Below are positions 1-64,000 of a stretch of DNA of 64,000 nucleotides, in pieces. Numbering within the stretch: the first letter of the stretch is position 1; each line of letters begins with the position of its first letter. Source of the DNA: Candidatus Oscillochloris fontis (GTDB lineage Bacteria; Chloroflexota; Chloroflexia; Chloroflexales; Chloroflexaceae); assembly GCF_004138135.1 (NCBI RefSeq), contig NZ_RYFD01000001.1, positions 62,001 to 126,000 of the forward strand, written 5' to 3'. Under the pieces are notes generated by a model. That model was not told where the DNA came from. It saw nothing but the letters and a program-made list of their open reading frames with translations, and made no database searches. The translations under genes and the position numbers were made by a program.

Positions 1-834
1 ACCCGCGAGATGGAGCGGCGCTACAAGATCTTCGCTCGCCACGGCTGCCGCAACCTAGAGAGCTACAAACAACTGGGGCGCAAACGCGCCGATCTGGAGC
101 CGATGCCCTACATCATTATCATCATTGACGAATTAGCCGATCTGATGATGATGGCCCCCGACGAGACCGAGACCTACATCTGTCGGCTGGCCCAAATGGC
201 GCGCGCCACCGGCATCCACCTGATCATCGCCACCCAGCGCCCCTCAGTAGACGTAATCACCGGACTGATCAAAGCCAACTTCCCCTCGCGCATCGCCTTT
301 GCCGTCACCTCGCAGATTGACAGCCGGGTGATCCTCGACGGGCCGGGAGCCGAGCAGTTGCTCGGTCGGGGCGACATGCTCTACATGGCCGCAGATTCGG
401 CCAAACTAGTACGCATCCAGGGCACCTTCGTCTCAGACCGCGAGGTAGAGCGGATCGTCGAGTTCTGGCGCAACGCGGTACCCCCCGCCAGCGAAGCCGA
501 GGTCAAGGCGAAGCCGGGGGGATCGTTGGGGATGAGTGGGCCGGGGTACAGTGGCGCATTACCGGGGCCGCGCCCCACTGAGCCGACTGCGGCCAGCCAG
601 AGCGACGAGAACTTCAGCCCACCCGCCGAGTTCCTCAGCGTAGACGAGCAGGACGAGTTGTTGGTGAAGGCCCGCGAACTAGTAGTGCAGCACGAACGCG
701 CCTCAGCCTCGCTCCTCCAACGGCGGCTGCGCATCGGCTACAGCAAAGCCGCGCAGTTGATCGATCTGCTGGAGCAGCAGGGGGTGGTCGGGCCAGCGGA
801 GGGCGGGCGTTCGCGAGAGGTGATAAAGAGGTAG
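1..834 (+). CDS. ftsK: DNA translocase FtsK/SpoIIIE, C-terminal part (5' truncated by window)
   Basis: The reading frame is open from base 1, so the N-terminal membrane and linker parts lie outside the window. The visible 277 codons hold the distal motor domain: a Walker B strand IIIIIDELADLMM, then the IATQRPSVDVITGLIKANFPSRIAF segment typical of FtsK (quoted in part: ATQRPSVDVITG), and the LLGRGDMLY motif. After a Pro/Gly-rich linker comes a winged-helix gamma domain (SLLQRRLRIGYSKAAQLIDLLEQ), which in this family reads KOPS-like chromosome polarity sequences. The family pumps DNA through the closing septum and helps resolve chromosome dimers. The gene ends 118 bases before the methyltransferase start and is clearly more GC-rich than that neighbour. 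Confidence 0.95.
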   Translation, partial: TREMERRYKIFARHGCRNLESYKQLGRKRADLEPMPYIIIIIDELADLMMMAPDETETYICRLAQMARATGIHLIIATQRPSVDVITGLIKANFPSRIAFAVTSQIDSRVILDGPGAEQLLGRGDMLYMAADSAKLVRIQGTFVSDREVERIVEFWRNAVPPASEAEVKAKPGGSLGMSGPGYSGALPGPRPTEPTAASQSDENFSPPAEFLSVDEQDELLVKARELVVQHERASASLLQRRLRIGYSKAAQLIDLLEQQGVVGPAEGGRSREVIKR

Positions 835-864
835 GGGGGATCTTCACAGAGAATGTATGCGAAT

Positions 865-893
865 TTGCAGAAGACAAACAAAGCTGATATTAT
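865..893 (+). promoter_or_regulatory. Promoter of the methyltransferase/MBL module
   Basis: A TTGCAG -35 (865-870) and a TATTAT -10 (888-893) are separated by exactly 17 bases, in an AT-rich gap after ftsK. Predicted transcription start is near 900, giving a leader of about 50 bases before ATG 952. Confidence 0.55.
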
Positions 894-903
894 AGTATAG
901 ACA

Positions 904-922
904 CATGTTCTGTATGAACATG
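904..922 (+). promoter_or_regulatory. Operator-like palindrome downstream of the module promoter
   Basis: CATGTTC (904-910) and GAACATG (916-922) form a perfect 7-bp inverted repeat with a 5-base centre. It sits just after the predicted transcription start, where a repressor or R-M style controller could block transcription. No controller gene is visible nearby, so the binding protein is unknown. Confidence 0.4.
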
Positions 923-951
923 CAGTATTGCGGTATCCACAAGAGGCAAAG

Positions 952-3732
952 ATGCTCTCACAAGCCGCTCCATTTGGTTTCAATCCCGGCTTTGTGCCAT
1001 TGCCCGATAACGCTCGTCAGGCAGTTTATGATAGCCTGATCCAGCGCGGCTTTGCGCGTAAGGCTATTCTTGATTCTTACAATTTCACTAGCCGTAATGT
1101 TGATCTGAAACTCAATATGTTGGCCTTCGCTGATCCTGTTCGTCGTACTCCGGCAGAATATGCTGGATGCGTCGTGTACAACGCAACAAATGATCTTACT
1201 GAAAGAGAGATTGTTTCAGTTCTTGCCCCGACAGCAGCACCTTTTCATATTATTCATCGAGAAGACAGGTTCTCATTTTGGGCAAGTACATTAGATGGAA
1301 AGACCATACAACCCGTTGAGTTAGGTACTGCGATTTCCTATTCTCAGCTATCTCAAATACTTCAAGAATACAGAGTTGATTTTGCTCCTGAGCAGATCGT
1401 CAGTGTGAAACAGGGACGTAGTCAGTTCGTGCATCCCCACTTACGGAAGTTGGAACCACTTCAACTTGCATTATGGGCCATTGATATCACTCGTGACACC
1501 CTGGTAGACAAATTTGGACAAGCAGTAACACAATTGCGCAACGACATGGGTGATCGGCCTGATATTTCAGACCGCGAAATTACCGGTTTGGCAATTCAAA
1601 TGCTTGGCGCAACGATTCTTGCTGATACCGGTATCTTTGACGAATCAATGCGGCAGCAGGGACTTAATCTGTCACTAGATCGATTGTTTTTCACTGCTGC
1701 CGAGCGATATCCGACCTATTTCCGTTCAAGACACTTTTTTCTGAGAAATTACGAGAAGATTGAACGTGCCTACACCATCTTGCGCCAAATATACTATTCT
1801 GCCTTTGTTCCCGACATGCTCAGTGCCCTTTATACCAAAGCCTATAGTAAAGAACAACGAAAGAAGTTAGGTTTCTACGATACTCCCCTCTATCTTACTC
1901 GTCGCATCCTGCAAAACATTCCTATTGAGTTCCTTCCGCCCGATCATCGCGTTATTGTAGATATGGGATGTGGATGGGGGAGTTTTTTGATTGCCGGGAC
2001 TGAGCGATTGTCGCAACTGAGCGATATGCGTGGTCGTTCACTAAGAGAACATATTATCGGTAATGATATTGACACTTTTACAGCGCAGCTTGCTGGTCTG
2101 GGGCTTTTGCTTGCTACGTCAGAAGATAGTTGGCACATTGAGCATGAGGATGCGCGTCAATGGCCCTGGATTGAAACGCATAACCCGGGCATTATCGTTG
2201 GCAATCCACCCTTTAGGGGTAGGCGGGATCTGCCAGAAACCCTTGATGATCTTATGCCAACCGAAGGAAAACGAACGCGGGTTGAAGCCGCAAATGCGCA
2301 CATAGATCTTGCCATTCGTAGGGTACGACCGGGTGGTTATATTGCTATGATTATGCCTCAATCATTTCTTATTTCTGAAGCGGCTCCTAAAATACGGCAC
2401 AATTTACTCGAAAACTGTGATATTACTGAGATTTGGGAACTTCCAAGACGAGTTTTTCCTGATGCAAAGGTACATCCAATGGTGCTATTTGCACGTAAGG
2501 AATCTGAGAAGCGTAAAACTATATTCCCAATACGTACACGAAATATTCAGAATGGTACTATTGAGGAATTTGTAAAATCAGGTATTTTTACAGCTTCAAG
2601 TATTAATTCAGATATTTATCCATCAAAGAGTAATAAAGTTACGATTAATACAACAAAGAATGATATCATATCTAAATCTGTCATCTTGTCGAATTTGGAT
2701 TGGAATATGATTCGCCAGAAATGTAATGATATTACATTATTAGCAACAATATTTCCTGGTACCATTCGAGGAATAAAAACCGAAAAGAAGCGATGGCTAA
2801 ATTATTCAAGCCAAAGCAATATTTTATGGCTGACAGATGCTCGACGAATTATGTCGAGATCATGGTATATCAATTATGATGCGGCAATCAGTGCAACTTA
2901 CCCAAGAGATTTTGAAGAGCCACGTCTTGAAAACAAACACCTACTTGACTCGGAAAAGATCATCATGATTGCTTCACCTAATACTAGTTGGGGTAGACGT
3001 GCTAAAGCTGTTGTTGAACGCAGAGGTTATCACGTCTCGCATAGTTTCTGGGTTGTGTCGCCTAATACAGAGACAAATCCCCACCTCTCTAAAGAAGCAT
3101 TAACGGCCATCATAAACTGGCACGTTAGTAATGCTTGGATTGCTGAACATCGTAGTTATCCATGGATTGAACGACGCATTATTGATACCATACCTATTCC
3201 TTGTGATCTTAGTCCAGATGATTGTCGTAGCTTGACTGATGCTGTACAAAAGATTGAATTAGCTGCAAATGCTAACCAGCAACTACCGGAAGAAGCCGTT
3301 CAATCCATTGATACGATCCTTCGCAGAGCCTATGACCTAGACGATGCCACCTACGCACGACTACGTGCTATATCAGCGTGGGATGAGCGCCCTCAAATCA
3401 CACTTGACCCCCAACCAGATCGTAGCATTGCTGATTATGTAGTTAGCGGTATCGTCGAAGACGTGCAGCCTGAGCAGGGAGTCGTGTCTCTCTGGATCAG
3501 TGACTTCGACGATATACAGACCGTGCCCATCGATCCCTTAATGCCTGGATGGATGCTGCGCCCAGAGACTCCCTTTCGAGCAAAAATACCGTTTGCCAAC
3601 AAGCGCAAACGTTCACTTGATGGTGTTGTGTGGAATTCATTTGCTCCACAGCAGCACACATATCAAGATGAGAAAGAGCTTGTCCAAGAATTGAGCTATA
3701 TTTTTGGTTCTGGCGGAGAACAAGACGGATGA
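952..3732 (+). CDS. N6-adenine DNA methyltransferase (large, Type I/IIG-like)
   Basis: Predicted 926 aa. ATG 952 is preferred over TTG 928 because AGAGG lies 5 bases upstream of the ATG. The SAM-binding motif I is VIVDMGCGWGS (334-344) and catalytic motif IV is NPPF (418-421), which identifies an adenine-N6 methyltransferase. Residues 1-310 are a mostly helical domain of unknown role. Residues 560-800 probably hold the target-recognition region, ending in the DTIPIP segment common in Type I/IIG enzymes. I see no convincing PD-(D/E)xK nuclease motif, so cleavage may depend on a partner. The stop overlaps the start of the MBL gene by 4 bases (ATGA), implying translational coupling. Codons and base composition are much more AT-rich than both flanks, especially 2500-3100, suggesting horizontal transfer. 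Sure of the methyltransferase, unsure of the system. Confidence 0.88.
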   Translation: MLSQAAPFGFNPGFVPLPDNARQAVYDSLIQRGFARKAILDSYNFTSRNVDLKLNMLAFADPVRRTPAEYAGCVVYNATNDLTEREIVSVLAPTAAPFHIIHREDRFSFWASTLDGKTIQPVELGTAISYSQLSQILQEYRVDFAPEQIVSVKQGRSQFVHPHLRKLEPLQLALWAIDITRDTLVDKFGQAVTQLRNDMGDRPDISDREITGLAIQMLGATILADTGIFDESMRQQGLNLSLDRLFFTAAERYPTYFRSRHFFLRNYEKIERAYTILRQIYYSAFVPDMLSALYTKAYSKEQRKKLGFYDTPLYLTRRILQNIPIEFLPPDHRVIVDMGCGWGSFLIAGTERLSQLSDMRGRSLREHIIGNDIDTFTAQLAGLGLLLATSEDSWHIEHEDARQWPWIETHNPGIIVGNPPFRGRRDLPETLDDLMPTEGKRTRVEAANAHIDLAIRRVRPGGYIAMIMPQSFLISEAAPKIRHNLLENCDITEIWELPRRVFPDAKVHPMVLFARKESEKRKTIFPIRTRNIQNGTIEEFVKSGIFTASSINSDIYPSKSNKVTINTTKNDIISKSVILSNLDWNMIRQKCNDITLLATIFPGTIRGIKTEKKRWLNYSSQSNILWLTDARRIMSRSWYINYDAAISATYPRDFEEPRLENKHLLDSEKIIMIASPNTSWGRRAKAVVERRGYHVSHSFWVVSPNTETNPHLSKEALTAIINWHVSNAWIAEHRSYPWIERRIIDTIPIPCDLSPDDCRSLTDAVQKIELAANANQQLPEEAVQSIDTILRRAYDLDDATYARLRAISAWDERPQITLDPQPDRSIADYVVSGIVEDVQPEQGVVSLWISDFDDIQTVPIDPLMPGWMLRPETPFRAKIPFANKRKRSLDGVVWNSFAPQQHTYQDEKELVQELSYIFGSGGEQDG

Positions 3733-4805
3733 CGTTTCAGCATAGCGTCAAAATAGCATTCCTTGATGTAGGGCAAGGTGATAGTATCGTGGTGACAGTG
3801 CCGGATACCGGAGAAGCTGTCATTATTGATTGTCCCGAAGCAGATACAGTCATTGAGTACCTACGTGGTGAAAATATCCGCTTTATTCGTGCATTAATTA
3901 TTACCCATCTGCATCTCGATCACTTTAAGGAATCTGTGGGTTTCCTTGAGAACTGTAGGCCACAGTTGGGTATTGAGTGTGAACGTCTTATCTTTAATTG
4001 GTTCTACAACCGTCAACCGCCACCCCCTGATGCTGATGAGCATAGTGAGATATCTAGTGATCTAAAGATACGTGAGCGGGTGCGACGTACAGCCTATCAA
4101 GAGTTGGTGACTTGGGCAGAGCAGGAACCTAACAAACTCTCTTGTATTCCATTATTGCGGCCTCGCAGTGGAGATCGTCTAGAGATTGAAGGGACGATCA
4201 CACAAGCAATTAGAATTTTACAACCCTCGCATGCTCAGATGGGCAAGCTTAACCACCTTGGATTGAACAATACATCAGCTATTCTTCGGATAGAAAGTTC
4301 TGGATCTTCAGCCTTGCTTACGGCAGATATTGAACCAAGTGGATGGAACGAGTTACGAAGGCGTCATGCAGATTTGCGAAGTGACGTACTTAAATTTCCC
4401 CACCATGGTGCATGGAAAAACGCAAACCCTACCGATATTTTAGATGCAGTTGAACCTTCAATCGTGGTTGTATCCGTTGGAACAGATGGTAGTCGCTATG
4501 ACCACCCCAATGATCATGTCTTTCATGCTATTCGTGATCTTTCAGAAATGCGATTGCTCTGTACTCAAGTAACAAGCCGTTGTGTTGAAAACCCTAGCTC
4601 TCACAAGGATGCTATTCAGGCCATTCTTGAAGCAGATGCTACTTCGCGTGGGATGAGGCATATACGTACACCGCGTGGCTGCCCTTGTGCTGGAACGATC
4701 ATTATTGAACTGGGCAAGCACATAAAGGTTCTTCAGCCTGACACTTCAGTCCATCGCGATCAGATTATTCAAGGATTTCTTCATTCGCATCGGTGTGTCA
4801 TATAA
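3729..4805 (+). CDS. ComEC-like metallo-beta-lactamase fold hydrolase, partner of the methyltransferase
   Basis: 358 aa, no signal peptide or membrane segment. The N-terminus reads KIAFLDVGQGDSIVV, the hallmark opening of the soluble MBL domain of ComEC/Rec2 proteins. The metal site is THLHLDHF (H60, H62, D64, H65), with PHHG at 224-227 and a late SVGTDGSRYDHP segment. ComEC-type MBL domains are associated with DNA hydrolysis during uptake; here there is no channel domain, so a cytoplasmic nuclease or phosphodiesterase is plausible. It is coupled to the methyltransferase by an ATGA overlap, and both are relatively AT-rich. My inference is that it is the effector of a two-gene modification/defence module. 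A nucleotide or RNA hydrolase is the alternative. Confidence 0.8.
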   Translation: MTFQHSVKIAFLDVGQGDSIVVTVPDTGEAVIIDCPEADTVIEYLRGENIRFIRALIITHLHLDHFKESVGFLENCRPQLGIECERLIFNWFYNRQPPPPDADEHSEISSDLKIRERVRRTAYQELVTWAEQEPNKLSCIPLLRPRSGDRLEIEGTITQAIRILQPSHAQMGKLNHLGLNNTSAILRIESSGSSALLTADIEPSGWNELRRRHADLRSDVLKFPHHGAWKNANPTDILDAVEPSIVVVSVGTDGSRYDHPNDHVFHAIRDLSEMRLLCTQVTSRCVENPSSHKDAIQAILEADATSRGMRHIRTPRGCPCAGTIIIELGKHIKVLQPDTSVHRDQIIQGFLHSHRCVI

Positions 4806-4820
4806 ATCCAGCGCCACATT

Positions 4821-4937
4821 CGCTCATCTGTAGGTTGTGTGCAAAGCCTGAGGATCGCATAGCAGGCTTTGCGGCTTCAGAAAGACCTAACCGCCTGTTG
4901 CAGTTTGAGCAAGTAGCACACTGGCTATAGATGAGCG
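4821..4937. repeat. Nested palindrome between convergent genes
   Basis: CGCTCATCT (4821-4829) pairs with AGATGAGCG (4929-4937), enclosing a second hairpin, GCAAAGCCTG (4841-4850) with CAGGCTTTGC (4863-4872). It fills the gap between the convergent MBL and UPF0175 genes and may act as a bidirectional terminator. The 4806-4956 gap is too short for a toxin gene. Confidence 0.5.
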
Positions 4938-4956
4938 GCCACATTATCTATATCAA

Positions 4957-5235
4957 TCATGCCCAGCAGTTGTTCAGCCGAGCATCAATAGCAACCTTCG
5001 CTTCTGCTACAACATCCTGAGTATCATCAAAGGCAGACACGCCATAGATGCCCAGGAGATCGAGAAATTCCCTCCGCGATATTCCGAGTAGTTCAGATGC
5101 TTTTCCTGACGAGAGTTTACCCAGATCATAGAGGCGTATAAATAATGCCTCGCGGGCTAACCCTTCAAGCTCCTGCCTAGACTGGGCCGTGGCTTCTAGT
5201 AGCTCTTCGGGGTACTCTATCTGTAGCATTGTCAT
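4957..5235 (-). CDS. UPF0175 family small protein (antitoxin-like), apparently orphan
   Basis: 92 aa. The central LGISRREFLDLLGIYGVSAFDDT segment (key part ISRREFLDLLG) is a helix-turn-helix-like signature of UPF0175. These proteins usually precede a DUF3368/PIN-domain toxin and are thought to be its antitoxin. ATG 5235 has AAAGGA 8 bases upstream. No toxin gene follows: the next 150 bases downstream are non-coding and the adjacent genes are on the other strand. Either the toxin has been lost or the gene now regulates something else. Confidence 0.8.
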   Translation of the reverse strand: MTMLQIEYPEELLEATAQSRQELEGLAREALFIRLYDLGKLSSGKASELLGISRREFLDLLGIYGVSAFDDTQDVVAEAKVAIDARLNNCWA

Positions 5236-5340
5236 AGTCAGATCCTTTCATTACCCCTAATTGTAGCAACTTACGACCTGCTATGTATACTCGGTTTGTA
5301 TGGTAGCACCGACGCTGGTCGGTGGTCGCATCCCTCTGCA

Positions 5341-5600
5341 CTCCTCCATCCTTCCTCTGCGCACCTCTGCGTCCTCTGAGGTCAAACCTCCGGTGGGCGC
5401 ATCCCGATGCGCCCCTCCATCCTTCCCCTGCGGTCAAACCTCCGGTGGGCGCATCCCGATGCGCCCCTACAGATTCCCCCCGATCACCCTCAACATCCCA
5501 TCCCTCTGCGCCCCTCTGCGTCCCCTGCGGTCAAACCTCCGGTGGGCGCATCGCGATGCGCCCCTCCATCCTCCCTCTGCGTTCTCTGTGTTCTCTGCGG
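5341..5600. repeat. Patch of GC-rich palindromic repeats
   Basis: Three near-identical 20-bp palindromes with the arms GGGCGCATC/GATGCGCCC lie at 5395-5414, 5447-5466 and 5544-5563; the last is a perfect self-complementary 20-mer. Each is preceded by a CCTCTGCG..GTCAAACCTCCGG module, and modules repeat in tandem with small changes. Short ORFs here are low-complexity artefacts. The patch covers the gap between the UPF0175 gene and the 3' end of the caspase-like gene. Confidence 0.8.
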
Positions 5601-5628
5601 CTAACCCTCCGGTATGCACCCCGAAACC

Positions 5629-7224
5629 TCACCCCCCGATCATCCTCCGCACCACCTCGCTGATCTGTATCGTAATCGGCAAGACGGTTGGCAACACCAG
5701 GGCGATCTGCTCGGCGGCCTGCTGGAGCCGCTTCAAGCTGTAGGCCACATCCTCGCGGTCGGGACGGGGCTTGGTGGCCTCGGCGACGGTCTGCTCGATC
5801 CGCTTGGCGGTCTGCTCCGCCGCCGCCGCGTGCGTGGCGGGTACCCGCTGAAGCTCGGTGCTCAGTTGATCTAGCAGCGTCTGCAACTGGGCCTTCGCCG
5901 CCGCATCCGCGTGCGGGGCCGCAGCGATGCTCTGGGTCACGTTGCTCAGGGTGGACTTGATGTTCAGCAGGGCACCGCTGAAGTTGCCGGACATCGTGAA
6001 CTGATCGCCGCTCACAAAGGTGCCCCGGCGCTTATCAATACTCCCCTCGGCATAATCCCCGCCCCCGGTCTCCACACGGCGCACGCTGCTCTGCGCCCCT
6101 GGCCCAATGGCGATCCCCGTACCCCGAATGTCGCCGGTGGTGATCGTATCGCCGCCCACCACATCACCAATCGAGATGTCGCCATACTGCCCGCCATCGC
6201 CAAAGTGTACCCCGCCCTGCTGCCTGCGCTGATCCACGTTGACGTTGCCGTGAACATCACCGGCAATCGCCGCGCCGACCTGGGCGTTCCCACTGATGCG
6301 TTGCTGGTGCTGGCGCTGACGCAGCACCACCTGGCTGTAGGCCGGGTTGACCTCGCGTACAGCGGTGTCTTCGGGGGGCGAACTGGAGGCATCGAATGTG
6401 CCGAGGGTGGATGCGCCCCGGTAGAGCGCCACCGCGAACGGCCCGACGCCTTTGAGGATGGTCAGTTCTGGTTCCTGCTTCTCGCCATAGTGCTTGCGTG
6501 TCGCCACAGAGATCTGGCGCGTGACGCTCTCCTCAAGCGTGAAGTAGAGATGGGTATAGAGGTCGAAAATACTGATATAGCCATGGTTACTCACGATCCC
6601 CTTGCCCTGGAGGCCATCCACCAGCGCCTGGGTGAAGAGCGTGAGCGGGCCGGGGCCGATGAAGGCGTACTGGTTCTCACGGCACGCACTGATGATCACC
6701 CGCCCCTCGCCGGTGCCCAGCAGCGCCGCAGCGACGGGCGGCGGCATGGGGTTGCCGGTTGGTGGGGCATCCCCGGCGGCCAGAACGGGCGAGATTTCAC
6801 CGGCGTGGCAGGCATTGACGATCAGCACCAGCCGCTTGGCCGGGATCGCCCGCAACTTCGCAATCAACTCGGCTTCGCGCACCCCCGTACCGACCACGAC
6901 CTTCTTCCCGTCCATGCGGGTATCGTGGGTGGTCAGGTAGTAGCCATCATCGCCATATTCGCCATGGCCTGCATAGAAGATGAAGACCGTATCATCCGCA
7001 TTCACCCGCGTCAACCCATCCAACGCAGCTAGAATCCCCGCACGGCTCGCGTCCGTATTGCTGAGCAGCGCCACCTGTTCCGAGGGGTAGCCACACAACT
7101 GCGGATCGCGCAGCACCGTCGCCACACTCGTGGCATCAGTGGCCGTGATCGGCACATTGAAGCGCGGCACATGGGCATACGTACCAACACCGATAACGAG
7201 GGCGTGGGCAGTGGAGAAGGGCAT
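5629..7224 (-). CDS. Caspase-fold (peptidase C14/metacaspase-like) protein with Gly-Asp repeats and helical tail
   Basis: 531 aa from ATG 7224, chosen because AGGAG lies 7 bases upstream. The N-terminal caspase domain (about 1-260) opens with ALVIGVGTY and has the catalytic dyad His87 (FYAGHGEY) and Cys139 (VNACHAGE). Next comes a linker and a Gly/Asp-rich region (about 325-430) with recurring GD(I/V) units such as GDISIGDVVGGDTITTGDI (short beta-strand turns, probably a small beta-solenoid). The last 100 residues are an amphipathic helical bundle ending in a hydrophobic LVLPTVLPITIQI stretch. Bacterial caspase-like proteases with such modules occur in signalling and conflict (cell-suicide) systems. 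Substrate unknown; both catalytic residues are intact, so activity is likely. Confidence 0.85.
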   Translation of the reverse strand: MPFSTAHALVIGVGTYAHVPRFNVPITATDATSVATVLRDPQLCGYPSEQVALLSNTDASRAGILAALDGLTRVNADDTVFIFYAGHGEYGDDGYYLTTHDTRMDGKKVVVGTGVREAELIAKLRAIPAKRLVLIVNACHAGEISPVLAAGDAPPTGNPMPPPVAAALLGTGEGRVIISACRENQYAFIGPGPLTLFTQALVDGLQGKGIVSNHGYISIFDLYTHLYFTLEESVTRQISVATRKHYGEKQEPELTILKGVGPFAVALYRGASTLGTFDASSSPPEDTAVREVNPAYSQVVLRQRQHQQRISGNAQVGAAIAGDVHGNVNVDQRRQQGGVHFGDGGQYGDISIGDVVGGDTITTGDIRGTGIAIGPGAQSSVRRVETGGGDYAEGSIDKRRGTFVSGDQFTMSGNFSGALLNIKSTLSNVTQSIAAAPHADAAAKAQLQTLLDQLSTELQRVPATHAAAAEQTAKRIEQTVAEATKPRPDREDVAYSLKRLQQAAEQIALVLPTVLPITIQISEVVRRMIGG

Positions 7225-7299
7225 AGGGCAACTCCTACGCATACAAAACGGGTGTAGATCTATTCGCATTATAGCAAGAGGATGTGTAAAAATCCGGGT

Positions 7300-7346
7300 G
7301 ACACACAAAGGAGCGAGGGCATTTCGCCCTCGCTCCTTTGTGTGTC
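7300..7346. terminator. Perfect 21-bp stem-loop
   Basis: Arm 7300-7320 pairs perfectly with 7326-7346 around a 5-base loop. It lies downstream of the PepSY gene and upstream of the caspase-like gene, both on the minus strand. It could end transcription of the former, although no clear U-tract follows. Confidence 0.5.
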
Positions 7347-7359
7347 GCCTGTATGCTGA

Positions 7360-7500
7360 AAAAGACCGTTAGCGCGAAGAAATCTTGGGATGCGCCGCAT
7401 GGCTTCGACAAGCTCAGCCAGCGGCGCGTTGGCTGAGCCTGTCGAAGCCAACGCGCCGCGTTCCGGCTGTCCCAAGGCTTTTTCGCGCTAACAAAAGACC
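7360..7500. repeat. Nested palindromic element with flanking 8-bp direct repeats
   Basis: TTAGCGCGAA (7369-7378) pairs with TTCGCGCTAA (7482-7491). Inside, the common TTCGACAAGCTCAGC-type repeat forms a 20-bp hairpin (7401-7420 with 7430-7449, one mismatch). An alternative fold pairs GCGGCGCGTTGG with CCAACGCGCCGC. The whole is bordered by AAAAGACC at 7360-7367 and 7493-7500, compatible with a target-site duplication. With the stem-loop before it, this accounts for 7225-7500. Confidence 0.6.
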
Positions 7501-7836
7501 TCACCCCCCCGCCGACACCTCACAACTGATCGGCCCGCGTGCCGTATTCGCCACCACCCGCCCCGTCTCCGCGTCCACGTAAATCCGCCCGGTGTCCAGC
7601 GTCACTTCATAGACCATCATCCCCGCATAGCTCACCAAGACGGGCTGGCCTAAGACCCGCGCATCTGGCTCGTGCGAGAGGGCGATTGAACTCGCATTCT
7701 TGTAGGAGATCGGGTATTCCTTCAACTGAACCACGCTTGAAAAGTTCGCGTAGAGGATCGAAATCCCGTCGCTCACAAAGACCAAGGTTATCGCGATCAT
7801 CATTGCGAGAAAGGTGCGGGTGGTGCGCTGGCGCAT
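7501..7836 (-). CDS. Small anchored PepSY-domain protein A
   Basis: 111 aa with one N-terminal membrane segment (about 9-28). The exported part ends with a PepSY signature, VYEVTLDTGRIYVDAETGRVV (core YEVTLDTGRIYVD). AGGAG lies 8 bases before ATG 7836. PepSY domains are extracytoplasmic and are thought to inhibit proteases or sense the environment. It is a paralogue of the next gene upstream, with which it shares the core almost residue for residue, so the pair arose by duplication. Confidence 0.75.
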   Translation of the reverse strand: MRQRTTRTFLAMMIAITLVFVSDGISILYANFSSVVQLKEYPISYKNASSIALSHEPDARVLGQPVLVSYAGMMVYEVTLDTGRIYVDAETGRVVANTARGPISCEVSAGG

Positions 7837-7987
7837 ATCTATTACTCCTGTTCGGTCTTATTTGCTGTTCGTATGTGAACCTATGAACAGGATAGATCGG
7901 CTCTCTTGGAATTCTATTGGGAAACCCTCGTCGTTTACTCACGAGATGCTTAGGTTTCTTCACCGAGCCTAAGTCTTACCTCTGAAA

Positions 7988-8068
7988 GCTTATTGGGGGG
8001 TGTTTTGGCGGCGCAGCCGCCAAAACACCCCCCAATAAGCGAAATTTTCACGGGGGCCGCAGGCCCCC
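7988..8068. repeat. Cloverleaf-family repeat, partial copy
   Basis: A perfect 25-bp stem (7988-8012 with 8016-8040) closes on a GCA loop and carries the family apex TTGGCGGC/GCCGCCAA. It is followed by GGGGGCC-GCA-GGCCCCC at 8052-8068. The third hairpin and a clear outer stem are missing, so this is a partial or degenerate copy. It lies between the two PepSY genes and may serve as a terminator. Confidence 0.65.
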
Positions 8069-8085
8069 GAAGCCCCCGCTACGGC

Positions 8086-8538
8086 TTAGTCGTCGTCGTC
8101 ATGCTCATCGTCATCATCATCACCCTCGCCGCCGCCATTGGTGTTGGTGGTGCTGCTATTGGGCACGGTGCTCGCCACTACTTGGCCGCTGGTTGCATCA
8201 ACATAGACCATCCCTGTATCCAGTGTCACCTCGTAGACCGTTGCGCCCTGGTAGGTCACAATGACTGGCGTGCCCTGAAGGGTCGTACCGGGTGCAGTGG
8301 CAAGGGCAATACTCCCCGCCTGATCCGCAGTGACCGCGTAGCTGTTTGAAGGTACCGAAGTGGCATTTATTACCGGGGCGGTGGCTTGGGTTGTGGGGAT
8401 GATAGCCGGGGCAACACTGGTGGGTTGGGTGGTGGTTGGGGCTGTACGACTCCCTTGGTTCGAGATCACCACTCCAATCACGATCAGCACTAGTGCGACC
8501 CCAACGGCGACGATGGTACGGCTTGAACGGGCATTCAT
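8086..8538 (-). CDS. Anchored PepSY-domain protein B with acidic tail
   Basis: 150 aa. An N-terminal membrane anchor (about 8-25) is followed by a Thr/Pro-rich spacer (30-70), a PepSY domain with VYEVTLDTGMVYVDATSGQVV (core YEVTLDTGMVYVD), and a C-terminal tail GEGDDDDDEHDDDD that could bind cations. It is paralogous to the 111-aa protein downstream on the same strand; only this copy has the spacer and the acid tail. Exact role unknown. Confidence 0.75.
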   Translation of the reverse strand: MNARSSRTIVAVGVALVLIVIGVVISNQGSRTAPTTTQPTSVAPAIIPTTQATAPVINATSVPSNSYAVTADQAGSIALATAPGTTLQGTPVIVTYQGATVYEVTLDTGMVYVDATSGQVVASTVPNSSTTNTNGGGEGDDDDDEHDDDD

Positions 8539-8620
8539 GCTGGGAAACCTTCTGTTTTGTGGATGCGGACACCATGGGTAGCCTACTGCATTCTTCTTGG
8601 AATTGGTTAAGAACGATGTA

Positions 8621-8692
8621 GTAGGGGCGAAGCATTGCCCACGAATGTAGTCTGTGTTCTCCGTGCCACATGGTGGGCGATGCTTCGCCCTA
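8621..8692. repeat. GTAGGGGCGAAGCATcGCCC inverted-repeat element, copy 1
   Basis: A left half GTAGGGGCGAAGCATTGCCC (8621-8640) faces its inverted right half (8675-8692) across a variable centre of about 34 bases. The same two halves recur at 19348, 30300, 48821 and 57819, so this is a dispersed REP/MITE-like family. Confidence 0.8.
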
Positions 8693-8761
8693 GATTCAAA
8701 GCAATTTCCAAGCTTTGCGTTGTATCATCAGAAGTGTTCCCTAGTACTTATGAGGCTTCCA

Positions 8762-9019
8762 ATGAGCATAGATCGTCGCTCGATCTTTTTTGATCTCACC
8801 CGTGCCGAAGTTTTGGCGCGTGGGTGTGTGCAGCCCGATGCTGGCCGTTGTGTGCAGTGTGGTATCTGTAGCCACAACTGCCCACTTGGCTTGGATGTGC
8901 GGGCTTATGCATGGCGCGGCATACCGATCACCGATAGCCAATGCCTTACCTGCGGCCAGTGTGTGGCCCGCTGCCCGCGTGGAGCGTTGGAGTTTGTGCC
9001 GTTACGCCCAGAGACATAG
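8762..9019 (+). CDS. 2x[4Fe-4S] ferredoxin
   Basis: 85 aa. Two complete cluster motifs are visible: C30-x2-C33-x2-C36-x3-C40-P and C61-x2-C64-x2-C67-x3-C71-P. ATG 8762 is preferred because GAGG lies 6 bases upstream; ATG 8750 is possible. It heads a four-gene redox run (FAD oxidoreductase, cytochrome b, multiheme cytochrome c) and is probably the soluble electron carrier or the Fe-S subunit of that complex. Confidence 0.9.
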   Translation: MSIDRRSIFFDLTRAEVLARGCVQPDAGRCVQCGICSHNCPLGLDVRAYAWRGIPITDSQCLTCGQCVARCPRGALEFVPLRPET

Positions 9020-9036
9020 AAGTTAAGGATCGCCCC

Positions 9037-10365
9037 ATGGCGACACAGTATGTAATTGTTGGATCAGGCGTGGCGGGCGTCTCCGCCGCTGAAGTGTTGC
9101 GTACCCGTGCCCCCCAAGCTCAAGTCACGCTGATCAGTGCCGAAGCTGCCGGTTTCTATTCGCGCCCTGGTTTGGCCTACTACCTGAATGGTCGTGTTCC
9201 AGAGCGCCAATTGATCCTGCGTTCCCCGGCTAGCCTGCGGGATCTGGGGGTGCGTTGGGTGCAGGCCCGCGTTAACCAGATCAATGTCGCCCAACGCCGC
9301 CTCAAACTGGCTGATGGCCAGGAGATCGCCTATGACCGGCTCTTATTGGCGACTGGATCGCGGGCGGTTCCCGCCGATATGTCTGGATCGGAGTTGGAGG
9401 GGGTCTGTTATCTCGATACGCTCGATGATGCCCGCCATTTAGTGCAACGGGCGCGGCGTGCCAAAACCGCCGTCGTTGTCGGCGGTGGGATCACCGCGCT
9501 CGAACTCGCTGAAGGACTGCATGCGCGTGGGGTGCATGTCCACTACCTCCTGCGTGGCGACCGGTACTGGGCTAATCTGTTGGATGCCGAGGAATCGCGT
9601 CTGGTTGAAGATCGGTTGCGTGCCGATGGCATCAGTATCCACTACCAGACCCGTATCCGCCAGGTGTTGGGCACACGCGGCAAGCTCGAAGCCATCGAGA
9701 CTGAAACCGGGGAACGCATCGCATGCCAGATCTTGGCGGTGGCGATTGGTACCCGCCCCCAGATCGATCTCGCCCGCAACGCGGGTATCAAGGTGGATCG
9801 CGGCATCCTCACCGATACGCATATGGTGACGAGTGTCCCCGACATCCTCGCCGCCGGAGATGCGGCCCAGGTCTATGATCCTGTACTCGGCCAAGCTACC
9901 CTCGACACCCTCTGGCCGACGGCGCGTAACCACGGCTATGCTGCGGCCCACACTATGCTGGGTGCTCCGCAGCCCTATCAGCGCCATGTAGCCATGAATG
10001 TGACTCTGTTGGCCGGGATTCCGACCACGATCATCGGGGCGGTGGGCAGTGGCAGTGATACCGATCTGGTAACGATTGCGCGTGGCGACAGCGAGACATG
10101 GCGCCATGCCCATGCCAGTTGGGTGGTGGTGGAGCGCCACGCCGTGAATCGCATCCGTCTGATGCTGGGCGAACGCACGATCAGCGGTGCGGTACTGATG
10201 GGCGATCAGAGTCTTTCGCGCACGATCCAGCGTTTGATCCGCGCCCAAGCCGACATCAGCCCGATTCGTGCCGCGCTCATGCAGGAGAGCCATGCCTCTC
10301 CCAGCCTGCTTACCGATTTTGCTGCCTCCTTGGAGCATCTCTATGGCAACCACGCCACACGTTGA
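9037..10365 (+). CDS. FAD-dependent pyridine nucleotide-disulfide oxidoreductase
   Basis: 442 aa from ATG 9037 (AAGGAT upstream), 17 bases after the ferredoxin. The FAD-binding GxGxxG is at the N-terminus (VIVGSGVAGVSAAE). A second dinucleotide fold, VVVGGGITALELAEG, binds NAD(P)H, and an ATGSR and a late ILAAGDAAQ motif bind the flavin. There is no CxxxxC redox pair, so it resembles NirB/rubredoxin-reductase-like NADH:acceptor enzymes. The likely job is to move electrons between NAD(P)H and the ferredoxin or the membrane cytochrome encoded next. It overlaps the cytochrome b gene by 23 bases. Confidence 0.88.
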   Translation: MATQYVIVGSGVAGVSAAEVLRTRAPQAQVTLISAEAAGFYSRPGLAYYLNGRVPERQLILRSPASLRDLGVRWVQARVNQINVAQRRLKLADGQEIAYDRLLLATGSRAVPADMSGSELEGVCYLDTLDDARHLVQRARRAKTAVVVGGGITALELAEGLHARGVHVHYLLRGDRYWANLLDAEESRLVEDRLRADGISIHYQTRIRQVLGTRGKLEAIETETGERIACQILAVAIGTRPQIDLARNAGIKVDRGILTDTHMVTSVPDILAAGDAAQVYDPVLGQATLDTLWPTARNHGYAAAHTMLGAPQPYQRHVAMNVTLLAGIPTTIIGAVGSGSDTDLVTIARGDSETWRHAHASWVVVERHAVNRIRLMLGERTISGAVLMGDQSLSRTIQRLIRAQADISPIRAALMQESHASPSLLTDFAASLEHLYGNHATR

Positions 10366-11194
10366 CCCGCCTCGCCCGCTGCGCCAGACGACCTATGAGA
10401 TCGAGATCTCACTGGTGGCGCTCGGTGCCATTACGGGGCTGTACCTTTGGCTCTCACGCTTCGGAACGCCCGCTGCGAGTGGCCTCGTCGGCCACAGCAT
10501 CGGCATCATCGGTTTCGTGTTGATGTTGGCCACCGAAACGCTCTATTCCCTACGCAAACGCGCCCGCACATGGACCTATGGGCGGCTGAGTAGTTGGCTA
10601 CAGTGGCATATTGTCAGCGGGATTGTTGGTTCGTATATGGTGTTGCTCCATACGGCATGGCAGTTTCGCGGCCTCGCCGGGGTGGTGTTGCTCCTCACCG
10701 TTGTCGTCGTGCTGAGTGGCGTGGTGGGGCGCTACTTCTACACCGCCATCCCGCGCACCCTCGATGGGGCGGAACTGAGTCTTGCCGACCTGGAGACGCA
10801 ACTGGCGGCGGGCGCGGCGCGCCTAGAGATTCTCACCCGCACCCGCACATCGGGCGAGCCGGCCCCCGCCCTGGAGTTGCCAGCATTGGCGACGCCCCAG
10901 GGTGGCCCCTTGGCAAGTGTCTTAGTCCGGCCCTTGATCACCTGGCGGGATCGGGCCGCCCTCGAACGCGCCATGGGACAGCTTGGTAGTCAGGACCAAG
11001 CCACCGCGAGTGAGTTGCGCCGCATCATGCAGGAACGCCAGCGTCTACTGCGCCAGATCGAACGCCTGGATATGGCTCGCCGCTTGTTAGCCCTTTGGCA
11101 TACTGTCCATGTGCCGCTCGGTGTGGCGCTCTTCATTATGGCCTTTGTGCATGTTGGCGGGGCCATGTACTACGCAACCCTGTTGCGTCTTTAA
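10343..11194 (+). CDS. Membrane cytochrome b-like protein
   Basis: 283 aa. Four or five hydrophobic helices. Histidines in or near helices (WHIVSG, LLHTAW, WHTVHVPLG, AFVHVGG) give two plausible heme-b ligand pairs, as in cytochrome b561/FdnI-type proteins. A soluble, partly helical loop (about 135-245) interrupts the helices. ATG 10343 overlaps the FAD oxidoreductase gene by 23 bases, and the gene ends 9 bases before the multiheme cytochrome, so the proteins probably form one complex. The exact family is not certain. Confidence 0.75.
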   Translation: MATTPHVDPPRPLRQTTYEIEISLVALGAITGLYLWLSRFGTPAASGLVGHSIGIIGFVLMLATETLYSLRKRARTWTYGRLSSWLQWHIVSGIVGSYMVLLHTAWQFRGLAGVVLLLTVVVVLSGVVGRYFYTAIPRTLDGAELSLADLETQLAAGAARLEILTRTRTSGEPAPALELPALATPQGGPLASVLVRPLITWRDRAALERAMGQLGSQDQATASELRRIMQERQRLLRQIERLDMARRLLALWHTVHVPLGVALFIMAFVHVGGAMYYATLLRL

Positions 11195-11203
11195 GAGACT
11201 ATT

Positions 11204-12451
11204 ATGAACCGCCTTGGCTGCCTCACGCCCTTTGGGATTGGTGCCGGGATCATTACCATCATTGGCTTGGTCGTCATTGGCTGGTTCAGTGGTGGTGCGA
11301 TGTTTAGCCCTGGCCCCCTGAGTACACAACAGCGTAACGGAACCCCCCTTGGGGGTGTCGCCTCGCACGCCGCGATTGGTGGCGATTGTGGAGCGTGCCA
11401 TACGGCTCCCTGGGAGGGGCGCACCATGGCTGCTGCATGTTTGGCGTGTCATAGCGACATCCAGAGTCAAATCGGCAATCCAGCGACGCTCCACGGGGCG
11501 CTTCCCGATGCCAACGTGTGTATGGGTTGCCACGTTGAGCATCGCGGCGAGTCGGCCAGCCTCACCGATGCGCCGCTGAATGAGTTCCCGCATGCGCAAC
11601 TCGGTTTCTCGCTCGCGGCGCACCAGTTCACAGCGGGTGGGCAAGCCTTTGCCTGCGCTGATTGCCATACCCCGCTCAACCAGAATCCGCGCCCATTCAA
11701 TGCCTATGATGCCGCTGCGGTGGATTGTATCGGCTGCCATACCCAGGATCAGCCCGCCTTTATGCCGCAACATCAGGCCGATTTTGGAACAACCTGCCTG
11801 GATTGCCACGATGGGGTGGATCGCTATAGAAACTTCGACCATGCCAGCCTGCGTTTTCCCTTAGAAGGGCTGCACCAGCAGGTTGAATGTGGCATGTGCC
11901 ATACCAATACCCGCCATCCTGAGCAGTTTGCCACCACTGCCGATACCTGCCTCGCCTGCCACCATGAAGATGACGTGCATCAGGGGAGTTACGGCACTGA
12001 TTGTGCGGCCTGTCATACCCCCTCAGGCTGGGCGCAGGTGACGTTTGACCATAGCCGCACAGCCTTCCCGCTGACTGGCGCACACATCCAACTGGAATGT
12101 GCCGCTTGCCACCAGAACCAGATCTATCAAGGCACCCCCACCACCTGTGTGGGTTGCCACGCTGAACCGCAGGAACACTTCGGTCAGTTTGGTACCGACT
12201 GTGCGAGTTGCCATGTGACCAGCAGTTGGAAGAATGTGATCTTTGATCATACCTTCCCGCTCAATCATGGTGGTGAAGGCCAGATCGCCTGCGCGACCTG
12301 CCACACCAACCCACCCCCCAACCAGTACACGACCTACACCTGCTACAACTGCCACGCGCATAGCGAAGCCAAGGTACGTGCCGAGCACCTAGAAGAGGGG
12401 ATTACGAACTACCAGGATTGTATGCGTTGCCACCCGGATGGGCGCGAGTAG
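11204..12451 (+). CDS. Membrane-anchored 15-heme c-type cytochrome
   Basis: 415 aa. A single N-terminal membrane segment (about 9-28) is followed by an exported domain with fifteen CxxCH heme-c attachment motifs and many extra histidines that can serve as distal ligands. Repeats of the C-x2-CH..FDH..F(P) type indicate cytochrome c7/c3-like modules. Together with the ferredoxin, NAD(P)H oxidoreductase and cytochrome b it could carry electrons from the cytoplasm across the membrane to an external acceptor, or in reverse. The acceptor cannot be read from the sequence. Confidence 0.9.
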   Translation: MNRLGCLTPFGIGAGIITIIGLVVIGWFSGGAMFSPGPLSTQQRNGTPLGGVASHAAIGGDCGACHTAPWEGRTMAAACLACHSDIQSQIGNPATLHGALPDANVCMGCHVEHRGESASLTDAPLNEFPHAQLGFSLAAHQFTAGGQAFACADCHTPLNQNPRPFNAYDAAAVDCIGCHTQDQPAFMPQHQADFGTTCLDCHDGVDRYRNFDHASLRFPLEGLHQQVECGMCHTNTRHPEQFATTADTCLACHHEDDVHQGSYGTDCAACHTPSGWAQVTFDHSRTAFPLTGAHIQLECAACHQNQIYQGTPTTCVGCHAEPQEHFGQFGTDCASCHVTSSWKNVIFDHTFPLNHGGEGQIACATCHTNPPPNQYTTYTCYNCHAHSEAKVRAEHLEEGITNYQDCMRCHPDGRE

Positions 12452-12467
12452 GCGGGTACACCATATC

Positions 12468-12569
12468 AACCGCAGAGGACACAGAGGTACGCAGAGAGAT
12501 GGATTTTGCGCTACCTGTGGTTACGACCTCTGGTTCTTCCTCTGCGCTCCTCGGCGTCCTCTGCGGTCA
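12468..12569. repeat. CCGCAGAGGAC-type inverted repeat, copy 1
   Basis: AACCGCAGAGGACACAGAGG and its imperfect inverted partner ending CCTCTGCGGTCAA lie about 60 bases apart. The same pair recurs at 54738-54818, and fragments occur at 5341-5600. It fills the space between convergent genes and could form a long hairpin that stops transcription from both sides. Confidence 0.7.
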
Positions 12570-12603
12570 AAAACCGGTGCGCAAACCGAACGCCAATGCG
12601 CCC

Positions 12604-13383
12604 CTACTTCCCCCACCCAATCGCCCGCGCCAATACCCGCTCGATCAGGCCGGGGAAGGCACGGGCCAACATGATTCCCACCCGATCCCCCCTGGTGACA
12701 TAGGCTGTGCGTTGTTGGCGCTGCGCCACGCGCAGGATCGTGGCCGCCACGGTTTCCGGCGGTACGCCTTTGGGGGCCAAGCGACGCTGCTCCGCGCCCC
12801 CACCCAGCCGGTTCCGACTGAACTCGGTGCGGGTCGTGCCGGGGCGCACCACACTCACCGTAATGCCACTTCCCCGTAACTCCATGCGTAGCGCCTCGCT
12901 CATACGCTCCAGCGCCGCCTTGGCCGCCGCGTAGCCCCCCAGGTAGGGGAGGGTCTGCTCGGCGAGTACCGAGGAGACCATGATGATCTGGCCATGGCCT
13001 TGCCGCCGCATGATTGGCAGCACCGCTTGGCTCAGCCACACTGGCCCAAAGAGATCCACCGCAAAGGCACGCGCCAGATCGGGGGTGGCCAACTCGGCTA
13101 CCGGCCCGGCCAGCCCCACCCCGGCGTTGTTGATCAGAATATCCACCCGCCCACAGGTGGCCTGAGTCTGCGCGATCAACTCCCGACACTGATCGGGGTT
13201 GCCCACATCACACGGGATGACCAGCGGATCACCGGGGAGCGTGGTGGCCAGCCGTTCTAGCGGCTCGCGGGAGCGCGCCGCCAACACCACCCGCGCTCCC
13301 GCCTGCGCGAAGGTGCGCGCTGTGGCCGCGCCGATCCCCGCCGATGCCCCGGTAATGATGACGATGCGCTCGGCGATCTTCAT
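12604..13383 (-). CDS. Short-chain dehydrogenase/reductase (SDR)
   Basis: 259 aa classical SDR: cofactor motif TGASAGIGAATA, structural NNAG, and the catalytic Ser plus YxxxK in the SSVLAEQ..YAAAKAA region. Arg37-type residues after the second strand (AARSREP) suggest NADP(H). Starts 5 bases after the lyase gene ends, so they are co-transcribed. The substrate is unknown; a 3-hydroxyacyl or ketone substrate would fit its neighbour. Confidence 0.88.
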   Translation of the reverse strand: MKIAERIVIITGASAGIGAATARTFAQAGARVVLAARSREPLERLATTLPGDPLVIPCDVGNPDQCRELIAQTQATCGRVDILINNAGVGLAGPVAELATPDLARAFAVDLFGPVWLSQAVLPIMRRQGHGQIIMVSSVLAEQTLPYLGGYAAAKAALERMSEALRMELRGSGITVSVVRPGTTRTEFSRNRLGGGAEQRRLAPKGVPPETVAATILRVAQRQQRTAYVTRGDRVGIMLARAFPGLIERVLARAIGWGK

Positions 13384-13388
13384 GGTTG

Positions 13389-14324
13389 CTACCCCGTAAT
13401 ATGCTTACAAATCCCGGCCTTGATCGTCTGCGAGGGAACTTCGTGGCCGAGCATCTCTTCCAGCATACGCGCTGTCTGCATCAGCGCCGGCAGATCGAGT
13501 CCGGTTTCGATGCCCATCTCGTGGAACATGTGAACCATATCCTCGGTACACAGATTCCCTGGTGCGCCGGGGGCAAATGGGCAGCCACCGATCCCGCCGA
13601 TACTGCTATCGAAGGCATCCACGCCCAACTGCATGGCAGCGAAGATGTTGGCCAAACCGGCTCCCCGCGCACTATGCAGGTGCAAGCGCAAGGGCTGACG
13701 CGGGAAGCGCTCGTGGAAGGCGCGCACCACCTGCTGCACCAGCACCGGATGCCCCATGCCGGTCGTGTCGCCCAATGTCAGGTTCTCGGCCCCCAGATCG
13801 AGCAGCCGCGCACACAGATCGAGTACCCGCTCAATCGCTACCTCGCCCTCAAAGGGGCAGCCGAAGGCCACCGAAAGCACCGCATCAAAGGGCAACCCCG
13901 CGCCACGCACAATCGCCGCCATGTTCGCCACCTGCACCAGCGATTGTTCGATCCCCATATTCACATTGCTGCGGTTGTGGCTCTCCGAAGCACTCAAAAA
14001 GACCTGTACCGCATCAACGTTGGCCGCCACCGCTCGCTTGGCCCCTACCTCATTCGGCGCAATCGCACTGTAAATCACCCCGGGTTTACGCGCCAACTGC
14101 GCAAACACCTGCGGCGTATCCGCCATCTGGGGCACATTCTCCGCCCGTACAAACGAGCCGACCTCAATCTGATCCAGCCCCGTCGCATTCAACGCCGTGA
14201 TTAACGCAAGTTTCTGCTCTGTACTCAGAATGCACGCCTCATTCTGAAGCCCGTCACGCGGGCCAACTTCACGGATGTGGACACGAGCGGGCAGAACCGG
14301 CAATCCTGGAATAATGGTCGGCAT
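13389..14324 (-). CDS. Hydroxymethylglutaryl-CoA lyase family protein
   Basis: 311 aa from ATG 14324 with AAGGAG 10 bases upstream. A DRE-TIM metallolyase: the N-terminal EVGPRDGLQNE binds the metal and substrate, HLHSARGAGLAN supplies the metal histidines, and GGCPFAPGAPGN has the catalytic cysteine of HMG-CoA lyase. HMG-CoA lyase makes acetoacetate and acetyl-CoA in leucine breakdown. In Chloroflexus a close relative acts on (R)-citramalyl-CoA, so that alternative should be kept open. Confidence 0.88.
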   Translation of the reverse strand: MPTIIPGLPVLPARVHIREVGPRDGLQNEACILSTEQKLALITALNATGLDQIEVGSFVRAENVPQMADTPQVFAQLARKPGVIYSAIAPNEVGAKRAVAANVDAVQVFLSASESHNRSNVNMGIEQSLVQVANMAAIVRGAGLPFDAVLSVAFGCPFEGEVAIERVLDLCARLLDLGAENLTLGDTTGMGHPVLVQQVVRAFHERFPRQPLRLHLHSARGAGLANIFAAMQLGVDAFDSSIGGIGGCPFAPGAPGNLCTEDMVHMFHEMGIETGLDLPALMQTARMLEEMLGHEVPSQTIKAGICKHITG

Positions 14325-14500
14325 TGACACGTGCTCCTTATGCGAATAGAACCAGACCACCAATGGTCATCTTCTCAGGCATTGTAGCATCACTAGAGCC
14401 AGCAGACGTAACTCCGGTGTAACCTACGCAGATACGCTCAGATCAGTGCAACACCAAGAACGCAAAACCATACTGATGGTCATACTAAAGGAGAACCCGA

Positions 14501-15046
14501 ATGGACTGGACGAAGCAGGCGAACGACATGATCAAGACCTGGACTGGCACGCAGCAGAAAGTATGGGATTCCTGGCTCAATTCGATGCAATTAATGTCCA
14601 CCCCGCAGAGTCCCGAAACTTGGCAGAAGATGGTCGAGACATGGCGCGGCACGGTCAAGCAGGCGCTCGAGTCGCAGCTTCAGCTCACCCAGATGTGGGC
14701 CGAGAGCGTCGCTACCGCCTCCGTCAATATGCCGGGGATTCCGGGAATGCCGGCCATGCCCACGGTGCCGGGTATGCCCAGTAATGCGGTGGAGTTGACC
14801 CGTCAGGTGTTGGAGATGACCCGTGCCATGACCGATACCCAGGTGCGTTTCTCGGAGAATTGGTTTGACCTGCTCAAGAAGGCTGATCCCAGTAGCATGA
14901 TGCAGGGTTGGGACATGACCCAGGCCCAGAAGATCATCACGACGTGGCAGGATGCCGCCCAGAAGGCGATTGATGCCCAGAACGAGCTTGGTCGTATGGT
15001 AACCAAGGCTGCCAACGAGGCCGCTAGCGCCGTAACCAAGAAGTAG
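14501..15046 (+). CDS. Phasin-like amphipathic helical protein
   Basis: 181 aa with a strong ribosome-binding site (AAAGGAG) before ATG 14501. Two long Gln/Trp-rich amphipathic helical stretches flank a Pro/Met linker (MPGIPGMPAMPTVPGMPS). There is no signal peptide, membrane segment or cysteine. The composition and the Ala/Lys-rich end (AASAVTKK) resemble phasins, or PhaE-like partners, that coat polyhydroxyalkanoate granules. No PHA synthase gene lies in the window, so the call is tentative. Confidence 0.55.
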   Translation: MDWTKQANDMIKTWTGTQQKVWDSWLNSMQLMSTPQSPETWQKMVETWRGTVKQALESQLQLTQMWAESVATASVNMPGIPGMPAMPTVPGMPSNAVELTRQVLEMTRAMTDTQVRFSENWFDLLKKADPSSMMQGWDMTQAQKIITTWQDAAQKAIDAQNELGRMVTKAANEAASAVTKK

Positions 15047-15060
15047 TGACGTACCATTTT

Positions 15061-15092
15061 CGGTAGAGACGCAACATGTTGCGTCTCTACCG
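15061..15092. terminator. 32-bp perfect palindrome between convergent genes
   Basis: CGGTAGAGACGCAACA (15061-15076) is followed directly by its exact reverse complement (15077-15092). It lies between the convergent phasin-like and CvpA genes, overlaps the CvpA stop, and probably terminates both. Confidence 0.6.
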
Positions 15093-15590
15093 CCCTAAGA
15101 ACCCCCGCACCGCAGCATCAAACATCTCCGGCAACATCAGCGTAAAGACCTGGCCCACCTGTACGATCCACCCGGCTAACAGCGATGTCGCGATGGCGGA
15201 AGACCAAGCTGGTGTCGGGAAGGTGATCATCCCGATCAGGATAATTGCCCCGGCTAAGATCGCCTGAATCAGGCCCAATACCCCACCCAGCAGATGATCG
15301 AGCCAGCCCAGGAAGAGCAACCCGGCGAAGATGCGTAGCAGGGACGCCGCAATACTGGCGATGCTGCTCACTAATACCAACACCGCCACAAAGCCCACAA
15401 TCCCTGCTACCCGCGTGTCGCCAATAAACGAACTGAGCCAATCAGCCACACTGGGGCCAAACTGACCCGCCAGTGCGACCCCCACGATCAGGCCCACAAT
15501 CGAGAGCACTTGGCGGATCAAGCCCCAATACATCCCCAGCACCACAAAGACCCCCGCACCGATCACGAGGCCAACATCCAGATTATTCAT
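15087..15590 (-). CDS. CvpA family membrane protein
   Basis: 167 aa with four hydrophobic helices and the family layout (N-terminal DVGLVIGAGVFVVLGMYWGLIRQ, key GxxxGLIRQ). CvpA proteins are inner-membrane proteins linked to colicin V production and envelope stress. It follows the MBL hydrolase gene by 20 bases on the same strand and is probably its operon partner. Confidence 0.8.
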   Translation of the reverse strand: MNNLDVGLVIGAGVFVVLGMYWGLIRQVLSIVGLIVGVALAGQFGPSVADWLSSFIGDTRVAGIVGFVAVLVLVSSIASIAASLLRIFAGLLFLGWLDHLLGGVLGLIQAILAGAIILIGMITFPTPAWSSAIATSLLAGWIVQVGQVFTLMLPEMFDAAVRGFLGR

Positions 15591-15610
15591 GGGGGGCCGT
15601 CACTCTCTGA

Positions 15611-16501
15611 TTAACGCTGCTTCAATAGGTAGCGCAGCATCCCGGCAACACTCATGCGGCTCCAACTACGCGCCATCGGGCCAACCGGCCCCTCATCTTC
15701 ATAGGGCACATAGTGCGCCGCCAATGCCTCCACATCGGGATCGCCGTCGGCTAAAGCGGCCTCCGCCAGCGCGACGAGCTCCTCCAAGCGTTCATGGGCA
15801 CGGGCAAGTTGGAACACCACGTCATCATGTGGCCCGTGGTGGGTGACATAGATACGTGGGATGTCGTAGGTCTGGAGCATGGCGATGGTTGCGCGGTGCG
15901 ACTTGAGGTCGTAGGTGGGCACCGGTGTTACCGGGAAGGCCATGCCCCAACGATCCATCACCAACCCGGCTGCATCACCAATAAAGAGGCCACCGCTCTT
16001 GCGCTCCCAGTAGGAGAGGTGATCGGGCGAATGGCCGGGAGTGGCAATGGCCTCCAGAACGACATCACGCCCCAGATCCAAGTGTAGATCCTGGGCTGGG
16101 CGCAGCCGTTCGATAGGAATCGGCAGCATATCGCCATGTAGCACCCATGCCTCTTCACCGACCGCCCGGCGCACACTACTCATCAGGCGGCTCGGCTCGG
16201 CCAGATGCTCGACCATACTGCCGTGGATATAGACCGTTGCACGCGGCAAGGCCGCCGCGAGGTAGCCCGCCCCTCCGGCATGATCCATATGTACATGGGT
16301 ACAGAGAATATGCTCGACCTCTTCGGGGCGCACGCCCAGCCGCTCCAACCCCGCCAAGGTGTGTGGAACGGTGAGGGATGTTCCCGTCTCCACAAGTGCG
16401 CAGGTCTCGCCACGAACGAGGTAACTCACCCCAATTCCCGGCATCCCCAGCAAGTTGTGGTCAATCGCCGTAATATGATCATCAACCGGGATGATCTCCA
16501 T
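15611..16501 (-). CDS. Metallo-beta-lactamase fold hydrolase
   Basis: 296 aa from ATG 16501 with AAGGGA upstream. The metal motif is THVHMDHAGG, followed by TPGHSPDH and FIGDAAG; a further His is in VTHHGPHDD. This matches glyoxalase II/quinoprotein-hydrolase-like MBL enzymes that act on thioesters or related substrates. The C-terminal 60 residues form a helical DUF-like extension. Distinct from the ComEC-like MBL at 3729, which has a different second half. Confidence 0.85.
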   Translation of the reverse strand: MEIIPVDDHITAIDHNLLGMPGIGVSYLVRGETCALVETGTSLTVPHTLAGLERLGVRPEEVEHILCTHVHMDHAGGAGYLAAALPRATVYIHGSMVEHLAEPSRLMSSVRRAVGEEAWVLHGDMLPIPIERLRPAQDLHLDLGRDVVLEAIATPGHSPDHLSYWERKSGGLFIGDAAGLVMDRWGMAFPVTPVPTYDLKSHRATIAMLQTYDIPRIYVTHHGPHDDVVFQLARAHERLEELVALAEAALADGDPDVEALAAHYVPYEDEGPVGPMARSWSRMSVAGMLRYLLKQR

Positions 16502-16541
16502 AGTCAGATCCCTTCTTTCCTCAATCGAGTCGCTTATCGCC

Positions 16542-17726
16542 TCACCCTGGCTTACGGCGACGGCGGCGCTGCTGTGGCTGGTTCTCAGCCGCCGGTGGCG
16601 ACGCCGTCGGTGGTGGGCGGCGTGGCGGATTGGCCGGGCGCTCGTCGGCAGCCTGGGGGGGGCGCGGAGTTTCACGGGCAGGACGCGGCGGGCGACGCTC
16701 CTCGCGCTGGGGTGGGGGTTCGGGAGTTGGCTTCGCTGTGCGATTCATCAGCATATCCAACTCACTCGGCTCATCCTCCAGCATGCTCAGATCTTCACCC
16801 ATCTCATACTGATCAATCTCATCACGCAACTTGCGTCGTTCACCTCGATCTGGCCGTGGGCGCGGGCTGACTGGCGTGCTGCCTGCATCACTCTGACGTG
16901 AGCGGGCGCTGGTTGCCTCTTGGGCATTCACCACTTCAACACTCCCCACATCATAGGTCTCGATCATCCCACTGCCCGCCAGTTGCACAATCAACTGCTG
17001 CTTCAACACATGCTGGCTGATCACCTCACCCGGTCCATCAACCGTCTGCACCCAGGTACCTCGGCGGGGTAGTTCGGCCCGCATCTCCACATACTGATCG
17101 TGTTCATACGAGAGGCAACAGAGCAGCCGCCCACACACCCCGGAGATCTTACTGGGGTTGAGGGGCAGATCCTGATCCTTGGCCATCTTAATACTCACCC
17201 GCGCATAGTCGGGCAGGAACGAGGCACAGCAGAGCACCCGCCCACACGGGCCAAGCCCACCCAACAACTTGGCCTCATCACGCGGGCCAATCTGGCGCAA
17301 CTCAATCCGGCTCTTGAAGGTACGGGCAAGATCGCGTACCAACATACGGAAATCAACCCGCTTTTCTGCTGTGAAGTAGAACGTCAGCCGCGAACCATCA
17401 AAACTGTACTCGGCCTTCACCAAGTTCATCGGCAGATCGTGATCGCGGATCTTCTCGGCACAACGCGCCAGAACCTCATCGTGGCGGGCTTGAAGGAGGC
17501 GTTGGCGCTCCAGATCACTCGCATCGGCACGCCGTACTACCGTCTTCAACTCGCCAATGATCTCGCTCTCGGCAACCTCCTGGCGCTCCGCGATCACCCG
17601 CGCCAACTCCAAGCCGCGCACCGTATCCACGATCACATAATCGCCTTGGCTCACCTCCAGATCACCCGGATCGAAGGAGTAGGTTTTGCCACTATCTTTG
17701 AAACGAACAGTAATAACGGTTGGCAT
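16542..17726 (-). CDS. ricT: PSP1-domain protein (RicT/YaaT family) with basic, Pro-rich tail
   Basis: 394 aa from ATG 17726. The PSP1 domain carries the two Cys clusters of the family, CGRVLCC and CGRLLCC, which in Bacillus RicT bind Fe-S together with partners in the Y-complex controlling RNA processing. The last 120 residues are a low-complexity Pro/Arg tail ending in RRRRRKPG. One base separates it from the adenylate cyclase stop, so translation is coupled. The tail is not seen in the Bacillus protein and may bind nucleic acid. Confidence 0.85.
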   Translation of the reverse strand: MPTVITVRFKDSGKTYSFDPGDLEVSQGDYVIVDTVRGLELARVIAERQEVAESEIIGELKTVVRRADASDLERQRLLQARHDEVLARCAEKIRDHDLPMNLVKAEYSFDGSRLTFYFTAEKRVDFRMLVRDLARTFKSRIELRQIGPRDEAKLLGGLGPCGRVLCCASFLPDYARVSIKMAKDQDLPLNPSKISGVCGRLLCCLSYEHDQYVEMRAELPRRGTWVQTVDGPGEVISQHVLKQQLIVQLAGSGMIETYDVGSVEVVNAQEATSARSRQSDAGSTPVSPRPRPDRGERRKLRDEIDQYEMGEDLSMLEDEPSELDMLMNRTAKPTPEPPPQREERRPPRPARETPRPPQAADERPANPPRRPPPTASPPAAENQPQQRRRRRKPG

Positions 17727-17727
17727 G

Positions 17728-19245
17728 TTACTTCTTCGCCCCAAGCACCTTGAAGGCACTCACCAATTGTTGCTTGCCCTTGAGTTGCAGTTTGCCCATC
17801 TCTTGCAGATCAAAACTGGAGCGCACCATGTCGGCGGTGTCTTCCCCAATAAAGACACTCCCCGGCTCAGCGGCGCTTTCGAGGCGCGAAGCGGTATTCA
17901 CCGTGTCACCGATGGCGGTATACTCCAGCCGGTGGCGGGTACCAAAGAAGCCGGTGTAAGCAGTGCCTGTATTGACCCCAATGCGGATCGTGAAGGCTTT
18001 GCTCGGTTCCCATTTACTAACCAAACGTTTCTGAGCGGCCTGCATCTCGATGGCCGCAGCGACGGAGCGCATGGCGTGTTGGTCATCAACTGGCTCATCG
18101 GGCAGGCGCGGGGCACCAAACACGGCCATGATACCATCACCGATATATTTGTCTACCGTCCCGTGGTAGCGGAAGATCACATCAGTCATCTCATGCAGAT
18201 ACTCGTTGAGGAGATCCTGCACCTCACGCGGCGAGAGCCGTTCCGAGAGCGATGTAAAGCCCTTCACATCGGCGAAGAGCACCGAGACGATCTGTTCCTG
18301 CGCTTCCCAGAGTTTGCCATGTTGGGCGACATACCGCGCCAGGGCTTGGGCCACATTGGGCGAGAGGAAGCGTTCGAGGTTCTGGCGCAACTGGCCCTGC
18401 TGGCGCAACTCTTCGGTTAAGCGGGCACGCTCAATCGCCACTGCCGACAGATTGGCAATCGCCGTCACCATATCGCGGTCGCGGATATTGAACTGCTCCC
18501 GCCCCGGCGAGTCGAGCAGAATGACACCCATCGCACTATGTTGGAGCATCAACGGGGCACAGATCGCCGAGCGAATGTTGGCACTAATAATGCTCTCCGA
18601 GCCGGCAAAATCGAGCCGCGCATCACTCGTCAGAACCGCCTCGCCACCCTCTAACGCCTTACGCACAATCGTACTCGATATCGCAACATCACCCGTTCCC
18701 GTAGGAAGAACCACCCGTGGCACCAGTTCATCACCCTTACGCAGCAGCAGAAAGCCGCGCTGGGCGGGCACCACGCGCATGATCTCCTCCATCACCAGAT
18801 CGAGCAATTCACGAAAATCAACCACCTGGTTGAGACGCATGGCGATGGAGTAGAACTCCTGAAGATTGACCGCCTCAGGTGGCAACTCGTGGCCCTTAAC
18901 CGCACGCACCTCGGTGGCGAGCGGGAAATAGCGGCTATCATCGAGCACCACACTCTGCGCAGCACGATCCTCAAACTGAAGCTCAAACGGCCCCACCCCA
19001 ACCACATCACCGTCGTTGAGCTGCTCCTCCTTCACCCGCAGCCGGTTGACGGTCACGCCATTGCGGCTCTCCAGATCAATAATCCATGCCTGTCGTCCAC
19101 GCAATTCGATCTGGGCATGCTTACGCGAAACAATCGCATGGTTCAACACAATCTCGTTATCGAGCTGGCGTCCGATGGTCAGGGCACGATTGTGAATTGC
19201 GAAGGTGCGCTGCTCGCCATTAATATTGACTGAGACACGGGCCAT
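17728..19245 (-). CDS. FHA-GAF-adenylate/guanylate cyclase
   Basis: 505 aa. Domains in order: FHA (about 20-90, GRQLDNEIVL..SRKHAQIEL..SRNGVTVN), which binds phosphothreonine; GAF (about 125-285), a small-molecule sensor; and a class III cyclase (about 310-500) with FADVKGFTSLSERL supplying a metal aspartate and IGDGIMAVFGAP. No membrane segment, so it is a cytoplasmic cAMP (or cGMP) producer responding to kinase signalling. ATG 19245 has AAGGA upstream. It precedes ricT in the same transcript. Confidence 0.92.
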   Translation of the reverse strand: MARVSVNINGEQRTFAIHNRALTIGRQLDNEIVLNHAIVSRKHAQIELRGRQAWIIDLESRNGVTVNRLRVKEEQLNDGDVVGVGPFELQFEDRAAQSVVLDDSRYFPLATEVRAVKGHELPPEAVNLQEFYSIAMRLNQVVDFRELLDLVMEEIMRVVPAQRGFLLLRKGDELVPRVVLPTGTGDVAISSTIVRKALEGGEAVLTSDARLDFAGSESIISANIRSAICAPLMLQHSAMGVILLDSPGREQFNIRDRDMVTAIANLSAVAIERARLTEELRQQGQLRQNLERFLSPNVAQALARYVAQHGKLWEAQEQIVSVLFADVKGFTSLSERLSPREVQDLLNEYLHEMTDVIFRYHGTVDKYIGDGIMAVFGAPRLPDEPVDDQHAMRSVAAAIEMQAAQKRLVSKWEPSKAFTIRIGVNTGTAYTGFFGTRHRLEYTAIGDTVNTASRLESAAEPGSVFIGEDTADMVRSSFDLQEMGKLQLKGKQQLVSAFKVLGAKK

Positions 19246-19347
19246 TGCGCGAATCCTTCCACTGTATGTCCGCTACCAACAGGGGTAGGGCTAGCGTGAG
19301 GTATCTTCCGCCATGATAGCAGACCGATTGGGTACGGGCAATACGCC

Positions 19348-19420
19348 GTAGGGGCGAAGCATCGCCCACTATAAGCAACCGAACCCTGTGGCGGAGCCGC
19401 AGGCGATGCTTCGCCCCTAC
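19348..19420. repeat. GTAGGGGCGAAGCATcGCCC inverted-repeat element, copy 2
   Basis: Left half 19348-19367, right half 19401-19420, variable centre between. It occupies most of the gap between the cyclase gene and the anchored hypothetical protein. Confidence 0.8.
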
Positions 19421-19421
19421 A

Positions 19422-19970
19422 CTACATTCCCCCCGCATCCACCAAACTAAGAATGAGTTGGCGCATCTGGCGCAGGCGACGATCCAGCCCCTCCGGGCGC
19501 AGGTAGAGATCATCACGGATCTGACCAATCTGGAGCCGGAAGGTATCAATTGGCCCCTTCTGCGGCTCACCACTCACCGCGTAGGCTTGGTCGAGCGAGC
19601 GCCGCGCATTGAGTAGTGCGCGCCGGGCCGCTTCCAGATCGTTGGTCTGCACGGCGAGCAAGGCGTCATCAATCTGGCTCGCGGTACGCAAGAGGTAGAT
19701 CGCGCTCCACAGATGGCGATCCTCGGCTTCGAGATCGAGGAGCGCCAAACGCAACACGCGCTCATCGGCGGGCAGCGGCGACGGCTGCGGGGTGGGCGCG
19801 AGCCGTGTGGGGCTGGGGAGCGGGAGTGGGGTGGGGCTGGGAACGAGCGCCGGGGCAGGTTGGAGCAGCGTCATCTGGATCAGGAGGCTCACGAAAACCG
19901 CCGCAACTGCCGTGAGAAGATACGGCAGCGCGGCGCGGAGACGAGGTGGCGGAGGCGCCGAATCGCGCAT
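19422..19970 (-). CDS. Anchored hypothetical protein with Pro-rich stalk
   Basis: 182 aa, family not recognised. A membrane anchor (about 13-36) is followed by a Pro/Ser/Thr stalk (38-68) and an exported helical domain with many Arg/Leu/Gln residues (about 70-180), probably a small helical bundle. ATG 19970 shares one base with the stop of the ANTAR regulator (TAATG), so expression is coupled to it. Confidence 0.7.
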   Translation of the reverse strand: MRDSAPPPPRLRAALPYLLTAVAAVFVSLLIQMTLLQPAPALVPSPTPLPLPSPTRLAPTPQPSPLPADERVLRLALLDLEAEDRHLWSAIYLLRTASQIDDALLAVQTNDLEAARRALLNARRSLDQAYAVSGEPQKGPIDTFRLQIGQIRDDLYLRPEGLDRRLRQMRQLILSLVDAGGM

Positions 19971-20545
19971 TAGATCTCGTTGGCTAACAGGATGGCCTGC
20001 GCAATCTCCTTCATGGACTTGCGCGTATTCATCGAGAGTTGCTGGATCTTGCGGAAGGCTTCGGCCTCTTTTAGCCCCTGGCTGTCCATCAGGATGCCCT
20101 TGGCGCGCTCTACGAGTTTGCGCGTATCCAGGGTCTCCTTCAGATCATAGATCTGTTTGTCCATCTCCAGGAATTCCTGGTAGCGCGCCATGGCGATCTC
20201 GATGGCGGGGAGCAGCTCGGCTTCGCGGAATGGTTTGACGACATAGTTGACCACCCCGGCCTCTTTGGCCCGATCCACCAACTCACGATCCGAGTAGGCG
20301 GTGAGCAACAATACCGGGGCGATCTTCTCTTCGGTCAGAATCTTGGCCGCCTGGATGCCATCCAGTTTGGGCATCTTGATGTCCATCAGCACCAGATCGG
20401 GCTGAAGTTCCCGCGCCAGATTTATCACGCTGACGCCGTCGCCTGCCTCACCTACCACGAGGTAGCCCAGACCGACCAGCGTCTCCTTGAGATTCATGCG
20501 GATGATTGACTCATCATCGGCGATCACCAGACGTGTCTGCGCCAT
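19970..20545 (-). CDS. ANTAR-domain response regulator
   Basis: 191 aa from ATG 20545 (AAAGGTGG upstream). A receiver domain (about 5-120) has the acidic pair DDE, the phosphorylated Asp in LVLMDIKMP, and Lys in VVKPF. A coiled linker leads to the ANTAR domain (about 135-190; LVERAKGILMD..KIQQLSMNTRKSMKEIA), which binds tandem hairpin RNAs and prevents transcription termination when active. No sensor kinase is next to it. It is divergent from rpoB, whose leader contains a terminator hairpin; a link is speculative. Confidence 0.92.
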   Translation of the reverse strand: MAQTRLVIADDESIIRMNLKETLVGLGYLVVGEAGDGVSVINLARELQPDLVLMDIKMPKLDGIQAAKILTEEKIAPVLLLTAYSDRELVDRAKEAGVVNYVVKPFREAELLPAIEIAMARYQEFLEMDKQIYDLKETLDTRKLVERAKGILMDSQGLKEAEAFRKIQQLSMNTRKSMKEIAQAILLANEI

Positions 20546-20681
20546 GGCGCCACCTTTCTCACTTTTCATTGATGGGGGCGAAATTATGCGGGCTTTCAAG
20601 GCTTTTGAATGCCCGATTCTACCCGTATACGGGATTCTGGGAAAGTATAGCATGCCCATAGAGCAAGGTCAACCTGAAGTC

Positions 20682-20855
20682 GTAGTGTAACTAGGGCATG
20701 TGCAAAGTTCTTGGGGCTACGCCCCAAGCCCCATTTTTTGGTATGTTTTGGCGGCGAAGCCGCCAAAACATACCAAAAAATATCTGCGGGGCGGCTGCGC
20801 CGCCCCCGAACCCCCACCGGAGGTGACTTTGCACATGCCCTGGTAGTGTAACTAG
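20682..20855. repeat. Cloverleaf repeat with 13-bp flanking direct repeats (reverse orientation)
   Basis: A 16-bp outer stem (20693-20708 with 20826-20841) encloses three perfect hairpins: 20710-20728 (8-bp stem), 20733-20781 (23-bp stem, GAA loop) and 20088-type GGGGCGGC-TGC-GCCGCCCC at 20788-20806. The 13-bp sequence GTAGTGTAACTAG lies immediately outside on both sides (20682-20694 and 20843-20855). The hairpin order is reversed relative to the copy at 40422, so this copy is inverted. Confidence 0.8.
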
Positions 20856-20905
20856 TGGGGGTTTGGGGCTTCAGTCCCAGGAAAAGTCAAAAGGTCACAA
20901 AAAAC

Positions 20906-20934
20906 TTGACAAGAAGATTGAAAGGTGTTAATAT
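20906..20934 (+). promoter_or_regulatory. rpoB promoter
   Basis: Consensus TTGACA (20906-20911), a 17-base spacer, then TAATAT (20929-20934). Predicted start near 20941, leaving a leader of about 278 bases before rpoB. No rplJL genes precede it, so this is rpoB's own promoter. Confidence 0.75.
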
Positions 20935-21038
20935 CCTCTTTCGCAGTTACTAGAAACTAAGGTGGCCATACCCTTGTGTCAACCTTATAAGAAGTATCGG
21001 TTATTGACCGAGTTAGATCAAGATTTGTTGTTCGCTAT

Positions 21039-21059
21039 GCGCCGTTCGGCGCTTTTTTT
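21039..21059 (+). terminator. Terminator-like hairpin inside the rpoB leader
   Basis: GCGCC-GTTC-GGCGC (21039-21052) is followed by seven T (21053-21059), a textbook intrinsic terminator. It lies between the rpoB promoter and the rpoB start, so it may attenuate rpoBC transcription. Confidence 0.65.
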
Positions 21060-21218
21060 ACGAATATTTGTTTTCATTCCGCCTCCCGCCAGTTCCATGG
21101 CCACCCAATGATGGGTTGGTGCCGAGAACCGGCGATTTCTGTTTTCCGCCTGCCGGAAGCCTGTACGCGCCAACGAGTAGTCGCTCGCTGAGGGCGCAAC
21201 GACTGAGGAGAGGTGAGT

Positions 21219-24905
<3,687 letters not shown>

Positions 24906-24916
24906 GGGCAATGTCG

Positions 24917-24937
24917 GGGGAGAGCTACGCTCTCCCC
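24917..24937 (+). terminator. Hairpin after rpoB
   Basis: GGGGAGAGC (24917-24925), TAC loop, GCTCTCCCC (24929-24937): a perfect 9-bp stem 11 bases after the rpoB stop. Only two T follow, so termination would be partial. It abuts the next promoter's -35. Confidence 0.45.
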
Positions 24938-24966
24938 TTGACAGACAATCCGAAAACAGGTACTAT
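24938..24966 (+). promoter_or_regulatory. Promoter for the homing endonuclease and rpoC
   Basis: TTGACA (24938-24943), a 17-base spacer and TACTAT (24961-24966). The start would fall near 24973, about 30 bases before the endonuclease ATG. It would supply rpoC downstream of the insertion. Confidence 0.65.
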
Positions 24967-25001
24967 CTTCTCCAGTATATATGTTCTACTGGAGAACGAT
25001 C

Positions 25002-25706
25002 ATGCCTCGCACTGCACGTCCGATAGACTTCTTTCGGGTTTGGTCGCCGGAGATGGCCTATGTGCTAGGGTACTGGTGGGCGGATGGATATATGCGCCAC
25101 CGCAGCGATAACGGAGCGCATATAGTTGAAATTGCCAGTATTGATCGCGACCATTTGCTCACAATGGCCCAGGTGATCGGTGGAAGTTGTAGTTTTCGGA
25201 AGGTGTCCGCCAAGGGCGATTGCTACCATATTGAATTTTGCAACCGAGATCTCTATAACGATCTCATATCACTCGGTGGAATGCCGAACAAATCCAACGT
25301 AATCGGCTTTCCTGTTCTACCCAACCATCTTCTCGTCCACTTTGTGCGTGGCTTTGTTGATGGTGATGGCACACTTTCATGGAATGGTGATCGGCCAGTT
25401 CTCCATATCTACTCAGGTTCGTACCAACTTCTGGCAGATATGGCCGTAGCAATAGCAGAACAGACCGGCATCCCCGCGCCAAACGTGGTAGCCAACCGTT
25501 CGCTTTGGTATATCAAGTGGAGCACGATACGGGCAAAGTGTCTGGCGGCTTGGCTCTATGTTGAGCATCCAGGTTTAGCCCTTGACCGTAAGGCTGCCAT
25601 TGCAGCTACCTTTTTAGACTGGCAGCCGAAAAAACGCCCTGAGCGTGGCACAATCACAGAGGAGATGCGGGTGCAGTTTCACGCGTATCTGCCGCCACAG
25701 GAGTGA
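25002..25706 (+). CDS. Free-standing LAGLIDADG homing endonuclease
   Basis: 234 aa from ATG 25002, with GGAG 8 bases upstream. Two LAGLIDADG motifs are visible: VLGYWWADGY (21-30, catalytic Asp28) and FVRGFVDGDGT (114-124, Asp120), spaced as in single-chain enzymes. The family cuts long specific DNA sites and spreads its own gene. There are no intein splicing blocks, and rpoB and rpoC on either side are complete, so it is a free-standing gene in the intergenic region. Its stop (TGA 25704-25706) overlaps the rpoC ribosome-binding site GGAGTGA. Its base composition is less GC-rich than rpoB and rpoC, consistent with acquisition. Confidence 0.85.
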   Translation: MPRTARPIDFFRVWSPEMAYVLGYWWADGYMRHRSDNGAHIVEIASIDRDHLLTMAQVIGGSCSFRKVSAKGDCYHIEFCNRDLYNDLISLGGMPNKSNVIGFPVLPNHLLVHFVRGFVDGDGTLSWNGDRPVLHIYSGSYQLLADMAVAIAEQTGIPAPNVVANRSLWYIKWSTIRAKCLAAWLYVEHPGLALDRKAAIAATFLDWQPKKRPERGTITEEMRVQFHAYLPPQE

Positions 25707-25712
25707 ACCCCC

Positions 25713-30245
<4,533 letters not shown>

Positions 30246-30299
30246 CCGGATGCCCTAAGACAAGGAAACCCCATCATGGTCGGGTTCCCCAATCATTCC

Positions 30300-30372
30300 G
30301 TAGGGGCGAAGCATCGCCCTTGATGGAGCAGGGGAACCCGAACGCGGTTGGCGGGCGATGCTTCGCCCCTAC
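30300..30372. repeat. GTAGGGGCGAAGCATcGCCC inverted-repeat element, copy 3
   Basis: Left half 30300-30319, right half ending at 30372. It lies between rpoC and the next membrane-protein gene and may end rpoBC transcription. Confidence 0.8.
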
Positions 30373-30401
30373 CATGTGCCCCGTAGGAGAAGTGTGAACT
30401 C

Positions 30402-32441
30402 GTGAGAGGGCAACCCGTTTCATCCCATCGTGAACAGTTCACCCTTGGTGCAGCGTTGCGGGGAGTCATCCATCCCGCGCTCTGGATCGGCCTCCTCAGC
30501 CTGCTGATCATCTTCCTGATCACCCCACACTTGCCTCTGAATTACCCGATCAATGCTGGCTACCCCGAAGGGGTGGGCAGCGATCTACCCTTTGTGCAGG
30601 GCTTTAACGCGGGTGAAGCGAGCAGTTACGGCGATTATCGCTGGACACAGGCCGACTCACGCATCGAGATGGCTGGGGTGGGCCGCCGCAGCCTCAGTAT
30701 CGAGATCCGCATCCTCGGCATAAGTCCTGAGATCCTAGCGCTTGGCCCGCACCAGATCGCCATCTTCGCCAATGATGTCCATCTGGTTGATCTGCCAGTG
30801 CGCCCCAGCGGATCACGCCAACACCTGCTCATCCCCGCACCCAGCAACGGCCACCTCAGTCTCAGTCTACGCAGTGCCACCTTCACCCCGGCGGGCGACC
30901 CGCGCCATCTGGGGGTTCCGGTAGAGCATGTGGTCATACGCAGTGTGGCTGGGGCGGGATTCGTCAGCCCCGACTGGGCTGCGAGCCTGGGTTGGTTGGG
31001 GGCCATGCTCTGCCTGTGGCTGGCGTTGCGCCACGCCTTAGGGTCGGCGGTGCCGACGTGGCAGCAGGTGAGTCTGTATGCCGGAATCGGGGTGCTGGTG
31101 GGCATTGTAGCGCTGCTCGACCGCCCACACTGGGCGGCGGGAGCCAACGCGGCGCTGATCGCCAGTGCGCTGGCCTACCCGTTGGCGATCATCCTGCACG
31201 CTGGCGTTGCGCCACTGGCCAGCCGGTTTGGCGTGCCACTGACCGCGAACAACCTGGGTTGGCTGGTCAGCTTCGCCGTGATTGCCTTTGCGATGCGCTA
31301 CGGCGGGCGGCTCTACCCCAACGCCATGCATGGCGACATCAACTTTCATGTCAACCGCTTCACCGAAGCCGCCAACGGACTGATCTATATTCTCTCCAAA
31401 AACCGGGGCGTTGACTTCCCCTACCCACCCGGCCCCTACCTGATCGTGGCCCCCTTCACCCTCGTGGGTCTCGCCCCCAGTAGCGTGCTGCAAATCGGGG
31501 CCGCACTTGTGGATGCGCTGAGTGCAATACTGATCTACGCGATTGCCAGCCGGGTGACACGCGGTCCAACCGCGCTGCTCGCATCCGCCACCTACGTCTT
31601 CACCGCCGCCACCTTCATGACCACTTGGTGGTCGTTTGACACCCACATCTACAGCCAATTCTTCCACCTACTCTGCATCGCGGCACTCTGCTGGGCTGTT
31701 GAGGCGTGGCAGGGCGATGACCACGCGCAACGGCTACGCTGGATTCTAGCCATCTTTGGGCTACTCAGCCTCGTCTTCCTCGGCCATTTTGGGTTCCTGA
31801 TCAACACCACACTCTTGGTGGCCATGCTGATGGCCGCGACATGGGTGCAGAGCTGGCGCGGGGTGGCATGGGCGCGGGCGGTACGCTGGCCGCTCAGCCT
31901 CGCCCTTGGTGGCGCGGTTCTCTTCGCGGGGATCTTCTTCTACAGCGCCTACATCCCCATGTTCCTCAACCAGCTAGAGATCGCCCGCGAAAGCGGCATG
32001 AGCGCCGTCGCCAACCGCGCCCCGGCCAGCCGCGCCGCCATGTGGGAGAACCTGTGGCGGGCAGGGCTGATCACCCACTTCGGCATCTTCCCCATCCCGT
32101 TGGGGATGGTAGGGGTAGGCATGCTGGCCCAACGCACCCGGCTCGGCGCGCACCTCAGCCGCGAAGGTGTGGTGTTGGCCATGATGTTCGGCAGCCTGAT
32201 CGTGGCGATCTGCTTTGCGGTGATGCCCTTCATCACCCTGGCCACCAACAGCCCGCGCTGGCTCATGTTCCTAGCCTGGATCATCGCCGTGGGGACGGCA
32301 ATCAGCAGTGCGGCCCTGTGGCGACGCGGCTGGCTAGGACGCCTCGCGGTGTTGGTCATGGGCGCGGTGGTAGTGGTGAATACGGCCTGGATCTGGATCG
32401 CGCCGATGATCTGGCGCGTGCGCCCACCGGAACCGTTCTAG
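30402..32441 (+). CDS. Large integral membrane protein (GT-C-like, function unknown)
   Basis: 679 aa from a GTG start. One N-terminal transmembrane helix (about 22-42) is followed by a beta-rich exported domain (about 60-180) and then about a dozen further helices with short loops. This arrangement, and the acidic loop residues after the first helices, resemble GT-C-fold glycosyl or mannosyl transferases of Chloroflexota, which use lipid-linked sugars. No specific motif lets me name a substrate. It stands alone downstream of rpoC. Confidence 0.65.
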   Translation: MRGQPVSSHREQFTLGAALRGVIHPALWIGLLSLLIIFLITPHLPLNYPINAGYPEGVGSDLPFVQGFNAGEASSYGDYRWTQADSRIEMAGVGRRSLSIEIRILGISPEILALGPHQIAIFANDVHLVDLPVRPSGSRQHLLIPAPSNGHLSLSLRSATFTPAGDPRHLGVPVEHVVIRSVAGAGFVSPDWAASLGWLGAMLCLWLALRHALGSAVPTWQQVSLYAGIGVLVGIVALLDRPHWAAGANAALIASALAYPLAIILHAGVAPLASRFGVPLTANNLGWLVSFAVIAFAMRYGGRLYPNAMHGDINFHVNRFTEAANGLIYILSKNRGVDFPYPPGPYLIVAPFTLVGLAPSSVLQIGAALVDALSAILIYAIASRVTRGPTALLASATYVFTAATFMTTWWSFDTHIYSQFFHLLCIAALCWAVEAWQGDDHAQRLRWILAIFGLLSLVFLGHFGFLINTTLLVAMLMAATWVQSWRGVAWARAVRWPLSLALGGAVLFAGIFFYSAYIPMFLNQLEIARESGMSAVANRAPASRAAMWENLWRAGLITHFGIFPIPLGMVGVGMLAQRTRLGAHLSREGVVLAMMFGSLIVAICFAVMPFITLATNSPRWLMFLAWIIAVGTAISSAALWRRGWLGRLAVLVMGAVVVVNTAWIWIAPMIWRVRPPEPF

Positions 32442-32452
32442 CGGTACAATGC

Positions 32453-32458
32453 TATAAT
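32453..32458 (+). promoter_or_regulatory. -10 element for the Lrp-like RAM gene
   Basis: A perfect TATAAT lies 34 bases before ATG 32492. No good -35 is visible at the usual distance. Confidence 0.35.
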
Positions 32459-32491
32459 ACCCATCCTGTCACCAAGCAGAGAGGAGATCCT

Positions 32492-32770
32492 ATGCTCACC
32501 GCATTCGTGCTGATCGCATGTGAATCGCGGCGCATCAGCGAAGTTGCCCAGGCCATCGCCGAACTCCCCAACGTCGCCGAAGTCTACTCGGTGACGGGCG
32601 AATTTGACATTATCGCCCTCTTGCGGTTGAGCGACTACGATTCACTCGACCAATCCGTGCCCAGTGGCATTGCCCAGATCGCAGGGGTTACTGAAACCAA
32701 GACCGTCCTCGCCTTCCGGCGCTACTCGCGGCGCGACTTGGCGGCAGGGTTTGATATTGGGCTATCGTAA
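32492..32770 (+). CDS. Stand-alone Lrp/AsnC ligand-binding (RAM) domain protein
   Basis: 92 aa with GAGGAG before ATG 32492. The fold matches the C-terminal sensor of Lrp/AsnC regulators (beta-alpha-beta-beta-alpha-beta; VYSVTGEFDIIALLRL is the typical core) but lacks the DNA-binding helix-turn-helix. Such single-domain proteins bind amino acids and may heteromerise with full-length Lrp proteins. Confidence 0.82.
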   Translation: MLTAFVLIACESRRISEVAQAIAELPNVAEVYSVTGEFDIIALLRLSDYDSLDQSVPSGIAQIAGVTETKTVLAFRRYSRRDLAAGFDIGLS

Positions 32771-32902
32771 CTGTTCACAGTTCTCCTAGCATTCCGATTT
32801 TGACGCAAAGACGCCAAGGCGCAAAGCCTGCAACAAAACCTTTGCGTCTTTGCGCCTTTGCGTCAATCAGAAGCTTCCTTTACCCCAAGTGTGAACAGTT
32901 AC
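32767..32902. repeat. Nested inverted repeat with GACGCAAAGACGCC core
   Basis: A perfect 13-bp outer pair (32767-32779 with 32890-32902, GTAACTGTTCACA) encloses an imperfect 26-bp pair (32801-32826 with 32840-32865) of the widespread TGACGCAAAGACGCCAAGG type. The stop of the RAM gene lies in the left outer arm. Confidence 0.7.
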
Positions 32903-32916
32903 GGGCTATCCTGAAC

Positions 32917-32945
32917 TTGACGCAGCCAATTGGGTATGATACAAT
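32917..32945 (+). promoter_or_regulatory. ssb promoter
   Basis: TTGACG (32917-32922), 17-base spacer, TACAAT (32940-32945). Predicted start near 32952, at the edge of the palindrome that follows. Confidence 0.65.
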
Positions 32946-32951
32946 GCGAAC

Positions 32952-32970
32952 ACCAGTTCTTAGAACTGGT
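32952..32970 (+). promoter_or_regulatory. Palindrome at the ssb transcription start
   Basis: ACCAGTTCT and AGAACTGGT (9-bp arms, one-base centre) begin at the predicted +1. It could be an operator for a repressor or a 5' hairpin in the transcript. Confidence 0.4.
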
Positions 32971-33005
32971 TTTATGAGTAAACCACACAAACGGGGAGGA
33001 AACCC

Positions 33006-33518
33006 ATGTCCAAGGACCTAAACAAGGTACAACTAACCGGGTATCTCGGTGCAGATCCTGAGATGCGCTACACCGAGCAGGGCAGCGCCGTAACCAACTT
33101 CCGCGTTGCGAGCGGGCGTACCTGGAAGGATCGGGACGGCAACAAGCATGACGACACCGAGTGGTTCCGCGTAGTTGCCTGGGACAAACTCGGCGAGATC
33201 TGCAATCAGTATTTGAATAAAGGCACGCGGGTCTATATTGAGGGACGCCTACAAACCCGCAAGTGGAACGACCGCGAGGGGATAGAGCGCTACACGACCG
33301 AGGTGATCGCGCAGGACATGATCATTCTCTCCAGCCGCAACGAGCGTGGTGCGGCCCCTGATGTTGACGAATCCTACGACGAGCCAGCAGAGGGGCCACC
33401 CCCGGCGCGGCGCAGCGCACCTCCACCGCCGCCACCCAGCAGCGGGCGTACCCCCAGCCGTCCGCCGGGGCGCAACCAGCCCCAGCCGATTGATAGCGAC
33501 GATGATGTTCCGTTTTAG
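33006..33518 (+). CDS. ssb: Single-stranded DNA-binding protein
   Basis: 170 aa with GGAGG before ATG 33006. The OB fold (about 1-110) starts with NKVQLTGYLGADPEMRYT, typical of SSB. A Pro-rich linker leads to the C-terminal acidic tip SDDDVPF that recruits repair and replication partners. Most bacteria place ssb between rpsF and rpsR; here rpsF is 6.3 kb away on the opposite strand and rpsR is not in the window. Confidence 0.95.
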   Translation: MSKDLNKVQLTGYLGADPEMRYTEQGSAVTNFRVASGRTWKDRDGNKHDDTEWFRVVAWDKLGEICNQYLNKGTRVYIEGRLQTRKWNDREGIERYTTEVIAQDMIILSSRNERGAAPDVDESYDEPAEGPPPARRSAPPPPPPSSGRTPSRPPGRNQPQPIDSDDDVPF

Positions 33519-33645
33519 CTCCGGTGGGGGTTCGGGGGCGGCTGCGCTGCCCCCAAAGATCTTTTTTGCTGTTGTTTGGCGGCGCAGCCGCCAAACAACA
33601 GCAAAAGTTGGAGTTTGGGGCGTAGCTCCAAGCTTCCCGGAAGCT
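33517..33645. repeat. Cloverleaf-family repeat after ssb
   Basis: An outer stem AGCTCCGG (from 33517) with CCGGAAGCT (to 33645, one bulge) encloses hairpins at 33534-33554, 33564-33606 (perfect 20-bp stem, GCA loop) and 33615-33631 (7 bp, one G-T pair). The ssb stop codon TAG overlaps its left edge and the ilvE stop its right edge, so the copy exactly fills the convergent gap. Confidence 0.75.
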
Positions 33646-34561
33646 AGTATACCGGCGTACACCACTTGCGGTAGGCCGCCACCTTGCCATGCACCACCTC
33701 GCGGTAGAGTTGAGCCAGCATGGGTGCCAGCGGGCCAGCCACGCCCGTCCCCACCTTGCGGTGATCAATCTCGATGATCGGCTTCACCTCGGCCCCAGTA
33801 CCGCAGAAAAAGACCTCATCGGCAATATAGAGCTCGGTGCGATCAATGGCACGCTCGACCACATGCAGGCCAAGGCGCTCCTGGGCCAGTTGTGACACGA
33901 CCTGGCGCGTAATGCCCTCTAGCACATCACTGGTGACCGGCGGGGTGATCAGTGTCCCATTCCGCACCAGGAAGAGGTTTGCGGCGCTTGCCTCGGAGAC
34001 ATGGCCGTCCGAGCCGAGTACAATCGCCTCATCGTAGCCATTCAACAACGCCTCGGTCTTGGCGAGCGCCGAGTTGATGTAGGCTCCCGACACCTTGGCC
34101 CGCGAGGGGATGATATTGTCCTCAATCCGCCGCCACGAAGAGACACACACCTTGAGGGCGCTACTATCAAGATACTGCCCGAAACCCACCGCCCACAGGG
34201 TGAAGCTATCGGCGGTATCGTTCAGCCGCACCGCGATCAGCGGGTCACTCTTGTAGACCAGCGGACGAATATAGACATCCTCGCGGAAGCCCTCTTGGCG
34301 CAGCAGATCAAGCGTGATCTGGCACAACTCATCAACACTGTAGGGCAACTGCATATATAGGATGCGGCACGAACGATGCAGCCGCTCCATATGCTCGCGC
34401 AGCTTGAAGACGAAGAGTTGCTCCTCCTCGGCATTCCAATAGGCGCGAATACCCTCGAAACAACCCGTCCCATAATTGAGCGCATGGGTCATGACACTCA
34501 CTTGGGCCTGCTCAATCGGCACGATCTGACCATTAAAGAAGGCGAATTTGTTGTTTGGCAT
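33644..34561 (-). CDS. ilvE: Branched-chain amino acid aminotransferase
   Basis: 305 aa fold-type IV PLP enzyme. The PLP lysine is in SRAKVSGAYINSALAKTEA (about 155-160), and the substrate segment HALNYGTGCFEGIRAY is typical of BCAT. It makes or degrades Leu, Ile and Val. AAGGAG lies 9 bases before ATG 34561, which overlaps the stop of the upstream methyltransferase by one base (TAATG), so the two are coupled. Confidence 0.93.
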   Translation of the reverse strand: MPNNKFAFFNGQIVPIEQAQVSVMTHALNYGTGCFEGIRAYWNAEEEQLFVFKLREHMERLHRSCRILYMQLPYSVDELCQITLDLLRQEGFREDVYIRPLVYKSDPLIAVRLNDTADSFTLWAVGFGQYLDSSALKVCVSSWRRIEDNIIPSRAKVSGAYINSALAKTEALLNGYDEAIVLGSDGHVSEASAANLFLVRNGTLITPPVTSDVLEGITRQVVSQLAQERLGLHVVERAIDRTELYIADEVFFCGTGAEVKPIIEIDHRKVGTGVAGPLAPMLAQLYREVVHGKVAAYRKWCTPVY

Positions 34562-35778
34562 TAGCGGGACTCCTTATGGATGAGGGACGGAAACGCAATC
34601 GGTGGGCCACAGATGAGCATGATCGGTGCATTATAGTGGCGAGTCAACACCACCACCAGCGGATTGGGGCCATCGCCACTGAGTTGGCGCGCCAGCGTGT
34701 CGGTATCTAAGGGCGAACCACGCTTCTTGACCGTGACCGCGCCCGCTGCGAGTTCGCGCAGGCTGGCGCGCAGGCGTTTAAGGTTGAAGGGCTGCCAGGA
34801 GTGGATGGGCCATGCACGGGCGAAGGGCGTCGGCTGAAGATGCGCCGCCGTCAGATAGGCGATCTGCGGGTCGAGTTGGGCGGCCCCCATCTGCACCGCC
34901 AGATCGGCAACCAGCCCCGCCCGGATCACCGCCGGGTCAGGCTCGTAGAGATACGCGAGCGGTGGGCTGATCGCCGGGGGGAACGTTGGGGGGCTGGGTT
35001 GCACCAGCATGGCAGTATGGCCCGTGCCATCCAACAACGTCGCCCGCCGCGCCACCTGCGCCAACGGGCCACACCAGAGCAGCGCCTCCTTCAACTCGCC
35101 ATGCAACGAGACAAACTCGACTTCGGCCATACTCGGCAGCGCAGCCAGATCCACCCCTGGAGCCAACTTCACCGCCAGCGCCGGGGTCTGGCGTTGCCAA
35201 CTAAGAATATGGCTGAGGGGTGGCTCATACTCCTCGACAGCAAAGCGGCGGCGACCATCAGCGCGGCGTCCGGGGTCGCAGAAGAGCGCCGCCGCCGCAG
35301 GCGGGGGTTCCGCGAGCAGATCGCGTTGGAGGGGATGCACGCGCTCGGCCAGCCCCAAGGCGGTGGCATTCGCAGCCACCATCGCCAAGCGTAGCGGATC
35401 ACGATCCACTGCCTGCACCTCGGCACCACCAGCCGCAAGTGCCAGCGCATCGCCACCCACCCCACAGCAGAGGTCGGCCACCTGACCAGCGGGAGCCAAG
35501 CGGGTAGCGCGGTGCGCCGCCACTGCTGCCGCGCTCGATTGTTCCAATGCCTCACGGGTAAAGAACATACGCTCGGCAGCCGGAAACTTGGCTGTCGCAC
35601 GCTGCCGCAGACGAGCCAACTCGACTGCGGCGCGCACCAGATCGGCGGCGAAGTGGCGGCGCAAGCGGGTGATCTCACCCAAGAGATCCGCCTCGCCCAA
35701 GGGACGCACGGCAAGTTCGGCCAAGAGTGCTTGGCCAGGTGGGGATTGGAGCCAGTTGAGGGTGTCGAGATCCATCAT
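34561..35778 (-). CDS. THUMP-like class I SAM methyltransferase
   Basis: 405 aa. An N-terminal helical part (1-90), then a Rossmann methyltransferase with motif I ADLCCGVGGDALALA (about 99-113) and DPGRRADGRRRF at motif IV. The C-terminal 130 residues match the THUMP-like domain seen in a family of uncharacterised methyltransferases. RNA is the likely substrate. It is the first gene of the unit with ilvE. Confidence 0.82.
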   Translation of the reverse strand: MMDLDTLNWLQSPPGQALLAELAVRPLGEADLLGEITRLRRHFAADLVRAAVELARLRQRATAKFPAAERMFFTREALEQSSAAAVAAHRATRLAPAGQVADLCCGVGGDALALAAGGAEVQAVDRDPLRLAMVAANATALGLAERVHPLQRDLLAEPPPAAAALFCDPGRRADGRRRFAVEEYEPPLSHILSWQRQTPALAVKLAPGVDLAALPSMAEVEFVSLHGELKEALLWCGPLAQVARRATLLDGTGHTAMLVQPSPPTFPPAISPPLAYLYEPDPAVIRAGLVADLAVQMGAAQLDPQIAYLTAAHLQPTPFARAWPIHSWQPFNLKRLRASLRELAAGAVTVKKRGSPLDTDTLARQLSGDGPNPLVVVLTRHYNAPIMLICGPPIAFPSLIHKESR

Positions 35779-35835
35779 GTGGTACGATCAGATTGAAGAA
35801 GCATTGGTCTATTGTACCCGCACTCAGGAGAATCT

Positions 35836-37044
35836 ATGCGCCGAATTATGCTCGCATCATGCTTGGCGGCCACCCTACTGGCCGGGTGTAACCAACCCCA
35901 GGCCAGTCTGCCTACCAGCGAACCTACCAGTGCCGCCGCCAGCACGTCCGCCGCACCCGATGAATCCACGATCATGGCCGCGATTCAGGCCACCCTCGAC
36001 GACTATGCCCGTGCTTACAACCGTAACGATCTGGCATTACTCCAGTCTACGGTGGATCAGAGCAATACCCCCTTTCGGCGCTTGGTTGAGGAGCGCTTCA
36101 CGACCTACCAGGAATCGATGTTTGGTGGTGGCGGAGGCTGGCAGTTCAGCGTCACCGCGATTGAAGAGCGCGATCTGGGCTTCGTCCTCGCCCATATTGA
36201 TGGGTCTGGCTCGCAGCGCTACGGCTGGCTCTTCCGCGAGGTGGATGGCGCGTGGCTGCTCTCTGAGCCAACTGCCAAGCAGCTTGGTGAGACGATCAAA
36301 CTGGAGAGTGAACACTTCACCTACCGCACCTATGCTTGGGCCGACGATATTAACCCGCGCATTATGGAATTGATGGAGCAATCCTACCAGATCGTGACCA
36401 CCCGGCTGGGCCGCGAGATTGATTTCAAGCCCACCGTAGATATTCGTCCTATCTTCGGTATCACTCCACCCCAACCTGCATCGGCACTCGCCTACTACCG
36501 TTCTGGTAACCGGCCCCGCGAAGATCGTATGGTCATCTTCGCTCCTAACTCCTTCGCCTTCGGCTACTACGATGCCAGTAAGGGTTGGGATGGCGAACTC
36601 GGCGAGACCCTCACCCACGAGTTTACCCACCTGATCAACGAGCGCGCCTTTATGCCCGTCTCGACCATGCGCGATTGGATGTTCGAGGGCTTAGCCGAGT
36701 ATGTCTCGGATAGCCCACGCGCTTCGCAGGTGAGCGCGGCAGTTGCCAGTAACCAGATCATCCCGATTCTGGACACCTCAGGCAGCACTAACCCCCAGGA
36801 TCTTGACCACCTCTACCTCTTGGAGCGCGATGTCTCGTTGGCCTACGGCCTCTCCTATGCAATGGTGGCCTACATAGACACCGAACTAGGTGGGCTGGAG
36901 AAGTTCTGGGAGTTGGCCGAAACCATGAACAAGACCGCTGGTACGGGTGTAGAGCGCTACGACCGTGCCTTGCAGAGCGTCTTTGGGATGAGCTTTGCCG
37001 AGTTTGATGCCGGATGGCGCGCGTATCTGAAGCAGAACTACTAA
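35836..37044 (+). CDS. Lipoprotein zinc metalloprotease (peptidase MA-like)
   Basis: 402 aa from ATG 35836 with CAGGAG upstream. A lipobox LLAGC makes Cys19 or so the lipid anchor, followed by a Ser/Thr-rich linker. A SnoaL/NTF2-like domain (about 50-160) precedes a gluzincin protease domain whose zinc site is HEFTH with a downstream glutamate in FEGLAEYVSD. It would act outside the cytoplasmic membrane on unknown proteins or peptides. Confidence 0.83.
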   Translation: MRRIMLASCLAATLLAGCNQPQASLPTSEPTSAAASTSAAPDESTIMAAIQATLDDYARAYNRNDLALLQSTVDQSNTPFRRLVEERFTTYQESMFGGGGGWQFSVTAIEERDLGFVLAHIDGSGSQRYGWLFREVDGAWLLSEPTAKQLGETIKLESEHFTYRTYAWADDINPRIMELMEQSYQIVTTRLGREIDFKPTVDIRPIFGITPPQPASALAYYRSGNRPREDRMVIFAPNSFAFGYYDASKGWDGELGETLTHEFTHLINERAFMPVSTMRDWMFEGLAEYVSDSPRASQVSAAVASNQIIPILDTSGSTNPQDLDHLYLLERDVSLAYGLSYAMVAYIDTELGGLEKFWELAETMNKTAGTGVERYDRALQSVFGMSFAEFDAGWRAYLKQNY

Positions 37045-37179
37045 GGTAGGTGTTTTTGGGCGGCGGGGGTTCGGGGGAGGCGAAGCCTCCTCCGAAGAAT
37101 TTTTTCTCTGCTGTTGGCGGCTTCGCCGCCAACAGCAGAGAAAAAAGAAGGTCTGGGGCACAGCCCCAACTACCTTACA
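37042..37179. repeat. Cloverleaf-family repeat after the lipoprotein
   Basis: Outer stem TAAGGTAG (from 37042) with CTACCTTA (to 37179) encloses hairpins at 37076-37090 (6-bp, GAA loop), 37100-37146 (perfect 22-bp stem, TTC loop) and 37154-37168 (6-bp, ACA loop). The lipoprotein stop TAA lies in the left outer arm. Confidence 0.78.
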
Positions 37180-38081
37180 ATCGTCAGCACCGCCACCGCA
37201 AAGAGCAACTGCACCATGGCCGAAGCCATCTGAAGCATGCGTGCTCCCAAGGGTGTGCGTACATAGAGCGTGATGCCCAACCCAGTATTGAAGAGCAGCG
37301 TGGCGAAGGCAGCGAGGGGTAGGAAGAGGATCTGATGGCGCGGACTGAGCGCCCCCGCTTCTCCCGCCGCATTGCTACGCAGATCGATCAGCGCGGGGAG
37401 GTTGGGGTAGATTGAGGCCAGCCAGCCAAGCAGGATGAGGCTCAAGCTGAAGGCCAGCACCAACGCCTGCCGCACTACCTGATCGTCCCAGAAGGCGTAG
37501 GAGAAATAGCGCCCTGCCTCGACCCCCGGCGTTAGTTGTTGGATGACCCCGATCCGTTGGCGCTGTTCAAGTTCCTGGACAAAGGTATCGGTGTTATTGG
37601 GCGAAATAATATAGGCTTGGCCACTGGTCTGAAGCATGATCGCCTGTTTGGTGGGCAGGGTTGAGAAGCGTTGGGCGATCTTCCCGCTAGGAAGCTTGAA
37701 GCCACCATAAAAGTAGCCCAGGCTCTGGCTCAAACTAGCCCTATCGGCCACGCTGGCACTCCGCTCAACGCTCTCGATCTGACCGAGCGGCACGACCATC
37801 CGGTTGCCCAACCAGAAGATGTAGAAGCCATTGCGATCTAGCCCATAGGCCAGCGTCAGTGCGGCGGCGACCCGATAGGCCACCTGCGCGGTCACGATCA
37901 GGAGCGCCACACCGGCCAAGAAGCGCAGATAGAGGTTGAGATCAATTGCCCATGCCTCAATTGGTACGCGCAACGCCTGCGCCACTGCGGCAAAAAAGAA
38001 GGTGGAGCCGGTAGCGGTCAGGATCATGAAGATCACCGCGAACCAGACTCGGGGCGTTGATTGGGCTTTCCATTTGCGCAT
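37170..38081 (-). CDS. PH-like membrane protein
   Basis: 303 aa. Two helices near the N-terminus (about 12-35 and 50-72), a cytoplasmic bacterial PH-like beta domain (about 80-195; GLDRNGFYIFWLGNRMVVPLGQIESV core LGNRMVVPLGQIESV), and three more helices. Similar YdbT/bPH2-type proteins occur in many Gram-positive-related phyla with unknown roles. Convergent with the lipoprotein. Confidence 0.6.
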   Translation of the reverse strand: MRKWKAQSTPRVWFAVIFMILTATGSTFFFAAVAQALRVPIEAWAIDLNLYLRFLAGVALLIVTAQVAYRVAAALTLAYGLDRNGFYIFWLGNRMVVPLGQIESVERSASVADRASLSQSLGYFYGGFKLPSGKIAQRFSTLPTKQAIMLQTSGQAYIISPNNTDTFVQELEQRQRIGVIQQLTPGVEAGRYFSYAFWDDQVVRQALVLAFSLSLILLGWLASIYPNLPALIDLRSNAAGEAGALSPRHQILFLPLAAFATLLFNTGLGITLYVRTPLGARMLQMASAMVQLLFAVAVLTIVR

Positions 38082-38094
38082 AGGAGTGGGGGGA

Positions 38095-38143
38095 GTATCG
38101 TTGCGCTATGCGGCTTGGAACAAGCCGCATAGCGCAACGATAC
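38095..38143. terminator. Perfect 22-bp stem-loop
   Basis: 38095-38116 pairs with 38122-38143 around a GGAAC loop, between two minus-strand genes. It could end the transcript of the peptidyl-prolyl isomerase gene. Confidence 0.55.
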
Positions 38144-38146
38144 ATG

Positions 38147-39742
38147 TTACGGTGTTGGTGTTAGGGGTACCGCAGTTGGCACTACCTCAGTCGGTGCCTC
38201 AGTCGGTGCTTCGGTCGGCACTGCCGTCACCACCTCGGTTGGAATGGGCGTCGGCATTGGCGTTGGCGGGCCAGGCATATAGGTTGGCACGACCGTCGCT
38301 GTTGCCGGGCCAAGATCAGGCGTCGCGGTAGGTGCCGGGAAACGCTGCACCGCAATGGTGGTGCGCTGCTGGGTCAACCAGTCATCGAGCGCCTTGGTAC
38401 GTGCCTCGCGCAACTGGTCTTCCAGGGTCGGGACGGTACGATCCGTCACCTCTAGGATATGCCAGCCAAACTGAGTACGGACAAGATCACTCAGCGTGTT
38501 GGGTTGGAGCGCAAGTGCTGCCGTTACCAACTCCGGCGGGTAGGTTGCACCATTATCGGCCTTGCCATCCTGATCGAAGCCGCCCAGATCACCACCCATA
38601 CTCGCGGAACCAGGATCATCCGATTCCTCAGCCGCCAGAGTGGCAAAATCAGCCCCACCACGTAACTCGCTGAGGAGCGCATCAGCGCGGCCCTTGGCCG
38701 CCACAAAGAGCGCCTCGATCTGCTCCTGAGTCGCCTCAGCCGGCGGGTTCACCGCGACCAAAATCTGGCGCGCCACCACCCGATTGGGTACCTCGCTGGC
38801 CACAAAACTGGCTTCGGGCACCAAACGCTCCTGCACCCGCGTATTGAGCAACTGCTCGTGATACTGCGCTGTTAGGGCAGCCCGGAAATCTTCCTTCGTC
38901 AGCAGCGGCTTATCACTCACCGCCGCCAATTCCAGTTCATACCGCCGGAAGATCTCATCAACAATCTGCTCCACCTGTGTACTGGCCTCAGCCGCCAGTG
39001 GTGTGGGCAAGGGGGTCATGGTTGGTTCGGGCGTACTGGTTGGCCCCCCAGCCGTTGGCGAGGGCGTGGGTGAAGGGAGTGCGGTTGGCGACGGGGTTGC
39101 GGTTGGGGTAGGCATCAATTCAGCCGTCGTCGTCAGGGCAACCGTTGGTGTGAGTTCAACCGTCGTGGTCGGTGTGATCGGCTCAACCGGAGGCGGAATG
39201 AAGATCAGCGCCAGATCATTGGCAATCGCCTGATTGATCTCATCCGGCGAGGCGCTCAGACCCAACGGGGTTGCCCCTTGCAGCTTAAGTTGGAAATTCT
39301 CCCACTGGCTCACCACCGCCGGATCAACCTCAGTAGCACGCTGATTGCGAATCTGCTGATTGATCAACGGACTTTGGTTGGCAAACTGCTGGGCAATCTG
39401 CTGATTTCCACCGAAGAGAGCCAATAATTGGAAGTTCTGAGAGAGTTCGCGGGCATACGCCAAACGTTGCTGCTGCCAATAGTCGCCACGATTCAGCGTA
39501 GTACTTCCGACCTGCGCCACCGGACGACTCGGAATCCAGAGTCGGTCATAGCTCAGGCCAACCAACAAGATCAGTAGCGCCAAACCGATACCCGACCCAA
39601 TGATCAGCATCACCCGGCGCTGATCGCGCACCTCGCGGGCATGACGGGCAAGTCGGCGGCGGGTGGGTGGTGGAGCGGCGTGAGGATTGGGGGTCGTAGG
39701 TTTACGGCCACCCTGTGGGGGATTTTTTGGTGTATCAGCCAT
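38147..39742 (-). CDS. Membrane-anchored parvulin-type peptidyl-prolyl isomerase
   Basis: 531 aa from ATG 39742; GTG 39757 is also possible and neither has a good ribosome-binding site. A basic cytoplasmic stretch and one membrane anchor (about 41-63) precede a SurA/PrsA-like chaperone region. A long Thr/Pro insert (about 195-250) separates it from the parvulin domain (about 320-440; VVARQILVAV..GGDLGGF..FGWHILEVTDR). The C-terminal 60 residues are Pro/Thr-rich repeats. It helps exported proteins fold on the outer face of the membrane. Confidence 0.86.
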   Translation of the reverse strand: MADTPKNPPQGGRKPTTPNPHAAPPPTRRRLARHAREVRDQRRVMLIIGSGIGLALLILLVGLSYDRLWIPSRPVAQVGSTTLNRGDYWQQQRLAYARELSQNFQLLALFGGNQQIAQQFANQSPLINQQIRNQRATEVDPAVVSQWENFQLKLQGATPLGLSASPDEINQAIANDLALIFIPPPVEPITPTTTVELTPTVALTTTAELMPTPTATPSPTALPSPTPSPTAGGPTSTPEPTMTPLPTPLAAEASTQVEQIVDEIFRRYELELAAVSDKPLLTKEDFRAALTAQYHEQLLNTRVQERLVPEASFVASEVPNRVVARQILVAVNPPAEATQEQIEALFVAAKGRADALLSELRGGADFATLAAEESDDPGSASMGGDLGGFDQDGKADNGATYPPELVTAALALQPNTLSDLVRTQFGWHILEVTDRTVPTLEDQLREARTKALDDWLTQQRTTIAVQRFPAPTATPDLGPATATVVPTYMPGPPTPMPTPIPTEVVTAVPTEAPTEAPTEVVPTAVPLTPTP

Positions 39743-39842
39743 GTGCGTTGCAGACACCTGATAAAATCACCCCCACCTCCCACTTCCATCCCCGATGCTG
39801 GGTGCAGAAGTGGGAAATGAGGGATCAAACGGCTATACAGCC

Positions 39843-40244
39843 CTACTCCGCCTGATCAGCAACCGGCTCAGCCTCTTCCACAACCTCTTCGGTTGGGAGC
39901 GTCTTCACCTCAACCAGCGTGATGAGGTGGCGCATGACACTGTCGGTCAGCTTGAGGGTACGCTCAACCTCAACCACCTTGGCAGCCGCAAGGCTGAAGG
40001 TGAAGAGGGCATAGTAGCCCTCGGTGAAGTTGCGGCGGCTCGCCTCACCACTTGCATACTCACGGATGGGGTAGGCCAGTTTGCGACGGCCCCAGGGTGG
40101 GCTCTGGTTGACACCCGTGACCTCACCACCTGCATTCGTGATTGACTGCGAGATGCGCTCGATGGTAGCGGCAACCCCCTCTTCGTTGGCGTGCAGTGGG
40201 CTAATAATGATCATCAGTTCGTAGTTCCGGCGACGCTCGCGCAT
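39843..40244 (-). CDS. rpsF: 30S ribosomal protein S6
   Basis: 133 aa from ATG 40244 with AGGAGG 6-7 bases upstream. The core NYELMIIISP..WGRRKLAYPI is diagnostic, and an acidic tail EEVVEEAEPVADQAE follows as in many S6 proteins. It binds S18 in the ribosome platform. Neither ssb nor rpsR is adjacent, so the usual operon is broken. Confidence 0.95.
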   Translation of the reverse strand: MRERRRNYELMIIISPLHANEEGVAATIERISQSITNAGGEVTGVNQSPPWGRRKLAYPIREYASGEASRRNFTEGYYALFTFSLAAAKVVEVERTLKLTDSVMRHLITLVEVKTLPTEEVVEEAEPVADQAE

Positions 40245-40374
40245 GGAGTCCTCCTCTGGTGACATCCCGCTCGTCGTACCATAACGGGCTGCGCGTGCCC
40301 GGTGGTGCGGCGGGATAGAAAGGGATCTACTGCTCTACAACGTGCAGTGATAGACGTTTACACACAACCGGGTA

Positions 40375-40380
40375 ATTATA
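40375..40380 (-). promoter_or_regulatory. -10 element for rpsF (minus strand)
   Basis: TATAAT on the minus strand, about 130 bases upstream of rpsF; no clear -35 is seen. The resulting leader has room for an S6-type autoregulatory structure. Confidence 0.35.
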
Positions 40381-40421
40381 CCATAGATTGTACCTCGTTG
40401 GTGTTCTCTGTCATTTGGAGT

Positions 40422-40572
40422 CAGGGCATGGGCAAAGTCACCTCCGGTGGGGGTGCGGGGGCGGCTGCGCCGCCCCCGCAGAATTTTTTGTGGTGTTTTG
40501 GCGGCGAAGCCGCCAAAACACCACAAAAAATGGGGCTTGGGGTGCAGCCCCAAGGACTTTGCCCATGCCCTG
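40422..40572. repeat. Cloverleaf repeat, most complete copy
   Basis: A perfect 18-bp outer stem (40422-40439 with 40555-40572) encloses three hairpins: 40454-40480 (12 bp, TGC loop), 40484-40530 (perfect 22 bp, GAA loop) and 40536-40554 (7 bp). Folded, it is a four-way junction like a tRNA cloverleaf, but far larger and entirely non-coding. It lies between the divergent rpsF and tsaD genes. Confidence 0.85.
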
Positions 40573-40606
40573 TTATACGAGTATACCCGACTCGCCAAAA
40601 TTGGCG

Positions 40607-40612
40607 TATACT
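40607..40612 (+). promoter_or_regulatory. -10 element immediately upstream of tsaD
   Basis: TATACT ends 6 bases before ATG 40619, so the predicted +1 coincides with the start codon. There is no ribosome-binding site, suggesting a leaderless mRNA. No good -35 is visible. Confidence 0.4.
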
Positions 40613-40618
40613 ACCATC

Positions 40619-41737
40619 ATGAGAGATCTACCCAACACCTATACTATTTTAGCCCTAGAGACCTCCTGCGACGAGACGGCAGCAGCGGTGGTGCGCGGTG
40701 GGCGCACGGTGCTCTCTAACGTCGTCGCCTCGCAGATGGATATGCACAGCCGTTATGGCGGTATCGTGCCGGAGGTGGCCTCGCGCCAGCATATCCTCAG
40801 CCTTGTGCCGGTGGTGCAGGCGGCGCTGTCCGCCCTCCCCGGCGGCTGGTCGGCGGTGGATGCGGTGGCGGCCACGCATGGCCCCGGCTTGAGTGGGGCG
40901 CTGCTCACTGGGCTGAATGCGGCCAAGGCGCTGGCTTGGCAGCGCGGGCTGCCCTTTATCGGCGTCAACCACCTGGAGGCTCACATCTATGCGAGTTGGC
41001 TCGATGCGCATGCCGAACCGCCTGCCTTCCCACTGATCGCGCTGGTCGTCTCGGGTGGCCACACCCTCCTGGCATTGCTGCGCGACCACGGCGACTACAC
41101 GATTCTCGGTCAGACCCGTGATGATGCGGTGGGCGAAGCCTTCGATAAGGTGGCGCGCATCCTAGGTCTGGGCTATCCCGGTGGCCCGGCCATCCAGCGC
41201 GTCGCCGAGGGGGCGCAGGTGGGGGGCTTGGTGTTGCCGCGTGCATGGCTGCGTGAGAGTTTCGACTTTTCATTTAGCGGCCTCAAAACGGCTGTACTCC
41301 ACAAGGTGCAGGAGCATCAGGAGCGGGAGGCGCGGTTGCCCGCCAAACCTGCGGGCAAGCACAAGGGGCGTGTGGTGCCCCCGGCAACCCCGCCGGAGCC
41401 ACCCAAGGCGGCTCCGGTTCCGCTCGATCCGCGTTGGGTGGCCCAGATGGCCCACGCCTTCCAGGAGTCGGTCGTGGATGTCCTGAGCACCAAGACCGTC
41501 GAGGCGGTGCGACAGCACGGGGCCAACGCGATCATCCTGGCGGGTGGGGTGGCCGCCAACACCCGTTTGCGGGCCGAACTGAACCGTCGCGCCGAGGTAC
41601 CGCTCTATGTGCCCCCGATTGACCTCTGTACCGACAATGCCGCGATGGTGGCAGCGGCGGCCTTCTACCGCTTTGCGGCGGGCAAGCAGAGTGGTTGGGA
41701 GTTGGATGTGACCCCCAACCTGCGCTTGGGGATGTAG
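40619..41737 (+). CDS. tsaD: tRNA N6-threonylcarbamoyladenosine transferase
   Basis: 372 aa from ATG 40619. The ASKHA/Kae1 fold is shown by LETSCDETAAAVV, the metal histidines in VNHLEAHIYA, and the VSGGHTLLAL and GGVAANTRLR segments. It transfers threonylcarbamoyl to A37 of ANN-decoding tRNAs together with TsaB and TsaE. A 35-residue Pro/Lys-rich insert (about 222-258) is not part of the usual 340-aa protein. The start appears leaderless. Confidence 0.93.
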   Translation: MRDLPNTYTILALETSCDETAAAVVRGGRTVLSNVVASQMDMHSRYGGIVPEVASRQHILSLVPVVQAALSALPGGWSAVDAVAATHGPGLSGALLTGLNAAKALAWQRGLPFIGVNHLEAHIYASWLDAHAEPPAFPLIALVVSGGHTLLALLRDHGDYTILGQTRDDAVGEAFDKVARILGLGYPGGPAIQRVAEGAQVGGLVLPRAWLRESFDFSFSGLKTAVLHKVQEHQEREARLPAKPAGKHKGRVVPPATPPEPPKAAPVPLDPRWVAQMAHAFQESVVDVLSTKTVEAVRQHGANAIILAGGVAANTRLRAELNRRAEVPLYVPPIDLCTDNAAMVAAAAFYRFAAGKQSGWELDVTPNLRLGM

Positions 41738-41758
41738 CCACGGCCCAATGGGCTGCCG

Positions 41759-42532
41759 CTACCCACGCACCAGATCCAGCACCTCGTTCAACACCAACCC
41801 ATTACTGCCAATGCCCTCCTGATGCTCGATACTGGGTCGCCCTTGCCAATCGGTAAAGGTGCCTCCCGCCTCGCGCATGATCGGGGCTAAAGCCGCCGCA
41901 TCCCAAATATTCATGATCGGATCGAGCGCCACTTCGGCACGCCCGGTTGCCACCAGTAGGTAGCCGTAACAATCGGCCCAGGTGCGGAACATCCCCGCGT
42001 GCTCAACCAGCCGTTGGAAGGCTTGCCCCTTGCCATACTGCTCATACCCGTGGGCTACCGTCGCCACCACCAAGCTCTCGCGAAGTGCGGGGATAGACGA
42101 GACCCGGCAGGGTCGCCCGTTCCACCAGCAACCCAACCCCGTACCTGCGTAGACGATCTCGTTTAGGGCGGGCATGTTCACGACACCCACGAGTGGCTCG
42201 TTCTTGTATAGTACCCCCACCATCACTCCATAGAGCGGCACGCCGCGTACAAACGACTTGGTGCCATCAATCGGATCGAGAATCCAGCGATACTCGGCAT
42301 CATCGCCACCACTGACGCCTTCTTCTTCACCCAAAATCGCATGATCGGGGTAACGCGCCAGAATCGCGCTACGTAAGAAAGATTCCGTCTCACGGTCGGC
42401 AATCGTTACCGGCGACTCATCGGCCTTATGATCAACCGCCACCCCACTCTGGAAGTAGCGCAGGGTGATCTTGCCGGCTTGCCATGCCAGCGTGTGGGCA
42501 ACATCGAGCAATTCACGTATCTCTACGGCCAT
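41759..42532 (-). CDS. hisN: Inositol monophosphatase-family phosphatase, probable histidinol phosphatase
   Basis: 257 aa. The metal motifs are GEEEG and WILDPIDGTKSF (Asp, Asp, metal and catalytic Thr), with WDAAALAPI near the C-terminus. The family dephosphorylates inositol phosphate, histidinol phosphate or 3'-phosphoadenosine phosphate. Its place in one overlapping run with hisC argues for histidinol phosphatase, HisN type. ATG 42532 overlaps the end of the kinase gene by 10 bases. Confidence 0.8.
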   Translation of the reverse strand: MAVEIRELLDVAHTLAWQAGKITLRYFQSGVAVDHKADESPVTIADRETESFLRSAILARYPDHAILGEEEGVSGGDDAEYRWILDPIDGTKSFVRGVPLYGVMVGVLYKNEPLVGVVNMPALNEIVYAGTGLGCWWNGRPCRVSSIPALRESLVVATVAHGYEQYGKGQAFQRLVEHAGMFRTWADCYGYLLVATGRAEVALDPIMNIWDAAALAPIMREAGGTFTDWQGRPSIEHQEGIGSNGLVLNEVLDLVRG

Positions 42533-45500
42533 AGGGCGGCTCCTTCTTTTGGTTTCTCGTTGCGTAACATCTGCTGCATCACCTCAACCAACCCATGCAG
42601 ACTCACCGGCTTACTCAGGTACTCATTTGCTCCCACATCCAAACAGCGCTCGCGGTCGCCCTGCATCGCCAGCGCGGTGAGGGCGATGATCGGCGTGGTG
42701 CGAAAGGCGGGTAGGGTACGCAGTTCGCGGATAGCGCTAAGACCATCCATCACCGGCATCTGAATATCCATCAGAATGAGCGTCGGCATACATTCCTGGG
42801 CACGTTCAATTGCCTCACGGCCATTGCGTGCCACAACCACCTGAAGGTTAAGGTAATGCAGATACTCGATCAGCACATCAATCGTCATCTCGTTATCTTC
42901 GGCGAGCAGAATAGTAGCTTGGCTGGGAAATACGATTCGGTTCGGCACATTCGTTTGTGGCTGTTGCGCAGTATGAATGGTGGGCGGGAGCATAGGTTTC
43001 GGGTGCCAAGGCAGTGCAAGCACAAAGCGGCTCCCTTGGTTCTCGCCGCCACTCTCAACCCCAATACTCCCGCCCATCAGGTCGGCTAAGCGCCGTACTA
43101 GCGCCAAGCCAAGCCCACTGCCCTCATGCTGCCGTGAAAGGCTGCTATCCAACTGGGTGAAGGGGTGAAAGAGCCGCTCCATATCCTCGGCTTTAATACC
43201 GATACCAGTATCACTCACCGTAAACTGGATTACTCCATCATCGGCATCGGTTGTAACCGCCAATAATACCTGACCACCACCAGGGGTAAACTTCACCGCA
43301 TTGCTGAGCAGATTCACCAACATCTGCTTGAGGCGTTTGGCATCCACCTCGATCACCGCGAGGTTGTCGTTACAGACAAACTGAACCTGAAGCCCCTTCT
43401 TGTTGGCCAGTTCTTTCACAAAGAGCAGACTAGCCTCACAGATCTCAACCACCGAGTATATTTCGGTATGAATATCCATCCGTCCGGCTTCAACTTTAGA
43501 GAGATCAAGGATGTCATTGATCAACGAGAGCAGATGCCGTCCACTGCTTTCGATATATTGGAGCGAACGACGTTGTTGTTCATTGATCGGGCCAGAGATC
43601 TGTTCTTGGAGTAATTCAGAGAAGGAGAGGACCCCATTGAGCGGCGTGCGCAGTTCGTGGCTCATGGTAGCCAGAAACTCATCCTTAGCCCGCAAAGCGC
43701 GGTTCAGATCGGCATTTGCCCGGCTCAGATCGGCGGTACGTTCCGCGACACGCTGTTCAAGCTCGCTATTGAGGTGGCGGATTTCGGCTTCACGCCGTTT
43801 ACGGTCGGTAATGTCACGGCAAAAACAGACCATCACACCGCCATTACTATCAATATAGTGAACACTGATCTCGACATGGAAGGTGGTGCCATCCTTCCGC
43901 CGATGGCGGGTCTCGAAGAGATCAATACCCTGGGTCATAATCTGGTGCGCATGGGCATGAATTTGTTCATGCGCCTCGAAGGCTTCAACATTGAAGATCG
44001 TCATCCCATTGAGCAACTCGGCCCGCGTGAAGCCGCTCATAGCACAATACGCTTCGTTGACATCCAGAAAGCGCAGTTGCAGATCGAGAATCAAGAAGCC
44101 ATCCTGGGCCGTCTGCAAGATAGTACGCAGCCGCCGCTCATTCTCGCGTAGCGCCAACTCAGTCCGCTTATAGTCGTGAATATCACGCACATTCGCCAGT
44201 ATGCCCGTGATCTCTGGCTCATCAAGTAGGTTGGTTGCCGTCGTTTCGATCCAGTGCCAGCCACCATTCGCGTAACGCACCCGTATCTGCAAGGTACGAC
44301 TCGCCCCTGGTGTGATCACGACCTCGTGAAAGACACGCTGCGCTTCGGCCTGATCTTCGGGATGAATCAACTCGAAGGTGCTATGTCCCACCCGACTCGC
44401 ACTTGGGTAGCCCAAGATGTGTTCATAGTTGGGGCTAGTATACTGAACGGTACCATTTGGCGCAATGATCGCAAAGGCATTGCTACCCTTCTCAATCAGC
44501 AGGCGAAAACGGTGCTCACTGTGGCGCAGCCGCTCTGTCGCATGTTGTTGATGCGCCATCGCATAGGCAATCGCAAAGGTGCTGGTCATTCCGATCAGCA
44601 GTGCGATCCATGGAATACTATCTAAGCGGCTTGCCTCATAGCTGGCTGCTGGGCTAATGATCAGCCGCCAATTGCGCCCAGCCATACTGACCCGGCTACT
44701 ATAGGGGTTCTGTTTGAGCAGTTGGGTGAGGGTGACATCATTGGGGTCGAGGGGTTCATTGCGAGAGAAGGCCGAGTGAATATAGAATGGGGGCGCATCT
44801 TCCGGTAAGCCCTCATCAAACAGGTAGATATTGAGATCGCGGAGATCTGGTACCTGTATGGCCGTCTCGACTAAATCGCGGAGCCGGAACATCCCGATCA
44901 CATACCCCGTGATGTTGGCGCGCCGTGTAGCTACCGTATTGATCGCCCCTTCACGCTGATAGATCGGCCAGAAGATCAGAAATCCCGGCTCATCACCCAC
45001 TACCAACCGGGTTGGCGCAGTCGCGGTGGCTTCACCACTATCGCGGGCTTGCTCCAACGCGGCCCGCCGTACTGGCTCCGAGGTGAAATCAAACCCAATC
45101 CCCCCGCTGGTGGTCTCAAAGGGTTCGTTATAACTCGCTACCACATACTCGCGTCGCTTACTCGCGGGCACCAGCCCCCCCTGCGCATTACGCTCAAGGA
45201 TCTGAAAATGGGCAAAACCCTCATGCGCCATGGATTGCTCAAATGCTGTGCGCTGTTCATCAGGAACCACGGGTGCCCATATGAGCGCCTGCACCCCTGG
45301 GGTGCTCACCGCCCGCTGCATGTGGAGGCGCACAAAGGCACTAAATTCACCCCGGCTCACGTCCTTACTTGAGGCCGCAAAAAAGGCATGAATGACCTCA
45401 ACATCATGCTCATACTGCTTCGCGGTTGTACTCAGCACAACCGCCGAGGTCTCTGCATTGCCCAGAAACTCCTGTCTGATCCCCGCTTGCTCCAGATGCA

Positions 45501-45612
45501 CAATGGTAAAGAAGAGCATGATCGAAAAGACCATGCCGATCATCACCATCGCCAAAGCCCCGGTTTTAGCCCGCATGATGGGTGTGACAGGAGTTGTGGG
45601 TTTTGTTACCAT
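42523..45612 (-). CDS. CHASE-PAS hybrid histidine kinase with receiver
   Basis: 1029 aa. A first membrane helix (about 18-40), an exported CHASE sensor domain (about 75-310) and a second helix (about 335-355) precede two PAS/PAC domains (about 370-625). HisKA then has MSHELRTPLNG with the phosphorylated His, a HATPase_c domain follows (SDTGIGIKAED..GSGLGLALV), and the C-terminal receiver has LILMDIQMPVMDG with the phosphorylated Asp. No output domain or response regulator follows. Its start overlaps the hisC stop by 7 bases and its end overlaps hisN, so it is embedded in a histidine-synthesis unit. Confidence 0.93.
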   Translation of the reverse strand: MVTKPTTPVTPIMRAKTGALAMVMIGMVFSIMLFFTIVHLEQAGIRQEFLGNAETSAVVLSTTAKQYEHDVEVIHAFFAASSKDVSRGEFSAFVRLHMQRAVSTPGVQALIWAPVVPDEQRTAFEQSMAHEGFAHFQILERNAQGGLVPASKRREYVVASYNEPFETTSGGIGFDFTSEPVRRAALEQARDSGEATATAPTRLVVGDEPGFLIFWPIYQREGAINTVATRRANITGYVIGMFRLRDLVETAIQVPDLRDLNIYLFDEGLPEDAPPFYIHSAFSRNEPLDPNDVTLTQLLKQNPYSSRVSMAGRNWRLIISPAASYEASRLDSIPWIALLIGMTSTFAIAYAMAHQQHATERLRHSEHRFRLLIEKGSNAFAIIAPNGTVQYTSPNYEHILGYPSASRVGHSTFELIHPEDQAEAQRVFHEVVITPGASRTLQIRVRYANGGWHWIETTATNLLDEPEITGILANVRDIHDYKRTELALRENERRLRTILQTAQDGFLILDLQLRFLDVNEAYCAMSGFTRAELLNGMTIFNVEAFEAHEQIHAHAHQIMTQGIDLFETRHRRKDGTTFHVEISVHYIDSNGGVMVCFCRDITDRKRREAEIRHLNSELEQRVAERTADLSRANADLNRALRAKDEFLATMSHELRTPLNGVLSFSELLQEQISGPINEQQRRSLQYIESSGRHLLSLINDILDLSKVEAGRMDIHTEIYSVVEICEASLLFVKELANKKGLQVQFVCNDNLAVIEVDAKRLKQMLVNLLSNAVKFTPGGGQVLLAVTTDADDGVIQFTVSDTGIGIKAEDMERLFHPFTQLDSSLSRQHEGSGLGLALVRRLADLMGGSIGVESGGENQGSRFVLALPWHPKPMLPPTIHTAQQPQTNVPNRIVFPSQATILLAEDNEMTIDVLIEYLHYLNLQVVVARNGREAIERAQECMPTLILMDIQMPVMDGLSAIRELRTLPAFRTTPIIALTALAMQGDRERCLDVGANEYLSKPVSLHGLVEVMQQMLRNEKPKEGAALWP

Positions 45613-46724
45613 GTCTCAAGTGCATGGATGAGCGTGTCAGTCTGTTTAGGAGTACCCACACTGACCCGGATATAGTCTTGTAAGAGAGGCGTATGGTAGT
45701 AGCGTACCAGAATTCCGAGGCGCTCTAGCATCAATTTGAGTTCGCGTGCATGGCCACGGGTGACTCGGCATAGAATAAAGTTGGAGGCACTCGGATGTGG
45801 TTCGAGGAAGGGCAAGCTGCGCAGGCATTCCAGCAAGCGCTCGCGCTCAGCCACAATCCGCGCCACGTTCGCCAACAGGTAATCGCGATCCTCCAACGCC
45901 GCAATCGCGGCGGTCTCGGCTCCCAAACTGATGTTGTAGGGCTGCTTGATCTTCCAGAGTTGCTCGATCATCCAGGCCGGGAAGATGCCATAGCCGACGC
46001 GCATCCCCGCCAACCCGGCCCACTTGCTGAAGGTTCGCAGCACCACCAGATTCTCGTAACGTGGCACCCAATCGCAGACGCTGGCCGCCCCCTGCTGGCT
46101 GGCAAACTCGATATAGGCTTCGTCTACCACCACAATCAGCGCGAGCTTGAGCAGGCGCTCGATATCCGCCAACGGGGTCAGATTGCCGGTCGGGTTGTTG
46201 GGGTGGGTGAGGAAGAGCACCTTGGCTCCCGCATGAGCCGCCGCTTCAATCGCGGGGATGTCGAGGCTAAAATCGGCCAAGCGCGGGACTGTGATCAAGC
46301 GTCCGCCATTCACCCCGGTATCAAACTTGTACATGCCAAAGGTCGGCGGGCAATCAATCACACCATCCCCCGGCGCAATAAAGAGCCGCAGCACCAGATC
46401 GATCAACTCATCGGCCCCCGCTCCCGCCAAGATGGTACCCTCCGGCTGACCCACATAGGCGCTTAACGCCGCTCGCAGCCGGGTCTGATTGGGGTCGGGG
46501 TAGATCGCCAGCGAGAGTTGCCCGGTTGGCCCGGCTGTGGTAGCCAAATCGGCCAGTGCCTGCACCGTGCGTGGCGAGGGGCCATAGGGGTTTTCGTTGG
46601 CATCCAGCTTGACTAACTGTTCAATCGGTAGGCCCAAGCGGGCGGCCAGTACATCGAGGGGAAGGATCGGCGTATAGGCTTCGAGATCCGCGATCTCGGG
46701 GCGAATCAGGTCAGCAATCGGCAT
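45606..46724 (-). CDS. hisC: Histidinol-phosphate aminotransferase
   Basis: 372 aa from ATG 46724 with AAGGAG 8 bases upstream. Aspartate aminotransferase fold I; the substrate segment KLDANENPYGPSP and the PLP lysine in RTFSKWAGLAGMRVGYG are typical of HisC. It converts histidinol phosphate and 2-oxoglutarate to the imidazole acetol phosphate and glutamate (reverse in biosynthesis). First gene of the hisC-kinase-hisN run. Confidence 0.93.
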   Translation of the reverse strand: MPIADLIRPEIADLEAYTPILPLDVLAARLGLPIEQLVKLDANENPYGPSPRTVQALADLATTAGPTGQLSLAIYPDPNQTRLRAALSAYVGQPEGTILAGAGADELIDLVLRLFIAPGDGVIDCPPTFGMYKFDTGVNGGRLITVPRLADFSLDIPAIEAAAHAGAKVLFLTHPNNPTGNLTPLADIERLLKLALIVVVDEAYIEFASQQGAASVCDWVPRYENLVVLRTFSKWAGLAGMRVGYGIFPAWMIEQLWKIKQPYNISLGAETAAIAALEDRDYLLANVARIVAERERLLECLRSLPFLEPHPSASNFILCRVTRGHARELKLMLERLGILVRYYHTPLLQDYIRVSVGTPKQTDTLIHALETW

Positions 46725-46844
46725 CACAACTTCTCCTTGGCAGATCGTGTGTGACTCATGATACCACTTTGCATGATACTGCTTTTTCATATTGCAGGTC
46801 TACTCTGGTACAATATCCTAATATCTTTATCCTGGGAGGTGCCT

Positions 46845-48812
46845 ATGTCCGAACAGATTGATCTCCTCTTGACGGGCGGGACGGTGGTGACGATGGATCA
46901 CGCCGGGACGATCCTGGTTGATGGGGCGGTGGCGGTGCATAACGGCGCGATTGTCGCCGTTGGGCCGAGCGCGGCGCTGAGCGAGCGCTACCACCCCAAC
47001 GAGATGATTGATTGTCACGGTTGTGCGCTCATCCCCGGCCTGATCAATGGCCATGCCCATGTGCCGATGAGCCTTTTGCGCGGGATGGTCGCCGACCAAC
47101 AGCTTGATGTCTGGCTCTTCGGCTATATGTTTCCGGTCGAAAGCCAGTTTGTGGATGCCGAGTTTGTCTATGTTGGCACCCTGCTCTCTTGCGCCGAGAT
47201 GTTGCGCGGCGGCACGACCACCTTTGTGGATATGTACTACTTTGAGGAGGAGGTGGCGCGCGCCGCCGATGAAGCCGGGATGCGGGCGATCTGCGGCCAG
47301 ACGGTGATGCGGCTACCCACTCCCGATGCGGCCTCGTTCGATGAAGGGCTAGAACGTTCACGCCGCTTTATTGAACAGTGGCACGGGCACGAACGGATCA
47401 TCCCCACGGTTGCCCCGCACGCCCCCTACACCTGTACCGACCGCATCTACCGCGAGGCGTCGGCGTTGTGTGCCGAGTTTGGGGTACCCCTGGTGACCCA
47501 CCTGGCCGAGACGGCACGTGAGGTGGAGGAGAGTATCGCCGAGCGCGAGGTGACGCCGATCCGTTACGCCAAGCGGGTAGGGGCCTTCGATGTGCCATGC
47601 ATCGCGGCCCACTGTGTCCACGCCACCGAGGATGACATCCGTCTCCTACGCGAGGCGGGTGCGGGGGCGGTGCCATGCCCCACCAGTAACCTCAAGTTGG
47701 CCAGTGGCATAGCACCCTACAAACGCCTGATCGATTCGGGGGTCAAGGTTGGCCTCGGCACCGATGGCCCGGCCTCCAACGATGACCAGGACATGTTTAC
47801 CGAGATCCAACTGGCCGCGCTGTTGCCCAAAGGTATCTCCGGCGATCCCACGGTGGTGCCCGCCCGCGAAGCCTTTGCGCTGGCCACCTGCTGGGGCGCC
47901 AAGGCGGTACATCTCGATCACCTCGTCGGCTCGCTTGAAGTAGGCAAACGCGCCGACCTCGCCGTGGTGCAACTGGCACATCTGCACAGTGCCCCGCGCT
48001 ACACCTACAGCCCCGATGCAATCTACTCGCACCTCGTCTATAGCGCTCGCGCCGCCGATGTGCGTGATGTCGTGGTTGATGGCCGCATTCTCGTGCGCAA
48101 CCAGCACCTCGTCAGCCTCGACGAAGCCGATATTCTGCACCGTTCGCAGCAGATCGCCGCCCGGATTGATGCCTTCCTGGCACGCCGCGAGCGCAACCTA
48201 CTGGCCAAGATCCTGGCGATTGGTGGCGTGCAGCAGGACGAAATCTTCGAGATTCAGGTCAAGGCGCGCCTTGATGTGGATGCCGCCGCACTCGTGGCAC
48301 GGCTGATCAATGCACCGGGGGTGCAGATCACCAAGACGAGCGAACGTACCCAGTACGATACCTACTTCCTCTTTAGCAACGGCGAACGCATCCGCATCCG
48401 CGAGGATCACCGCAGTGATCCGGGGGCGCGCCCGCAACCCAAATACACCATCACCCTGATTGCCTCCGGTGAACGTGGCGAACTGCCCTCGGCCATCGTC
48501 CTCTCGCGTGGCCGCTATACCGCCCCTGCTGATCATACAGTACGTTTCTACCGCGAATACTTTCAACCCGATCAGATCGCCGAGCGCGAGAAACGGCGGC
48601 GACGGTGGCGGATTCTCTACAAAGAGCACGACTTCGCGATCAACTTCGATAACTTCGGTACCGATACCGCGCCAAACCTCTATCTCGAAATCAAGAGCCG
48701 CACCTGGAGCCGCCGCGATGCCGAACACCGCGCAGCATTGATGGGCGAACTCCTAGCGATTGCCGGTGTTGCCGAGAATGCGTTGCTCAAACAGGAATAT
48801 ATCGATCTGTAG
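46845..48812 (+). CDS. Amidohydrolase (SAH/MTA deaminase-like) fused to a CYTH-like domain
   Basis: 655 aa with GGGAGG before ATG 46845. The N-terminal 450 residues are a metal-dependent amidohydrolase of the S-adenosylhomocysteine/methylthioadenosine deaminase type, with GHAHVP, HLAET, HCVH and GTDGPASND metal-site motifs. Residues about 465-655 resemble a CYTH domain (triphosphate tunnel): an initial EIQVK, alternating Arg/Lys beta-strands and YLEIKSRTW near the end. CYTH enzymes act on triphosphates or make cAMP. The fusion is unusual. No frameshift separates the two parts. Deaminase activity fits the first domain; the CYTH role is inferred. Confidence 0.82.
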   Translation: MSEQIDLLLTGGTVVTMDHAGTILVDGAVAVHNGAIVAVGPSAALSERYHPNEMIDCHGCALIPGLINGHAHVPMSLLRGMVADQQLDVWLFGYMFPVESQFVDAEFVYVGTLLSCAEMLRGGTTTFVDMYYFEEEVARAADEAGMRAICGQTVMRLPTPDAASFDEGLERSRRFIEQWHGHERIIPTVAPHAPYTCTDRIYREASALCAEFGVPLVTHLAETAREVEESIAEREVTPIRYAKRVGAFDVPCIAAHCVHATEDDIRLLREAGAGAVPCPTSNLKLASGIAPYKRLIDSGVKVGLGTDGPASNDDQDMFTEIQLAALLPKGISGDPTVVPAREAFALATCWGAKAVHLDHLVGSLEVGKRADLAVVQLAHLHSAPRYTYSPDAIYSHLVYSARAADVRDVVVDGRILVRNQHLVSLDEADILHRSQQIAARIDAFLARRERNLLAKILAIGGVQQDEIFEIQVKARLDVDAAALVARLINAPGVQITKTSERTQYDTYFLFSNGERIRIREDHRSDPGARPQPKYTITLIASGERGELPSAIVLSRGRYTAPADHTVRFYREYFQPDQIAEREKRRRRWRILYKEHDFAINFDNFGTDTAPNLYLEIKSRTWSRRDAEHRAALMGELLAIAGVAENALLKQEYIDL

Positions 48813-48820
48813 ATCATCCC

Positions 48821-48929
48821 GTAGGGGCGAAGCATCGCCCTCCAACCTCGTTTGGGTTCACCGACCACATGGAGGGCGATGCTTCGCCCCTACACTGTGC
48901 CCCGGTTGACGGGCGATGCTTCGCCCCTC
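48821..48929. repeat. GTAGGGGCGAAGCATcGCCC element, copy 4, with an extra half
   Basis: A full element (48821-48893) is followed by a second right half at 48910-48929. It fills the gap between the amidohydrolase and coaE. Confidence 0.8.
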
Positions 48930-48948
48930 CTGATCAAGAAAGAAGACC

Positions 48949-49593
48949 ATGGCCACCCCCTACCTGATTGGTCTGACCGGCGGAATTGCATGCGGCAAGA
49001 GCACCGTGGTTGCGATGTTGGCAGCACTTGGTGCGCGTACTATTGACGCCGACCGCGTAACCCACCGCGTACAACGTCCGGGAACCCCCGTCTATACCCA
49101 GATCGTGGCCGCCTTTGGCCCGCAGGTTCTCAGTTCGCCCAACGGCCCGATTGATCGTCGGCTGCTAGGCAACATCGTCTTTGGCAATCCAAGCGCGCTG
49201 CGGCGCCTCGAACAGATCGTGCATCCAGCGGTACGGACGGAGATCCTGAACTTCATCACCGAGACCGAACAGATTGGCGGGTATGGAACGCGCCTGCATC
49301 CCCTCCCGCGCCCCGTCGTAGTGATTGACGCGATTAAGCTGATCGAATCGGGCTGGGCTGATCAATGCCAGCAGGTGTGGGTGATTACGTGTGATGAGGC
49401 GCAACAGATCGAGCGCCTCGTCACCACCCGTGGCATGTCCGAAGAAGAAGCCCGCCACCGCATCGCCGCCCAAGTCAACCAGGCCAACCGCCTCAAGCGG
49501 GCCACGGTTGTGATTGATAATAGTGGTACCCAAGCTCATACACGGGCACAGGTAGATGCGGCGTGGCAAGCGATGCTGGCGGCGCTTACCTGA
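48949..49593 (+). CDS. coaE: Dephospho-CoA kinase
   Basis: 214 aa. The P-loop is GLTGGIACGKST, with DADRVTH in the substrate site and a lid region near RGMSEEEAR. It phosphorylates dephospho-CoA in the last step of coenzyme A synthesis. Length and motifs are normal for the family, apart from a short Pro-rich loop (about 110-123). Confidence 0.95.
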   Translation: MATPYLIGLTGGIACGKSTVVAMLAALGARTIDADRVTHRVQRPGTPVYTQIVAAFGPQVLSSPNGPIDRRLLGNIVFGNPSALRRLEQIVHPAVRTEILNFITETEQIGGYGTRLHPLPRPVVVIDAIKLIESGWADQCQQVWVITCDEAQQIERLVTTRGMSEEEARHRIAAQVNQANRLKRATVVIDNSGTQAHTRAQVDAAWQAMLAALT

Positions 49594-49642
49594 TTTGCAC
49601 AAATCCAAAACCCATGCTATACTTCGCAAGGTTCGAGGGAAT

Positions 49643-49719
49643 GACCCCGTAGCTCAGTGGATTAGAGCGTTTCCCTGCGGAGGAAAAGGTCGCGCGTTCG
49701 AATCGCGCCGGGGTCGCCA
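49643..49719 (+). tRNA. tRNA-Arg (anticodon GCG)
   Basis: A complete cloverleaf: acceptor GACCCCG with CGGGGTC, D arm GCTC/GAGC, anticodon stem TTTCC/GGAAA with loop CTGCGGA, and T arm GCGCG-TTCGAAT-CGCGC. Discriminator G and CCA are encoded (49717-49719). The anticodon at 49677-49679 is GCG, reading CGC. Arg identity features A20 and C35 are present. Confidence 0.93.
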
Positions 49720-49729
49720 CAAGAAACTC

Positions 49730-49769
49730 AAGCGGGGCGGCAGGGGAAACCTTGCCGCCCCGCTTTGTG
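49730..49769 (+). terminator. Terminator after tRNA-Arg
   Basis: A 13-bp stem (49730-49742 with 49753-49765) is followed by a short T-run. It is 11 bases after the tRNA 3' end. Confidence 0.65.
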
Positions 49770-49794
49770 ATTCCTCCTCTCACTGAGGCTGATC

Positions 49795-51033
49795 ATGCTG
49801 ACACCACTCAACCCCTTGCGCACGATTGCCGAGTTGAAGGAACTGCGCGCCCTCACCAGCACCCACGCGGGTGCCCAACGGGTTGCCTGGACGGAGCCGT
49901 GGGCCCAAGCACGCGCCTGGATGCGCAACAAACTGGCCGCATTGCCGGTTGAGGTGAAGGTTGATGAGGCCGGCAACCAGTGGGCCACGCTGCATGGTGC
50001 ATCGCCGCGTGCCTTGCTCATCGGCGGCCATATTGATTCGGTACCGAATGGGGGTTGGCTCGATGGTTCGCTCAATCTGGTGGCGGGCTTGGAGGTGCTG
50101 CGGGCAATTGCGGCACGCGGCACACCGCCGGTCACCATCCGCCTAGTTGATTGGGCCGATGAAGAGGGCCGTTTTGGCTACAGCCTGCTCGGATCGAGTG
50201 CGGCTTCGGGCACCTTGCGCCCCGAACATATCATGGGCCTGCGTGACCGCAACGGCATCGCGCTCCCCGCAGCACTCGCCGCCTACGGGGTGGATGTGGA
50301 GAACATGGGCCAAGCCGGGGGCGAGTTGATTGATGCCGCCGCCTATGTGGAATTGCATATTGAGCAGGGGCCAGTGCTCGAAACCCAAGGCTTACCCTTA
50401 GCCGCTGTCACCGGCAGTTGCGGGGTCGAACGCCACAAGGTGCTCTGGCACGGCCAAGCGGCGCACTCCGGCTCCACACCCATGGATCAGCGCCGCGACG
50501 CGCTCGCCGGAGCTGCCAAGTTGACCCTCGCACTGCGCGAGATTGCCCGCGAGGTTGGTGATCGTGCGGTGTGTACATCGGGAAGTGTGGTCTGTTCACC
50601 CGGTATCGCCACCTCGGTGGCCGAAAATGTCGTACAACTGGTGGATCAACGCCACCACGATAGTGTCAAACTTGCCCAGTTACTGAACCGTGCTATGCGT
50701 GCCAGTTGGCAGTTCGCCTCCGAAGAACACCTCAATGTTACCTGGGAACATATCTACAAGATCGCCCCGATTACCTTCCACCCCCAATTGGTCGAACTCG
50801 CCGAGGCAGCAGTCATTGACACCTGTGGCACCTACTACCGCATGACCAGTGGCCCCCTGCATGATGCAACCGAGATGGCCCGTGCGGGCATCCCTACGGT
50901 CATGCTCTTTGTCCAGAGTCTGCGCGGTATCTCGCACCATCATGCCGAGGACACCCGCGAAGAACACCTGGAACTAGCGGTGCGCGCCTTGGCCAACCTG
51001 ACGGATCGGGTGATCGGGTGGTTGGGGACGTAG
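49795..51033 (+). CDS. M20-family amidohydrolase (N-carbamoyl-amino-acid/allantoate hydrolase type)
   Basis: 412 aa. The metal motifs are GGHIDSVPNGG, WADEEG and AYVELHIEQGP, and HHHAED is near the C-terminus, as in L-N-carbamoylase, allantoate amidohydrolase and beta-ureidopropionase. These release ammonia and CO2 from carbamoyl or ureido compounds using two metal ions. The specific substrate is not readable. It stands alone between the tRNA and a repeat. Confidence 0.85.
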   Translation: MLTPLNPLRTIAELKELRALTSTHAGAQRVAWTEPWAQARAWMRNKLAALPVEVKVDEAGNQWATLHGASPRALLIGGHIDSVPNGGWLDGSLNLVAGLEVLRAIAARGTPPVTIRLVDWADEEGRFGYSLLGSSAASGTLRPEHIMGLRDRNGIALPAALAAYGVDVENMGQAGGELIDAAAYVELHIEQGPVLETQGLPLAAVTGSCGVERHKVLWHGQAAHSGSTPMDQRRDALAGAAKLTLALREIAREVGDRAVCTSGSVVCSPGIATSVAENVVQLVDQRHHDSVKLAQLLNRAMRASWQFASEEHLNVTWEHIYKIAPITFHPQLVELAEAAVIDTCGTYYRMTSGPLHDATEMARAGIPTVMLFVQSLRGISHHHAEDTREEHLELAVRALANLTDRVIGWLGT

Positions 51034-51086
51034 CGACGCAACATCGTGCGACGCACGCTATTTTGCGTCGCACGCAATGCCCCCAC

Positions 51087-51114
51087 GTAGCGACGCAACA
51101 TTGTGCGTCGCTAC
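51087..51114. repeat. GTAGCGACGCA inverted repeat
   Basis: GTAGCGACGCA (51087-51097) pairs with TGCGTCGCTAC (51104-51114), and a related imperfect copy starts at 51034. This is the GACGCAACA-type family seen as a perfect palindrome at 15061. It probably ends the M20 gene's transcript. Confidence 0.6.
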
Positions 51115-51247
51115 TTGACGAATCGCCCGCCTAAAGTTATCATACCCCTTAACCCAGAGAACCCCAAGTGAAGACGCAACGGCAACGACGCCCTGCTGCC
51201 CTCTCTGCGAATGTCCTACCTTTCGTAGATTTAGGATTCCACGCACG

Positions 51248-52717
51248 ATGCTCACCGAGCGCAGCGCAACCGACATTGGGCGGCCCCCATTCACTAGCTA
51301 CCAACTCGACACGGCCTACGACGAAATGTTCACGCCGTTGGGCCAGGTGCGCGAGCATTACCGCATTCTCTATGATCGCTTGCGCGAGTTGAGTACCGAA
51401 GAACTCATCGCACGCCAGCGCTATGCTGATGCGGCCTTTGTCAATCAGGGGATCACCTTTACGGTCTATGGCGAAGATGCCGGAACTGAGCGCATCTTTC
51501 CCTATGATCTGCTCCCCCGCATTATTACTTCTGCTGAATGGGGTGTGATCGAACGCGGTCTGACTCAGCGCATCACCGCGCTGAATCTCTTCTTGCACGA
51601 TATTTACCACGAGGGGAAGATCTTTAAGGATGGGATCATTCCCAGAGAGTTGATCTATACCTGTCACCACTACCGCCGCGAGATGCGCAATGTTGAGGTG
51701 CCACGCAAGATCTATATCTCGGTGGTGGGGACAGATCTGATCCGTCTGCCCGATAGCTCCTTTGCGGTCTTAGAAGATAACCTGCGCGTGCCGAGTGGGG
51801 TGAGTTATATGCTCACCAACCGCGCCGTGATGAAGCGCGCCTTCCCACGGGTCTTCGCCAATTATGGCGTGCGCCCGATTGATGATTATGGGAAAGCGCT
51901 GCTGACTACGCTGCGCTCGCTGGCACCCGCCCATCGCCCCGACCCCACGATTGTGCTGCTCACGCCGGGGGTTTACAACTCGGCTTACTTCGAGCACACC
52001 TTCCTGGCGCGTACCATGGGCATCGAGTTGGTTGAAGGGCGCGACCTGATCTGCCACGATAATATTGTCTATATGCGCACCACCGCCGGGTTGCGCCGCG
52101 TGGATGTGATCTACCGCCGCGTGGATGACGATTTCATTGACCCGCTGGCCTTCCGCCCCGACTCGATCCTGGGGGTACCTGGCCTGCTCAATGCCTATCG
52201 CTCTGGCAATGTGGCCCTCGCCAACGCGATTGGTACCGGCATCGCCGATGATAAGGCGGTCTATGCCTATGTCCCGGCGATCATCCGCTACTACCTCGGC
52301 GAAGATCCGATTCTTCAGAATGTTGAGACCTACCTGTGTGACCGATCCGATCAGCGGGCGTTTGTCTTGGAACACCTGGAGGATCTGGTGATCAAGGCGG
52401 TGGGTGAATCGGGTGGCTATGGGATGCTGATTGGCCCGCATAGTACTCGTGAACAGCGCGAGACCTTCCGCGATCTCATTCTGGCTAATCCACGTAACTA
52501 TATTGCCCAACCCACCCTGAGCCTCTCCCGCGCCCCCTGCTTTGTTGAGGAGCAGGTCGAGCCGCGCCATATTGATCTGCGCCCCTACATCCTCAATGGC
52601 GAGACGGTCACGATTGTGCCGGGGGGCTTAACGCGGGTGGCGCTACGCCGTGGGTCGCTGGTGGTCAATTCATCGCAGGGCGGGGGCAGTAAAGATACTT
52701 GGGTCTTATCTGAGTAG
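51248..52717 (+). CDS. Circularly permuted ATP-grasp protein
   Basis: 489 aa. It belongs to the circularly permuted ATP-grasp type 2 family, with [31 protein letters not shown] (nucleotide loop) and a C-terminal [10 protein letters not shown] segment. The family is predicted to form peptide or amide bonds with ATP and is nearly always beside an alpha-E and a transglutaminase-like gene, as here. Starts 215 bases after the M20 gene and ends 12 bases before the alpha-E gene. Confidence 0.9.
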
Positions 52718-52729
52718 AGGGGGAAGCAA

Positions 52730-53692
52730 ATGTTATCGCGTGTTGCCGACAGCCTCTACTGGATGAGCCGCTATCTTGAGCGCGCCGAACATACCGCCCG
52801 CCTGATCGCGGTGGGGCTGAATATGATGCTCGACCAGGCACCCCACACCACCAGCCTGCGCTGGGAACGTCTGCTGGCCTCGCTGCGCGCCTATCCGCCC
52901 CCCAGCGGCTCTGGTGATGCCTACGCGATTGCGAGTATGCTCACCTTCGATACCAGTAACGAGGGTTCGATCTTCTTCTGCATCGCTGCCGCCCGCGAAA
53001 ATGCGCGCCAAGTGCGCGAGCAGATCAGCTCTGAGATGTGGGAGCAGGTCAATCGGCTCTACCTGAATATGCGCCGCAGTAGCATTGATGCGATCTGGCA
53101 GGGTGAACCGCTGGAGTTCTATCACGATGTCAAACAGGGCGTCCACCTCTTCCAAGGGATCACCGACGCCACGATGACCCATGGTGAAGGCTGGCAGTTT
53201 ATTCAGGTTGGGCGCTACCTTGAACGGGCCAGCCTGACCGCTGCGCTGATTGATCAGCACTTCCGCCCCTACCTCGAAGCTCCCATTGACGCCCCGCTGG
53301 CACTCGATTATATTGACTGGGTGGGGCTACTCAAGTGCTGTACTGCATTCGAGGCGTACTGTAAGGTGTATACTGCTGATGTACAGCCTGAGAGCGTGGC
53401 CGAGTTTCTCTTGCTGAATGCCGAAGGCCCGCGCTCAGTGCGTTTCGCCGCTGACCGTATTCAACGTTCGATGCAGGCGATTGCCCAGGCTACCGGCACC
53501 CGCAGTGCGGGCCGCGCCGAACGCCTCGCTGGTCGTCTGCGCGCCGCCATGGACTACGGCCAGGTTGATGAGATCATCGCTGAAAGTATGCACAGTTACC
53601 TGGATGGTATCCAGCGCCAATGCGGTGCCATCCATGGCGCGATCTACCAGGCATACATCTCCTATCCGGTGGATACTGCGCTTACTTCATGA
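52730..53692 (+). CDS. Alpha-E domain protein
   Basis: 320 aa, almost wholly helical, opening LSRVADSLYWMSRYLERAEHTARLI (core SLYWMSRYLERAEHTAR), the diagnostic alpha-E start. The family has no known enzymatic activity but is a constant partner of the permuted ATP-grasp and transglutaminase genes; a scaffold or substrate-binding role is inferred. Confidence 0.92.
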   Translation: MLSRVADSLYWMSRYLERAEHTARLIAVGLNMMLDQAPHTTSLRWERLLASLRAYPPPSGSGDAYAIASMLTFDTSNEGSIFFCIAAARENARQVREQISSEMWEQVNRLYLNMRRSSIDAIWQGEPLEFYHDVKQGVHLFQGITDATMTHGEGWQFIQVGRYLERASLTAALIDQHFRPYLEAPIDAPLALDYIDWVGLLKCCTAFEAYCKVYTADVQPESVAEFLLLNAEGPRSVRFAADRIQRSMQAIAQATGTRSAGRAERLAGRLRAAMDYGQVDEIIAESMHSYLDGIQRQCGAIHGAIYQAYISYPVDTALTS

Positions 53693-53736
53693 GTTAGGAG
53701 GGTATTGGGGGGAAAGCCGCTCAAACCTCTCTTCAT

Positions 53737-54693
53737 ATGTACTATTCCATCCTGCACAAGACGCGCTTCCGCTATAGTGCTCCGATCAGTGAGAGTTTGA
53801 CCGAGGCACGCATGCGCCCTCTCAGTGAGGGCTTTCAGCGTTGTCTCAAATTTCAACTCACCACTAGTCCCAATGCTATCATCCATCACTACCAGGATAC
53901 CTATGGAAATGCGGTGCAGCACTTCGATATTCCTGGTCAGCATCGTCAGTTGACAATCACTGCCGAGGCGATTGTGTCCTTTACGAAGCCGCCGCGCATA
54001 CCGCGCAGCCTCAGCCCCGAAGCCTGGAACCTGCTTGATGATCTGGTCGCCGAGCAGGATGTTTGGGATTTCCTGGCTCCTAGCCACTTCGCGCACCCCT
54101 CGCCACTGCTCCAGGCACTGGCCGAGCAACTCGATGTGCGCCGCCGGGATGATCCGCTCTCGCTGCTCTTTGAGATTGCTGGGCGGATGTATCGCACCTT
54201 CGCCTATGCGCCCCAAACCACCAGCGTGGATTCGCCGATTGATCTCGCCCTCGCCAACCGCAAGGGGGTCTGCCAGGACTTCGCGCATATTATGATCGCT
54301 CTGGTGCGCCCGTTGGGTATCCCGTGTCGCTATGTGAGCGGCTACCTCTTCCACCGTGCCGAGGATCACGACCGTTCTGAGCGCGATGCGACTCACGCCT
54401 GGGTCGAGGCGTTGTTGCCGGGGTTGGGCTGGATCGGCTTTGATCCCACCAACAATCTGTTGGCGCGCGATCGCCACATTCGGGTCGCGGTGGGCCGCGA
54501 TTATGCCGATGTGCCGCCGACCAAGGGCGTTCATCGTGGGCGCGCCGAGAGTACCCTAGAGGTGGGGGTAAAGGTGTTGCCGACCGAAGTCCTCAACATT
54601 CCCGATACCGATCTGTTGCCCCCGGTGCCCGCTCCGACTATTGCGGAGGTAGAGGCGGAGTTAGAGCAGCAGCAGCAGCAACAACAGCAGTAG
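53737..54693 (+). CDS. Transglutaminase-like cysteine protease family protein with poly-Gln end
   Basis: 318 aa. An N-terminal transglutaminase-like beta domain (1-95) is followed by a core with the Cys in GVCQDFAHIMIA, His in ATHAWVEALLPG and Asp in GFDPTNN. It probably makes or cuts isopeptide bonds in the ATP-grasp/alpha-E pathway. The protein ends in ELEQQQQQQQQ (nine or so Gln in a row), unusual for the family. It is 44 bases after the alpha-E gene. Confidence 0.92.
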   Translation: MYYSILHKTRFRYSAPISESLTEARMRPLSEGFQRCLKFQLTTSPNAIIHHYQDTYGNAVQHFDIPGQHRQLTITAEAIVSFTKPPRIPRSLSPEAWNLLDDLVAEQDVWDFLAPSHFAHPSPLLQALAEQLDVRRRDDPLSLLFEIAGRMYRTFAYAPQTTSVDSPIDLALANRKGVCQDFAHIMIALVRPLGIPCRYVSGYLFHRAEDHDRSERDATHAWVEALLPGLGWIGFDPTNNLLARDRHIRVAVGRDYADVPPTKGVHRGRAESTLEVGVKVLPTEVLNIPDTDLLPPVPAPTIAEVEAELEQQQQQQQQ

Positions 54694-54714
54694 GGGCGCG
54701 TCGTGACGCGCCCC
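54693..54714. terminator. GC-rich hairpin after the transglutaminase gene
   Basis: GGGGCGCGTC (54693-54702), GT, GACGCGCCCC (54705-54714). It overlaps the final base of the stop codon and probably ends the three-gene operon. Confidence 0.55.
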
Positions 54715-54737
54715 AAACTCCACACATCAATTTGATC

Positions 54738-54818
54738 TACCGCAGAGGACACAGAGGTACGCAGAGGGGATGTACTCTGCTATTTTTCCTCTGCGCCCCT
54801 CTGCGTCCTCTGTGGTTA
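54738..54818. repeat. CCGCAGAGGAC-type inverted repeat, copy 2
   Basis: The left part matches that at 12468 base for base over about 20 positions, and the right part is its imperfect inverse ending CCTCTGTGGTT. It lies between convergent genes (transglutaminase and typA). Confidence 0.7.
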
Positions 54819-54828
54819 AAAATCGCCC

Positions 54829-56661
54829 CTACGCCATACCGAGATCGCGGCGCTTCTTCTCGCGGCGGCGATCTTCTGCGTTCAACGACTTCTTGCGGAT
54901 GCGCCAACCCTTGGGCGTCACTTCCACCAACTCGTCGTCGCTGATGTACTCAATCGCGTCGTCAAGCGAGAGTTGACGCGGGGTGTCCAAGCGGATCGAC
55001 TCGGAACCTTTGTTGTTGCGCATGTTGGTCAGGTGCTTGTCCTTGCAAACGTTGATCTCCAGATCTACGTCGCGGATGTGCTGGCCAACCACCATGCCCT
55101 CGTACACATCCTGGCCGGGGGTGATGAAGTAGGTGCCGCGATCCTGTACCTGATGCATGCCGTAGGTGGTGGCGACGCCGCTATCCGAGGCGATCAGCGA
55201 GCCATTCTCGCGGGTGTCTAGCTGACCAGTGAAGGGTTCGTAGGCGTAGAAGAGGCTGTTCAGGATGCCCTGGCCACGGGTGGCGGAGAGGAATTGCTGG
55301 CGGAAGCCGAGTAGGCCACGGGTGGGCACAACGTAGACATAGTGGACGCTGCCATCATCGCGCACCTGCATGTCGCGCATCAGGCCATTGCGCCGCCCTA
55401 AGAGTTCTACGACCACGCCCTGGTAGTCGGCACCAACTTCAATCTCCACCAACTCGGTCGGCTCCAACTTCTCGCCATTCTCACCTTCGTGGAAGATGAC
55501 TTCTGGCTTGGAGACCTGGAACTCGTAGCCTTCGCGGCGCATGTTCTCGATCAGAATGCCGAGGTGCAACTCGCCACGCCCGGCCACCACAAAGACATCG
55601 GCGCTGTCGGTCTCTTCCACCTTCAACGCTACGTCGCGCTCGGTCTCCTGGAAGAGCCGCTCGCGTAGCTTGCGCGAGGTGACGTGGGTGCCTTCGCGAC
55701 CAGCCAGCGGGCTGGTGTTGACCCCGAAGGTCATGCGCACGGTGGGTTCTTCGACCTTGATCGTCGGCAGGGCTTCGGGATTGCTGGCGTCAGCAATCGT
55801 CTCGCCGATGTTGGCGTCGGCAATCCCGGCAATCGCGATGATGTCGCCCGCGCTGGCCGTCTCAACCTCCTGGCGGTGCAGGCCGTTATAGGTGAAGAGT
55901 TGGGTAATCTTGGCGGGGCGGATCTGCCCCTCACGGTCAATCCGCACCAGCGCTTGGCCCTTGGAGATGTTACCCCGGTAGAGCCGCCCGGTGACAATCT
56001 TACCCTTGTAGTCGTCGTAGGAACTCGTGGTAACGAGGAACTGTGCTGGGGCATCAGCATCCACTTCGGGCGGCGGGATGCGGTCGAGAATAGCCTCGAA
56101 GAGCGGTTCGAGCGAGTTGTGCATCTTCAGCGGCGAACGCCCGGCGTGGCCGAGCAGTCCATTGGTGTAGATAGTGGAAAACTCGGCCTGCTCATCATTC
56201 GCGCCTAGATCCACAAAGAGATCGAACGCCTCATTCACCACATGGTTAGGCCGCGACTGCGGGCGATCAATCTTATTCACCACCACAATCGCCCGGTGGC
56301 CAGCCTGGAGCGCCTTGCGCAACACAAACTTGGTCTGCGGCATGGGGCCATCCACCGCATCAATCAGCAGGAGCACCCCATCAACCATATTCATTACCCG
56401 CTCCACCTCACCGCCGAAATCGGCGTGACCGGGGGTATCAATAATGTTGATCTTCACTCCGTGGTAGATGACGGCGGTCGTCTTCGAGAGGATGGTAATG
56501 CCCCGCTCACGTTCGAGCGCATTGCTATCCATCACCCGATTCTCAACCGACTGGTTATCGCGGAAGATGTGGCTCTGCTTGAGCATCGCATCCACCAGCG
56601 TCGTCTTCCCGTGGTCAACGTGGGCAATGATGGCGATATTACGAATGTCGGTACGCTTCAT
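54829..56661 (-). CDS. typA: Translational GTPase TypA/BipA
   Basis: 610 aa. GTPase motifs: [10 protein letters not shown] (P-loop), GITILSK (switch I), [12 protein letters not shown] and NKIDRP. Domains II, III and V follow, then the BipA-specific C-terminal domain ([15 protein letters not shown]). It helps ribosome assembly and translation under stress. Length is normal. Confidence 0.97.
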
Positions 56662-56684
56662 AAAGAGTTGTGTGCCTTACACGA

Positions 56685-56723
56685 GTAGGCGAAGCATCTG
56701 CGCGGCAAATGCTTCGCCCGTAG
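56685..56723. repeat. Short GTAGGCGAAGCAT hairpin
   Basis: GTAGGCGAAGCAT and ATGCTTCGCCCGTAG face each other across a 10-base centre: a reduced relative of the GTAGGGGCGAAGCAT family. It lies 24 bases upstream of typA, in its leader. Confidence 0.6.
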
Positions 56724-56762
56724 AAATCATCTGCGTCTATCTTACCACATGTGGGTAAACCG

Positions 56763-57800
56763 TTACGCTGTGCGCCGCTTACCGCGCTGCACCTGGGGAG
56801 CCGTTTCGGGCAGCGAGATCCAGAGCAGCGCGGTGATGATCGCAGCGGAGGTAACGCACCACATACAGGTGGCCCCGATCACAAAGGGTTCCAGGTAGGT
56901 CAGGTAGATCGAGAAGATCGTGCCTAAGAAGGCCATGATCGGGATGGCCTTGGTGGCCTGAGCACCCAGCGGCTGCGGTTGGTTGCGCAACGCCCAGGCG
57001 CTCAGGATGGCGACATAGCCAACCACCCCTAGCACCCCGATGGGGAGGATACCGAAGAGCCGCGCATATGGGCTTTGTTGCACCGTGTTACAGTCGCCGA
57101 CCGGGCCACACACCGCAGCGGAGCCGCTGAGCTCAACAAAGGCGAGGTAGCCCGCGACGGCAATGCCGACGAGCGCCAGAATGGGGATGGCCTGCACCCG
57201 CCAGGGGGCTAGAGTCGGCTTGAAGGGTGGTTTGGCGCGCACGAGCACCGCGACCACCGAACCGATCATGACCAGCAACATCGTGACGGCCAGACTGTTA
57301 CCGAGCGGATCGCGCTTGAAGGGACTCTGGACTTCAGGTGGGGTGGTGGTGCTGGTTTGGTTCTGAATCCATACTTCGAGGCCGGGGATAGCGGGCCATG
57401 TATTGCCCCCAGCAGCCAGCGTCTCGACGATCAGGCCGGGCAAGCGGCTAGGGATCTCGCCACTCCCCACCAGAACCTCATTCCCAAAGACAAGTGCGGG
57501 CACCCCCAAGCGATCCTGGCTGATCGCAAAGGCACGCACGGCCTCCTGATAGAGCGCCTGACCAGCATCCTGGCTCACATCAATCATTATGATCTGGAGT
57601 TGCTGGCCATAGCGCTCCTGAAGCGGAGGGAGCACTTGCTCCATCACAATATGGCAGTGCGGACAGGTGGGCGAGAAGAAGAGCACCGCATGGGCGGCGG
57701 GATCTTGCGCTTGGGTGCGCCCAACCCCCACAAGCGCTAAGAGTAATCCAAGTAGGCCGAACCAGAAGATCAGCCGCCGGTGGAGCATATCAAGCATCAT
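56763..57800 (-). CDS. Thioredoxin-like domain fused to vitamin K epoxide reductase (VKOR)
   Basis: 345 aa (ATG 57800; ATG 57797 is equally possible). A signal or anchor helix (about 9-30) precedes a thioredoxin-like domain with CPHC, then a VKOR four- or five-helix domain with loop cysteines CGPVGDC and the active CxxC in TCMWC. VKOR re-oxidises the thioredoxin domain with quinone to form disulfides in exported proteins. The Trx part is N-terminal, whereas in many fusions it is C-terminal. The start is close to a repeat and no good ribosome-binding site is seen. Confidence 0.87.
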   Translation of the reverse strand: MMLDMLHRRLIFWFGLLGLLLALVGVGRTQAQDPAAHAVLFFSPTCPHCHIVMEQVLPPLQERYGQQLQIIMIDVSQDAGQALYQEAVRAFAISQDRLGVPALVFGNEVLVGSGEIPSRLPGLIVETLAAGGNTWPAIPGLEVWIQNQTSTTTPPEVQSPFKRDPLGNSLAVTMLLVMIGSVVAVLVRAKPPFKPTLAPWRVQAIPILALVGIAVAGYLAFVELSGSAAVCGPVGDCNTVQQSPYARLFGILPIGVLGVVGYVAILSAWALRNQPQPLGAQATKAIPIMAFLGTIFSIYLTYLEPFVIGATCMWCVTSAAIITALLWISLPETAPQVQRGKRRTA

Positions 57801-57818
57801 AATGTAACCGATCATCGC

Positions 57819-57894
57819 GTAGGGGCGAAGCATCGCCCTCCACTATAGACTGGGGAACACTGATTTGGGCGCGTGGGCGATGCTTCGCCCCTAC
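57819..57894. repeat. GTAGGGGCGAAGCATcGCCC inverted-repeat element, copy 5
   Basis: Left half from 57819, right half ending 57894. It fills the gap between the VKOR gene start and the XRE regulator end. Confidence 0.8.
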
Positions 57895-57898
57895 GTGG

Positions 57899-58519
57899 TT
57901 ACGGACAGAGCACCAATAAAGCTTGCGCGGGAGTTGATTCGATATTCTCCCAGCCATGGGGGAGGGTCGATTCAAAAATCAGGCTATCACCTGGCCCCAA
58001 CTGGTAGATCTGGCCATCAACCGTATATTGAATCCGCCCCTCAAGGCAGAAGACAAACTCCTGGCCCGGATGGACAATGGATTGGGAACCGCTGCCAGCA
58101 CCAGGATCAAGCGTGATCAACAGGGGTTCGATACTACGCTGGGCTAATCCCGCCCCTAGATCGCTGAGAATCCCATGGGGTAGACCGGTTGCGGTTCGTT
58201 GGTTCGCGGGCATAAAGACGACCCGACTGCGCGGGCTATCGGGTTCAAAGAACGAGGTAATCGGTACACTAAGGGCAACCGCTACCTGCTGGAGCGTGCT
58301 AACACTTGGTGAGGTCTTACCATTTTCGATCAGGCTGAGCGTATTGACTGCCAGGCCACTCGCTTCAGCGAGCGCCCGGATGGAGAGTTGCCGCCCTTCA
58401 CGCAGAGTACGCAATCGCGCACCCACATCAACCTTTCCGCTCTGGGAGGATGGACATTCGCGGAATTCGGGCATGTGGAGGTCACGGGCACTATGGGGGC
58501 TTGAATTGATCTTAGCCAT
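57899..58519 (-). CDS. XRE-family regulator with C-terminal cupin
   Basis: 206 aa from ATG 58519 (AGGGAAGA upstream). A helix-turn-helix (about 33-88, LRTLREGRQLSIRALAEASGLAVNTLSLIE core SIRALAEASGL) is followed by a cupin sensor (about 125-200; HPGQEFVFCLEG). Such regulators respond to small molecules, often amino acids, polyamines or sulfur compounds. It is beside genes for disulfide chemistry and the TlpA-like protein, which it may control. Confidence 0.88.
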   Translation of the reverse strand: MAKINSSPHSARDLHMPEFRECPSSQSGKVDVGARLRTLREGRQLSIRALAEASGLAVNTLSLIENGKTSPSVSTLQQVAVALSVPITSFFEPDSPRSRVVFMPANQRTATGLPHGILSDLGAGLAQRSIEPLLITLDPGAGSGSQSIVHPGQEFVFCLEGRIQYTVDGQIYQLGPGDSLIFESTLPHGWENIESTPAQALLVLCP

Positions 58520-58714
58520 ACATGTCTTCCCTATGTGCAGCCACAAACTCGCACCATGATACCAATATTCTAGGTGATAGCAACAAGCAAGCGGGTTAAC
58601 GTCTATGATAGACGGGTTATCACGAGACAACCAAGTATGGGAAGATCGTAACCCATGGTCACAGAGACGCATCTAAGAGGCAGCCAGAATATGTTTTGAA
58701 CCCAAGGTGGTCAT

Positions 58715-59320
58715 ATGCAGCCCTCACACTCCTCTGATCGTCGCCCCAACCGTGGTCGCTCTGTGAAGCGCGGGTCGCAAAAACTGCCGGTATGGATGCT
58801 TCCGGCGCTCGTCATTTTTGGGGTAGTCGGGCTGGTAACGGCACTCATGGTGCGCCCCGCCGCCAACACGAGTGTCGCGAATGTGACGGCGGAGGTCGCG
58901 CCAGAGGTGGGTAAACTCGCCCCCACCTTCAGCCTGAGCACACCGGATGGCCGCACGATCAACCTCGCCGATCTGCGCGGCCAGGTGGTGTTGGTCAATT
59001 TCTGGGCCACGTGGTGCCCACCATGCCGCGCCGAGATGCCAGCGATTCAGGCGGCCTACGCCACCTACCAGCCACAAGGATTTACGGTACTCGCGGTAAC
59101 CGCCAACGCCCAACCGGCGGATGTGAGCGACTTCTTCCGGGTACGTGGCTTGAGTTTCGCGCCCCTGTTGGATGATGGGCGCGTGCATACCGCCTACCGT
59201 GCCAACGGTCTGCCAGCGAGTTTCTTTATTGATCGCCAAGGGGTAGTACGTGCGGTGCATCACGGGGCGATGTCGGAGGCGGTGATAACCCAAGAGGTGG
59301 AACGGTTGTTGGGGATGTAG
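58715..59320 (+). CDS. TlpA/ResA-like thiol-disulfide oxidoreductase
   Basis: 201 aa with AAGGTGG upstream. A membrane anchor (about 26-46) and an exported thioredoxin fold with the WATWCPPCRAEMP active site. ResA-like proteins reduce the cysteines of apocytochrome c before heme attachment, which fits the many c-type cytochromes in the window. The stop codon lies inside the following hairpin. Confidence 0.92.
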   Translation: MQPSHSSDRRPNRGRSVKRGSQKLPVWMLPALVIFGVVGLVTALMVRPAANTSVANVTAEVAPEVGKLAPTFSLSTPDGRTINLADLRGQVVLVNFWATWCPPCRAEMPAIQAAYATYQPQGFTVLAVTANAQPADVSDFFRVRGLSFAPLLDDGRVHTAYRANGLPASFFIDRQGVVRAVHHGAMSEAVITQEVERLLGM

Positions 59321-59353
59321 TCGTTGTGGCGGCGAAGCCGCCACAACGACTAC
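59317..59353 (+). terminator. 17-bp stem-loop containing the TlpA stop codon
   Basis: 59317-59333 pairs perfectly with 59337-59353 around GAA. It has the GGCGGC-GAA-GCCGCC apex of the cloverleaf family but no other hairpins. The stop TAG of the upstream gene is at 59318-59320. Confidence 0.6.
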
Positions 59354-59363
59354 AAAACAGACT

Positions 59364-59480
59364 CTACGCCCGCTTACTGTGGCTGATTGCCTTCAAAATC
59401 TTGATATTCAAGACAATAAAGCGCCACAACTGGTAGGGCTTAAAGTTCATCCAGAAGCGATCCTTATCGGTGATCTGCAT
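59364..59480 (-). CDS. 38-residue basic aromatic small protein downstream of sqr
   Basis: ATG 59480 has AGGAGG 7 bases upstream, a strong site for so short a gene. The product begins MQITDKDRFWMNFKPY and ends with a Lys/Arg/Ser tail; the centre (LWRFIVLNIKILKAI) is one amphipathic or membrane-interacting helix. It is 11 bases after the SQR stop on the same strand. I do not recognise a family; a small membrane partner of SQR is one possibility. Confidence 0.6.
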   Translation of the reverse strand: MQITDKDRFWMNFKPYQLWRFIVLNIKILKAISHSKRA

Positions 59481-59491
59481 CGTCGTACCTC

Positions 59492-60925
59492 CTATTCGGG
59501 AATAATCTGCCAGCCCGGACGGCCCCGGAACTTGTGCATAAAGGTCTCGTGAACCATACGCTTCATCCACGCACCACTCGTCCCCATCTCCATGTGGGTG
59601 ATATTGGGGTCACGGCCCTTGCTATTGGGGTAGTGGTTATAGTCGGGGACAACCGGATACATAAAGATCGCGGCCGCCTCACCGTCCCAGAGCGAGTCGC
59701 CCATGGAGGCCACACATGCGGCGAACATCTCGGTCATGCGTTCGCGGTGCTGTAGCGTGCCACCGTTGATCAGATCGGCGATGTTGAGGGCGGTGAGCCG
59801 CCCGATCACCCCGGCGATCATGCCGGTGCGCGGCGGTGCCGCACTGATCGAGGTGCCATTGGGGGTGATGTGGGGTTTGGAGATTGGCCCCGGCGGGGCG
59901 AAGGAGATGCCCGCCGCGAAGATGTTGGCATAGCTAGGGTTCTGGTAGGTGGCGGGCCACGCCTCCGGGCGCTTGCAGAGCGTCTCGTAGTCTAGCCCGT
60001 AGATCGCATCCACCTTGATCAGGCCGTTGGGCATCACCACCTTCTCGGAGACATCCTCACCGTTGCGTCCGATATACTTCATCGGCTGGCCGGTAAACTG
60101 CGGGATGAGCATCGAGAAGTCGTAGCTCGTCTCGCCATACTTGCCATCATAATCTTCCCAGTAGATCTTCTTCGCGTCTACCTTGTGGACACCGCGCTGG
60201 ACGAATGAGGTGATGCCGTAGTGCTTGTAGACTGCGCTGATAAACTCTTCGCTGGTCATCATACGGCCCCGGAAGCGCCCATACAGCCCACCCACACCAA
60301 AGTCGCCCAGTTCTGGCTCATTGGAGAGATAGACCAGATCGGCACGGTCGCGCAGTTTGCGCTTGACCAGATCCTTATGGATGTTGGCGATATACTCCAA
60401 CGCCGCACCCTGGCAGGTCGCAGCGGGGTGGCCGGTACCGATCACAAAGCGGAAGCGCTCACCCTTCTGCATGCGGCGCACATGCTCTAGGTAGGATTCC
60501 CGTGCCTCCAGGGTGTGATCGAGGGTACAGATCGAGGTGCTGTAGCCACCGTGTGGCCCTAGCCCCGGCGTGGCCTCGAAGTTAAGCTTGGGGCCGGTGG
60601 CGATCAGCAGGTAATCATAGTCGAGCCGCTCGATCCCTCCGCGCCCCTGGCGGCTGACGCTGACGTAGTTTTCGTCGGGATGGATTTCGGTGACGGAACC
60701 GTGAACAAACCCGATCCCACGCTTGTCATAGACCGACTTGAGCGGGATGGTGGTGTGTTTGGGGTGCATACGGCCTACACCAACCCAGACCCACGAAGGG
60801 ACGAAGCCGAAGTAGTCGTAGCGGTTGACGACCGTGACTTGGTGTTCTTTACCTAGTTTTGCGTTGAGGTAGAGCGCCGCGGTATGGCCGGCGAAGCCGG
60901 CTCCAATGATGACAACGCGGGCCAT
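59492..60925 (-). CDS. sqr: Sulfide:quinone oxidoreductase
   Basis: 477 aa. The FAD motif IGAGFAGHTAALYL is at the N-terminus, and TGPKLNFE and AAGISFAPPGP contact the flavin. Cysteines suited to the sulfide-active pair are in STSICTLDH and ATCQGAA; the third, near CKRPEAW, fits the usual C-terminal one only loosely. The protein oxidises sulfide and passes electrons to quinone at the membrane surface. Its C-terminal 120 residues, with Trp-rich and Arg-rich ends, could be the membrane-binding segment. Divergent from the cytochrome b gene. Confidence 0.88.
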   Translation of the reverse strand: MARVVIIGAGFAGHTAALYLNAKLGKEHQVTVVNRYDYFGFVPSWVWVGVGRMHPKHTTIPLKSVYDKRGIGFVHGSVTEIHPDENYVSVSRQGRGGIERLDYDYLLIATGPKLNFEATPGLGPHGGYSTSICTLDHTLEARESYLEHVRRMQKGERFRFVIGTGHPAATCQGAALEYIANIHKDLVKRKLRDRADLVYLSNEPELGDFGVGGLYGRFRGRMMTSEEFISAVYKHYGITSFVQRGVHKVDAKKIYWEDYDGKYGETSYDFSMLIPQFTGQPMKYIGRNGEDVSEKVVMPNGLIKVDAIYGLDYETLCKRPEAWPATYQNPSYANIFAAGISFAPPGPISKPHITPNGTSISAAPPRTGMIAGVIGRLTALNIADLINGGTLQHRERMTEMFAACVASMGDSLWDGEAAAIFMYPVVPDYNHYPNSKGRDPNITHMEMGTSGAWMKRMVHETFMHKFRGRPGWQIIPE

Positions 60926-61098
60926 AGGGGTACTCCTTGTGCCAATGCACCATGCTCATAAACGGTATATATCGCAGGGGACTATGAATCATTACCAACT
61001 AATATAATGCACACAGTAACCAGAAAGTTACACCCCTGTGGGTGAGATTTTTCGCCCATAGCCTCCAAGATCTCTCCACAAGATCTCCAACATTGGTT

Positions 61099-61228
61099 GG
61101 TATGGTGATAGAGACACAAAATCTTGTGTCTCGCCATGAGACACAAAATCTTGTGTCTCGCCATGAGACACAAAATCTTGTGTCTCGCCATGAGACACAA
61201 AATCTTGTGTCTCTACCCTCACCATACC
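61099..61228. repeat. Array of four 27-bp palindromic repeats within a 10-bp inverted pair
   Basis: Four identical copies of a 22-bp palindrome (GAGACACAA-AATC-TTGTGTCTC) start at 61111, 61138, 61165 and 61192, separated by GCCAT. The set is bracketed by GGTATGGTGA (61099-61108) and TCACCATACC (61219-61228). It sits between the divergent sqr and cytochrome b genes, ending 15 bases before the latter's start. Confidence 0.9.
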
Positions 61229-61243
61229 GCAGGAGCGATCACT

Positions 61244-62569
61244 ATGGCTTGGTTTTCCCGCCTTCTCTACCGGAATGGCCCGCCGCCGGAGGATCGTCAT
61301 CGCATGCGGGCGGTGGCGAATAGTCTCATCTTACACCTACATCCGCCGCGTGTCTCGGCGGGGGCGCTGCGCTTTCCGCGTACCTGGGGGTTGGGGGGGA
61401 TCTCGGCGCTGCTCACCATGGTGTTGGTGGTGAGTGGGGTGCTGCTCATGTTCCGCTACGACGCGAGTGTTGAGCGCGCCTATAGCTCGGTGCAGGCATT
61501 GGAGACGGTGGTGCCCTTCGGGTCGCTGCTGCGCGCCATTCACCACTGGGCCGGTAATCTGCTGGTGATCACGGCAGTACTCCACTTGGTGCGCGTCTTT
61601 GCCGCCGGGGGCTTCCGGGCTGAACGGCGCATGAATTGGCTGGTGGGGCTTGGCCTGTTGCTGCTGGTGTTGGTCTTCAACTTTACCGGCTACCTGTTGC
61701 CCTGGGATCAACTGGCCTTCTGGGCGATTACGGTTGGTACGGGGTTGCTTACCTATGTGCCGCTGCTCGGCCAGCCGATTAGCGACTTCCTCCTGGGCGG
61801 GCCAGAGGTGGCCCAACCGGCGTTGCGCAACTTCTACGCCCTGCATGTGGCACTGTTGCCAGTGGTGCTGATCTTTGGCCTCTCGTACCACTTCTGGCGT
61901 GTGCGTAAGGATGGTGGCGTCACGTTGCCCGCCGAATCTACGCCTGCGCCGCGCCTCACCACCATTCCGCATCTGGTGCATATTGAACTGGGGGTGGCGC
62001 TGATCACGCTCGCGGGCCTCGTCATCTTTGCGATGCTGGTGCCGGCCCCGCTTGAAGACCTGGCCAACCCTGCGCATCCACCCAATCCGGCTAAGGCCGC
62101 CTGGTACTTCCTGGGGGTGCAGGAGTTGTTGCTGCACATGCACCCGCTGGCAGCGCTGCTCGTGAGTCTGATCGGTGGGCTGGGGTTAGCGGTGCTGCCA
62201 CTCTGGGATCGTGATGCCGCCGATGAGGGGATCTATTTCCGTTCGCCAACCGGGCGTCTGGCCGGGTTGATCGGCGCTCTCTGGGCCGTGCTCTTCACCC
62301 CGCTGCTGGTGCTCGTGGATGAGTATTGGCTCGATCTGCCGACCCTGCTCGCCCCGTTACCGACGCTGGTCTCGAACGGGTTGCTCCCGCTGCTACTGAC
62401 GCTGGCCGGGTTGGCGGCGATCTATGCCGGGTTGCGCAGTGGCCTGCGCGCCCGCCACAGTGAGGCGCTAGTGGGGCTCTTCAGCTTTGTGTGGGTGGCG
62501 TTGTTGGTGTTAACCGCCGTGGGGATCTGGTTCCGGGGCGAGAATATGGCTTTGATCTGGCCATGGTAG
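61244..62569 (+). CDS. Cytochrome b (bc-type complex), b6/petD-like fused form
   Basis: 441 aa from ATG 61244 (AGGAG 8 bases upstream); upstream in-frame repeat codons are not coding. Eight to nine helices. The four heme-b histidines are in RAIHHWAGN, LHLVRV, LHVALLP and YHFWRV. The quinol-site motif reads AAWYFLG where P(E/D)WY is usual. A second half has petD-like helices. It transfers electrons from quinol to Rieske and across to the other face, fed by SQR. Followed 12 bases later by the Rieske gene. Confidence 0.92.
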   Translation: MAWFSRLLYRNGPPPEDRHRMRAVANSLILHLHPPRVSAGALRFPRTWGLGGISALLTMVLVVSGVLLMFRYDASVERAYSSVQALETVVPFGSLLRAIHHWAGNLLVITAVLHLVRVFAAGGFRAERRMNWLVGLGLLLLVLVFNFTGYLLPWDQLAFWAITVGTGLLTYVPLLGQPISDFLLGGPEVAQPALRNFYALHVALLPVVLIFGLSYHFWRVRKDGGVTLPAESTPAPRLTTIPHLVHIELGVALITLAGLVIFAMLVPAPLEDLANPAHPPNPAKAAWYFLGVQELLLHMHPLAALLVSLIGGLGLAVLPLWDRDAADEGIYFRSPTGRLAGLIGALWAVLFTPLLVLVDEYWLDLPTLLAPLPTLVSNGLLPLLLTLAGLAAIYAGLRSGLRARHSEALVGLFSFVWVALLVLTAVGIWFRGENMALIWPW

Positions 62570-62581
62570 GGGAGAATTTCT

Positions 62582-63064
62582 ATGACACACGATACAACCA
62601 TGTCCCGCCGCGACTTTCTTACCTTGGGGATGAGTGCCGTGGGCTTGCTCGGCCTGCTCCAGATGGGTGGCATGACGCTCCAGTTCCTCGGCCCGCGCCG
62701 GGTGGAGGGCGAGTTTGGCGGGCTAGTCGAGGCGGGGCTGGCTGATAGTTTCCCCCCCGCTTCGGTCACGGAGTTCCCCGATGGGCGCTTCTTTCTGGCG
62801 CGTACCAGCGATGGCGGCTTCCTGGCCGTTTCGCGGCGCTGCACCCATCTGGGCTGTGCGGTGAGTTGGGAGGCCAGCCAGAACCAGTTTGCCTGCCCGT
62901 GCCACGGTTCGCACTTCGACCTCCAGGGCGATGTGCAGAACCCGCCCGCGCCGCGTCCGCTCGATACCTACCCGATCTCTGTGCGCGACGGGGTGTTGGT
63001 GGTGGATACCGCGAAGGCGATTCCGCGTGATCAGATTGCGCCAGAGCAGTTGTTGTATGTCTAA
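62582..63064 (+). CDS. Rieske iron-sulfur protein
   Basis: 160 aa. A twin-Arg-like SRRDFLTLG start and one membrane helix (about 16-36). The cluster motifs are CTHLGC (C87, H89, disulfide C92) and CPCHGSHFD (C105, H108, disulfide C107). It receives electrons from quinol in the cytochrome b complex and gives them to the cytochrome c encoded next. Confidence 0.95.
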   Translation: MTHDTTMSRRDFLTLGMSAVGLLGLLQMGGMTLQFLGPRRVEGEFGGLVEAGLADSFPPASVTEFPDGRFFLARTSDGGFLAVSRRCTHLGCAVSWEASQNQFACPCHGSHFDLQGDVQNPPAPRPLDTYPISVRDGVLVVDTAKAIPRDQIAPEQLLYV

Positions 63065-63079
63065 GAGGGGAAATATGCG

Positions 63080-64000
63080 ATGCGCTACCCGCTTATTGCC
63101 GGTTTTACCGCGCTGCTGGTACTCATAACCGCGCTGGCGATCTATACGGCGCGTGAAGAACAACGTATGCAGACCGCGCAGGCCGATCTGCGCCAGGTGG
63201 CGATCACCGATGCCTCGGTGGTCTATGTGCAATATTGCGCCACCTGCCACGGGGCGACGGGTGAGGGGATTGGGGCCACGCCGCCGCTCGATAATGAGGG
63301 GGTGCGCGGCATGGATTACGACACGCTCTTCAAGACGATAGCACGCGGGCGCTATGCTACCGCGATGACCGGCTGGCATGTGGATGAGGGTGGCATGCTC
63401 ACCACCTATGAGATTGACCAGTTGGTGGCGCTGTTGCGCTATGGCGAGTGGCCGCAGGTGCGCGAGCTGGCCGCGCAACAGGGGATGATCCCGGTCAGTC
63501 TGGCGGCACCCGAAGTGGCCGCCGAGCAGATCGCGGCGATCAGTGCGCTGGGGCCAGAAGGCAGTATCTGGGCCAACGGGCTGAACCTGTATGCCCAGAA
63601 CTGTACCACTTGCCACGGGGCGACGGGAGAGGGAAGCAGCCTCGCGGTGGCGCTGAACACCCCAGAGCTACGCAGCCAGGACGCAGCAACGATCACGCGC
63701 ACCATCACTGAGGGCGTGCCGGGAACGATGATGGCGGCGTGGAACAAGGCGCTGCAACCAGAGGAGATCAGTGCGCTTGCTGAGTTCCTGCGGCACTGGG
63801 ATCAGGTCGAAGCTGCCGGAATTGCGCTGAGCGCCCCCACGATTGAACAGATCGATCTCGGTGACGCCGAGGCAGTCTTGGCGCTGGGCGAGCGGCTCTT
63901 CACCACCACCTGCACCACCTGTCACGGCGAGAACGGATCGGGCGGGGTTGGGCCAGCGATCAACAGTCAGCAGTTCCTCAGCCGCAAAGATGATGCTGCG
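63080..64000 (+). CDS. Multi-domain c-type cytochrome (3' end outside window)
   Basis: The frame is open to the window end (307 codons). An N-terminal helix (about 5-22) anchors it; then three cytochrome c domains are visible, each with a CxxCH motif (CATCH, CTTCH, CTTCH) and a later Met-type region such as GTMMAAW. It accepts electrons from the Rieske protein as the third subunit of the complex. Starts 15 bases after the Rieske gene. Confidence 0.93.
   Translation, partial: MRYPLIAGFTALLVLITALAIYTAREEQRMQTAQADLRQVAITDASVVYVQYCATCHGATGEGIGATPPLDNEGVRGMDYDTLFKTIARGRYATAMTGWHVDEGGMLTTYEIDQLVALLRYGEWPQVRELAAQQGMIPVSLAAPEVAAEQIAAISALGPEGSIWANGLNLYAQNCTTCHGATGEGSSLAVALNTPELRSQDAATITRTITEGVPGTMMAAWNKALQPEEISALAEFLRHWDQVEAAGIALSAPTIEQIDLGDAEAVLALGERLFTTTCTTCHGENGSGGVGPAINSQQFLSRKDDAA

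Follow-up and report, generated by a model that had tools for sequence, protein, structure and literature searches.

How might electrons from cytoplasmic NAD(P)H reach hemes on the outer side of the membrane in Candidatus Oscillochloris fontis, a green filamentous phototroph of the Chloroflexota? In the window (the whole 64,000-nucleotide stretch analysed here), the open reading frames at positions 8762–12451 encode a ferredoxin, a flavoprotein, a cytochrome b and a cytochrome with fifteen CXXCH motifs, in this order and all on the plus strand. The features discussed below are the following.

8762–9019, plus strand: ferredoxin-like subunit, 85 aa (Pfam Fer4_9, 3.2e-10)
9037–10365, plus strand: FAD/NAD(P)H oxidoreductase (flavoprotein), 442 aa, NirB/PadH/ferredoxin-reductase-like (Pfam Pyr_redox_2, 3.9e-55)
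9553–9555, plus strand: codon of flavoprotein Arg173, the residue after Leu172, where NADH enzymes carry Glu
10343–11194, plus strand: di-heme membrane cytochrome b of an unnamed family, 283 aa, with four invariant His residues
11204–12451, plus strand: 15-heme c3/c7-type multiheme cytochrome (MHC), 415 aa, with exactly 15 CXXCH motifs
11222–11302, plus strand: N-terminal membrane anchor of the MHC, a hydrophobic segment (residues 7–25)
11978–12178 (approximate limits), plus strand: triheme (c7-like) repeat region of the MHC, placed by the CXXCH spacings across homologues

Conservation of the four-gene locus

A 17-base gap separates the ferredoxin and flavoprotein genes, the flavoprotein and cytochrome b genes overlap by 23 bases, and a 9-base gap precedes the MHC gene; our rereading of the frames agrees with the original prediction in both order and spacing. 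The flavoprotein/cytochrome b overlap is present in relatives as well. The 15 CXXCH motifs are not a chance occurrence: the next-richest frame of the window, the sole other one with at least two, carries three. The dN/dS values of the operon genes against two congeneric genomes are about 0.1–0.17, indicating that these genes are under purifying selection. Promoter and terminator scans of the operon gave no signal above chance, and a Pfam search of the four genes detected no Rnf-like or other ion-pump subunit.

Are the four genes kept together in other genomes? Homologues of the cytochrome b occur in 56 of 400 sampled Chloroflexota genomes, and nearly all of those examined have similar neighbours. 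In the clade that has the MHC, the MHC gene adjoins the cytochrome b gene in all 20 loci with readable downstream DNA, which represent five Chloroflexota families, and the ferredoxin and oxidoreductase genes adjoin it in 20 of 22 loci. In a sister clade lacking the MHC, the ferredoxin and flavoprotein genes adjoin cytochrome b in 13 of 13 loci. All four genes are found together in at least four families, and a fifth has the cytochrome b and the MHC. The linkage outlasts a change of gene order among relatives, and the distances of the operon proteins correlate (Mantel r 0.68–0.85). The original prediction, which named neighbourhood conservation among its checks, held that the genes probably form one unit connecting NAD(P)H and ferredoxin of the cytoplasm with external hemes; the co-conservation and the correlated distances support this claim. 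The MHC is not obligatory to the module, because the sister clade keeps the flavoprotein, ferredoxin and cytochrome b without it. This clade shows that the core works with an acceptor other than the MHC.

Sequence features of the subunits

The ferredoxin contains two CxxCxxCxxxC motifs, CVQCGICSHNCP and CLTCGQCVARCP, corresponding to two [4Fe-4S] motifs. The nearest solved chain to the flavoprotein is 8c0z_E, the ferredoxin:NADH oxidoreductase-like subunit of an aldehyde oxidoreductase, and the flavoprotein scores below the cut-off of the NCBIfam equivalog for PadH, the phenylglyoxylate dehydrogenase flavoprotein (179.6 bits vs 475). Residues 172–173 are Leu/Val/Ile/Met followed by Arg in 32 of the 32 homologues printed, and Glu occupies the position matching Leu172 in chains 8c0z and 3fg2. 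NADPH looks likelier than NADH as the donor because of Arg173, the one position on which this preference rests.

How does the cytochrome b hold its hemes? His89/His103 and His256/His270 form two pairs, each with a spacing of 14 residues, which are invariant in 33 of 33 Chloroflexota homologues; the same core four His residues are also invariant in the Bacteroidota and Proteobacteria homologues. We propose that His89/His256 would be the axial ligands near the cytoplasmic side, and His103/His270 those near the outside. Hydropathy reveals four or more hydrophobic segments; we propose five membrane helices on the basis of the sequence and of a low-confidence AlphaFold2 model (pLDDT 55). No accepted Pfam family was found for the protein, which falls below the gathering scores of ferric reductase (PF01794, 11.6 bits vs 28) and of cytochrome b561/Ni-hydrogenase cytochrome b, the Mco type (PF01292, 14.8 bits vs 30.1). 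Weak matches recur across its family: 7 of 15 members match cytochrome b561 (best 5.5e-05), and 5 of 15 match ferric reductase (best 0.0061). A profile search against solved structures yielded weak or artefactual matches only, mostly coiled or fusion-tag, the sole plausible one being 5o0t, a “putative ferric reductase” (E 0.055). The pattern GH..G, L..H-x13-H, WH..H.P, with a further His 14 residues after the second, provides a sequence handle for this class of cytochrome b.

Two further residues, His51 and His253, are present in 20 of 20 MHC-linked homologues and in 0 of 13 MHC-less ones. We considered them as a general MHC-docking signature and dropped the idea, because proteobacterial homologues with 7-heme partners lack both His residues and the tree has a single split; the correlation with the MHC is essentially that one phylogenetic split.

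The MHC matches Cytochrome_C7 (PF14522; cytochrome c7/c3) above the gathering score, in seven stretches (75.2 bits vs 24.8, 3.6e-21). Among eight homologues, the 15 invariant motif His residues are accompanied by exactly 15 invariant distal His residues, enough, judged by sequence, to leave no heme open for catalysis; the MHC therefore has the look of a wire that lacks a catalytic site. We propose that one N-terminal helix, whose flanks are conserved (RLGCLTPFG before, MFSPGxL after), anchors the protein as an extracytoplasmic wire. Extra triheme copies with CXXCH spacings of 32/16/18 bring relatives to 18, 21, 30 and 33 hemes, and one homologue (L005) has a 67-residue triheme insertion. Membership in a described periplasmic reductase family had been raised as one of two findings that would undo the original prediction; the MHC fails every such family tested. 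It is below the cut-offs of the HmcA hexadecaheme equivalog (NF045713, 35.8 bits vs 400) and of the DmsE-type (30.2 vs 192.2) and OmcA/MtrC-type (17.8 vs 209.3) decaheme subfamilies, and NrfA-type chains match it only at E 0.3 or worse. Its alignment found no match in the solved-structure profile search, and its AlphaFold2 model is of low confidence (pLDDT 42). A Pfam C7 search of its own genome found another locus (a 255-aa frame, G000:C37) and missed the window MHC; therefore, absence in such family scans is not used as evidence.

Proposed electron path and alternatives

We propose that the four genes probably encode one membrane module that exports electrons from NADPH through FAD, two [4Fe-4S] clusters and two b hemes to c hemes. 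NADPH, or less likely NADH, would reduce the FAD on the 442-aa flavoprotein. Electrons would then move singly through the two clusters of the ferredoxin, acting as relay from FAD to the heme b on the cytoplasmic side, and pass to heme bN (His89/His256) and onward to heme bP (His103/His270). On the outer face, they would enter the chain of bis-histidine hemes in the anchored MHC and could pass from there to an external acceptor: Fe(III), humics, a partner cell or a further surface cytochrome. Such a module would work like an NADPH oxidase or transmembrane ferric reductase with a multiheme antenna, and the quinone pool need not take part, making quinone-free transfer possible. Chloroflexota are thought to be monoderm, and therefore no porin would be needed. 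Anaerolineales genomes are described as encoding large MHCs that vary in heme number and as lacking porin-cytochrome complexes (PMC7399161). The Chloroflexota isolate Ardenticatena maritima, regarded as monoderm, performs both anodic and cathodic transfer (PMC5808234), a precedent that nothing ties to the window operon.

Could the cytochrome b instead trade electrons with menaquinone? The set would then act either as a menaquinol:cytochrome c oxidoreductase or as an NAD(P)H:menaquinone oxidoreductase from which the MHC branches off, as in Geobacter CbcL/CbcBA. The described Geobacter inner-membrane routes to MHCs do start at menaquinol (PMC12307469), and the conserved His51/His253 could form a quinone or proton site. 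We nevertheless consider this rather unlikely, as the flavoprotein and ferredoxin, superfluous for a simple quinol oxidase, are retained in 20/22 and 13/13 loci of the two clades.

The original prediction also allowed a reverse flow from an external donor. Such an inward flow for autotrophy, from a donor such as Fe(II), reduced humics or a partner cell through the MHC to NADP+ or ferredoxin, would suit a phototroph in need of reductant for CO2 fixation: the genome contains type-II reaction-centre genes, with two tandem Photo_RC matches, and Ardenticatena does cathodic transfer. However, we regard this direction as very unlikely, because electrons would have to climb in potential to NADP+ and also move against a membrane potential that is negative inside, and the operon encodes no ion-translocating subunit; the same operon also occurs in several other Chloroflexota families. 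It is similarly improbable that the proteins form an assimilatory or detoxifying surface reductase for Fe or Cu. Among the proteobacterial homologues, several carry the annotation “iron reductase” and have copper-resistance genes as neighbours, and the MHC-less sister form resembles a plain transmembrane NADPH oxidase/ferric reductase, but 15 to 33 hemes exceed the need of a simple metal reductase, and we recognised no gene for metal transport next to the operon of the window. If the export reading is true, the cell could dump NADPH electrons or set the NADPH redox state directly. The operon offers a set of genes with which to test electron exchange in Chloroflexota, a phylum known to have large MHCs.

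Relatives in other phyla and known systems

Distant homologues of the cytochrome b lie on Bacteroidota and Proteobacteria plasmids, where they too adjoin genes for NAD(P)H/Fe-S flavoproteins and, in most cases, for c3-type cytochromes. A different kind of NAD(P)H input, an FNR-type FAD and 2Fe-2S module, lies beside homologous cytochromes b in Alteromonas, Sphingomonas, Spirosoma, Bradyrhizobium, Methylophaga and others, and a gene for a c3-type or other cytochrome c comes next in these five named genera. In Emticicia, the cytochrome b is accompanied by an NAD(P)-binding protein with fused Fe-S clusters and by 23- and 40-heme proteins. The Alteromonas cluster lies beside the HynSL hydrogenase; others are on sphingomonad, Bradyrhizobium and Spirosoma plasmids. 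We tentatively suggest, at somewhat less than even chances, that a single, undescribed family of cytochromes b forms the hub of a cross-phylum class of quinone-independent transmembrane NAD(P)H:multiheme-cytochrome oxidoreductases. It would connect two or more unrelated kinds of cytosolic NAD(P)H/Fe-S flavoprotein module with c-heme outlets of 7–40 hemes, and in Chloroflexota phototrophs it would vent NADPH electrons directly to the cell surface.

The original prediction recognised no named complex in this combination, and our literature searches, mostly of papers outside subscription, likewise returned no description or name for the four-gene cluster. Which known systems does it resemble? In NOX2, csNOX5 and FRE, cytosolic NADPH passes electrons through FAD and two stacked b hemes to an outside acceptor, and the His pairs are about 13–14 residues apart. 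The window cytochrome b likewise has two His pairs at this spacing, in two putative membrane helices. In contrast, the window flavoprotein is a separate protein with two dinucleotide folds (Pyr_redox_2) rather than a fused FNR-type FAD/NAD domain, and the set adds the 2[4Fe-4S] protein and the 15-heme c outlet. The uncharacterised clusters of FAD/2Fe-2S protein, “iron reductase” or hypothetical protein, and cytochrome c3 likewise place a homologous cytochrome b (profile E 1e-20 to 6e-30 in a 15-protein set) between an NAD(P)H/Fe-S flavoprotein and a c3-type MHC; they differ in their FNR-type flavoprotein with 2Fe-2S, their 7 hemes and the absence of His51/His253.

In Methanosarcina and ANME, Rnf together with an MHC is implicated in Fe(III)/AQDS reduction (PMC9012536). 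Both systems would bring cytoplasmic ferredoxin-level electrons to an extracytoplasmic MHC, but the window operon lacks RnfABCDGE and a Na+ pump, and its cytochrome b and MHC are different ones. ANME Mco, a VhtC-type cytochrome b with a 7–11 heme MHC, shares the order of cytochrome b gene then MHC gene and, probably, the lack of an outer membrane, whereas its cytochrome b is of the hydrogenase type and thought to be methanophenazine-fed, without an NAD(P)H module. Geobacter CbcL, CbcBA and ImcH are alike in that membrane cytochromes feed triheme c7-type periplasmic cytochromes; they differ in being menaquinol-driven (PMC12307469) and in having neither an NAD(P)H flavoprotein nor a ferredoxin subunit. 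The bacterial multiheme export routes in the literature surveyed start at the quinol pool, and an NADPH-to-wire module would represent a different entry point.

The operon and its distribution

The genome (Chloroflexota, 4.46 Mb; nearest named relatives Oscillochloris, Chloroploca, and Viridilinea) carries type-II reaction-centre genes. The region 8762-12451 of the window consists of four genes, all in the same direction:

8762-9019, ferredoxin, 85 aa, two [4Fe-4S] motifs (Pfam Fer4_9)
9037-10365, FAD/NAD(P)H oxidoreductase (the flavoprotein), 442 aa (Pfam Pyr_redox_2)
10343-11194, membrane cytochrome b, 283 aa, no accepted Pfam family
11204-12451, multiheme cytochrome (MHC), 415 aa, exactly 15 CXXCH motifs (Pfam Cytochrome_C7)

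The gene order, with its 17-base gap, 23-base overlap, and 9-base gap, is that of the original prediction, and the dN/dS values of the three larger genes are ~0.1-0.17 against two congeners. Other features of the window are as follows:

5629-7308 (-), 559-aa caspase-fold protein (Peptidase_C14, 1.7e-14) with a Gly/Asp-rich middle, a type met in bacterial conflict or signalling systems
7501-7836 (-) and 8086-8538 (-), adjoining small membrane PepSY-like proteins with similar ends, VYEVTLDTG.(I/V)YVDA..G.VVA, apparently a local duplication; the second has an Asp-rich tail at its end
63065-64000 (+), open at the window end, N-terminal membrane segment and three cytochrome c (cbb3-III-like) CXXCH domains, a cytochrome type other than c7

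How widely is the operon conserved? With cytochrome b as the bait, homologues were found in five of the six species of the genus and in 56 of 400 sampled Chloroflexota genomes, and the neighborhoods of the Chloroflexota loci split into two groups. In the window's clade (families f1, f13, f27, f83, and f19), an MHC with 8 to 33 hemes adjoins cytochrome b in all 20 distinct loci whose downstream DNA could be read, and the flavoprotein and ferredoxin are also present in 20 of 22 loci; the neighborhood conservation proposed as a check on the predicted complex is thereby borne out. No ferredoxin was detected at locus L054, and L057 consists of just cytochrome b and an 8-heme protein. L050 has the complete set of four genes, rearranged; this speaks for selection on their linkage. 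Across 15 loci, the distances of the flavoprotein, cytochrome b, and MHC correlate (Mantel r 0.83, 0.85, and 0.68; reached by none of 2000 permutations), as joint inheritance gives. The flavoprotein and/or MHC genes of L054 and L055 are broken into several frames, which may reflect frameshifts from sequencing or gene decay.

The second group (f24, f40, and f43) has the flavoprotein, ferredoxin, and cytochrome b in 13 of 13 loci and no MHC, possibly an NADPH-oxidase-like form. These operons (L058-L065, L067, L069, L076-L078) encode flavoproteins of 490-650 aa, mostly in large genomes.

Redox components

His89, His103, His256, and His270 of cytochrome b are invariant among 33 Chloroflexota homologues. 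Their 14+14 spacing matches di-heme cytochromes b of the four-helix type, among them the NADPH oxidases. The second helix is followed by a positively charged segment, SLRKRAR, which suggests a cytoplasmic-side position for His89/256 and an outer-side position for His103/270. All 20 MHC-linked forms carry His51 and His253, and none of the 13 MHC-less forms does, a pattern that corresponds to one split on the tree.

In the MHC, which is anchored by one N-terminal hydrophobic helix, all 15 motif histidines are invariant among eight homologues. They are matched by exactly 15 further invariant histidines (55, 97, 113, 130, 140, 190, 213, 224, 259, 283, 294, 325, 349, 355, and 395), while three others vary. 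On the simplest reading of these sequences, every heme would therefore be bis-His ligated, and the MHC would be a wire and not a reductase. The CXXCH spacing reveals a triheme unit (32/16/18), the copy number of which explains the 15, 18, 21, 30, or 33 hemes across relatives. Two MHC genes stand in tandem in L009 and in the f13 loci L074/L075. Large MHCs that vary in heme number have also been reported from Anaerolineales genomes lacking porin-cytochrome complexes (PMC7399161).

The nearest solved relatives of the flavoprotein are ferredoxin/rubredoxin reductases and 8c0z_E, an aldehyde-oxidoreductase-associated subunit. After the second Rossmann strand, 8c0z and 3fg2 carry Glu; at this position the family of the window's flavoprotein has an aliphatic side chain, and the next residue is always Arg, as in NADPH enzymes such as glutathione reductase. 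This pattern makes NADPH the likelier cofactor.

Proposed electron path

We propose that NADPH would reduce the FAD of the flavoprotein, from which electrons would pass to the 2[4Fe-4S] ferredoxin, then to heme bN (His89/His256) and heme bP (His103/His270), and finally through the c chain of the MHC to the outside. Electrons moving outward would run downhill in potential, provided that the c hemes have values typical of c3/c7 cytochromes, and would be assisted by the inside-negative membrane potential. Inward flow to NADP+ would, in contrast, require energy input, and no subunit for such input is seen. The other alternatives are a quinone-linked function and a metal reductase function. The structure predictions of cytochrome b and the MHC were both poor.

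Relation to other systems

Cytochrome b homologues also occur on Bacteroidota and Proteobacteria plasmids with the four core histidines kept. Their neighbors are NAD(P)H/Fe-S flavoproteins with a different fold (FNR-type, containing 2Fe-2S) and, usually, a 7-heme c3 protein. Two of the plasmid loci, of which that of Emticicia has other partners, are:

Emticicia oligotrophica pEMTOL02, L083, 4198-14360, CcsA, cytochrome b homologue (His51/His253 retained), NAD(P)-binding protein with fused Fe-S clusters, and 23-heme and 40-heme cytochromes
Alteromonas macleodii plasmid, L086, 3180-6663, genes of a FAD/2Fe-2S protein, a cytochrome b homologue, and a cytochrome c3, all uncharacterised, directly upstream of hydrogenase genes

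Orf1, Cyt, and Orf2, which may be these genes, are mentioned in the A. macleodii hydrogenase region (PMC3102683). In Legionella, Methylocystis, and Roseomonas, the gene after cytochrome b is not annotated as a cytochrome c. Since the core histidines are kept while the flavoprotein fold and the cytochrome c partners differ, cytochrome b seems to be the fixed part of a class that is otherwise modular. This wider cross-phylum class is the more novel, unproven reading.

The operon itself is real, conserved, and coherent, and is a new variant among transmembrane electron-export modules. Our literature search found no paper naming this four-gene combination, in agreement with the original prediction, which had not recognised it as a named complex. 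The NADPH oxidase/ferric reductase family has a similar layout, but the operon has neither its profile nor its domain fusion. Rnf with MHC, Mco, and Cbc end on an MHC as the operon does, but the input or the pump sets the operon apart from each of them.
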